Source: Candidatus Bathyarchaeota archaeon (GTDB taxonomy: Archaea; Thermoproteota; Bathyarchaeia; TCS64; B23). Taken from it: a DNA stretch of 41,869 bases. Below the pieces are notes generated by a model. The model worked only from the letters and a program-made list of their open reading frames with translations, did not search any database and was not told the DNA's origin. Each line of letters starts with the position of its first letter. The stretch's first letter is position 1. Both the position numbers and the translations under genes were made by a program. Where the stretch lies: positions 1 to 41,869 of the forward strand of contig CALEIY010000138.1 in NCBI GenBank assembly GCA_937898665.1. The letters run 5' to 3'. Of this stretch, positions 1 to 41,869 are shown piece after piece.

Positions 1-545
1 GCTGACCCAAGCTGCCTGAGATGTCTCGCTTTGGCTATGAGTCTCCTCAGCCTATTCATGGGGGCTGACTTGCTTATGTCTATGCTTAAGATGGCCTTCG
101 ATAGTGGTCTGGCCTTCCTCCTCAGCCTTATGGGTGTGTCATCCCTCCATGCTCCCAGGCCCTTTGCTGCCTTGTACGCTACTCCTCTCGGTATGTCGAG
201 GACTATGGAGGCTATGGCCCCTGAGAGATATTCGGTCTCTGAGAGCATCAGCGAGACGGCTGAGAAGGGTATGCCCACAGCCATATTCGTCGTCCCATCG
301 AGGGGATCAGCGATCAGCAGGAGTTCTCCACTCCCTATGGTTGCCTCCCCCTCCTCGCTCTCCAATCTCACAGAGGCTCCGGATCGACGTAGATAGGTCT
401 CTAAGGCCTCCTCTGCGGCCTCATCGAGGATCCTTTTACGTCGCTCTAGACTTAGGCCTCTACTCTCCCTCTCAGCTCTCAATAGGGCCTCTCGCACCCT
501 CCAGGCAGCCTCGACGAGGATTTCTAGATGCCTAGATGAATCCAT
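1..545 (-). CDS. Inositol monophosphatase / CysQ-FBPase superfamily phosphatase, C-terminus cut by window edge
   Basis: Not in the ORF track. Manual minus-strand reading from ATG at 545: MDSSRHLEILVEAAWRVREALL...EEGEATIGSGELLLIADPLDGTTNMAVGIPFSAVSLML...IDISKSAPMNRLRRLIAKARHLRQLGSA. DPLDGTTN is the IMPase metal-binding motif and RQLGSA the typical downstream motif. Confidence 0.88.
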   Translation of the reverse strand, partial: MDSSRHLEILVEAAWRVREALLRAERESRGLSLERRKRILDEAAEEALETYLRRSGASVRLESEEGEATIGSGELLLIADPLDGTTNMAVGIPFSAVSLMLSETEYLSGAIASIVLDIPRGVAYKAAKGLGAWRDDTPIRLRRKARPLSKAILSIDISKSAPMNRLRRLIAKARHLRQLGS

Positions 546-1062
546 TCTCCCTCATCGCCTCTATAATCTTATCGACAGCCTCCTCCGGTGAGTCTCTCAC
601 ACAGTCTATCTCGACGTCGATCTGCCATGGCTCTTCATACTCCACCTGCGCCCCTGGGACGAACTGTGCCTCACCTGTCTCAGCCATCCTGTAGATGCCC
701 TTAGGGTCTCTCTCCCTGCAGACCTCGAAGGGGCATCGAATATAGACTTGGAGGAACTTATCTATCAATCCCCTGGCGGCTCGTCTCCAACGTCGCTTAT
801 GGGCTGTCGCATCGAAGATGACGTTTACGCCGTTCTCAACCAATAGGACGCCGATGTAGACGAAGGCGTTGTAGAAGAATTCACGCTCCTCCAGGGTGTA
901 GGTCGGCTTGGGTGTTAGAACCCTCCTCACGACATCGGATTCGAGTATATAGGCGTCGACGCCCATCTCCTCAAGCCTACTTTTCAAAGCCCTCGCTATG
1001 GTTGACTTACCAGATGCCGGAAGACCCGTGATCCAAACAGCCCATCCAGGCTCCCCAGCCAA
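532..1062 (-). CDS. cysC: Adenylylsulfate kinase-like P-loop kinase
   Basis: GLPASGKSTIA Walker A; VYIRCPFEVCRERDPKGIYRMA resembles the APS kinase RDPKGLY motif. Confidence 0.8.
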   Translation of the reverse strand: MAGEPGWAVWITGLPASGKSTIARALKSRLEEMGVDAYILESDVVRRVLTPKPTYTLEEREFFYNAFVYIGVLLVENGVNVIFDATAHKRRWRRAARGLIDKFLQVYIRCPFEVCRERDPKGIYRMAETGEAQFVPGAQVEYEEPWQIDVEIDCVRDSPEEAVDKIIEAMRENGFI

Positions 1063-2154
1063 TTAGGTTTCCTCCAATAGCGGGTTTATCTCCCAGGGAT
1101 TTAAGACCTCAACCTCCAGAATGTTCCTGGCGAAGTTCAGTAGGCCTCTTCGAACCTTTAGGCTGAGGGTTGGATACCAGACCGGTGAGGCTATGACGAG
1201 CGCCCTCCAGCAGTAGAAGGGCTGGACAACCTCCAAAAGCTCCTCATCCCCAGTCTCATCGAGGTAAACCTTATAGAAGGTCTCCCAAAGCTCCCTGAAG
1301 GGGCCGCTTAGGTCGCCGTTCCGCTGTAGGGAGTAGAAGAGGTAGTTTATTGTCATCGCCGATACGTCGTCAGCCGGCTCACCCCACTCGCCTCTGCTGC
1401 GGTCTAGCAGCGTGAAGTCGACTCCCTCCCTGAAGATGATGTTCCAGGGGTGGAAGTCTCCGTGAACCTGGCTCAGCCTATGCGCCTTACGCTTCAGCCT
1501 CCACCTCCAATCGATGCAGCGTTTCTCGATGTTGATGAGCTCCTCAGCCCTGATGTATTCAGCCTCCTCTGGATAGCTGTCCGTCAATCCGAAGATGCAT
1601 TCGCTATGGCCGACGAGCTCCCTAATCCGTCTTCTATACATCTCTGGGTCATCCCTCTTAACGGAGTGTATCTCGGCTAGATACCTGGCCAGCGCCCTGC
1701 ATCGCTCCAGGTCTAGGTCTGTGAGCCTCCCGCTGTCCCTTATGCGGTCGAGGTCATGGAAGTATTCTCTGCCTTCAACGAGATCGGTGAGGAGGAAGAA
1801 CTCCTCGCATCCGCTTAGGCTGAGGGCTGCGCCATCCCTGGTGAAGGCTCCGATGTCCAGAGCCCTTACATGCCTTGGGAGTTTGTTGAAGGCCTCGGCC
1901 TGCCATAGAAGTATGGCAGCCCTATCAGCCCTGCGTTCATGGCCGAAGCCTCCAGGCTTTATGGTGTTTATCACGACGCTCCTAGCCTCGCCGTTTAGCT
2001 CGAAGTCTATGCGCAGTGGGATTCCATATCCATAGGCCTTTAGGGCGTCCTCCTCCCTCACCGAGACGCCGAGGGGTTGTAGACGCTTTATGGAGACCCC
2101 CTTGCCGAAGACTTGGGAGAGGTAGCGTTCGAGGGCCTCCTGCTTGAGCCTCAT
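1063..2154 (-). CDS. Aminoglycoside phosphotransferase/choline kinase-like (APH family) protein
   Basis: HGDFHPWNIIF Brenner motif followed by LLDRSRGEWGEPADDVS. Confidence 0.75.
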   Translation of the reverse strand: MRLKQEALERYLSQVFGKGVSIKRLQPLGVSVREEDALKAYGYGIPLRIDFELNGEARSVVINTIKPGGFGHERRADRAAILLWQAEAFNKLPRHVRALDIGAFTRDGAALSLSGCEEFFLLTDLVEGREYFHDLDRIRDSGRLTDLDLERCRALARYLAEIHSVKRDDPEMYRRRIRELVGHSECIFGLTDSYPEEAEYIRAEELINIEKRCIDWRWRLKRKAHRLSQVHGDFHPWNIIFREGVDFTLLDRSRGEWGEPADDVSAMTINYLFYSLQRNGDLSGPFRELWETFYKVYLDETGDEELLEVVQPFYCWRALVIASPVWYPTLSLKVRRGLLNFARNILEVEVLNPWEINPLLEET

Positions 2155-2203
2155 CTCCTTATCGTCGTCGACGATGATTAAAGGGCTTCCCCTCTCGATG
2201 GGG

Positions 2204-2218
2204 AGACTTTAAAAGTCT
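2204..2218. promoter_or_regulatory. Palindromic TATA-containing element between divergent genes
   Basis: AGACTTTAAAAGTCT, 7-nt perfect arms around a central A; centre 29 nt upstream of ATG 2240. Confidence 0.6.
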
Positions 2219-2239
2219 GTCTTCCCAGCCTCCTTAGAC

Positions 2240-2440
2240 ATGGCTGAGAGGAGGAGGGGTAGGCGCCCAGAGTGCTATGGGATGTATGGCCTCGGAGAGG
2301 AATGTCAGAGCTGCCCCTGGAGGCGTGAATGTATGGAGGCGACGGAGAGGATCATCGCCGCGGCCACGAGGAAGGGAACCCACGTCAGGGTTGTGAGCAA
2401 GTATAAGGAGAGAAAGTTCAAGCCTAGGCGTATACCCTAA
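2240..2440 (+). CDS. Small Cys-rich basic protein of unknown function
   Basis: 66 aa, CYGMYGLGEECQSCPWRRECME (C-x9-C-x2-C-x5-C); promoter-like TATA about 29 nt upstream of ATG. Confidence 0.6.
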   Translation: MAERRRGRRPECYGMYGLGEECQSCPWRRECMEATERIIAAATRKGTHVRVVSKYKERKFKPRRIP

Positions 2441-4497
2441 TCCTCCTGGTAGATCCTCGACTCGCCTTGGACTCTCTTCACCCTTATGATGTTGACGCCC
2501 TCCTCCTCGCCGTAGCCGTGATGTGTCACCAGGAGTATCTGCCCTATCTCCCTGCTGCTCCTGGCGATGTATTCCAGCAGCTGTGGAATGTTCTCGGAGT
2601 CCACCGCATCTGTCGGCTCGTCGAGGATGAGGAGGTGGGTGAAGCCCATAACCCTCAGCAGTGCGAGGCGCTCTGAGAGGGCGAAGAGGCTTTCATGGCC
2701 TCCACCCGCTCTCCAGGCCGGTATCATGCGCTCGGCCCCTATGGGTCTGACCTCCAATATGTAGGTTTCACGGTCTATATGGCAGCCTGAGTAGACCTGC
2801 TGGTCGGTCAGCCTCTCGAAGTATTTATAGGTCAGCCACTCCAATCTGCGTAGAACTCTATCTCGGAGCTCCTTCTCATATTCGCCGTAGCGCTCTACGA
2901 TACGCTCCAGCACCGATATCTTTGCCTCATACTCCCTAACCCTTTCGAGTTGAGATCTCGCCTCCTCCAGCGTCCTCCTCGCCTCCTCCCGTCGACGCTC
3001 CACCTCCCCCCGCCTCCGCTCCGTCTCCCCTATGAGGGCCTCCAGCGATCTAACCTCCCCCTCAGCCTTTGAGGCCTCCTCCCTCAGCGTCTTGAGATGC
3101 TCCTCTACGCCGGCTCTCGCCTCCTCAAGGGTTTTGAAGGCTCGGTTTAGGGTTTCCTCCGCCCTCATCTTGACGGCCTCCCCCATCTCCTCCAGCTCCG
3201 CCTCCAGGGTCTTACCCCTCTCGAAGAGTTCTCGGATGGTTTTCCTCAGCTCCTCTATACGTCGGAGCTGCTCCACGAATCTCGACAGCGTCCTCTCCAC
3301 CTCCAGTCTTCGCTCCCTCGCCGATTTCAATTGGCTCTGGGTCGCCCTGATCTCGGCTTCCAGGTCTCCGAGGCGGAGCTGTTTTGCCTCAAGCTCCTCC
3401 CTCCACTTCGCTATATCCTCCTCCAGGAGTTGATAGTCGATGACCTGTCCACACTTCGGGCATCGGGTTAATCCGCTTTTCTTCAGCTCTAGGTGTTCCT
3501 CGATCTGATGCTTCAGCGTGGCGATCTCTCCGTCGAGGCGCCTCCGCTCAGCCATCAGCTCCTCCTCAAGGGTTCTCTGAAGCCTATCCTCCAGCTCAGT
3601 CATCTCCCTACGACGCTGCTGGAGCTCCGCCAACCGCTTCTCAGGCTGCTCCCCAATCTCCCTGTAGAGGCCTACCAGCTCCTGCTCCCTGTCTCTTCGA
3701 CGCCCCTTTAAGACTTGGAGCTCCGTCTCCGCCTCCCTCAACTTGTCGAACTCGGCCTCTAAGGCCTCAATCCTCCTCAGCCTCTCCATTATGGCTGTCA
3801 ATCTCCCCTTGGCCTCCGTCAGCTTCTCCTCCAGCTCCCTACGCCTCTCCGAGAGTTCTTGGAGCTCCCTTTCAGCCTCTTCGATGTCCCTCTCCGCCGC
3901 CCTCATCCTCTCCTCTATGGCTCCCCGCTCGGTGAGGCCTCCCCGCTCCTCGAGTTTACGCCTCACCTCCCTGAGCTGCTCCCTGATCTCAGCCGGCGTC
4001 GTCAGCCCCAGGATGGCGTCCATCCTAACCCTCCTTGGATTGAGGATCTCTACGAACTCCTTCTGCCTGGCGTAGACGACGTTGAAGAAGGTGCGTTTCC
4101 CTATGCCCAGCAGCTCCCTTATGCGCCTTTGAACCTCCCTCTCCTTCGTGTAGGGCCTCTCCTCGCCTTCTATCTCCAGCTTCAGCAGGGTCGTCTGAAA
4201 CTCCTCTCCTCCCCTCCGGCTTGGAATCAGCATCCCCTCACGGGTGATCCTAACCCTCTGACCTGTTAGGGGGCTTCTAAACCTCAGTGAGACGTGGAGC
4301 TTGCCCCCCTTCAGCGGTATGAGGTCTCTCTTATTGACACCTGGAACCTCGCCGAAGAGGGCGAAGAGGATGGCCTCCAGTAGCGTCGTCTTCCCAGAGG
4401 CGTTTCGACCTGAGATCTTGTTGACTCCAGGCTTGAATCTAACCGTCTGCCTCGAACCATAGCATTTGAAGTTCTCGAGGGTTAGCTCCTCGATCAG
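2437..4497 (-). CDS. rad50: Rad50-like SMC-family ATPase; ORF track truncates the N-terminus at 4233
   Basis: Manual in-frame extension upstream of 4233: LIEELTLENFKCYGSRQTVRFKPGVNKISGRNASGKTTLLEAILFALFGEVPG... contains Walker A. Zn hook RCPKCGQVIDY, long coiled coil, C-terminal LLILDEPTDAVD Walker B. Confidence 0.93.
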   Translation of the reverse strand: MIEELTLENFKCYGSRQTVRFKPGVNKISGRNASGKTTLLEAILFALFGEVPGVNKRDLIPLKGGKLHVSLRFRSPLTGQRVRITREGMLIPSRRGGEEFQTTLLKLEIEGEERPYTKEREVQRRIRELLGIGKRTFFNVVYARQKEFVEILNPRRVRMDAILGLTTPAEIREQLREVRRKLEERGGLTERGAIEERMRAAERDIEEAERELQELSERRRELEEKLTEAKGRLTAIMERLRRIEALEAEFDKLREAETELQVLKGRRRDREQELVGLYREIGEQPEKRLAELQQRRREMTELEDRLQRTLEEELMAERRRLDGEIATLKHQIEEHLELKKSGLTRCPKCGQVIDYQLLEEDIAKWREELEAKQLRLGDLEAEIRATQSQLKSARERRLEVERTLSRFVEQLRRIEELRKTIRELFERGKTLEAELEEMGEAVKMRAEETLNRAFKTLEEARAGVEEHLKTLREEASKAEGEVRSLEALIGETERRRGEVERRREEARRTLEEARSQLERVREYEAKISVLERIVERYGEYEKELRDRVLRRLEWLTYKYFERLTDQQVYSGCHIDRETYILEVRPIGAERMIPAWRAGGGHESLFALSERLALLRVMGFTHLLILDEPTDAVDSENIPQLLEYIARSSREIGQILLVTHHGYGEEEGVNIIRVKRVQGESRIYQED

Positions 4498-5747
4498 GGC
4501 TTTTCACCTCTGAAGCTGTGCTCCTCAAAGCGTCTCAGCCACTCCTCTATGAGGGGCCTCCTCTTACTAGGGGTCAGTAATCCGGTCTCGACGCTCGCCT
4601 CCTCCTCAAGGGTCTCCCGCACCCTCTCATGCATCTCGGCGATCTCCTCGGCGAAGGGGCCGAAGTCACTGAAGAACTCCTCGACGGCCACCTCCTCCCC
4701 GCCTGGTGGAGGCATGAAGGGGGGCATCTCCAGGCCCATGGTGTCGACGTCAACCCATAGGAGTAGAGGCTCCTCCTCCACAAGGCTTTCAACCCCCCTT
4801 AGGTCGATGTCGCTGGGCAAACCCTCCGAGAGGCCTCCCCTAACGGGAACCCTTAGATAGCCAGGCTTGTTGACCCTCCTCAACTCCTCTATGAAGCCCT
4901 TAACGGCCTCTAGGATCTGCTCCGCATACCAGCTTGGAGGCCTACGTCGATCCGAGGTGACGGGTATGCGTCTCATCACATGCATCGGCTCGATGGGTAT
5001 CCACTTGAAGTTAGGCCTCTCAGACTCCGCGTCCTCGACGATGTAAAATCCCTTATCGGGTTTCTCGCCGAAGTCGTACATCTCGAGGGAGCCTGGGGTT
5101 AGGAGCCATCCGCCGTTCGGCAGCGGCTTAGGCTTATGCCTCTCATGGTGGTGGCCTGCGAAGACGTAGCGGGGATCAACCTCAACCAATTCGTCGATGG
5201 TTAGCGCTGGGCTGTAGGGGGGTATATCCTGGTATCCCTGGATGAAGGTGTGGAGCATCAAGATTCGTAGATCCTCATCCTCAGCCTTCTCGAAGGCGGG
5301 TTTCACCAGCTTCTCATAGGCCTTCCCTATGTTCTCATAGTAGCCGAGGCCGACGACGTAGACCCTATCATCGCTGTAGACCATGTTTTCCTCATCGAAG
5401 ATGTGGAGATATTTGGCGAGGGGATGCCTGATATAGTCGAGGGTGTCCGACAGCGGCCTGCCGTCGTGGTTCCCCCTTATGATGAGTATCTTAGGTTCAT
5501 GGCCGTGCTGCTCCGTGATTCCCGTCGCCAATCGGTATAGCTCATCATGGACGAATTGGACGAGGCTTGGTCTGAGGGTTCGACGCTCGAAGAGGTCTCC
5601 ACAGATGAATATGTATTCGACGCCGGCATCTATGATGGCGTCCACAGCCTTCCTAAAGGCCTCGGTGAAGGCTCGGCGTCGATGCTCAGCGATGGCGAGG
5701 GGTATCGATCTCCCTATATGGGCGTCGGCCAATACTGCGAACTTCAT
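4494..5747 (-). CDS. mre11: Mre11 double-strand break repair nuclease
   Basis: MKFAVLADAHIG, GDLFERR, IRGNHDGRP, LHTFIQG, FAGHHHERH calcineurin-like phosphoesterase motifs; followed by rad50. Confidence 0.95.
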   Translation of the reverse strand: MKFAVLADAHIGRSIPLAIAEHRRRAFTEAFRKAVDAIIDAGVEYIFICGDLFERRTLRPSLVQFVHDELYRLATGITEQHGHEPKILIIRGNHDGRPLSDTLDYIRHPLAKYLHIFDEENMVYSDDRVYVVGLGYYENIGKAYEKLVKPAFEKAEDEDLRILMLHTFIQGYQDIPPYSPALTIDELVEVDPRYVFAGHHHERHKPKPLPNGGWLLTPGSLEMYDFGEKPDKGFYIVEDAESERPNFKWIPIEPMHVMRRIPVTSDRRRPPSWYAEQILEAVKGFIEELRRVNKPGYLRVPVRGGLSEGLPSDIDLRGVESLVEEEPLLLWVDVDTMGLEMPPFMPPPGGEEVAVEEFFSDFGPFAEEIAEMHERVRETLEEEASVETGLLTPSKRRPLIEEWLRRFEEHSFRGEKP

Positions 5748-5759
5748 GATCCCCGCCCC

Positions 5760-7331
5760 CTAATATAGGGCCTCATCCTCTTCCCCCTCCGCCTCCCTCA
5801 GGGCCTCCTGGAGGAGGCCGTATACGTCTGGGGTTCGCCCTCCATGTCTTGTTTCGCGCTCCATCGTCTTAATCATCACGGGTATGGGGACGAAGGGGCC
5901 GACGAGGACTGCCTCCCCCTGCTCGAGGGCTGGGAGGTCTTCCAGTAGGTCTTCGGAGAAGGATTCGCTCGCCGCCTGTATTGTCCGCTGATCCTGTGGG
6001 TTTATGACCCTGAATATGGCGAGGTTTCCACAGTTGCTTAGGATGTCTGGGTCAAGTCTCCTGGGCCTTTGACTTATGACTGTTAGGAAGAGGCCGAACT
6101 TCGATCCCTCAGCCGCTATGCGGGCGATGATATCCCTGCTGAATCTCACACCCCTATCTGGGGGAGCTGCGAAGCGGTGTGCCTCCTCGATGAAGATGAA
6201 GAGGGGATGCCTCGCCCAGGGTTGGCGTCGATACTTGGCCTCGAAGACCCTGCGCAGTATGACGCCTACGAGGACATCCTGAACATAGTCCGGTAGGCCG
6301 CTGAGATAGATATCTGAGAGGTGTTGAGGCTTGAAGAAGGCCTTGACGTCGATGTCGCCGTAGGTGAATATGCCCTCCCGTTTAAGGTCTTCAAGCCTCT
6401 CGATGATGCCCTCTATACGCTCCTCCGCTGTCCCCCTCGCCCTCTCCATCTCACGCTCCAATCTATCTAGAATGTCGTCCAGCGTGTATTGGGGATTCTC
6501 ACCTCTCAGCTCCTCTAGTATTCTCCTCAGGAGGAATCTCTGTCGAGGCCCCTCTATACGGGTTAGGGCGCATAGCTCCCTGAAGCCTATGGAGGAGGCG
6601 CTGAGCCTCATGGGCTTCACATGGGGCGCCTCGAAGCGCTCAGCCGCCTCCGGTCTATAGACCGTGACCTTATCATGGAAGAATTCATGGAGCCTCCCAT
6701 CAGGCTTCAAGACCATCTCTGCATAGTCGCCGTGGACGTCTATCGCCAGTATGGAGGCGCCCCGTCTCAGGAGCTCCTCCATGATGCGCCCCGCGAAGTA
6801 GCTCTTCCCATATCGAGTCATCGCCAATATGGCCATATGCCTATGGAGCTCCCTCCCCGAGATGGGGACTATGATGTTCTCCCTATGCAGTAGATGTCCA
6901 ACCCTCAGCGGTATCTCCCCCTCTGGGATGTTGAAGAACTCTCTGAGCAGCTCGTCTGAGGCTCTGTAGACGGGTGTCCCAGGCATCGGTGGGGATCTGG
7001 GTCTGCGTATCTCTCTCCGCCCCTCGGCGTCGTGGATGTAGCCCAGAACCTTCGCCGTGGCGTATATCTGCAATAGATCCGGCGTGATGCCTAGCTCTCG
7101 TTGTTTATAGGCTGCTCCAGGGGTTGTTCTCCTATCGTAGAAGGGGTGGCTGGAGATTAGGCGCTTCACCTGCCCCAGCACCCTCACCCTACGTCGGGAG
7201 CCGTCTGGAAGCTGCTCCTCCACCTCCAGCTCCACATATTCATAGTTCACAGGCCTGTAATCTGGGTCTGAGATGTTGAAGTCGAAGTGCGTCGGGTCTG
7301 CCTGGCCGATGACGTAGCCATACTCCCTCAA
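5760..7331 (-). CDS. herA: HerA DNA helicase/translocase
   Basis: MAMTRYGKSYFAGRI P-loop, LFIFIEEAHRFA Walker B, VISQRPRRLDPDILSNCGNLAIFRV; operon with nurA, mre11, rad50. Confidence 0.95.
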   Translation of the reverse strand: MREYGYVIGQADPTHFDFNISDPDYRPVNYEYVELEVEEQLPDGSRRRVRVLGQVKRLISSHPFYDRRTTPGAAYKQRELGITPDLLQIYATAKVLGYIHDAEGRREIRRPRSPPMPGTPVYRASDELLREFFNIPEGEIPLRVGHLLHRENIIVPISGRELHRHMAILAMTRYGKSYFAGRIMEELLRRGASILAIDVHGDYAEMVLKPDGRLHEFFHDKVTVYRPEAAERFEAPHVKPMRLSASSIGFRELCALTRIEGPRQRFLLRRILEELRGENPQYTLDDILDRLEREMERARGTAEERIEGIIERLEDLKREGIFTYGDIDVKAFFKPQHLSDIYLSGLPDYVQDVLVGVILRRVFEAKYRRQPWARHPLFIFIEEAHRFAAPPDRGVRFSRDIIARIAAEGSKFGLFLTVISQRPRRLDPDILSNCGNLAIFRVINPQDQRTIQAASESFSEDLLEDLPALEQGEAVLVGPFVPIPVMIKTMERETRHGGRTPDVYGLLQEALREAEGEEDEALY

Positions 7332-8572
7332 AGCCTCAGCACCCTCCTCCGGCTTATGAGATTTAGACCAGCCTCCTCCAAACGCTTGACTATGAGGGGT
7401 TCATAACGGGATTCGTAGAGGCCCCTATCAAACCTGGCGATCAGATCAGCCTGGTAGAGGGGTATATTATACTCAACCTCATTACAGAACCAGTAGGCCA
7501 ACCGGTCTAGGAGTCCCTCCAGCTCGATGAGGGAATGCTCATCCCCCATGAATCTGTCGATTTCATAGCTTCCCCAAGGCTCGTAGTAGCCGATGAGGGT
7601 TGATAGGAAGTCGACTCGGAGGGGTCTGGACTCCGGCTGGGGTCTGAAGACGATGGAGGCCACGCCAGGCTGTGAGAGGATGCCTCTCATGGCCTCCTCT
7701 ATTCCCTTAGCCGTCTCCCCCTCAGCCTCCCAGGGTATCTGCGGCGTCCTCCACTGCTGGGGTGGGGCGAGGAGCAGCGGGGTTGTGTAGCCCTCCCCGG
7801 TGGTCGACTCCCTAACCAGGGCGGTGTCGCAGAGGAGGTTTCCAGCGAGGTCTCCCCCCTCGGCTCTAAGCCTTCTGAATAGTTGTTGAAGCCTCTGAGG
7901 TGTTGCCGCCTCCAACTCTCTTAGTAGGTCTCTGAGGCCGCGGGCCTCCGCGATCTCCCTCAATAGGGCGATGTGGAGGTTGAGGGCGGTCGAGTCCTTA
8001 GCTATCGCCGTGAGGGGGAAACCCGTCTTAGCTGATAGGGAGTGGAGTGAGGCTATGGCATTCAGAAGCTCAGCTATCAGATCTGGATGGTGTAGATACT
8101 CGCTTGGCCGCCTTGGTATCCCCATCGGCCTCAGGGATCCATCCATCAATAGTAGGGGTTTATCCCCCATCTCTAGAACCCTGCTGGCGGCCTCATAGGC
8201 TGCGGAGTACTCGGCGATCATCCTGACATATCTGGTTATGGCCTCCCTCTCAGCCTCATCGTAGGCCTCGCCTATGTAGAGCTTCACCCGTTTAACGATG
8301 CTGCTCTCCCCTCCGCTGTAGATGAGGGCGCAGGCTCTACCCACGGCTGTGAAGCCTCCATAGGCGAAGGTGGAGGATTGAACCCCGCCGTCGACGGCTA
8401 TGACGACGCCGTCCCCCCTCCTCGGCTTGGGCATATAGCTCCGCCAACGCCTCCGCAGCATCCTGACGACGGCTGGCAGAGGCTTCGCCTCTCCCCTCCT
8501 CTTCAATCCCTCGACAGCCCTCTCAAGCTCCTCGTAGAACTCCTCGAAGAAGAGGTCGACCATCCTCGACAA
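7328..8572 (-). CDS. nurA: NurA 5'-3' nuclease (TTG start at 8572 or ATG at 8563)
   Basis: VVIAVDGGVQSSTFAYGG (NurA DGG motif), LLLMDGSL, 4-nt overlap with herA. Confidence 0.9.
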   Translation of the reverse strand: MSRMVDLFFEEFYEELERAVEGLKRRGEAKPLPAVVRMLRRRWRSYMPKPRRGDGVVIAVDGGVQSSTFAYGGFTAVGRACALIYSGGESSIVKRVKLYIGEAYDEAEREAITRYVRMIAEYSAAYEAASRVLEMGDKPLLLMDGSLRPMGIPRRPSEYLHHPDLIAELLNAIASLHSLSAKTGFPLTAIAKDSTALNLHIALLREIAEARGLRDLLRELEAATPQRLQQLFRRLRAEGGDLAGNLLCDTALVRESTTGEGYTTPLLLAPPQQWRTPQIPWEAEGETAKGIEEAMRGILSQPGVASIVFRPQPESRPLRVDFLSTLIGYYEPWGSYEIDRFMGDEHSLIELEGLLDRLAYWFCNEVEYNIPLYQADLIARFDRGLYESRYEPLIVKRLEEAGLNLISRRRVLRL

Positions 8573-8587
8573 GGCGTCTCAACCCCG

Positions 8588-8917
8588 GTGCGGCGGCAGC
8601 CCCCCGAGGGAGCAGGGGCGGCCGGATGGCAGTCCCGCCATCCCCCCTCAACCCCGATTCTCCACGAGCGCCGAACGTCCGGGCTTAGGTTGCTCCCTCC
8701 CGGGCCTGGCCAGGTTCACCCGGCTGGGGTCACGTGGCCTCCCTACGGAGGCTCGACGACCCTCCGCCGGCCCCGTGGGTCGAGGCCTCAACGGGGGTCT
8801 AAGCAGCTTACCATCCGGCTCCTCCCCCACCACCCCTCGGGGTTACTGGCCCCCTCCGTAGAGCCCGTTTGAGGTGTGGGGAAGGGCTAGCTCCCCGGGC
8901 CCTCCCTGCCGCCGCAT
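8588..8917 (-). ncRNA. ffs: Archaeal 7S signal recognition particle RNA
   Basis: Minus-strand GTGAACCTGGCCAGGCCCGGGAGGGAGCAACC (8689-8719) matches the SRP helix 8 core with a GNRA (GGGA) loop. 5' GCGGCGGCAG (8906-8915) pairs perfectly with 3' CTGCCGCCGC (8590-8599) as terminal helix 1. CAGTAACCCC lies in the Alu-like domain. Ends approximate. Confidence 0.92.
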
Positions 8918-8957
8918 GTATCCCTTTCGAGGCCTTGGTTAAATGCGTTGCGTATTC

Positions 8958-9797
8958 TTATAGGGGTATGAGGCCGAATCTTAGGAGGCTGAGGCCTAGG
9001 TTTAATGCGACTAGGAGTAGGAAGCCTCCGGTGGCCACCTTCTCTATCATGGGCAGCCCCTTTGCGTCGGTTATGATCTTCAGCATCCTCCATCCATCGA
9101 GAGGCTTTATCGGCAGCATATTCACCATCGCCACGTTCAGTGAGAGGAAGTATGTCCAGTTGAGTAGGTATAGCAATGGAGGCGGCATCGTCCTGGCGTA
9201 GATTATTAGGAGGGTGAGGGCTGCGAGGCCGATGACCAGGTTTGAGAAGGAGCCTGCCGCGTAGACCCTCATCTGGGAGATGCCGCCCGTCGCCTCCAGC
9301 GCCTCCTCATCAGGCTCCACGGCTCCCCCGATGATGATGACGGCGAAGACTAGAGCTGAGGATCTGATGGGTATGCCCTCGAGGATGCATTGAATCCCAT
9401 GGGATACTTCATGGATGAGGATGACGATGCCCGCTGCGATGAGGAACCAGGGTAGGCTTTGAAACCTCACCGTGACGCCTGGTATTATGGGGACAACCGG
9501 TGAGGCCTTCTCGGGGACGTAGAAGAATCTCTGGAGATTCATCAATAGTAGATAGGAGATGTAGATGGCGAGTCCTGGGGAGGTTACCACCCCCATGTTG
9601 CCCAGAACCCTCCAAAGCCTTGGGGTTCTAAGCGCCACACGCTCCATGAATCCATTCAGCCTCTTAGACCTGTAGAGGGCGTAGAGGGGGTGAACCTCGA
9701 CGCCGTGCTTCTCCAGGTCTAAGAGCTTTGAGGCTGTGTAGAAGGCCGTCCAGGCTGCGGCGAGGATCAATAGGCCTAAGAGGGGTTGGGTCAACAA
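8958..9797 (-). CDS. Site-2 protease (M50) family membrane metalloprotease
   Basis: IHEVSHGIQCILEGIP (HExxH) and NMLPIKPLDGWRML in multi-TM context. Confidence 0.88.
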   Translation of the reverse strand: MLTQPLLGLLILAAAWTAFYTASKLLDLEKHGVEVHPLYALYRSKRLNGFMERVALRTPRLWRVLGNMGVVTSPGLAIYISYLLLMNLQRFFYVPEKASPVVPIIPGVTVRFQSLPWFLIAAGIVILIHEVSHGIQCILEGIPIRSSALVFAVIIIGGAVEPDEEALEATGGISQMRVYAAGSFSNLVIGLAALTLLIIYARTMPPPLLYLLNWTYFLSLNVAMVNMLPIKPLDGWRMLKIITDAKGLPMIEKVATGGFLLLVALNLGLSLLRFGLIPL

Positions 9798-9840
9798 TCT
9801 CGGCTAGGTGGAGTATTAAAACTCCACATCATATAAGGGT

Positions 9841-10527
9841 TTGAGGTTGATGGAGGTTCTCTACGACGGGGAGCGGTGGAGTCTCCTGAAGGCCCTGAGG
9901 GGCGAGGCCGTGGAGATGATGAGGCCCCTCGCCGAGAGGCATATAGGGGCACTGGTCTATGGCAGCATAGCGAGGGGAGATGTATCGCCGACGAGTGACA
10001 TCGACATATTCATACCCAGCCCACCGGCGCCGAGCATCCTCGAGGCCCTCATAGAGGGAGCTGGCTACACGGTGGAGTCGAGGGAGATCATTCAGGCTAC
10101 ACCTAGCTACGCCGCCAAGGGATACATCTACATCGATGAGAGGCGCTGCTACTCCTTTCCGCTTATGCCCATGAGACCAGTTGAAAGGGAGTTCTATCGA
10201 TTCGCAGGCTCCATCACCTATGAGGAGCTCCGCAGAGATCTCAGGGTTCCAGGAGTGGATAAGCGGTTGATGCTCATAGAGCCGACGGAGTTTGGGCATA
10301 GGGAGACCTCGATCATAGGTCGGGAGGGCTATGTCGCTAGGCTGCTGGGAGTAAGCGTCTCAACGGTTCTCGACAGGGTGAGGACTTTGACCCGTCGACG
10401 GGAGATAGGGCGGACGGGGGTCTACGTGAAGAGATCTCTCTCCCCCGATGAGAGCTTCGGAGAGGTCTTGGAGGAGCTATTGAGGCTGAAGCCCGCGATG
10501 AGACGTCGACTTAGGGAGTTAGACTAG
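9841..10527 (+). CDS. Nucleotidyltransferase-domain protein with HTH-like region
   Basis: VYGSIARGDVSPTSDIDIFI (pol-beta GSxxxGxxxxxSDxD); YVARLLGVSVSTVLDRVRTLTRR HTH-like segment. Confidence 0.85.
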   Translation: MRLMEVLYDGERWSLLKALRGEAVEMMRPLAERHIGALVYGSIARGDVSPTSDIDIFIPSPPAPSILEALIEGAGYTVESREIIQATPSYAAKGYIYIDERRCYSFPLMPMRPVEREFYRFAGSITYEELRRDLRVPGVDKRLMLIEPTEFGHRETSIIGREGYVARLLGVSVSTVLDRVRTLTRRREIGRTGVYVKRSLSPDESFGEVLEELLRLKPAMRRRLRELD

Positions 10528-11643
10528 GCCGAGGGATTTGAAGGTTCTAACCCTAATCTCCTCCGGAGGCTCAACGCCCTCCGCAACCCGCTCTGCTATG
10601 AGCATCCCGACGCCCTTCTCCCTCGCCACCTCCAGCAGTCGGCCTGTGACGATGCCGTCGAAGACGACGGCGTAGACGCCCTCCGCATCCTTAAGCTTCT
10701 CCACCAGCTCGCTCACCGGCACCCTCATGACTTCTCCCCCATCCCTTGAGAGCAGCACCGCCTCCAGGGTTCCCCTAAGGCCCTTAGCGATGTCAGAAAC
10801 CCTCTCCAGCAGTATGACCTCCTCCACCGGCATCCTGTTGGCGAGGGCCTCCTTGATCTCCTCCGGCGTCAAATCCTCGACTCCCTTCCCCCGTGGCGCC
10901 CTGGCGACGTAGGTTGGCCTGGCAACCTGTAGCAGCTCCTTCAATATGAGGTCTCCACCCCTATCGCCGTCGAGGAAGGCCGTCGTCACCTTAGACCTCG
11001 TCAGCTCTATGATGGTCTTGGGAACCTTCACTCCCTCCAGGGCTATGACGCCGCCGTAGCCGCTGCGGAGCATGTTTATGACATCCGCCCGCCCCTCGAC
11101 GATGATGATCTCCCTACTCTTCGCTATATCAGGTGAGGCCGTTAGGCGTTCAGGGCCATACTGGATGGGCTGGGCGATGCGATCCTCCTTCGCCACCTCC
11201 TCCAACAGCTTCTCCAAATCCTGGGTCTCCTTCACCACCCATTCTCTTATGAGCTCCTTAGCCCTCTCCACGATGCGTCTCCGCTTCTCCTCCCTCACAT
11301 CGAGGATGCGCTCTATCTCAACCTTCGCCTCGCAGGGGCCTACACGGTCGATGGTCTCCATAGCCGCCGCTATAATGGCCGTCTCGACGCGGTCTAGGCT
11401 GCTGGGGACGATGATCTTCCCCGTCGTCCTATCCTTCTCCGATTTCAGTATGATGTCTATCCGACCGATCTTACCAGACTTCTGGAGCTCCCTGAGCTCC
11501 AGCTGCTTTGGGAATAGGCCCTCGGTCTGGCCGAAGATGGCCCCTATAACGTCGTGTTTCTCAACTACACCCTCAACCACAAACTTAGCCTCTATCACGT
11601 ATTTAACTCCGCCAGGCTTCTCCTTCTGAACCATGATACTCAC
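10519..11643 (-). CDS. dnaG: Archaeal DnaG-like primase (Toprim)
   Basis: KYVIEAKFVVEGVVEKHDVIGAIFGQTEGL N-terminus, EIIIVEGRADVINMLRSG and TTAFLDGDRGGDLILKELL Toprim motifs. Confidence 0.93.
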   Translation of the reverse strand: MSIMVQKEKPGGVKYVIEAKFVVEGVVEKHDVIGAIFGQTEGLFPKQLELRELQKSGKIGRIDIILKSEKDRTTGKIIVPSSLDRVETAIIAAAMETIDRVGPCEAKVEIERILDVREEKRRRIVERAKELIREWVVKETQDLEKLLEEVAKEDRIAQPIQYGPERLTASPDIAKSREIIIVEGRADVINMLRSGYGGVIALEGVKVPKTIIELTRSKVTTAFLDGDRGGDLILKELLQVARPTYVARAPRGKGVEDLTPEEIKEALANRMPVEEVILLERVSDIAKGLRGTLEAVLLSRDGGEVMRVPVSELVEKLKDAEGVYAVVFDGIVTGRLLEVAREKGVGMLIAERVAEGVEPPEEIRVRTFKSLGLV

Positions 11644-11768
11644 CTCCTAACACCCATATGCGGGGGAGTAGACTCCATAAGCCTAGGAGCCCTAGGGTTC
11701 TCCCCGTAAGGGTTGAAGACCACTCCGCCCGCCTTGAGCGTGAGGAGCCCTCCGCACCGTTTTATCAC
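11640..11768 (-). CDS. Candidate 42-aa small protein upstream of dnaG
   Basis: GTG start: MIKRCGGLLTLKAGGVVFNPYGENPRAPRLMESTPPHMGVRR*; its end contains the dnaG Shine-Dalgarno-like AGGAGGTGA. The ORF track gives a longer version. Confidence 0.35.
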   Translation of the reverse strand: MIKRCGGLLTLKAGGVVFNPYGENPRAPRLMESTPPHMGVRR

Positions 11769-11835
11769 TTCTCCAAGGCAATAAAAACCTTCCCGACCCA
11801 AATTCTTTATCCGATGCCTAGGCCTACTCCTTCTG

Positions 11836-12855
11836 GTGGCCTCGTTGACGATCCGCATAGGTATAAACGGATTCGGCCGTATAGGCCGAATACTCTTCAG
11901 AGCCATCCTCGAGGGAGGCTATGACATCGAGGTGGTAGCTGTAAACGACTTGACGGATGCTAAGACCCTCGCCCATCTACTGAAATATGACAGCGTCCAC
12001 GGCAGACTCGACCTGGAGGTCTCCCACACTGAGGAGAGCATCGTCGTCGGAGATAGGGCTGTGAAGGTGTTGTCTCAGCCCGAACCCTCAAAGCTCCCTT
12101 GGTCTGAGTTGGATGTCCACACCGTGGTGGAGGCGACGGGGAGATTCACAAAGCGGGAGGATGCCGCTAGGCATCTAGAAGCCGGAGCCGAGAGGGTTCT
12201 GGTGACGGCTCCCAGCAAGGGGGCTGACGCCACGATAGTTCCAGGTGTAAACCATGAGACCTATGACCCTGAGAGGCATAGGGTTGTCAGCCTGGCTTCC
12301 TGCACCACTAACTGCCTGGCGCCTATGGTGAAGGTTCTCCACGAAGAATTCGGCGTAGAACGGGGCTTGATGACGACGATACACGCCTACACGAATAATC
12401 AACGCCTCCTGGATATGCAGCACAGAGACCTACGGAGGGCGAGGGCTGCGGCGATAAACATCGTCCCAACGACGACGGGGGCTGCGAGGGCCATCGGCCT
12501 AGTCCTCCCCGAGCTGGATGGCAGATTAAACGGCATGGCGATGAGGGTTCCTGTGTCAAACGTCTCCATCACAGACCTGGTAGCCCAGGTGAGTCGAGAG
12601 GCGACGGTGGAGGAGGTGAATGAGGCATACAGGAAGGCAGCTGAGGGCAGCCTGAAGGGTATACTGGCCTACACTGAGGAGCCTCTCGTCTCGTCGGACT
12701 TCATCCACGACCCCCACTCGGTGACCATAGACGGCCTATCAACTATGGCGATAGGCAGCCTGGTGAAGGTCGTAGGCTGGTACGACAACGAGTGGGGCTA
12801 CTGCAACAGGCTGGCGTGGATGCTGGAATACATGGCTGAGAGGGAGGGACTATAG
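11836..12855 (+). CDS. gap: Glyceraldehyde-3-phosphate dehydrogenase, bacterial/eukaryotic type I (start may be TTG at 11845)
   Basis: INGFGRIGR Rossmann motif; SLASCTTNCLAP catalytic Cys; WYDNEWGYCNR C-terminal motif. Confidence 0.95.
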   Translation: MASLTIRIGINGFGRIGRILFRAILEGGYDIEVVAVNDLTDAKTLAHLLKYDSVHGRLDLEVSHTEESIVVGDRAVKVLSQPEPSKLPWSELDVHTVVEATGRFTKREDAARHLEAGAERVLVTAPSKGADATIVPGVNHETYDPERHRVVSLASCTTNCLAPMVKVLHEEFGVERGLMTTIHAYTNNQRLLDMQHRDLRRARAAAINIVPTTTGAARAIGLVLPELDGRLNGMAMRVPVSNVSITDLVAQVSREATVEEVNEAYRKAAEGSLKGILAYTEEPLVSSDFIHDPHSVTIDGLSTMAIGSLVKVVGWYDNEWGYCNRLAWMLEYMAEREGL

Positions 12856-12893
12856 GCACATCCCTTTTCTTCCCCAAACCATCTTCAAAGGGG

Positions 12894-13114
12894 ATGGCTG
12901 TTAGTAGGGTTTATCGAGGAGGACGCGGATACCGGCTCAGATTAGAAGGGCCCTGGGGATGGAGGAGGGCGATGAATTAGTCTGGGAGATCGAAGATGAG
13001 ACCTTGAGGGTGAGGGTGCGGAGGAATCCCTTCAAGCGGCTGGCGGGGAAATACTCCGACCCCAGACTAACCTACGATGAGATCGAGGGGAAGGCTGATG
13101 AATTCATCGGGTGA
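12894..13114 (+). pseudogene. AbrB/SpoVT-type DNA-binding protein, apparently frameshifted
   Basis: Frame 1 from ATG 12894: MAVSRVYR; the -1 frame then gives RRTRIPAQIRRALGMEEGDELVWEIEDETLRVRVRRNPFKRLAGKYSDPRLTYDEIEGKADEFIG*. Together this reads as an AbrB fold with an acidic C-terminal tail. Confidence 0.65.
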
Positions 13115-14186
13115 TCTGAAGCTCCCTCAGCCTCTCCAGGTTCTCCGGATGGTTTTTGAAGTAGCGTCTGACCGGTTCGAGAATCCTTATGACCGCCTCT
13201 GCGACGGCGTTCTTCAGGTCTAGGGGGTGGAGCTCACCGCTGGTGTATAGCTTCTCCAGCTCAGCGTAGCTCTCAACGGTTATTGGGCCTCCGTACTTTG
13301 AGGGTCTGTCTATGTCGAGGACTCCGAGGTGGGGGAAGACTATGAGCCTGGCGTGCTCCAGGACGGGGTTTCCCTCAGCCTGCTTGGGTGGGCAGTAGGC
13401 CATGCGGTATTTCTCCCTTATGACATCGGGCTCGTCGTTGACCCAGATGGCTCCCTGAGCTATGCTCTTAGACATCTTCGTCCTGATGCTCCTGTTTACG
13501 GCCTCATCCTCATCGAAGACCCCTGAGACGGCCTCACCTCGGAGACCTGGAAGCAGCGGCGAGTGGAGGCAGACGGGTGTTTTGAATCCCAGCTTCGGGG
13601 CCACGTCACGGGCCAGCATGTGAACCTTCCGCTGATCCATCCCGCCGCAGGCGCAGTCGAGGTCCATGGCGAAGATGTCGCTCGCCTGCATCGCAGGATA
13701 CAGCAGCCATGCGGCCTCCACGTCGCCTACTTCGAGGCTGCGCCCCATAATCGGCAGCGCCCGTTTTATCCTGCGCAGCGTCGAGTTCTTCATCACCTTC
13801 ACGACGATGGCCCAGTAGTCGCTGCTGTCGACGAGGTCTGAGGCCCAGAGGTATCGAACCCGATCCTCGGTTAGGCCCAGAGCCTTAAAACAGTCCTTGA
13901 AGTATTCTCCGCCGATCCTTATGTTCTCCATGACTCCTCCGAGCTTGTTGTTGATCCAGCTGTGCCAATCTGCGAGGAAGATGGTGAAGTCGAAGCCGGC
14001 CTCCACCCAGTCCAGCATCTTCCGGCCGACGATCAACGCCGTCCCTATGTGCATGAGGCCTGAGCATTCGAAGCCTACATAGCCCTTTGGATGCTCAGTT
14101 GTCTCCAATAATGTCTTCAACTCGCTTGGAGTGATGATCTCCTGGAGGTTTCGTACGCAGAGTTCATAGCGCTTCTCCAGGTCCAA
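13104..14186 (-). CDS. tyrS: Tyrosyl-tRNA synthetase, archaeal type
   Basis: YVGFECSGLMHIGTAL class I HIGH region, DCACGGMDQRKVHMLARDVAPKLG, KMSKSIAQGAI. Confidence 0.85.
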   Translation of the reverse strand: MDLEKRYELCVRNLQEIITPSELKTLLETTEHPKGYVGFECSGLMHIGTALIVGRKMLDWVEAGFDFTIFLADWHSWINNKLGGVMENIRIGGEYFKDCFKALGLTEDRVRYLWASDLVDSSDYWAIVVKVMKNSTLRRIKRALPIMGRSLEVGDVEAAWLLYPAMQASDIFAMDLDCACGGMDQRKVHMLARDVAPKLGFKTPVCLHSPLLPGLRGEAVSGVFDEDEAVNRSIRTKMSKSIAQGAIWVNDEPDVIREKYRMAYCPPKQAEGNPVLEHARLIVFPHLGVLDIDRPSKYGGPITVESYAELEKLYTSGELHPLDLKNAVAEAVIRILEPVRRYFKNHPENLERLRELQITR

Positions 14187-14233
14187 GGCTGAATCCCATC
14201 AACGAAAAGCTTTGAGGAACCTATAAGGTTTGA

Positions 14234-14424
14234 GGGCGGGCGCCCCTGTCCCTCGCAACAAACCCTCAGCCTCACAGCTGGGGTCATCGCCCCCCTCAGC
14301 TGAGCTCTCTGGGATGCGAGGTTTTCTGACGCCCGCCCTGCCCGCCTGTCCCATGTATGGGTAACCCACCCCTCATAGGCTGCCTCAGGGGAGTCCGTCT
14401 ACATGGGTGTCGGCTTCGGCGGGC
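14234..14424. ncRNA. Unassigned structured RNA candidate: two adjacent long-range stem-loops, strand unresolved
   Basis: Complementary arms: 14234-14242 GGGCGGGCG with 14330-14338 CGCCCGCCC; 14251-14257 CCTCGCA with 14315-14321 TGCGAGG; 14275-14280 CAGCTG with 14297-14302; 14340-14346 GCCCGCC with 14418-14424 GGCGGGC; 14350-14357 CCCATGTA with 14400-14407 TACATGGG. No supported ORF in this gap. Confidence 0.6.
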
Positions 14425-14486
14425 ATGAGAAATAGGAGTAGGGGCGGATTTTAGCCTTTCTCAGGGATTTGGAATAACGGTGGTTG

Positions 14487-15944
14487 TTATTCTCCGGCCC
14501 TGGGGCAGTGTTTATAGACGATCTCTATGGCTTTGACCAGCGCCTTGACGGCTGTTCGGGCGTTCTCCTCTATGAAGTTTCCCTCCTCGTCGAGGGTTCC
14601 TAGGCCTGGGGCGAGGAAGATGTTTCCGCTGTATATCGTCGCTGGGTAGACTCCCATCATGGCTGTTGCCTCCATTATGAGGTTGGTTCCTGCGAAGAGG
14701 TCTTCGGCTGAGAAGATGGGTAGGCCCCATCGCCCGTCGCTCCAGGTCTTCTCATAGTTGACCTCGGTTCCGCCCATGGTGTAGGATTTGGTTATTATGA
14801 GGCCCTCCCTCAGCCAGTCTGGCTCCAGCAGCCTAAACTCCTCCTCTATGACCCTATGCATCTCATCGATGGGCCTTCTCACCTTCTCGGGTTCATCCCT
14901 CAAGACCTTTAGGACGGCTGTCATGCCTACGACGGCGTCTCTCCCAGGGTCGCAGAGGGAGAAGAGGGCCTTGCTATGCGATGAGACCTCCCCATAGCGT
15001 TCTCCGCCGAGGCCGAGGCTTTTTCTAATCGGGTTCATCACCTCCTCGTGGCCGACGATGAGGCCGCTCGTCGGCGCCCTCACAACCTTATCCATGCTCC
15101 ACATCATCACATGCGCCCCCACGTCTCTGGGGTGATAGCCGAAGCTGGGGACTCCGCTGGCGCAGTCTATGACGTAGGGTATGTCATACTCCTCCGCCAG
15201 CCTCCCCATCAACCTCTTCAGCCTTGGAACTCCGTCGGGGTCTTTCTCCCCATAGCCGTAGCCTGGCGTGTCGTAGCCTATGCTCTCTATGCCGACGAGG
15301 TAGGGGGCATGCCTCTCCGCTGTCCGTCTCATACGCTCTATGGAGCCTTCAGCCTCCACGTCGGTTAGGAGGGGGACGACGCTATACTTTATGCCATGGC
15401 ATTCATATCTGGCTCCGGCGAGGCGGACGAAGACCGCATCCAAGTTGTGGAGGCTCTTCCCCTCTACAGCCAACTCGCCGCCCGTGCAGCTTCTATCGGC
15501 ATATAGCCCCTTATACCTCGGTGGATAGGGCCTGCCATAGCCGGCCATGAACTCGTAGTCCTCGCCGTAGGGGGCGATGAACCTCGCTCTATAGGCGTCG
15601 CCCCGCCTCATGGTTGGAGGGGCGAAGAGGACCTCGAAGACGACTCGGAGCGCCGCCTCACAGGTGTTGGTGGCCGCGGCGTCATACTCGTCGCCGAAGA
15701 GGTCTTTGACGACGCATCGAAGCTCATCCTCAACCCTGCGCATGGGGAGAACTGGAACCCTATTAGCCTCCTCCATCGCCTCCAACACATATCGGGGGAG
15801 AGGCCCTGGACAGGAGGAGCTCCCTGGATAGAGGCCCACCCGACCCTTCAAGTCGCCGACGAGCTCCTCTCCCACCCTCCTAGCCTCGGAGAGGATCTCG
15901 AAGCGGCGCTCCCAGAGTCTTTGATACCACTCGAAGCGATACAT
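14487..15944 (-). CDS. Fold-type I PLP-dependent enzyme of unassigned specificity
   Basis: ATNTCEAALR, YVIDCASGVPSFG, MMWSMDKVVRAPTSGLIVG (candidate PLP lysine). Confidence 0.75.
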   Translation of the reverse strand: MYRFEWYQRLWERRFEILSEARRVGEELVGDLKGRVGLYPGSSSCPGPLPRYVLEAMEEANRVPVLPMRRVEDELRCVVKDLFGDEYDAAATNTCEAALRVVFEVLFAPPTMRRGDAYRARFIAPYGEDYEFMAGYGRPYPPRYKGLYADRSCTGGELAVEGKSLHNLDAVFVRLAGARYECHGIKYSVVPLLTDVEAEGSIERMRRTAERHAPYLVGIESIGYDTPGYGYGEKDPDGVPRLKRLMGRLAEEYDIPYVIDCASGVPSFGYHPRDVGAHVMMWSMDKVVRAPTSGLIVGHEEVMNPIRKSLGLGGERYGEVSSHSKALFSLCDPGRDAVVGMTAVLKVLRDEPEKVRRPIDEMHRVIEEEFRLLEPDWLREGLIITKSYTMGGTEVNYEKTWSDGRWGLPIFSAEDLFAGTNLIMEATAMMGVYPATIYSGNIFLAPGLGTLDEEGNFIEENARTAVKALVKAIEIVYKHCPRAGE

Positions 15945-15985
15945 CTCAATAATGGAGTGGCTTCTCGGGGATATTACCCTACTGG

Positions 15986-16870
15986 CTAGGAGAGCTCCTC
16001 GAGGAGGGGTGTTAGATCGGGGGTTTTCAACGGCTGAAATGCTAGGGATCCCCTTCTCAGCGGTGGGAAGTGTTCATGGTAGAGGGGTCTCTCCTCCCTG
16101 TAGAGTATCCCTATTGGTATCCTCTCACCCCACTCTACGGCCCTTCGATAGGCTTCCTCCAGGCTGTGGGGGTCATGCCCCTCCTCCTCCAGCTTATAGA
16201 CTCGCTCCCTATACCACTCATAGGTGTTCACCCTGTTCCACACTATACAGGGCTGAAGCACATCGATGAGGGCGAAGCCCCTATGCCTGATGGCCTCCTT
16301 CAGCAGCATAGTCAGATGCCGGACGTCTCCGGCGAAGCCCCTCGCGACGAAGCTCGCCCCGCTGGCGAGGGCCTGAAGCAGCGGATTTATAGGCTGTTCA
16401 TAGGCTCCCCTAGGCGTGGAGCGGGTTCTGAAGCCGGGTTCACTCGTCGGCGAAGTCTGACCCGTTGTTAGGGCGTAGACGAGGTTGTCGTGGACGATAT
16501 ACTTCACGTCGACATTCCTCCTCGCCGTATGGCTTAGATGCCCCATCCCTATGCTGTAGGCGTCCCCATCGCCGGCGAAGCCGAGAACCGTCAGCCTCTG
16601 ATTCGCCAATTTTATACCCGTCGCGACGGGCAGCACCCTCCCATGGAGGACGTGGATCCCATTCACCCTGATATAATTCGTCATGCGTCCATGGCATCCT
16701 ATACCCGTGACGGCCACCACCTCCTCTCGTCTGAGGCCCAGCTCGACGATGGCCCTCTTAACTGCCGTCAATATGGCATAGTTTCCACAGCCTGGACACC
16801 AGGTGATCCTGGCCGGCGTTGAGAGCTCCTCCATCGTCGTCATCGCATCACCCCCCGTATGGCGTTGCAT
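15986..16870 (-). CDS. korB: 2-oxoacid:ferredoxin oxidoreductase, beta subunit
   Basis: TWCPGCGNYAILTA, GIGCHGRM, GFAGDGDAYSIGMGHL TPP-binding motifs. Confidence 0.92.
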   Translation of the reverse strand: MQRHTGGDAMTTMEELSTPARITWCPGCGNYAILTAVKRAIVELGLRREEVVAVTGIGCHGRMTNYIRVNGIHVLHGRVLPVATGIKLANQRLTVLGFAGDGDAYSIGMGHLSHTARRNVDVKYIVHDNLVYALTTGQTSPTSEPGFRTRSTPRGAYEQPINPLLQALASGASFVARGFAGDVRHLTMLLKEAIRHRGFALIDVLQPCIVWNRVNTYEWYRERVYKLEEEGHDPHSLEEAYRRAVEWGERIPIGILYREERPLYHEHFPPLRRGSLAFQPLKTPDLTPLLEELS

Positions 16871-18591
16871 ATCTGACCTGGATTTACGGGTCGCCCATCG
16901 TATCGTAGAAGCCTGTGCTCCAGTGTGACACCCGTGTGGAGTTTGATGAGGGAGCCGAGTTGACCTGTCTTATTCATCTCCACTAGGAGTTTCGGCTCAT
17001 CGCCGCTTAGGAGCTCCTCAACCCTCTCAGCTGGGAAGGGTTCTAGGTAGACCACCTGGATGAATCTCGCCTTTATACCCTCACCCTCCAGCATCCTCAG
17101 GGCTTCGAGGGCCGGCCCCTTCGTTGATCCCCAGCCGACTATTGTGGCCTCAGCCTCCTCGGAGCCATAGACTCTCACGGGGTTGAGGCGTTCGATCTCC
17201 CTCCGCAGGGCTTTAAGCTTCCTAAAGCGCTTATCCATCATCGCCTTCACCATCTCGGGATTTGTCGTCGCGAAGCCATACTCGTCATGTTCATTTGTGT
17301 TGGCCAGCATCGTCGCCCCCTCTATGCCCGGAATGATCCTCGGCGAGATGCCACTCTCCGTCAACCTGTATCTCCGATACTCCTCATCACCGCTCCACTC
17401 GGTGAGGAGCTCCCCCCTATCTATGCCGACTCTAGAGGGGTCGAAGGGCCTCGTCGATCTATGACTCTCAGCGAGATACTTGTCAGCTAGGATTATGACC
17501 GGTATCTGAAACCTCTCGGCGAGGTTGAAGGCCTCCATGGTTAGGTAGAAGCATTCATCGACATCTCCTGGCGCCACCACAACCCTTGGGAATTCACCTT
17601 GGGAGGCGTGGATGGTGAACAGTAGATCGCCCTGGGAGGTGTAGGTTGCCATACCCGTGCTCGGCCCCGGCCGCTGATTGATGACGACGACGATGGGGGT
17701 CTCCGTCATCGCCGCTAGGCCTAGAGCCTCAGTCATGAGGCAGAAGCCTCCACCGGAGGTGGCTGTCATGGCTCTGACCCCCGCATAGGCGGCTCCGATG
17801 ACCATGTTTATCGCCGCTATCTCGCTCTCCGGCTGCACTACGACCATACCCGCCTCCTCGTCGTGAGCTGCGAGGTAGTGGAGTATGGGCGTCGCCGGCG
17901 TCATGGGATAGGCGGCGTAGAATCGGCATCCAGCCCCTATGGCCCCCAGGGCTATGGCCTCGTTTCCAGTCACCATGATCCTCTCATCACGGCTTTTAGA
18001 GGTCTCCACTCGGCATCCTAAACCCTCGAAATTCCTCTCAGCGTATTCGTAGCCTCTATCCAAGGCCTTGATGTTCATCTCTATTATTCCCTCCCTCCCC
18101 TTGAAGGTGTCCCTGATGACGCCCCTCATCGTCTCGGGGTTGAAGCCTATCAGGGAGAGGGCTACCCCGAGGGCGGCGGTGTTCCTAACAACCCTCGGCC
18201 CTCCAATCTCCTTGACGATGCCCGTCAGCGGCGTCGGATAGGTCTTCACATCGCCCCTCAGCTCCCTCGGATCTAGCTTGCCCTCCTCATCGTAGATCAC
18301 GCCTCCACCTGGATAGAGGTCGTTGATGTGGAGCTCTATGCTCTCATCGTTTAGGGCTATGAGAAGGTCGACGCCATCCCCCTGGCTGTATACCTCGCGT
18401 TCGGAGGCTCTTAGGATATAGAAGTTGTGTCCACCCCTTATGAGGGAGGGATAGTCGTTGACCCCGAAGATGTGGAGGCCGCCCCGCATCAACGCCCTCC
18501 CGAGGAGGGAGCCGCTCCGCATAATGCCCTGCCCAGCCTCTCCACCGATCAGAAAGGATATCGTCTCATCTTTGATGCCGATGCAGACCAT
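16840..18591 (-). CDS. korA: 2-oxoacid:ferredoxin oxidoreductase, fused gamma-alpha subunit
   Basis: N-terminal gamma domain IGGEAGQGIMRSGSLLGRALMRGG, alpha domain TGNEAIALGAIGAGCRFYAAYPMTPATPILHYLA (YPxTP). Confidence 0.92.
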   Translation of the reverse strand: MVCIGIKDETISFLIGGEAGQGIMRSGSLLGRALMRGGLHIFGVNDYPSLIRGGHNFYILRASEREVYSQGDGVDLLIALNDESIELHINDLYPGGGVIYDEEGKLDPRELRGDVKTYPTPLTGIVKEIGGPRVVRNTAALGVALSLIGFNPETMRGVIRDTFKGREGIIEMNIKALDRGYEYAERNFEGLGCRVETSKSRDERIMVTGNEAIALGAIGAGCRFYAAYPMTPATPILHYLAAHDEEAGMVVVQPESEIAAINMVIGAAYAGVRAMTATSGGGFCLMTEALGLAAMTETPIVVVINQRPGPSTGMATYTSQGDLLFTIHASQGEFPRVVVAPGDVDECFYLTMEAFNLAERFQIPVIILADKYLAESHRSTRPFDPSRVGIDRGELLTEWSGDEEYRRYRLTESGISPRIIPGIEGATMLANTNEHDEYGFATTNPEMVKAMMDKRFRKLKALRREIERLNPVRVYGSEEAEATIVGWGSTKGPALEALRMLEGEGIKARFIQVVYLEPFPAERVEELLSGDEPKLLVEMNKTGQLGSLIKLHTGVTLEHRLLRYDGRPVNPGQICNAIRGVMR

Positions 18592-18673
18592 TCTCTATGC
18601 CTAATCTCTCCATTTAATCTTTAAACCTTTAAAAATCGTAATTACCCATCTATGGGGAGCTTAAGAGATATGC

Positions 18674-19357
18674 TTAGTGGAGTCTAACCGTTATGGCTCT
18701 GACGATGTCAGCCGTGTTCTCACACCAGTCCGCTATGGTTTCAAGGGCGTCTAGGAACATGTTCAGCAGTATTAGGGAGCCTGGGGTGAAGTTCTCGAAG
18801 CTGAGGGATGCTAGATGTCTTCTAGCTATGGAGTATAGCTCGTCGATGTCCTCCTCTATCATCTCAACCTCATTCGCCAGCTCTAAGGCCTTATCAGGCT
18901 CTCTAAGCAGCGCCTTCACGCATTTGGAGAGAACTGAGACGCCGTTTATATCCGCCTTACACATATCCTGAGCTGCCTTTTTCATCTCCTCTGGAGCCTT
19001 TTCAAAAGGTATGATGCTGAGGATTCTCCCCGCCTCCCTAGCCCAGTCAGCCACCCAGTCTACAGCCCTCACCAGCTCCATGAGATCTTCACGCTCTGAG
19101 GGGTAGATATCCCTCTTCGTCAGCTCCTCCACCATCTCCCTCCTCAGCCGGTCAGCCTTCATCTCCATCTCCGATACCTCTCTGTAGAGCTTCTCCTTCT
19201 CGCGTAGCCTCCCTTCCGAGGCTGCCTCCACCATCCTATAGAGCTCCTCGACGGCCCTCCTTGTCAGCTCTAGATGTTCCTCCACCATATTTAGAACGGT
19301 CTCCATCCGTTTATCCGCGAACCATCTCAGCAGCCGCCTTCTACCTAGGGTGACCAC
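18674..19357 (-). CDS. DUF47/PhoU-like phosphate transport regulator
   Basis: All-helical, MEMKADRLRREMVEEL and VDWVADWAREAGRIL; downstream of a Na/Pi cotransporter gene. Confidence 0.82.
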   Translation of the reverse strand: MVTLGRRRLLRWFADKRMETVLNMVEEHLELTRRAVEELYRMVEAASEGRLREKEKLYREVSEMEMKADRLRREMVEELTKRDIYPSEREDLMELVRAVDWVADWAREAGRILSIIPFEKAPEEMKKAAQDMCKADINGVSVLSKCVKALLREPDKALELANEVEMIEEDIDELYSIARRHLASLSFENFTPGSLILLNMFLDALETIADWCENTADIVRAITVRLH

Positions 19358-19397
19358 GCATCAATAGGGTGTGAAGCCCCTATTTTACTCTTAGCCT

Positions 19398-20609
19398 CTA
19401 TGAGAGGTAGATGATGAGGATGGGGACGATGAAGAAGACGAGGATGACCCAGAAGAGGAGCTCCAGCGCAGCGTGGCGCCCCCTGATCATCCGTCTGCCC
19501 AGCTCCTCCGCTATCCTAATGGGGAGGATCCTCAGCGGTGAGACGAAGAAGATGAGGAAGGCTAGGAGGTTTAGGATGACATGAGCCGATCCCAGCATCA
19601 TGCCGACGAGGCCTCCGGCGAAGTAGCCATAGATCTGCGATAGGTCTAGGGTTGTCGCCACGTTGCATCCGACGAGATATGGATAGGCTCTCTCCAGGTT
19701 GACGATCCTCGTCGCTAGGAAGGGGACGACGAGGCTAGTTCCTATGGAGCTGCTGCCCACCAGCCATGTGATGGTGAAGCCCGTGAGGAATCCCCTAACG
19801 GGATTTTCGAAGGCGGCTGTCACCTTATCCTCCCATCCGGCCTCGACGATCTTGTCCAGCCCCTTCTCTATGAGGCTGAGGGCTGCGACGATGAGGAGGA
19901 ACCAGACGATGAAGAGTAGGACTCCCCCTATTCTCTGGCCTAGAAGATTCGTCATCAGTCTGGTTGTCGGATTCGTTATCGGCTCCTTTATGAGGATGTC
20001 GATGATGGTTCTCTCGAAGGCTGAGAAGAAGCCCTGGAATCCCAGAACCCTATTATAGAAGTCGCCGAGGGCGAGGACTATCCTGCTGAGGAGGCCCATG
20101 GTGATCTCCAAGGTGAAGAAGATGGTGATGGTTAAGACCTCATAGACATCGTCGACGATGACTCCAGGTATCGTCGATCTGAACTCCTCATCTGTGATGC
20201 CTCGGCGGAGGCCGAAGACGACGATCGTATTCGTAATCGTCGTTCCGAGATTCGCCCCCAGGACTATGGGAACCCCGAATCTGATGGCTGATGTGAGGGA
20301 GAGGCCTCCGGCCACCATCCCCGACATAGAGACCATGGTGGTTGCAACGACGGCGCTGCTGCTCTGAACCAGCGATGTGCCCAATATCCCTATGGCCAAA
20401 CCCGTTATCGGAGCCGTCTGGGCGTTAACCATCGCTAGTATGCCCCTCTGCCACTCAGCGAAGATGAGCTTGAAACTCGCCTTCACACCCTCCAGGGAGG
20501 TGATGAAGAGGAAGACGCCGAGGACAACCATCGCTACGAGGAGGAGCCTACTCTTAAGGGGGCCTTGGGATCCCCTAGAAACACCGGCTCCAACCCTCGA
20601 TTCAGCCAT
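19398..20609 (-). CDS. Na/Pi cotransporter family protein (NptA/PNaS type)
   Basis: LGTSLVQSSSAVVATTMVSM and GANLGTTITNT repeats typical of Na/Pi cotransporters; multi-TM. Confidence 0.9.
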   Translation of the reverse strand: MAESRVGAGVSRGSQGPLKSRLLLVAMVVLGVFLFITSLEGVKASFKLIFAEWQRGILAMVNAQTAPITGLAIGILGTSLVQSSSAVVATTMVSMSGMVAGGLSLTSAIRFGVPIVLGANLGTTITNTIVVFGLRRGITDEEFRSTIPGVIVDDVYEVLTITIFFTLEITMGLLSRIVLALGDFYNRVLGFQGFFSAFERTIIDILIKEPITNPTTRLMTNLLGQRIGGVLLFIVWFLLIVAALSLIEKGLDKIVEAGWEDKVTAAFENPVRGFLTGFTITWLVGSSSIGTSLVVPFLATRIVNLERAYPYLVGCNVATTLDLSQIYGYFAGGLVGMMLGSAHVILNLLAFLIFFVSPLRILPIRIAEELGRRMIRGRHAALELLFWVILVFFIVPILIIYLS

Positions 20610-20651
20610 CTAATTGAGGTTCAAACTCTAGAATTAAAAGTTAATTTATCT

Positions 20652-20665
20652 AATCTATATAGATT
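20652..20665. promoter_or_regulatory. 14-bp perfect palindrome upstream of the Na/Pi cotransporter-PhoU-like operon
   Basis: AATCTATATAGATT, between the maf stop and the transporter start (20609, minus). Confidence 0.5.
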
Positions 20666-21265
20666 TTAGAGCTCCCTATAGTCAGCTGCCAGCTCCAGTA
20701 GGCTGACGTCGAAGCGTCTGAGGAGTTCATCTAGGAGTCTCAGGGGGAGGCCGACGACGTTGTAGAAGCATCCCTCGATGCGCTCGACGAGGAGGGCTCC
20801 TAGGCCCTGGATGGCGTATCCTCCGGCTCGGCCGATGGATTCGCCGATGGAGGCGTAGAGGCTGATCTCCTCGTCGCTGAGCCTCCTCATGTGGACTATC
20901 GTCTCCTCAACTCCCTGCTCCAATCGTCGGGAGGATGCATCCACCACGGCGAGGCCTGTTAGAACCCTATGGCTTGAGGCGTTCAGCAGCCTCAAGGTCT
21001 CCATCACCTCCTCCCTGCTTCTGGACTTCCCTATTATGCGGCTGCCATGGGTTATGAGGGTGTCGGCGCCGATGATGAGGCCCTCCCCAAGGGTTTCAGC
21101 CACTCTTAGGGCTTTTCTCCTAGCGTTCTCTAGGGCTATCTCCCTGGGTTCTCCCACGGCCTCCTCCACCTCGCCTGGGTCTACTGCCTCGAAGGGTATG
21201 CCCAGACGCCTTAGAAGCCATCTCCTAGCCTCGGATCTAGATGCCAGGATCAGCCGAGCCCTCAT
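20666..21265 (-). CDS. maf: Maf-like nucleotide pyrophosphatase
   Basis: LILASRSEARRWLLRRLGIPFE, GADTLI, GRAGGYAIQGLGALLVERIEGCFYNVVGLPL. Confidence 0.93.
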   Translation of the reverse strand: MRARLILASRSEARRWLLRRLGIPFEAVDPGEVEEAVGEPREIALENARRKALRVAETLGEGLIIGADTLITHGSRIIGKSRSREEVMETLRLLNASSHRVLTGLAVVDASSRRLEQGVEETIVHMRRLSDEEISLYASIGESIGRAGGYAIQGLGALLVERIEGCFYNVVGLPLRLLDELLRRFDVSLLELAADYREL

Positions 21266-21304
21266 CCCCCAGGGTTAAATACTGTTAGGCTTTAAGCTTG
21301 AGGG

Positions 21305-21847
21305 ATGGAACGGGCCTACTATACAGGCATAGAGACGCCTATAGGGGTTTTATGGGCCGCCTCTACGGATGAGGGTCTTCTGAGACTCGCCTTCCCAAGG
21401 CCGAGGGAGGTCTTCCTTGAGTCCCTTCAAGGATTTGAGGTGGTGGAGGAGCCTGAGCGATTTGAGGAGCTCTCGATACTGCTGGGGGAATACTTCGAGG
21501 GGCATCCCGTCGACTTCGATATACCCCTAGACCTAAGGGGGACGGAGTTTCAGAGGGCTGTATGGGAGGCTATGAGGCGCATACCCTATGGAAGGGTCTC
21601 AACCTATGGGAGGATAGCTGAGATGGTTAGCCGTCCAGGGGCGGCGAGGGCTGTGGGGAACGCCGTGGCGAGAAATCCCATAGTCATAGTCATCCCATGC
21701 CATAGGGTTGTGAGATCCAACGGCGATATAGGCGAATTCAGCTCGGGGGTGGAGTTGAAGAGGCGGCTCCTATCCATAGAGGGAGTCCTCGAAGCCAGCT
21801 CGGAGCTGTCGGAGCGTAGGCAGCTCCTCAGCCATCTATGGCCCTAA
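21305..21847 (+). CDS. ogt: Methylated-DNA-protein-cysteine methyltransferase
   Basis: FQRAVWEAMRRIPYGRVSTYGRIA, IVIPCHRVVRSNGDIGEF (PCHRV). Confidence 0.95.
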   Translation: MERAYYTGIETPIGVLWAASTDEGLLRLAFPRPREVFLESLQGFEVVEEPERFEELSILLGEYFEGHPVDFDIPLDLRGTEFQRAVWEAMRRIPYGRVSTYGRIAEMVSRPGAARAVGNAVARNPIVIVIPCHRVVRSNGDIGEFSSGVELKRRLLSIEGVLEASSELSERRQLLSHLWP

Positions 21848-21905
21848 TCAACAGCTCTTTTTCCATGGAAAAACCCTTTTCAACCCTCAAACCCCTCTAT
21901 CTGGG

Positions 21906-23030
21906 ATGAAGGCTCTAGAGGGCATAAGGGTTCTAGACCTAACCCACGCCCACGCCGGGCCGATATGCACCATGTTCCTCGCAGCTCTGGGGGCTGAGGT
22001 CATAAAGATCGAGCCTCCATGGGGCGAGATGACGAGGATGTTTCCACCGCTGGTTAAGGGGGTAAGCCCCTACTTCGCTTTTATAAACCGCTGTAAGCTC
22101 GGTGTAACCCTCAACCTCAAACATCCTAAAGGCGTGGAGCTCTTCAAGAGGCTGGTGAAGGTCTCCGACATCGTCGTTGAGAATTTCAGGCCTGGAACCA
22201 TGGAGCGATTGGGAATTGGGTGGGAGACCCTTAAAGAGCTGAATCCCCGCATCATATTGGCGTCGATCTCGGGATTCGGGCAGACGGGTCCCTGGAGGGA
22301 TCGTCGAAGCTTCGATCTCATAGCGCAAGCCTCCAGTGGATATATGTGGCTTATGAGGGATAGCATCGACCCTGAGGGGCCTCCACACCTGGCTCCCGAG
22401 GCCATAGCGGACACCATACCTGGGCTTTCCCTCCTCATAGGTATCCTGGCTGCGCTCATCTATAGGGAGAAGACTGGCCGTGGTCAGCGGATCGACGTCG
22501 CCCAGATGGACTCGATGATAGCTGTGAGTCAGAGCTTCTCCTTCTGGCATCTCGCCAAGACGACGATGGATAGGGCTGTCAGAGGCTTCGGAGTCTACGA
22601 CGCCTTCAAGGCGAGGGATGGCTATGTAGCCATAGCTGTTCAGACGGGTAGGATGGAGGATGCCATGAGGGAGCTTATGGGCGTCGAGGAGGTCACCTAT
22701 GAAGCTGTCGCCAACTGGGTCTCGGAGCGAACCGTGAAGGAGGTGGTGGACACCCTAGTCGAGCTTGGAATCCCCGTGGCCCCCGTCAATGATCTCGACG
22801 CCGTGATGCGAAACGAGCAGGCGAGGGCGAGGGAGATGTTCGTCAAGGTCGTCCACCCCAAGCTCGGCGAGATCCTCCTACCCGGCTTCCACATAAAGCT
22901 TTCAGAGACGCCAGGCGACATCTCTAGGCCTGCCCCACTTCTAGGTCAGCATAACAGGGAGGTCTACAGCCGTCTCCTAGGCCTATCCGAAGAGGAGTTG
23001 GAGGAGCTTCGGAGGGAGGGCGTAATCTAA
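21906..23030 (+). CDS. CaiB/BaiF family (class III) CoA transferase
   Basis: VLDLTHAHAGPICTMFLAALGAEVIKIEPPWGE, SISGFGQTGPWRDRRSFDLIAQA. Confidence 0.93.
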   Translation: MKALEGIRVLDLTHAHAGPICTMFLAALGAEVIKIEPPWGEMTRMFPPLVKGVSPYFAFINRCKLGVTLNLKHPKGVELFKRLVKVSDIVVENFRPGTMERLGIGWETLKELNPRIILASISGFGQTGPWRDRRSFDLIAQASSGYMWLMRDSIDPEGPPHLAPEAIADTIPGLSLLIGILAALIYREKTGRGQRIDVAQMDSMIAVSQSFSFWHLAKTTMDRAVRGFGVYDAFKARDGYVAIAVQTGRMEDAMRELMGVEEVTYEAVANWVSERTVKEVVDTLVELGIPVAPVNDLDAVMRNEQARAREMFVKVVHPKLGEILLPGFHIKLSETPGDISRPAPLLGQHNREVYSRLLGLSEEELEELRREGVI

Positions 23031-23046
23031 GGGGTGGAGGCTGAGG

Positions 23047-23556
23047 GTGGGGAGGAGATTCCTTTTAACCGGCATGCCTGGATCGGGGAAGTCCACGGTG
23101 GTCAGGAGATGCGTTGAGAGGCTGAGGGCGAGAGGCCTAACAGTCGGGGGCATATCAACCCCCGAGGTGAGGAGGGGAGGCCGTAGAGTCGCCTTCGAGG
23201 TCGTCGACCTGGCAACAGGCCGGAGAGGCCTAATGGCCTCGGTGGACATCAAGTCTCCCCATAGAGTTGGGAGATACGGCGTCGATGTAGAGGGCTTCGA
23301 GGCTGTAGCCCTCCCAGCCTTGAGATACGCAGAGGAGAGCTGCGACGTCATCTGCATCGATGAGATCGGCCGGATGGAGCTATACTCCAAGGCCTTCGAG
23401 GAGGTTGTTAGGCGTATACTAGATGGAGTCAAGCCGGTAATCGCCGTGGTTCATAGACGCTACGCCGAAGCCTATAGGCGTTATGGGGAGCTCCTATGGG
23501 TGACGAGGGAGCGGGTTGATCGATTGGTCTCCTATATAGTGGGTGAGCTGCTATGA
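23047..23556 (+). CDS. Nucleoside-triphosphatase, THEP1 type
   Basis: FLLTGMPGSGKSTVVRRCVERL, GGISTPEVRRGGRRVAFEVVDLATGRRG, ICIDEIGRMEL. Confidence 0.92.
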   Translation: MGRRFLLTGMPGSGKSTVVRRCVERLRARGLTVGGISTPEVRRGGRRVAFEVVDLATGRRGLMASVDIKSPHRVGRYGVDVEGFEAVALPALRYAEESCDVICIDEIGRMELYSKAFEEVVRRILDGVKPVIAVVHRRYAEAYRRYGELLWVTRERVDRLVSYIVGELL

Positions 23557-24206
23557 GGATCGCAGGCGTCGACGACGCTGGGAGGGGCTGCGTCATAGGG
23601 CCCCTCGTCATAGCGGGAGTCCTCGTCGATGAGGAGGCCGTTGAGAGGCTTAGACTTCTAGGCGTCCACGACTCCAAGACCCTCTCACCCCGTAGGAGGG
23701 AGCTGTTAGCTGCGGAGATCAAGGAGATCGCCTTAGACTACACCTACTTCGAGATCCCTCCGAGGGCTATAGATAGGGTTGTGGAGAGGGGTGTGAAGCT
23801 TAGGAGGCTCAACTATCTAGAGGCCCTGGCGATGGCTGAGGTGATTAGGAGGCTGAAGCCTGACATCGTCTACGTCGACGCATCAGACATCGACGCTGAG
23901 AGATTCAAGGGGCATATCCTAAGCGCCCTACGGGAGAAGCCTCAGATAGTTTCGGAGCATGAGGCTGATGCCCGATACCCCGTGGTGGCCGCGGCCTCCA
24001 TATTGGCGAAGGTGAGGAGGGATAGCATCATAAGGGAGCTTCAACGGCGCTACGGCGACTTCGGATCGGGATACCCCCACGACTCGAGGACGGTTAAGTT
24101 CCTAGAGGATTGGTTTCGTAGAAATCCCCGTGAGGTACCCCCCTTCATAAGGGGTAGCTGGTCGACGGTTAAGAGGATTAGGCGTAAACTCCTCTTTCAG
24201 GGCTGA
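23553..24206 (+). CDS. rnhB: Ribonuclease HII
   Basis: IAGVDDAGRGCVIGPLVIAGV, DSKTLSPRRRE, YVDASDID, AAASILAKVRRD. Confidence 0.96.
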   Translation: MRIAGVDDAGRGCVIGPLVIAGVLVDEEAVERLRLLGVHDSKTLSPRRRELLAAEIKEIALDYTYFEIPPRAIDRVVERGVKLRRLNYLEALAMAEVIRRLKPDIVYVDASDIDAERFKGHILSALREKPQIVSEHEADARYPVVAAASILAKVRRDSIIRELQRRYGDFGSGYPHDSRTVKFLEDWFRRNPREVPPFIRGSWSTVKRIRRKLLFQG

Positions 24207-24880
24207 TACCTTGCGAGGGCCATGGCGTGGTCTCGCTCATAGGGTTCAAGCTCCACAACCTCTAAGACCGCGAAGTCCGACGCCTTAAGCTCCCCGATCT
24301 GCTCCTCATATACCTCCTCCGGAGGCCTCGTCACATCTATGCTTCTAGACTTTATCGCCATCAACGCCCATCCATCTGGCTTTAGGAATAGCCTCGCATT
24401 CCTAACGACTATCGACGCCTGATCGGGTTGAGCTACATCGGCGTAGATGACGTCGACGAGGGGTATAAGCGCGGAGTAGGCCTCCGGCCTCCGAGCGTCC
24501 CCCAATATCGGTGAGACGTTAGATCTATGCCTAGCAACTCTCTCCAGGAAGTCTCTCATGGGTCTTGGGGCGATGTCGACGCCCCAGACATGCCCCTCAA
24601 CGCCTACGATGTCGGAGACGTGTGAGCAATTCGTCCCCGTCGCGGTTCCGAGGTATAGAACCCTACATCCAGGTCTTATAGGCATCTCGCTTAAACCCTT
24701 CAGGAGGGCTGCGGCCAGCTTATTCCTATAGGGATTCCAGACCCTATATTCGTCTCCGTCGAGGATGACTCGCCTCTCCCCATAGACGCTTATGCCAGGG
24801 GCGAGGTTTAGGGTTGCCAGATGCTCTCGGCCATCGATCCTCAGCTTATAAACCCCTGGATAGGGCTGCGATAGCTCCAT
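24197..24880 (-). CDS. flpA: Fibrillarin-like rRNA 2'-O-methyltransferase
   Basis: RVLYLGTATGTNCSHVSDIVGVEGHVWGVDIAPRPMRDFL, VIYADVAQPDQASIVV. Confidence 0.95.
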   Translation of the reverse strand: MELSQPYPGVYKLRIDGREHLATLNLAPGISVYGERRVILDGDEYRVWNPYRNKLAAALLKGLSEMPIRPGCRVLYLGTATGTNCSHVSDIVGVEGHVWGVDIAPRPMRDFLERVARHRSNVSPILGDARRPEAYSALIPLVDVIYADVAQPDQASIVVRNARLFLKPDGWALMAIKSRSIDVTRPPEEVYEEQIGELKASDFAVLEVVELEPYERDHAMALARYQP

Positions 24881-24891
24881 GCCGTGAACTC

Positions 24892-25131
24892 CTATCTCGC
24901 CTCTATATCCCTCTCCATCATCTTAGCCTGATCCACGGCGATCTTCTGAAGCCAGCCGAGGGGAGTTCTAAGCTCTCCAACCCTTCTAGCATAATGGTGG
25001 CAGTTGACATAGGCGGGAGTGCTACAAACCCTGGTGAAATAGTCCTTCGTCACCTCGACGGTGCAATCCTTTATGAAGGGGCAGTCCCTCCTTCGAAACC
25101 GCCGCTCCAGAGCTTCCATCAGCGTCTCCAT
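24892..25131 (-). CDS. Small Cys-rich protein of unknown function
   Basis: 79 aa; DCPFIKDCTVEVTKDYFTRVCSTPAYVNCHHYARRVGELRTP; tandem with flpA and same strand as nop5. Confidence 0.7.
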   Translation of the reverse strand: METLMEALERRFRRRDCPFIKDCTVEVTKDYFTRVCSTPAYVNCHHYARRVGELRTPLGWLQKIAVDQAKMMERDIEAR

Positions 25132-25259
25132 CTCTCAGAGTCCGATAAGATATGCTCCCTCTGATATGTAAATCTTTCAGGGTTTAGGGATTCGGAATAG
25201 GAGTCCACCCGATGGAAAATATTTTAATCCTATCGGAGTAATCGCTCTGGGGTGCGGAG

Positions 25260-25535
25260 ATGTCTGAGGAGGCTGAGACCGTCTACGTCGGCTCCAAGCC
25301 GATCCTGACCTACGTCCTCGCCGTGATAAACGCCTTCCAGAGAGCTGACAAGGTTAAGGTGCTGGCCAGGGGGAGGGCCATAAGCAGCGCCGTCGACGTG
25401 GTGGAGGTCGCCAGGAGGAGTTTCATAGAGAACTTGAAGATCGAGAACATCGAGATCGGCACAGAGACCGTCGGCGAGGGCGATCAGGCGAGAAACGTCT
25501 CCACGATAGCGATAACGCTGTCAAAGGAGAAGTAG
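25260..25535 (+). CDS. albA: Alba nucleic-acid-binding protein
   Basis: VYVGSKPILTYVLAVINAFQRADKVKVLARGRAISSAVDVVEVARRSF. Confidence 0.95.
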   Translation: MSEEAETVYVGSKPILTYVLAVINAFQRADKVKVLARGRAISSAVDVVEVARRSFIENLKIENIEIGTETVGEGDQARNVSTIAITLSKEK

Positions 25536-25540
25536 AGGCT

Positions 25541-26740
25541 TCAACGATTTTTTCTCAAATCCCTCAACTCCCTCTCCAACTCATCTCGAAGTCTATCCCC
25601 CATCATGGCCCCCGTGAAGGCGTCGGCTCTGGCTGCGAGGGCGAGCTTCGAGGCCAGCAGCCTCGCGGCCTTCCCCCTCAGGGCTTTCGGACTTCTATGG
25701 ATGAGGGGATGCTGGAAGATTAGGCCATGCTTAGGCATCTTCGCCCCCCTCCGCAAGGCTCTGAAGAGGGCCTTCTCGGCGCCTAGGAGCTGTATCTTGC
25801 TGCTCGGCATCATAGCCAGCCTCCTCAGCCCCCCAGCCTTCTCCACCAGCTTCGCCGCCAGGATCGATCCGGCCACCCTTGAGAGGTTTGGAGCCACCTC
25901 CTCCATCAAAGCTGATAGGTAATCCTCCAGATGCCTCCTATACTCGTAGAGTTTGAGGATTCCCCTAGCCAGCTCCCTCAAGGCCTCCAGGTCGCCCTCT
26001 CCAAGTGGGGCTCCGAGGGAGGAGTGGGCTGAGGAGGCGATCCGCTCGGAGCGCTCAGCTGAGATGCCTATACGCCTCAGGCTCTCAGCCTCCATATTCC
26101 CTCTGCCACCCAGCTCCGCGATTATCCTGGCGTAGGTCTCGTGATCGGCCACTAGACGGCTGAGCTCTGGGAAGTGGATTCCATACCATTCTCGGAGATT
26201 GCTGCTTAGGGCGTTGAGAGCCTTATCGAGGTTGGCTAGGAGGTGGACTGCTTGGGAGATGTGGGTCTCCCTCTCAGCTAGAGCCTTGGACACCCTCCTC
26301 CTGGTGAGATGCTTGGATACCCTGTGGCTTAGATGATGGAGCTCCAGAGGGTGATCCAGGACGCCTAGCTCCACTCCCAGCTCGGCAAGTCGTCCTCGAA
26401 GCCTCCTCTCAGCTTCGGAGACCTTGAACTCTGCCTTGAACCCCAGCTTCGCGGAGGCCTCCGCTAAACCCCTATTCGAGGTGGTCACCCTCCTTATGCC
26501 CCTCTCCTTAAGCCCCTTGAGGAGCTCCTCAAGCCATCTGGTCGGCTCTCCCCTTAGATGCCCCTCAAGACTCTCGGCGATCGCCTCCACCTCCTTGGGA
26601 TAGGGGACATAATCGATGATCTCTCCCCTCTCATCTAGGGCGAAGATGCCTAGGAGGGTGTCGACGAGGTGGATGGTCTCCGAAGGCTTATCTTGATACA
26701 CGCTTAGTTTGATGGGGATGGCTGAGATAAGGTTAGCCAT
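25541..26740 (-). CDS. nop5: Nop5/Nop56/58 C/D-box RNP core protein (GTG at 26701 is an alternative start)
   Basis: Nop domain APNLSRVAGSILAAKLVEKAGGLRRLAMMPSSKIQLLGAEKALFRALRRGAKMPKHGLIFQHPLI. Confidence 0.95.
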   Translation of the reverse strand: MANLISAIPIKLSVYQDKPSETIHLVDTLLGIFALDERGEIIDYVPYPKEVEAIAESLEGHLRGEPTRWLEELLKGLKERGIRRVTTSNRGLAEASAKLGFKAEFKVSEAERRLRGRLAELGVELGVLDHPLELHHLSHRVSKHLTRRRVSKALAERETHISQAVHLLANLDKALNALSSNLREWYGIHFPELSRLVADHETYARIIAELGGRGNMEAESLRRIGISAERSERIASSAHSSLGAPLGEGDLEALRELARGILKLYEYRRHLEDYLSALMEEVAPNLSRVAGSILAAKLVEKAGGLRRLAMMPSSKIQLLGAEKALFRALRRGAKMPKHGLIFQHPLIHRSPKALRGKAARLLASKLALAARADAFTGAMMGDRLRDELERELRDLRKNR

Positions 26741-27632
26741 AGAAATCGCGGGTTTAAACCTGAGAAATCCGGTGATGAACGCCGCCGGAATACTTGGATT
26801 GACGGCCGACCTGCTCCGAAGGGTCTACGAGGAGGGGGCTGGAGCCGTCGTCACCAAGAGCATAGGCCTAAAACCCAGGATGGGCCATCCGAATCCAACG
26901 GTCGCCATCGTTGAGGGAGGCCTCATAAATGCCATGGGACTGCCAAATCCAGGTGTTGAATACTTCCTAGGGGAATTAGAGAAGCTGAAGGCTGGAGGTA
27001 TACCCGTCGTCGCCAGCTTCTTCGGAGAAACCCTCGACGAATTCGTGGAGGTGGCCTCAAGATTGTCGGAGGCCGGCGTCGACGCCTTGGAGCTGAACTG
27101 TAGCTGCCCAAACGTCGAGGGCGTCGGCATCCTAGGCAGCGACCCAGGGGCTGTAAAACGGGTGACGGAGGCCGTCAAGGGATGCGTCGACAAACCCCTC
27201 TTCGTGAAGCTGTCGCCGAATGTCTCCGACATCACCGAGATCGCCAGGGCCGCCGAGAGGGGTGGAGCAGATGGATTGACAGCCGTCAACACGCTGAGGG
27301 CCATCGCCCTCAGCATCGAGGCCCGCCGGCCGATACTGTCAAATGTCACCGGAGGCCTCTCAGGGCCGGCTTTGAAGCCCGTCGCCCTCCGATGCGTCTG
27401 GGAGATCTACGAGGCGGTTGAGATCCCCATCATAGGCTGTGGGGGCATCACCACTTGGAGGGATGCCGTCGAGTATCTCCTCGCCGGAGCCTCAGCCCTC
27501 CAGGTTGGGACGGCCATAATGACCCGAGGTCTAAGGGTCTTCAGGGAGATCAACATGGGTTTGAGGAATTACCTTGAGGAGAATGGCTTTAGGGAGGTCT
27601 CAGAGCTTGTCGGATTGGCGCATGAGAGCTGA
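26709..27632 (+). CDS. pyrD: Dihydroorotate dehydrogenase catalytic subunit (ATG at 26718 possible)
   Basis: LRNPVMNAAGILG, LELNCSCPNVEG, FVKLSPNVSDI, GCGGITTWRDAVEYLLAGASALQVGTA. Confidence 0.94.
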   Translation: MMGMAEIRLAIEIAGLNLRNPVMNAAGILGLTADLLRRVYEEGAGAVVTKSIGLKPRMGHPNPTVAIVEGGLINAMGLPNPGVEYFLGELEKLKAGGIPVVASFFGETLDEFVEVASRLSEAGVDALELNCSCPNVEGVGILGSDPGAVKRVTEAVKGCVDKPLFVKLSPNVSDITEIARAAERGGADGLTAVNTLRAIALSIEARRPILSNVTGGLSGPALKPVALRCVWEIYEAVEIPIIGCGGITTWRDAVEYLLAGASALQVGTAIMTRGLRVFREINMGLRNYLEENGFREVSELVGLAHES

Positions 27633-28425
27633 GGCCCATAGGGCCGTTAGGATTCTAAGGGTGGTCGAGGAGGCGGAGGGGGTTTCAACCCTCTACTTCG
27701 GCGACGCCCTCTGCCGGAAAGCCCAGCCTGGGCAGTTCATCATGGTTTGGCCTCCTGGGGCGGAGGAGGTTCCCATGTCCCTCTCCACCATCGGCGGGGA
27801 GTCCTCCATAACGGTTAAGGCCGTAGGCCCAACTTCGAGGAGGCTGACATCCCTCGGTGAGGGGGATCTCATCATGATTAGAGGCCCCTTCGGAAGAGGC
27901 TTCACCCTGATGGGTGAGAAACCCCTCCTCGTCGCCGGTGGAACAGGGGTAGCGCCCATTAAACCCCTAGTGGAGGAGATGCTGAGCCGAGGCCTGAAGC
28001 CTACGCTGATCCTCGGCGCCAGAACAAAGGATAGACTCCTCTTCCTAAATAGGCTTAGGAGGCTCCTCGGCTCCAAGCTTCACATCGCGACGGATGACGG
28101 CTCCCTAGGCTTCAGCGGCCCCGCCTCAAAGTATGCCGAGAGACTCCTAGATGAGGGATGCTTCGACGCCGTCTATGCCTGCGGCCCAGAGGCGATGATG
28201 GCAGCCCTCTATAGAGCCGCCGAGCGACGTGGCCTACCTATCCAGGTGAGTCTTGAGCGATACATGAAGTGCGCCATCGGCCTCTGCGGCAGCTGCGCCA
28301 TCGGCCCCTATAGGGTATGCCGAGACGGCCCAGTCTTCAATGGCGAGATGCTACGCAGGGTTTTAGACGAGTTCGGCCGCCGCCGTCTAGACCCCTCCGG
28401 CAGGTCTACACCCCTAGAGGAGTAG
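27622..28425 (+). CDS. pyrK: Dihydroorotate dehydrogenase electron transfer subunit
   Basis: VAGGTGVAPIKPLVEEM, CAIGLCGSCAIGPYRVCRDGPVF 2Fe-2S motif. Start moved to ATG 27622 relative to the ORF track. Confidence 0.9.
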   Translation: MRAEAHRAVRILRVVEEAEGVSTLYFGDALCRKAQPGQFIMVWPPGAEEVPMSLSTIGGESSITVKAVGPTSRRLTSLGEGDLIMIRGPFGRGFTLMGEKPLLVAGGTGVAPIKPLVEEMLSRGLKPTLILGARTKDRLLFLNRLRRLLGSKLHIATDDGSLGFSGPASKYAERLLDEGCFDAVYACGPEAMMAALYRAAERRGLPIQVSLERYMKCAIGLCGSCAIGPYRVCRDGPVFNGEMLRRVLDEFGRRRLDPSGRSTPLEE

Positions 28426-28500
28426 AGGAGGCGTTTCATAGCCACCGTGGATTGGGAGGCTTTAAACAGTCATCCCTTCGATCCATAACTGGTGTAGATC

Positions 28501-29292
28501 TTGGCGGAGGTTGAGATACTCTTCCACTGCTTCTACCTCCAATTCGGCGTCTATGAGGGTCATCCGATCCTCAGCCTCCGATGGCCCCTGACCCCAATGC
28601 CTGAGCCTGAGATCTCTGAGGCCTATGGGGGATTAGTCTTCAACATAGGCTCCACGAATACGGCGCTCATCAGAGATGAGGGCCTAAACATCCTGGTAGA
28701 CCCTGGGATATTGCAGCTGGGTCGATATGGGGCGATGCAGAAGAGGTTGGCCCAGCTGGGCCTTAAGCCTGAGGATATCGACATAGTTGTGAACACCCAC
28801 TGCCACTATGATCACGTTGAGTGTAACTACCTCTTCAGGGGTAAGCCCCTCATAATCCATGAGGCTGAGATCGAGTATTTCCGCAGGCTCTACTGGCCTG
28901 AGTTCGCCGATGCGTTTCTAGGCATCATGGACGTTGAGGCCATCAGGGGCGATAAGGAGCTTACGGGCGACGTTAAGGTCATCGAAACCCCTGGACATAC
29001 GCCTGGAAGCATCTCCGTGGTCGCCGAAACCCCTGAGGGCCGAGTTATCTGCGCTGGGGACGCCATCATCGTTAAGGAGGATCTACTGGAGCTCCGACCG
29101 CCGAGAGTGGTCTCCCTAAACTACGATCCGGAGATGGCCGTTGAAAGTCTAAGGAGGATTAGAGATCTGGATCCATCACTGGTCATTCCAGGGCATGACG
29201 CCCCCTTCAACCCTAGAAAGGTTTATAGAAGTCAAAGCCATAGCCCTACCGGTTGCCATGCCGACTCATGGGTCTCTGACGAAGGCGGGTAA
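28501..29292 (+). CDS. Metallo-beta-lactamase fold hydrolase
   Basis: VNTHCHYDHVECNYLF (HxHxDH), ETPGHTPGSISV, CAGDAI, IPGHDAPF. Confidence 0.9.
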   Translation: MAEVEILFHCFYLQFGVYEGHPILSLRWPLTPMPEPEISEAYGGLVFNIGSTNTALIRDEGLNILVDPGILQLGRYGAMQKRLAQLGLKPEDIDIVVNTHCHYDHVECNYLFRGKPLIIHEAEIEYFRRLYWPEFADAFLGIMDVEAIRGDKELTGDVKVIETPGHTPGSISVVAETPEGRVICAGDAIIVKEDLLELRPPRVVSLNYDPEMAVESLRRIRDLDPSLVIPGHDAPFNPRKVYRSQSHSPTGCHADSWVSDEGG

Positions 29293-29425
29293 GGTTCGAT
29301 CTCAGACGCCGAAGATCGAGCCCATACCCCGCACCAGGCCGTTTCCAAGGCGTAGGAATAGACGTAACTATAAGGTGAGGATCCTCTACCCCATGATCTA
29401 CGGCCAGGAGGAGCAGGGCAGATAG
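29258..29425 (+). CDS. rps30e: Ribosomal protein S30e
   Basis: MPTHGSLTKAGKVRSQTPKIEPIPRTRPFPRRRNRRNYKVRIL; ORF-track start at 29195 is too long. Confidence 0.93.
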   Translation: MPTHGSLTKAGKVRSQTPKIEPIPRTRPFPRRRNRRNYKVRILYPMIYGQEEQGR

Positions 29426-29431
29426 GGGGTT

Positions 29432-31018
29432 ATGGCCGCCGATTATGAGGCCCTCAGGGTAATCATCGATAGGCTTCTAGAGATCCCACAGCTCACTAAG
29501 GAGGATGTCAACAGGGTTAAGCTTGAGGTATGCCGTGAGCGGGGCCTTAGACGCATACCTGGAAACTCTGAGCTTCTGGCAGCCCTGAGGCCTGGTGAGG
29601 AGCATCTCAGGGAGGTTCTGAGACGTAAGGTTGTGAGAACCCTAAGCGGAGTCGTCGTCATCGCAGCGATGACCGAGCCTCGAGCCTGCCCCCATGGACG
29701 ATGCGCCTACTGCCCTGGAGGCCCAGAGGAGGGGGTTCCCCAGAGCTATACGGGGCATGAACCAGCATCGATGAGGGGAATCCAGAACAGGTATGATCCC
29801 TATCTCCAGGTCTCCAGCAGGATTAGACAGCTGGAGTCGATAGGGCATAGGGTCGATAAGGTTGAGTTGATCATCATGGGTGGAACCTTCCCCGCCGCGC
29901 CGCTGAGCTATCAAAGATGGTTCATCAAGGGCTGCCTAGAAGCCCTCGTGGGTCGGAGAGCGGGAAGCTTTGAGGAGGTTAAAGCCCTGGCGGAGGAGGC
30001 TGTCGGCATAAGAAACGTCGGCATCACCGTTGAGACGAGGCCCGACTGGGCTGGCCGTGAGGTTGTGGATAGGCTGCTGGAGATGGGGGTCACCAGGGTT
30101 GAGATCGGCGTCCAAAACGTCTATGACGACATCTACAGACTCGTGGATAGGGGTCACAGCGTTGAGGATGTCATCGAGGCGACGGGTATCCTGAAGGACT
30201 CTGGGCTTAAGGTCTGCTATCACATGATGCCTGGTCTTCCAGGCTCAACGCCGGAGCGGGACTTGGAGGGATTCAGACGCATCTTCGAGGATCCAGACTT
30301 CAGGCCGGATATGTTGAAGATCTATCCAACCCTCGTCCTGAGGGGGACGAGGCTCTATGAGTGGTGGCGTCAGGGCCTATACAGGCCGCTGGAGACGGAG
30401 GAGGCTGTGGAGCTCCTAGCCCGGGTGAAGGCCCTAGTTCCGCCGTGGATTAGGATCATGAGGGTTCAACGGGATATACCCTCAAGGCTCATCGTAGCCG
30501 GCGTGAAGAAGAGCAATCTAAGGCAGCTGGTCTGGAGGCGTATGCGAAGCCTAGGGCTGAGATGTCGATGTATAAGATGCAGGGAGGTTGGCCAGCGTCG
30601 GCTGGAGGGCGTAGAGCCAGACCCAGAGAGGATCAGGGTGATTCATAGGGTCTATGAGGCCTCAGGGGGCCTTGAGGACTTCATATCCGTGGAGGATCCC
30701 GAGGCTGATGTCCTCATCGGATTGTTGAGGCTGAGAATCCCCTCCGAGCATGTTCATAGACCTGAGCTTAGGGGTCGCACGGCGATAGTTCGGGAGCTCC
30801 ACGTATACGGCCCCATGGTTCCCGTCGGGGAGCAGCCAAAAGAGGCCTGGCAGCATAGGGGTTGGGGCGAGATCCTCATGGAGGAGGCTGAGAGAGTGGC
30901 CCTGGAGAGGTATGACGCCAGGAAGCTGGCGGTGATGAGCGCCCTAGGAACCAAGCCATATTACGCAAGGCTGGGCTATCATCGAGACGGCGTCTATATG
31001 TCTAAGCCGCTGAGTTAG
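29432..31018 (+). CDS. elp3: Elp3-type tRNA U34 carboxymethyl-modifying radical SAM/acetyltransferase
   Basis: EPRACPHGRCAYCPGGPEEGVPQSYTGHEPASMRG, C-terminal GNAT-like region ALGTKPYYARLGY. Confidence 0.95.
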   Translation: MAADYEALRVIIDRLLEIPQLTKEDVNRVKLEVCRERGLRRIPGNSELLAALRPGEEHLREVLRRKVVRTLSGVVVIAAMTEPRACPHGRCAYCPGGPEEGVPQSYTGHEPASMRGIQNRYDPYLQVSSRIRQLESIGHRVDKVELIIMGGTFPAAPLSYQRWFIKGCLEALVGRRAGSFEEVKALAEEAVGIRNVGITVETRPDWAGREVVDRLLEMGVTRVEIGVQNVYDDIYRLVDRGHSVEDVIEATGILKDSGLKVCYHMMPGLPGSTPERDLEGFRRIFEDPDFRPDMLKIYPTLVLRGTRLYEWWRQGLYRPLETEEAVELLARVKALVPPWIRIMRVQRDIPSRLIVAGVKKSNLRQLVWRRMRSLGLRCRCIRCREVGQRRLEGVEPDPERIRVIHRVYEASGGLEDFISVEDPEADVLIGLLRLRIPSEHVHRPELRGRTAIVRELHVYGPMVPVGEQPKEAWQHRGWGEILMEEAERVALERYDARKLAVMSALGTKPYYARLGYHRDGVYMSKPLS

Positions 31019-31056
31019 AGCTTTATCACCCTAGAACCCTCAATACTCGGAGGGCC

Positions 31057-31362
31057 TTGTTCATCGTCGTATACCACTATAAAGTGCCTCCTGAGAAGGC
31101 TAGGGAGTATGTCCTCCTGGAGAGGAGGGCGATGGAGATATGCCTCGAACATGGATGCCTAGGCATAGAGCTATATAGGGATGCTAAAGACCCAAGCCAC
31201 TGGATGGAGATAGAGCGTTTCAGAGATGAGGAACACTATCTGGAGGTTAGGGAGGCGGTGGAGGGGGATGAACGCATGAAGCGCCTATATGAGGAGTTCA
31301 CCAATCTAATAGACGTGGAGCGCTGTGAAGCGGAGAAGCGAATCTACCTCAGAATGCTGTGA
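31057..31362 (+). CDS. Antibiotic biosynthesis monooxygenase-like (dimeric alpha-beta barrel) protein
   Basis: FIVVYHYKVPPEKAREYVLLERRAMEI...CLGIELYRDAKDPSHWMEIERFRDEEHYLE. Confidence 0.7.
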   Translation: MFIVVYHYKVPPEKAREYVLLERRAMEICLEHGCLGIELYRDAKDPSHWMEIERFRDEEHYLEVREAVEGDERMKRLYEEFTNLIDVERCEAEKRIYLRML

Positions 31363-31365
31363 GAG

Positions 31366-32700
31366 GTGAGAATGATGCCAAACCTCCAGGGTTATAGGGG
31401 GCCTCTCAGGGAGCTTCTGGAGAGGAGCGGCGTCGACGTAGGAGACCTCATCAGAGTTGAGAAGGGCGGCCGCATCTATGAGGGCTATCTAATGCCCCGC
31501 CTAGAGACAGCCGATGAGTGGCATCTCGTTTTGAAGCTGAGGAGTGGATACAACATAGGCGTCGCCTACGAGCCCTCGATGAGGGTCACGAGGCTGGGAG
31601 CCGCCGTCAAACCCGAATTCAGGCCTCCACCGCTTCCGGAGCAGAGGAGTGGCCTACCGAAGGTGAGCATCATCAGCACAGGTGGAACCATAGCCAGTAG
31701 GGTTGACTATATCACCGGAGGAGTCCACGCAGCCATCTCCTCCAGAGACCTCCTAAGCATAGTCCCAGAGCTGGCTGACATCGCCCTCGTCGAGGCCGAC
31801 ATCCTATACAGCCTCTTCAGCGAGAACATAGAGGCTCAGCACTGGTCGGGGATGGCGAGGAAGGTGGCTGAGAAGATCAAATCCGGAGCCGAGGGAGTCG
31901 TCATCACCCATGGAACCGACACGATGGGATACTCAGCCGCAGCCCTCAGCTTCGCCCTAAGAAATCTCCCAGTCCCAGTGATCTTCGTCGGCTCCCAGAG
32001 GAGCTCCGACAGGCCAAGCTCCGATGCGGCTACAAACCTCATAGGAGCCGTCACGGCTGCGGCCTACGCCCCCTTCGCCGAGGTGGTCGTGGCGATGCAT
32101 GAGACCACGTCGGATACCAGCATAGCGCTTCATAGGGGGACGAAGGTGAGAAAGTGTCACACCAGCAGCCGATACGCCTTCAGGTCTGTGAACGCCAGGC
32201 CCATAGCGAGAGTTGTCAAGGGCCGAGTTGAGATGATCGCTGAGGATTATAGGCCTAGGGGGGATGGGGAGCTGGAGCTCCAAGATCGCTTCGATGAACG
32301 GGTCGCCCTCATCAAGTTCCATCCAGGCTTTAATCCATCCCTCATCGAATGGCTCGTCGACGAGGGTTATAGGGGGATAATCCTCGAGGGGACAGGCCTC
32401 GGCCATGTAAGCTCCAAATGCTATGGGCCTCTGAGAAGGGCCGTCAAGGAGGGCCTAATCGTGGGTATGACCTCTCAGTGTCTCTGGGGGAGGGTGAATA
32501 TGAACGTCTATACGACGGGCCGTGAACTCCAGCAGATCGGCGTCGAGCCCCTCGGCGATATGCTGCCTGAGACGGCCCTGGTGAAGTTGATGTGGGCGCT
32601 CGGCGTCTCCTCCTCGAGGGAGGAGGCCCTAGAGCTGATGAGGCGAAACATCGCTGGAGAATACTCGGATCGCACCCTCTACGAGGAGGTGAGGCCATGA
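31366..32700 (+). CDS. gatD: Glutamyl-tRNA(Gln) amidotransferase subunit D
   Basis: VSIISTGGTIASRVDYITGGVHA, VITHGTDTMGYSAAALSF, GTGLGHVSSKCYGPL. Confidence 0.95.
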   Translation: MRMMPNLQGYRGPLRELLERSGVDVGDLIRVEKGGRIYEGYLMPRLETADEWHLVLKLRSGYNIGVAYEPSMRVTRLGAAVKPEFRPPPLPEQRSGLPKVSIISTGGTIASRVDYITGGVHAAISSRDLLSIVPELADIALVEADILYSLFSENIEAQHWSGMARKVAEKIKSGAEGVVITHGTDTMGYSAAALSFALRNLPVPVIFVGSQRSSDRPSSDAATNLIGAVTAAAYAPFAEVVVAMHETTSDTSIALHRGTKVRKCHTSSRYAFRSVNARPIARVVKGRVEMIAEDYRPRGDGELELQDRFDERVALIKFHPGFNPSLIEWLVDEGYRGIILEGTGLGHVSSKCYGPLRRAVKEGLIVGMTSQCLWGRVNMNVYTTGRELQQIGVEPLGDMLPETALVKLMWALGVSSSREEALELMRRNIAGEYSDRTLYEEVRP

Positions 32701-34613
32701 AGATCGACTATGAGGCCATAGGATTGAAGGTGGGATTGGAGGTTCACCAGGAGCTGGACACCAGGCATAAGCTCTTCTGCCACTGCCCCCCTAAGCTCTT
32801 CAGGGAGGAGCCTGAATACACCTTCGTCCGCCGCCTGAGGCCCAGCCAGAGCGAGCTGGGGGAGGTTGACCCGGCAGCCCTCTTCGAGTTCCTGAAGGGT
32901 AAGACCATAGTCTACGAGGCTAATAGGGAGACTAGCTGCCTCGTGGAGATGGATGAGGAGCCTCCAGGGCCGCTGAATGATGAGGCCCTCGACATCTGCC
33001 TCACCTTCGCCCTGATGGTGGGCGCCCAGCCCGTCGACGAGGTTCACGTTATGCGTAAGATCGTCGTCGACGGCTCCAACACGACGGGCTTTCAGAGAAC
33101 CTGCGTCGTCGCCCTCGGAGGCGAGATAGAGGTGGAGGGGAAGCGTATCCACCTGGAGCAGATATGCCTGGAGGAGGATGCGGCGAGGAAGATCGCTGAG
33201 GAGGGTGGAGTCGTAAGATATCGCATCGATAGATTGGGCATCCCCCTCATAGAGGTGACGACGGCCCCCGAGATAGGGTCTCCCTCAGAGGCGAGGAAGG
33301 TGGCCCACGCCATAGGCAGAATTCTAAGAGCCACGGGGCGAGTCCGCAGAGGCCTCGGAACCATAAGGCAGGATCTAAACATCTCCATAAGGGGCGGCGC
33401 CCTCATCGAGATTAAGGGGGTTCAGGAGCTAGACCTCGTCGAGAAGGTCGTCGAATACGAGGCGATGAGGCAGCTGAGGCTGCTGGAGATCGCCGAGGAG
33501 CTTAGAAGTCGAGGCCTAAAGCCCGAGGATCTCGAAGGCCTGGAGCCGGTTGATGTCTCAGACCTCTTCAGGGAGACGAGATGCCGCATACTGCGGAGGG
33601 AGCTGAAGCGTAAGGGGCGCATCTACGCCTTGAGGCTTCCAAGATTCGGGGGCCTCCTGGGCAGGGAGCTATGCCCTGGGAGGCGCCTTGGAACAGAGAT
33701 GGCTGACAGGGCTAAGTTCTGGGGAGGCGTGGAGGGGATACTCCACACGGATGAGCTTCCAGGCTACGATATAACAGCTGAGGAGGTGGAGGCCCTCCGC
33801 AGGCGGGTGGATGCTGAGCCTGGAGACGCCGTCGTCATCGTCGCGGGGGAGGCTGAGCGGTGTAGGAGGGCCTTAAAGGCCGTGCTGGAGAGAGCCGTAG
33901 AGGCCCTGGAGGGCGTGCCAAGCGAGACGAGGGCCGCCAATCCAGATGGGACTACGCATTACACGCGGCCTAGGCCTGGCCCAGCAAGGATGTATCCGGA
34001 GACCGATGTCGTCTCGATTCCGATTACGGAGGAGCGTCTAAGGAGGCTGAGGGAGAACCTCCCCGAGATGCCCGAGGAGAAGCTGAGGAGATTCATGGAG
34101 GAGTATAAGCTGAATGAGAAGCTCGCCAGGCAGATCATAGACTCCGAATACACAGCCCTCTTCGAGGAGATAGCTAGAAGCCTAAAGGTCTCGCCGACGC
34201 TGATAGCGGTGACACTCACCGAGACCCTTAAGAGCCTATCCAGAGAGGGGGTGAGGGTCGACCTCATCGGCGACGACGCCTTGAGAGAGATCTTCAAACT
34301 AATCGAGGAGGGGGCGATGATGAAGGAGGCCATCCCCGACGTCCTCACATGGCTAGCTGAACATCCCGACTCGACGGCTAGGGAGGCCCTCAGAGAGCTG
34401 GGATTGGAGCTCCTCTCGAGGGAGGAGCTTGAGGCCATCATCAAGGCGAAGATAGAGGAGAATATCAAACTCCTTAAGGAGCGCGGCCCCAGGGCCTTTG
34501 GCCCCCTGATGGGGAGGGTGATGTCGGAGGTGCGGGGTCGAGCCAACCCAGCTGAGGTGCAGGAGATTCTTAGAACCCTTATAAGTGAGCGGCTGAAGGG
34601 GTTGGAGGGCTAA
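32697..34613 (+). CDS. gatE: Glutamyl-tRNA(Gln) amidotransferase subunit E
   Basis: MKIDYEAIGLKVGLEVHQELDTRHKLFCHCPP; ATGA overlap with gatD. ORF-track start (32592) is upstream of the true ATG. Confidence 0.96.
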   Translation: MKIDYEAIGLKVGLEVHQELDTRHKLFCHCPPKLFREEPEYTFVRRLRPSQSELGEVDPAALFEFLKGKTIVYEANRETSCLVEMDEEPPGPLNDEALDICLTFALMVGAQPVDEVHVMRKIVVDGSNTTGFQRTCVVALGGEIEVEGKRIHLEQICLEEDAARKIAEEGGVVRYRIDRLGIPLIEVTTAPEIGSPSEARKVAHAIGRILRATGRVRRGLGTIRQDLNISIRGGALIEIKGVQELDLVEKVVEYEAMRQLRLLEIAEELRSRGLKPEDLEGLEPVDVSDLFRETRCRILRRELKRKGRIYALRLPRFGGLLGRELCPGRRLGTEMADRAKFWGGVEGILHTDELPGYDITAEEVEALRRRVDAEPGDAVVIVAGEAERCRRALKAVLERAVEALEGVPSETRAANPDGTTHYTRPRPGPARMYPETDVVSIPITEERLRRLRENLPEMPEEKLRRFMEEYKLNEKLARQIIDSEYTALFEEIARSLKVSPTLIAVTLTETLKSLSREGVRVDLIGDDALREIFKLIEEGAMMKEAIPDVLTWLAEHPDSTAREALRELGLELLSREELEAIIKAKIEENIKLLKERGPRAFGPLMGRVMSEVRGRANPAEVQEILRTLISERLKGLEG

Positions 34614-34835
34614 ACCCCTTTATAATTCTCTGAGTCCCCCAATTCATAGATTATTAAATTTCATCGGGTTTAGCGGAGGAAGATTTAATTGATTGGTGAA
34701 GGGGACGATCTCAAAGGAGTCAATTATCGAGGGGTGTTCACTCCCTCTGGGATTTATTCACCCATATAAGACGTGGCAAGTATTATAGACCCCATCCATA
34801 ATAATTACGTCGAAGACCCCTCTCAGTGGTTAGCC

Positions 34836-35270
34836 ATGGGTAGGCCCGCCTTCAGGTTGAGGGTGAGGATCGGCGACATGGAGGTGGAGATGGGAGGGGA
34901 ACGTGAGGAAGTCCTCTCCACCCTCGAAGACCTCGGTGGAATCATCTATAAGGTTTCAAGGGCCTTCAGGATGAAGGAGGCGCGGGGGAATCCAGAGGCC
35001 CTGGAGGTGGAGGAGGGGAAGGGGGAGTATCCGAGGATACCCTGGACATCGCGATGTAGTGAAGCCGTTATATCGCTTCTATCGACGGAGTGGGGTAAGA
35101 CTCCGCGCACCCTCTCCGAGCTGAGGGAGGCGATGGAGGCCAACGCGATATTCTTCCCGAAGACAACCCTCTCCGGCGTCCTCGTCTGGCTGGTGAAGCG
35201 TGGCAAGCTCAGACGATGGAGGGATAAGAAGCGAGGCTACCTATACGTCCTCAATGAGGAGGAGGGGTGA
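34836..35270 (+). CDS. Unknown protein: N-terminal beta/alpha domain plus C-terminal winged helix (track start GTG 34773)
   Basis: MGRPAFRLRVRIGDMEVEMGGEREEVLSTLEDLGG aligns by eye with the next gene; C-terminal LSTEWGKTPRTLSELREAMEANAIFFPKTTLSGVLVWLVKRGKLRRW. Confidence 0.7.
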   Translation: MGRPAFRLRVRIGDMEVEMGGEREEVLSTLEDLGGIIYKVSRAFRMKEARGNPEALEVEEGKGEYPRIPWTSRCSEAVISLLSTEWGKTPRTLSELREAMEANAIFFPKTTLSGVLVWLVKRGKLRRWRDKKRGYLYVLNEEEG

Positions 35271-35738
35271 TTGCCACGCATAAGGGTTGGAATCAAAACC
35301 ACCTTCGGTGAGATAGAGGTAAGCGGCGAGACAGCTGAGGAGGTTCTGAAGGCCCTAGAGGAGATCGACGAGGTCTTCCTCAGAGAGGTTGACAACCGAA
35401 TCTCATCTCTGATGGTCAATAGGGCTAGAGACAGCCTCAGGGGCATAGTGGAGATGAGGGGTGACGGCCCCATAATCGTCACCAAGAAGAGGCTCACCCA
35501 CTATGAGGCCATAGGCCTCATACTCTACTCGATGAAGGATCACCAGGCATCGAGTGGGGAGATAAAGAGATGCCTAGCCGCAAGTGGGAGGAAGGTCACA
35601 GTCCCCGCCAGGCTCCATGAGATGAGGAGGAGGGGATACATCTTCAAACCGGCTGAGAGATCTCCGATATACAAGTTATCAACCAAGGGTGTGAAGTGGA
35701 TAGAGGAGGAGGTTCTCCCACAGCTGAGGAAGAGGTGA
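35271..35738 (+). CDS. Paralogous N-terminal domain plus winged-helix protein
   Basis: MPRIRVGIKTTFGEIEVSGETAEEVLKALEEI; C-terminal YEAIGLILYSMKDHQASSGEIKRCLAASGRKVTVPARLHEMRRRGYIFKP; adjoins preceding stop codon. Confidence 0.75.
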   Translation: MPRIRVGIKTTFGEIEVSGETAEEVLKALEEIDEVFLREVDNRISSLMVNRARDSLRGIVEMRGDGPIIVTKKRLTHYEAIGLILYSMKDHQASSGEIKRCLAASGRKVTVPARLHEMRRRGYIFKPAERSPIYKLSTKGVKWIEEEVLPQLRKR

Positions 35739-35860
35739 CCAGGGATAGAGGGAGGGGTCATGCCAGGGGAGTTTGAAATAGGCCTCTAAAGGCTTCTGGA
35801 GACCCCGAATCCGCCATCCCAGGCTGAATCGTGCCTCCTTGTCCACGTCTAGAGCTGGGT

Positions 35861-36175
35861 TCAGCCCCTCTCCCCTGAGGCCTCATAGAGGTCTGAGACC
35901 AATTGGAGTAGGCTTAGGATTATCAACTTATGATCACAGGTGTAGGCCCCATTCCTGAAGGGGGTTCGCTGTATCAAACCCTTCTCCAAAAGCTTGGCCA
36001 CAGCCCTCTCAGCCGCCTTGGCCGTTAGGCCAAGCTCACCTGCCAACTCCCTGATGGTCATAGCCCTCCCACTCCGGAGGAGGTGATGAAAGACGGCAAA
36101 TTGACTTGGGGCCCTCTTAAGCCTCAGAAGGGCCTCACCCAGCTCTCGGAGCTCCTTCACAACCTCCTCAGACAC
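35861..36175 (-). CDS. Small winged-helix protein, array member 5
   Basis: AMTIRELAGELGLTAKAAERAVAKLLEKGLIQRTPFRNGAYTCDHK wHTH pattern, C-terminal helix; 8-nt overlap with upstream gene. Confidence 0.8.
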   Translation of the reverse strand: MSEEVVKELRELGEALLRLKRAPSQFAVFHHLLRSGRAMTIRELAGELGLTAKAAERAVAKLLEKGLIQRTPFRNGAYTCDHKLIILSLLQLVSDLYEASGERG

Positions 36176-36443
36176 CTCCCAACTCCTCCTTCAAAACCCT
36201 ATAGAGCTTCATGAGTATATCATAGGGGGTGACCCTGGAGATGTATCCCTGGGGGGTCGAGGAGACGAGGCCAGCCTCCTTGAGCTCAGCCAGCCTCGCC
36301 CTCACAGTTGAGGGCTTCTCTCCCAGGCTCTCAGCTATCTCCGAGGGCTTTAGGGGGCCCTCCCTGAAGGAGAGGTAGCAGAGAACCTTGAAGGCTGAGG
36401 TTTCAAGCCTCAGATCCTCCAGCCCCCTAATCCTCCCCTTCAT
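36168..36443 (-). CDS. Small winged-helix protein, array member 4
   Basis: PLKPSEIAESLGEKPSTVRARLAELKEAGLVSSTPQGYIS; 4-nt overlap with upstream gene. Confidence 0.82.
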   Translation of the reverse strand: MKGRIRGLEDLRLETSAFKVLCYLSFREGPLKPSEIAESLGEKPSTVRARLAELKEAGLVSSTPQGYISRVTPYDILMKLYRVLKEELGGV

Positions 36444-36700
36444 CCTCCCCTCTCCAGATACTCCCTCAATAGAGGTGCGAGGATCGCCCCCAGCTTATAT
36501 CGATATACTCCTCTCGCCACCCGTTCCACCAGACCCTTATTGTGGAGGTTGTGCAGCGCGATGTTGACGGCGTTCACCGTCATAGACAGCCTCTTAGCGA
36601 TCTCCTGCGACGACATAGGCTCCCCATTCTCCACTAGGCAGAGTAGCACCTCCCTCTGGCTCACAGCCCTCCTCAGGCTCTCCAGGGCATCGGAGGCCAA
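36440..36700 (-). CDS. Small winged-helix protein, array member 3
   Basis: PMSSQEIAKRLSMTVNAVNIALHNLHNKGLVERVARGVYRYKLGAILAPLLREYLE. Confidence 0.82.
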   Translation of the reverse strand: MASDALESLRRAVSQREVLLCLVENGEPMSSQEIAKRLSMTVNAVNIALHNLHNKGLVERVARGVYRYKLGAILAPLLREYLERGG

Positions 36701-36712
36701 GGCAACCCACGC

Positions 36713-36988
36713 CTAACCCTTCAATAGCCTGGCGTAGAGGTGGGAGAGAACCTCGACGAGGGGGAGCTGCTTCACAGCGGCGTAGGATCCATCCTCCCGC
36801 TGGGTGACAAACCCCCTCCTCAGCAGCGTCCTCAGGGCAGGCCTCACGGTTCCAGGTGAGATACCCGTCTCCTCGGCGATCTGACTTGGAGACATGGCTC
36901 CCCTGAGGGAGAGGTGTAGAAAGATCTTGAAGAGGCTCGTCGTCGGCGACAGCTCCTCAAGCGCCCTGTCCAGGATGGATTCAGCCAT
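36713..36988 (-). CDS. Small winged-helix protein, array member 2
   Basis: AMSPSQIAEETGISPGTVRPALRTLLRRGFVTQREDGSYAAV; 1-nt TGATG overlap with upstream gene. Confidence 0.82.
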   Translation of the reverse strand: MAESILDRALEELSPTTSLFKIFLHLSLRGAMSPSQIAEETGISPGTVRPALRTLLRRGFVTQREDGSYAAVKQLPLVEVLSHLYARLLKG

Positions 36989-37239
36989 CAGCTACCACCC
37001 CGCTCAAGCGCCTCTATTCTCTCAAGGAGGTGTAGCAGGATTCCCTCATAATTTACGGAGTAGTTTCCCCTTCCCTCCCTTCTGAGCAGCCCCTCCTCGC
37101 AGAGCCTGGCGTAGATGGCCTTCACCGAGTTGTAGTTCGCGCCGAGTCTCTCAGCCATCTCAGAAGGCCCCAGTCCAGGATTCCTGAGGAAGGTCTTGAA
37201 GACAAGCTCTCTCAGGGTTCCCCCTTTCTCCATCTTCAA
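36988..37239 (-). CDS. Small winged-helix protein, array member 1 (promoter-proximal)
   Basis: GLGPSEMAERLGANYNSVKAIYARLCEEGLLRREGRGNYSVNYEGILLHLLERIEAL. Confidence 0.8.
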   Translation of the reverse strand: MKMEKGGTLRELVFKTFLRNPGLGPSEMAERLGANYNSVKAIYARLCEEGLLRREGRGNYSVNYEGILLHLLERIEALERGGS

Positions 37240-37432
37240 CTATCGATGACGCTTAATCCATTAATTAACTTTACTTTTGGCTCAAGACCTAAATGAATCC
37301 CAACTCAATTTTCAGCGAGCATATTAATTTCTCCATATATAAATAAAATGGCCAAAATCGGAAATTATGCTCGGAGCGATCGCAGCATTTAAATATCGAA
37401 GAAAGGATTGACGTTATAGTGGTGTTCTGAGG
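37240..37432. promoter_or_regulatory. AT-rich divergent promoter region between the wHTH array and the second NurA-HerA pair
   Basis: TATA-like stretches CCATATATAAATAAAA (about 37333-37348), CATTTAAATATC (about 37385-37396), TTAATTAACTTTA near the array start; palindrome GCGATCGC 37376-37383. Confidence 0.65.
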
Positions 37433-38485
37433 GTGGGCTCCCTAGCTCTGGAACAGGCGGAAGTGGGGGAGGGAAACCCCAACCTCTGCCTAGCCATAAG
37501 AAACCTCCTCCTCAACGAGATACCTGAAGATGTGGAGGAGAGCCTCGATGCCCTCCGAAGGCTGGTGGAGAGGCTTAGAGGGGAGCTCACCCTCCACAGC
37601 TTGGAGAGGAGGGAATGTTTCACCTCCGTCGCTGGGGCTGATGCGGGAAGCCAGATACTCCCCCTGGCTTCGAGGAGATACGCCGTCGTGGACGCCCTCG
37701 TCTACGAGGCCCCATCGGGCAGTCGCTTCTTCCTCCCACCCCTATCTCTCGCGTTTCCCTACACCATCTCCGATGAGAGGTTTAGGGGCATCGTCGCCGT
37801 TAGGAGGGAGGCCCTCCTCTACGAGACGCTCATCGAATACCTCAGCCATGATCCCCCTGTGGAGCTAATCCTCGTAGATGGGCCTCTGGCCTTCAGCAAC
37901 TGGTGGAGCATGAGGGGTCGTAGGGCTGATCGTCGGAGGCTCATCGACGCGGTCAACGGCTTTCTAAGAATCTGTCGGGAGCGGGGCATAGCTGTGGCCT
38001 CCATAGTGAAGAGACCCTCAGCCCGATACCTCATCTACCATCTAGGCCTTAAAGAGGAGACGGAGCTTCCAGACGCCTTCCTACTGCTTCACCTCCTGAG
38101 ACCTGGGGAGCGGACAAGCCTCTTCTCACCGAGGGAGGCTCTACGAAGGGTGGTGAGATCAGCCCCCCTAATGGACGCCTTGGAGGCCTCCATCTACTCC
38201 TTCTACTGTCGACTGACCTCAGATTGGGCCATCCCGCCAATCAGGATCGATGTACCGGACTTCTCCCTCAGCCATATCGATGAGATAGCTGATCACTGCT
38301 ACTGGTCATCGATGTGGTGGGGGATCCCGCTGCCCATCCTCAGAGCCGACGAGGAGGTCAGAATCTCGAAGAGGCTGATCGCCGACATATACTCCGAGAT
38401 CATAGGTCGAGTTGGAAGACTTCTCGGAGACGTCTCATATCTAGCACCCTACTGGGGTGAGGGACGGTGGATGGGAACCTCTTAG
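37433..38485 (+). CDS. Second, diverged NurA-domain nuclease
   Basis: SVAGADAGSQILPLASRRYAVVDAL, VELILVDGPLAFSNWW, AVASIVKRPSARYLIYHLG, VPDFSLSHIDEIADHCYW fit the NurA layout; 19-nt overlap with a HerA-type ATPase gene. Confidence 0.82.
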   Translation: MGSLALEQAEVGEGNPNLCLAIRNLLLNEIPEDVEESLDALRRLVERLRGELTLHSLERRECFTSVAGADAGSQILPLASRRYAVVDALVYEAPSGSRFFLPPLSLAFPYTISDERFRGIVAVRREALLYETLIEYLSHDPPVELILVDGPLAFSNWWSMRGRRADRRRLIDAVNGFLRICRERGIAVASIVKRPSARYLIYHLGLKEETELPDAFLLLHLLRPGERTSLFSPREALRRVVRSAPLMDALEASIYSFYCRLTSDWAIPPIRIDVPDFSLSHIDEIADHCYWSSMWWGIPLPILRADEEVRISKRLIADIYSEIIGRVGRLLGDVSYLAPYWGEGRWMGTS

Positions 38486-39978
38486 GGCATACCTACAGCC
38501 CCACGGGGGAGTACCACCTCGATGAGATCACCTTCATACTACTCAGAGGCCGTGAGGTGGCGAAGGGAGACCTAGTCTACGTCATACATCCAAAGACGGG
38601 GGCACCTGTCGTCTATCAGGTTCGTAGGGTCTATCCGCATAGGCGGGTTAGAGGCTATGAGGAGGCCCTTCTACGCGAGGGTCGGATCATTAGGGATTTC
38701 GAGGATTCATCGATACATGCCGAGGCCTATCAGTGGGGCTGGATCGATGAGGAGGGGAGCCTAAGACCCCTACGTCACCCCCTCCCGCCGAATACGCCTG
38801 TCTTCAAGGCTGATAGGGGCATAGTCGCCAGGTTCACGAGGCCCGAGGGGGATTGGAAGATTCTATTGGGCGTAGACCCCAGCACGGAGCTGGAGGTGGA
38901 GCTAGGCGTCTATCCATTGATCAGGCAGAGCTGCCTCATCTGCGGAGCAGTAGGAACGGGGAAGACGACGACGGCCATAACGATGATCTGCCGAGCCGCC
39001 TCCCTAAATCCGCCGGTGAGATTCCTCATCGTCGACAAGGACGGCGAATATGCGAGCCTCATAGATCGACTCGGCCCCGAGAACGTCCTGAGGGTTCCCT
39101 GGAGCCGATTCTTCCAGCCCTCAGAGGTCGACTGGGAGGACTACCTCACAGAGTTCGGATGGCAGAAGACCTGGTGGAACGCCAAGATATTGATGAAGGC
39201 TCTGCGGAGGCTCTACGCCGAAGGCCGTATGGTGACGAAGGAGTCGCTGAGGGAGGCGGTTAGGGCCGTAGACCCAGAGCGGCTGGGCTTTAACAAGCGC
39301 CTCGACGAGTTTGAGAATTATCGGCAGCAAGTCATCAACGCCGTCAACACGTCGAGGCTGATACCTGAGGGAGACTTAGACCCCCTAGATCCGGTGAGAC
39401 TATTGATGAATTGGAGGGTTGTCATCATGGATCTCAGCGAGGGGGTGGACACCTGGGAGCAGAAGCACATAGTCATCGCCCAGGTTCTGCGACGAATATT
39501 CAGGGAGGCCTTGGAGAATCGACGCTTCGGATGCGTCGTCGTATTGGAGGAGGCGATGTACTACGCCCCTCAACGAGGTCTCTTCGAGGTTGGGTCTAAG
39601 GAGAGCAGGGCGAAGCTGTTGAGTATAGTGAAGGAGATCGCGACGAACGGAGGCAGAAACGGGGTGGGCCTATGGATCGTCACCCAACGCCTGGCGACGG
39701 TGGAGAAGACCGTTGTGACGCAGTGCGCCAACAACATCATCTGCCACTCCCTCGAAGACTTGGATAAGCAGCGTCTCGGCGAGATCGTCGGCGACGAATT
39801 CATCCAGCTGCTGGGAGACCTACCCCCAGGGGAGGCCATCGTCAAGGGGACAGCGCTGAAATGTCGATTCCCCATCTGGGTTAAGGTCATACCGGAGCTC
39901 TATCCAGCATCGGCTGAGACCACGCCTATGAGCAGATTCATGAGCATGGAGCTCGCCTCCCTAGAGGCCCACACCTGA
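38467..39978 (+). CDS. Second HerA-type ATPase
   Basis: SCLICGAVGTGKTTTAITM Walker A, FLIVDKDGEYASLIDRL, CVVVLEEAMYYAPQRG Walker B, LWIVTQRLATVEKTVVTQCANNIICH; HAS-barrel-like N-terminus. Confidence 0.9.
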   Translation: MDGNLLGHTYSPTGEYHLDEITFILLRGREVAKGDLVYVIHPKTGAPVVYQVRRVYPHRRVRGYEEALLREGRIIRDFEDSSIHAEAYQWGWIDEEGSLRPLRHPLPPNTPVFKADRGIVARFTRPEGDWKILLGVDPSTELEVELGVYPLIRQSCLICGAVGTGKTTTAITMICRAASLNPPVRFLIVDKDGEYASLIDRLGPENVLRVPWSRFFQPSEVDWEDYLTEFGWQKTWWNAKILMKALRRLYAEGRMVTKESLREAVRAVDPERLGFNKRLDEFENYRQQVINAVNTSRLIPEGDLDPLDPVRLLMNWRVVIMDLSEGVDTWEQKHIVIAQVLRRIFREALENRRFGCVVVLEEAMYYAPQRGLFEVGSKESRAKLLSIVKEIATNGGRNGVGLWIVTQRLATVEKTVVTQCANNIICHSLEDLDKQRLGEIVGDEFIQLLGDLPPGEAIVKGTALKCRFPIWVKVIPELYPASAETTPMSRFMSMELASLEAHT

Positions 39979-40659
39979 CCGCGTCTCCCTCAACGCCCTC
40001 TCAACCGCCCCCATGGCTAGGCGGGCGGAGATGTGTATGGGGGCGTCATCGAAGGGCGGCTCGATATCCCTAGAGGCGAGGCAGGGATAGATCTGAACCA
40101 GCAATCCGCCTCTCTCAGGGGCCTCGCCAACCCTAGTTCCTGGGAGTCTCTCCGCCATGAACCAGGTTGAGCCGCAGGGAGCTCCCCTTAAGACCTCTAC
40201 ATGCCTTATGATGTTCTCCTCGACTTCGATCCTCAGCCTCGGCATTCCGAATCTTTCCGCGAATCTATCTATAATGCCATCTCCCCCAGGTGTGAGGGAG
40301 CAGAAGGGCCTTGGGAAGATGGCTTCAATCCCCATCTCCCTAAGCTCAGCTGCGAGCTGATGCTCCAGGCCTAGGGGTAGCCAGGAATACCTGTCGGCCG
40401 GCGCTATCACGGCTTCCACGTCGCAGAGCCTGGCGGCGTCGGGGATCAACATCGCCGCCGAGGGAGACTCCCCAAGGAAGAGGAGTATGTCCCAGCCTCC
40501 GGAGATCCCTAAGCCTCCAAGGATCTCCTCTGGCTCCTCGGGTAGGGGTGGAAGGCTTCGCGGCATCTTCACCTCGCCTAGAGTCCAATCTGAGCGCCGT
40601 GACAGATTTCGATAGATCCTTTCACCGTAGAGGCCCTGGGTGAAGACGATGATCTTCAA
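39961..40659 (-). CDS. DUF166-like archaeal protein
   Basis: MKIIVFTQGLYGERIYRNL; conserved-looking Cys in VLRGAPCGSTWFMAERLPG and YPCLASRDIEP. Confidence 0.6.
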   Translation of the reverse strand: MKIIVFTQGLYGERIYRNLSRRSDWTLGEVKMPRSLPPLPEEPEEILGGLGISGGWDILLFLGESPSAAMLIPDAARLCDVEAVIAPADRYSWLPLGLEHQLAAELREMGIEAIFPRPFCSLTPGGDGIIDRFAERFGMPRLRIEVEENIIRHVEVLRGAPCGSTWFMAERLPGTRVGEAPERGGLLVQIYPCLASRDIEPPFDDAPIHISARLAMGAVERALRETRSGVGL

Positions 40660-40670
40660 GCAGGTTTTGA

Positions 40671-41165
40671 GTGGAGGATCAAACCCTTAAGGCTTCCCAT
40701 AGACATATAATTAGGTTGTCCAGGAGGCGTCTATATCCTGAGAGGCCCCTCGTCGGCGTAGGCGTCCTAATCAGAGATGGGGAGCGCTACCTGCTGGTTA
40801 GGAGGGCCGCTGAGCCTGACGCCGGCCTCTGGTCTATACCAGGCGGATTGGTGGAGCTGGGTGAACGGGTGAAGGAGGCCGCTGTGAGGGAGGCCTTGGA
40901 GGAGACTGGATTGGAGGTGGAGATCACAGATCTACTAGGCGTCGTAGATAAGATCGATAGGGATGAGGAGGGGCGTGTAAAGTTCCACTTCGTCATCATC
41001 GACTACCTAGCGGAGGTTAAGGGCGGAAACCTAAAGGCATCCTCCGACGCCCTAGAGGCGAGATGGGTTAAACCCGAGGAGTTTCCAAGGTTCAGGATGT
41101 CGCCAACCCTAGTGGAGCTCCTCAGGCGTATAGGCCTATATCCAGAAGGTGGAGAGAAGAAGTAG
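40671..41165 (+). CDS. NUDIX hydrolase (likely start TTG 40716)
   Basis: GGLVELGERVKEAAVREALEETGLEV Nudix box. Confidence 0.94.
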   Translation: MEDQTLKASHRHIIRLSRRRLYPERPLVGVGVLIRDGERYLLVRRAAEPDAGLWSIPGGLVELGERVKEAAVREALEETGLEVEITDLLGVVDKIDRDEEGRVKFHFVIIDYLAEVKGGNLKASSDALEARWVKPEEFPRFRMSPTLVELLRRIGLYPEGGEKK

Positions 41166-41179
41166 AAAAGGGAGGGCGC

Positions 41180-41656
41180 TCATCTCCTATATAGATAGAT
41201 GGTGTGCGTCCTATAGCCCTCCTTGAATCTCATATTCTTCTCCGCATCCCATCCAGGGATCGAGAAGTCGTGGGTTACAACCCTCGCACCTGGCCGAAGC
41301 TCCCTCTCCAACTTCGGCCTCACACGCTCATTTGCACCGGTTGTGAGATACATCGTCACCACATCGGCTCGGCTTAGGTCTACTTCCATGAGGTCTCCGA
41401 GGATTATCTGAACCCTATCCCCGAGGCCTAGGGCCTCCACCTTGGCCCTGGCCTCCCTCACCAGCTTCGGATTAAGCTCGACTCCCACACCTATGGCCTT
41501 GAACTCCTGGGCTGCCGTGATGACTATGCGTCCATCGCCGCATCCGAGGTCGTAGACAACCTCCCCAGGCTTAACCTCCGCGTATTGAAGCATCTTCCTC
41601 ACGACGCTCATAGGGGAGGCGACGAAGGGAGCTAGGCTTCTACTCCTCCGGAACAC
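41180..41656 (-). CDS. Class I SAM-dependent methyltransferase
   Basis: VVYDLGCGDGRIVITAAQEFKAIGVGVELNPKLV motif I/II. Confidence 0.88.
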   Translation of the reverse strand: MFRRSRSLAPFVASPMSVVRKMLQYAEVKPGEVVYDLGCGDGRIVITAAQEFKAIGVGVELNPKLVREARAKVEALGLGDRVQIILGDLMEVDLSRADVVTMYLTTGANERVRPKLERELRPGARVVTHDFSIPGWDAEKNMRFKEGYRTHTIYLYRR

Positions 41657-41723
41657 GACTCTTCGCCAGCCTCTCTAATCCACCACCGACAAGATAAAAA
41701 GCGTTTCCCCAACCATCTACTCG

Positions 41724-41869
41724 ATGCCGCGCGTCATCATACTAGGCTACGACGGACTGGAGCTTACACTCGTAGAACGCCTAGAGCTGAGAGGCCTAAT
41801 GCAGAGGGAATACGGCAAGGTGAGGGTTCCCATAGCTGGAGGCCTTGAGGATCCCTCGACGCCCATAGT
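41724..41869 (+). CDS. Alkaline phosphatase/phosphodiesterase superfamily protein, N-terminal fragment cut by window edge
   Basis: MPRVIILGYDGLELTLVERLELRGLMQREYGKVRVPIAGGLEDPSTPIV; not in ORF track. Confidence 0.65.
   Translation, partial: MPRVIILGYDGLELTLVERLELRGLMQREYGKVRVPIAGGLEDPSTPI

Follow-up and report, generated by a model that had tools for sequence, protein, structure and literature searches.

A second NurA-HerA pair encoded beside seven winged-helix genes in a Bathyarchaeota genome

The 41,869-nucleotide stretch of Candidatus Bathyarchaeota DNA analysed here (the window) encodes two NurA-HerA pairs. One belongs to a canonical NurA1-HerA1-Mre11-Rad50 set at 2437-8572, which an earlier note on this DNA had recognised; the other is located separately, next to seven winged-helix genes, and raises the question of what these genes have to do with a nuclease and its translocase. 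In Sulfolobus, HerA-NurA acts with Mre11-Rad50 as the archaeal DNA end-resection complex (PMC4351679, PMC5715905); this resection is essential (PMC4351679) and HerA-NurA is induced by DNA damage (PMC10470591). Our literature search found nothing on the control or loading of HerA-NurA for most of the phylum's other archaea, and no paper describing winged-helix proteins with NurA-HerA or the dyads reported below.

Gene content of the locus

All nine open reading frames that the earlier note had listed for the second locus were present at the places claimed. The genes for NurA2 (37433-38485, + strand) and HerA2 (38467-39978, +) overlap by 19 bp. NurA2 was identified as a NurA-domain nuclease by its Pfam match (8.9e-13) and by the catalytic acids D70, E126 and D149, which are invariant in the alignment. 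HerA2, a predicted translocase ATPase, matched DUF87/HerA (6e-12) and the S. solfataricus HerA structure 4d2i (2.7e-11), and its Walker A, Walker B LEE and TQR motifs were conserved in the alignment. Gene overlap and intact ATPase and nuclease motifs are thus common to NurA2-HerA2 and the Sulfolobus resection complex, from which the pair differs as a second, separate lineage alongside the canonical operon and in its association with an array of winged-helix genes and with dyads that are conserved. Its own operon contains no Mre11-Rad50, and many NurA-HerA pairs likewise stand alone.

Five small winged-helix genes are encoded on the opposite strand (35861-37239, −), overlapping one another or separated by gaps of 0-12 bp: wh5, adjoining the divergent spacer (36988-37239; Pfam HTH_24, 1.1e-4), wh4 (36713-36988; HTH_IclR, 3e-9), wh3 (36440-36700; MarR_2, 4.4e-7), the ArsR/HTH_5-like wh2 (36168-36443; HTH_5, 3.8e-8) and the MarR/Lrs14-like wh1 (35861-36175; MarR_2, 6.9e-9). 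Their Pfam matches were all to winged helices of the MarR/ArsR/IclR/HTH_24 type. In a tree across the window's order each formed its own clade, with support of 99/98 for wh1, 98/92 for wh2, 99/97 for wh3, 92/81 for wh4 and 100/100 for wh5, wh4 joining wh2 at 92/89. Judged by their sequences, they are five tandem paralogues, each an old and separately kept orthologous group. They are alike to MarR/ArsR/Lrs14-type regulators in fold, in divergent gene placement and in the single inverted repeat over the promoter; they differ in this retention of five tandem paralogues as separate groups and in that their best matches were partial and below NCBIfam cut-offs.

The earlier count of five plus two winged-helix proteins was correct, with the refinement that the two, whA (34836-35270, +; 144 aa; alternative longer GTG start at 34773) and its paralogue whB (35271-35738, +; 155 aa), represent a different, larger two-domain family. 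The two proteins are homologous over their full length (hhalign 93-95%). The AF2 model of whA (mean pLDDT 79, above 90 in the winged-helix part) comprises an N-terminal beta-beta-alpha-alpha domain and a C-terminal winged helix, the latter being predicted also in the whB model (pLDDT 88.6). While Pfam matches were obtained for NurA2, HerA2 and wh1-wh5, whA and whB had no match in Pfam, NCBIfam or PHROGs; a PDB sequence search gave only marginal HTH matches, and Foldseek searches with either model returned no match below 1e-3. The top Foldseek matches of whA were winged helices, and whB showed a weak match to MukE (E 0.02, not significant) that was outscored by MarR regulators.

The neighbouring genes are of housekeeping type according to Pfam, with GatD (31366-32700, +) and GatE (ORF 32592-34613, +) upstream and a NUDIX gene also identified. 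An Rfam search of 34.6-40.0 kb returned no match.

Conservation and linkage across genomes

The comparison covered 398 genomes (MAGs) of one phylum, and iterated NurA/HerA profiles were used to detect the divergent NurA of lineage I. All nine genes recurred in the same order in relatives throughout the window's order within the Bathyarchaeia, so the arrangement is not due to chance, and NurA2-HerA2 was near-universal there (29 of 32 genomes). As far as tested, wh1-wh5 were restricted to this order. The widespread members are whA, whose family was found phylum-wide, and whB, present in 211 of the 257 genomes of the class. whA was listed for 109 genomes, and in 103 of them it lay within 5 kb of NurA or HerA (Fisher p 6e-62 at the genome level); the genes were on opposite strands at 99/117 places, with a median gap of 1167 bp. 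Of the 59 loci retrieved for whA/whB, 44 also contained a NurA-HerA pair. The two genes are linked to no fewer than two distinct HerA lineages: lineage I was not detected in the window's order, where the partner HerA differs and yet GatD-GatE-whA-whB is retained. Elsewhere GatE-GatD adjoins whA (locus L113) or GatE adjoins whB (L145).

The layout is nonetheless variable. Across several lineages (L058, L137-L147), whB/whA are upstream on the same strand with no divergent regulator; at L058 and L145, whB-whB-whA-NurA-HerA(-Mre11-Rad50) follow one another on one strand, nearly without gaps. Unlike NurA2-HerA2, the winged-helix-linked pairs at L145 and L152 precede Mre11 and Rad50, and Mre11 is nearby at L156. 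The whA-whB cluster stands apart from the NurA-HerA pair in genomes G103, G152 and G217. A supposed array-less locus with a 938-aa NurA fusion (L041) was rejected as a run-of-N assembly gap.

The proposal of co-occurrence with the pair in distant genomes held for whA/whB, phylum-wide; wh1-wh5 are, as far as tested, confined to the window's order. Adjacency extends well past immediate relatives, the full layout being order-wide and whA/whB accompanying NurA-HerA across the phylum, and the refuting condition set by the earlier note, adjacency limited to this genome or its close kin, was thus not borne out. A functional tie between the second NurA-HerA pair and the winged-helix genes is supported.

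Inverted repeats in the divergent spacer

The order alignment revealed a conserved block, TTAATTAACTTTACTTTTGG (37262-37281, −), which by its position is probably the promoter (TATA/BRE) that drives the wh5-wh1 operon leftwards, and TTTAAATATC (37388-37397, +), also conserved in the order and probably serving the NurA2-HerA2 operon as its TATA box. Between them lies an operator-like dyad of 56 bp (37317-37372, no strand assigned), composed of a left arm GAGCATATTAATTTC (37317-37331), a TATA-like core ATATATAAATAAAAT (37335-37349) and a right arm GAAATTATGCTC (37361-37372). The arms are 44 bp apart, start to start, in 26/26 distinct sequences from the order, and elsewhere in the genomes the dyad occurs only at about chance level. 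Another lineage has a different spacer repeat, CATGCRCAAYAYTTA, which 35 of 40 genomes contain; of its 36 genomic copies, 35 were 0-102 bp upstream of whA, and a reversed-pattern control gave 0.

Two features of a local autoregulator were thus found, namely a winged-helix fold (Pfam, AF2) and a conserved inverted repeat at the promoter that is not above chance elsewhere. Because these repeats are conserved and specific to a single locus, a transcriptional role for at least one winged-helix protein is more likely than a purely structural one, and the earlier view of these proteins as adaptors or loaders is changed to that extent. A widespread, uncharacterised family thus accompanies a NurA-HerA pair from one genome to the next, and the promoter there carries short DNA sites that occur almost nowhere else. 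How archaea control end resection can therefore be tested directly, using a handful of purified proteins and a single DNA fragment.

Possible roles of the winged-helix proteins

We conclude that the winged-helix proteins serve NurA-HerA specifically and most likely include a local autoregulatory switch for a DNA-end-resection machine. We assign a probability of roughly 0.5 to the full reading that the locus is a second, chromosomally fixed DNA-end-processing machine with a dedicated winged-helix module, at least one member of which regulates via the spacer repeat. The HerA2 ring translocase would pump DNA into the NurA2 nuclease, the way HerA-NurA is known to work in resection, and the winged-helix genes would provide a DNA-binding module dedicated to the pair. 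At least one of their products would bind the spacer inverted repeat and so control its own operon together with nurA-herA, the likeliest binder being the protein whose gene diverges from the pair. In the window's order this would be wh5 or some other member of the array, and in other lineages the divergent copy of whA. A signal, for which DNA damage would be our guess, would release it, and the remaining winged-helix proteins may heteromerise within the switch or act at DNA ends. The phylum-wide and mostly opposite-strand whA linkage favours such a switch, as do the pairing of one winged-helix family with separate HerA lineages while GatD-GatE-whA-whB persists, the operator-like dyad and CATGCRCAAYAYTTA, and the resemblance of the small proteins to MarR/ArsR/Lrs14 regulators. 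The intact catalytic motifs and the Mre11-Rad50 genes after the cluster in two genomes, with Mre11 near it in a third, also agree with it and uphold the suggested repair role in a weaker form. Against the switch, two to seven winged-helix proteins are many for a single promoter, no sensor or ligand domain was seen, the same-strand loci have no divergent regulator, and an unlinked factor could bind the repeat instead.

The family also stays with pairs of another lineage that have another repeat sequence, a pattern that suits a physical partnership too. The winged-helix proteins may possibly be accessory subunits of NurA-HerA that attach to DNA ends or junctions and load the HerA ring, orient it or hold it back, the repeat being an ordinary promoter feature; that whA/whB, joined by wh1-wh5 in the window's order, are true subunits of a heteromeric platform loading or gating the ring at DNA ends is rather unlikely, and would, if true, be a phylum-wide NurA-HerA platform described in no paper that we found. 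Condensins have winged-helix (kite) subunits, such as MukE and ScpB, that work with their ATPase, and the locus resembles them in encoding small winged-helix proteins with a DNA motor; no SMC or kleisin is among its identified genes. Several different winged-helix proteins per locus, each kept as a separate old group, their retention with differing pair lineages, the almost gapless same-strand arrays and the additional N-terminal domain of whA/whB all point towards subunits, and the whB-MukE match does so weakly. However, that match is not significant and MarR regulators outscore it, and the mostly opposite-strand placement and promoter-confined repeats fit regulators better.

HerA-nuclease pairs serve in bacterial defence, other HerA-type complexes were among the PDB matches of HerA2, and HerA2 is weakly similar to PADLOC HerA models (4.3e-21). 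Bacterial anti-phage HerA systems share with the locus a HerA-type ATPase adjoining a nuclease. That NurA2-HerA2 is an effector against viruses or plasmids, sensed or restrained by winged-helix proteins, is nevertheless very unlikely: canonical HerA1 scores better on the same PADLOC model (2e-46), HerA2 reaches 54 bits against a cut-off of 800 for NCBIfam HerA_antiphage, and the pair is chromosomally fixed, syntenic and near-universal in the order among housekeeping genes, with no defence genes recognised nearby. The defence role suggested earlier is therefore unsupported. Least credible is a role in chromosome handling or as a replication origin, in which the AT-rich core, with inverted repeats set at a fixed geometry on either side, would be an unwinding element for winged-helix initiators; Orc1/Cdc6 is distant, and inconsistently so (~85 kb in G007, >400 kb in G011), and the repeat varies between lineages and occupies a divergent promoter. 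It is also highly improbable that the winged-helix proteins are ordinary regulators of unrelated genes that merely adjoin NurA-HerA. GatD-GatE is a constant neighbour too, with no obvious functional tie, and whA-whB does stand apart from the pair in three genomes, but the linkage holds across the phylum, in differing orientations and with separate HerA lineages, and the repeats are not above chance at other genes; the whA linkage statistics and the repeat searches already largely refute this explanation.

Layout and conservation of the second NurA-HerA locus

The nine genes on which the earlier note had based its candidate locus, namely a second NurA-HerA pair, five small winged-helix genes and two further winged-helix genes, were all confirmed at the positions it had assigned. 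NurA2 and HerA2 (37433-39978, +) read rightward with a 19-bp overlap and were matched by Pfam to NurA (8.9e-13) and HerA/DUF87 (6e-12), respectively. A 193-bp spacer (37240-37432) separates NurA2 from wh5, and from it wh1-wh5 (35861-37239, -) read leftward as overlapping or nearly touching genes, coding for winged helices of the MarR/ArsR/IclR/HTH_24 types in Pfam. The larger genes whA (34836-35270, +) and whB (35271-35738, +) read rightward, converging on this array. A Pfam search returned no match for either; in AlphaFold models compared using Foldseek, both had a C-terminal winged helix preceded by a beta-beta-alpha-alpha domain at the N terminus, and the two were homologous over their full length (hhalign probability 93-95%). 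The window also holds a canonical-type NurA1-HerA1-Mre11-Rad50 set (2437-8572), whose Rad50 ORF (2437-4233) is only 598 aa long with a weak SMC_N match and is possibly divergent or truncated.

The window belongs to a metagenome-assembled genome of the Bathyarchaeia. NurA2 was present in 29 of the 32 genomes of its order, as a single copy in all but one, where a second, weak match occurred. Among fetched loci of the order with sequence on both sides, the order and orientations of whA-whB, wh1-wh5 and NurA2-HerA2 were constant, with HerA2 identities of 67-99%. The wh1, wh2, wh3, wh4 and wh5 proteins fell into five separate clades, every genome contributing a single member to each; this pattern points to a tandem expansion older than the order, all five copies having been retained. 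In the same tree wh2 clustered with wh4; the pairing of wh1 and wh3 was less firm.

Linkage of whA and whB to NurA-HerA pairs

Searches covered one phylum and its incomplete metagenome-assembled genomes, using whB and whA profiles whose recall may be biased by their derivation from NurA-linked loci; these matched, respectively, 211/257 genomes of the class and 111/398 of the phylum. In genomes lacking NurA2, whA/whB adjoin a different, divergent NurA-HerA pair; in 5 of 7 scanned cases Pfam identified the gene in between as NurA. One set of fetched loci was hand-chosen for spread over families, unlike the linkage tally, for which every listed match was used. A whA was listed for 109 genomes; by coordinates alone, it lay ≤5 kb from HerA/NurA in 103 of these, on opposite strands at 99 places and on the same strand at 18. 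The median gap was 1167 bp, roughly the length of a single NurA gene. The cluster runs on into Mre11-Rad50 at two loci (L145 and L152), and Mre11 lies near it at a third (L156). On one contig of G000 (L161, C245), a whA-like gene and a tyrosine integrase were found together (1890-2285 and 5535-6740); the family possibly also rides on a mobile element there.

In the HerA tree, whose deep branching order is unsafe because of long branches, the whA/whB-linked HerAs fell into a 41-row clade (lineage I, support 100/100), a 20-row clade including HerA2 (lineage II, 99/99) and a small group (lineage III); lineages II and III also have close relatives with no whA/whB nearby. Lineage-I HerA was also found in 101 whA genomes and absent from 8 (Fisher p 6e-62, which overstates the association because related genomes are not independent), and had no match in the window's order (G000, G002, G017). 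GatD-GatE lie upstream of whA/whB in the window and in lineage-I loci alike. On the simplest reading, the nuclease-motor pair would have been replaced beside an unchanging whA-whB neighbourhood.

Six lineage-I genomes (G204, G208, G209, G212, G217, G243) have a second, weaker HerA match (~1e-62 to 1e-71), and a related pair in f14 (L067, L069) has no whA/whB nearby. G000 carries two more HerA-like genes (C58, L162; C164, L078) and, on C94 (L160), a third NurA gene with a partial HerA-like ORF upstream of it. An intein-like insert (Ser1 ... His-Asn|Thr) occupies the Walker A loop of HerA in three genomes (L090:6565-9192, -; L091:6845-9367, -; L093:9121-12285, +).

Spacer dyads and the proposed role of the winged-helix genes

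Across the order, the wh5-NurA2 spacer contains a dyad, GAGCRTNNTAATTTC ... GAAATTAYGCTC, flanking a TATA-like core, with arm starts 44 bp apart in 26/26 distinct sequences. A genome-wide search of the 32 genomes gave 54 exact half-sites, 29 of them in this spacer; the other 25 were near the level of a reversed-pattern control (15). Lineage I has a different dyad, containing CATGCRCAAYAYTTA, over the whA/NurA divergent promoter; it occurred in 35 of 40 genomes, with 35 of 36 copies upstream of whA and ≤102 bp away. A DNA-binding protein that acts locally and controls its own gene would require sites of this kind.

In Sulfolobus, HerA-NurA-Mre11-Rad50 is essential and HerA-NurA acts in 5'-3' resection (PMC4351679); expression of the HerA-NurA-Mre11-Rad50 operon rises in response to DNA damage (PMC10470591). 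We propose, with a probability of about one half, that the winged-helix genes form a dedicated switch which would bind DNA, respond to a signal and regulate a second resection machine. The chief rival, a tentative one, is that the winged-helix proteins are accessory subunits that would physically contact this machine. Both the switch and the accessory-subunit readings may be true, for different members.

The separate spacer upstream of whA-whB in the order did not contain the wh5-NurA2 spacer dyad. A partly conserved stretch, AGTATTATA ... GTAATWATTAC, was observed upstream of whA in the window (34740-34836) and in relatives, and is a possible second palindrome serving whA-whB.
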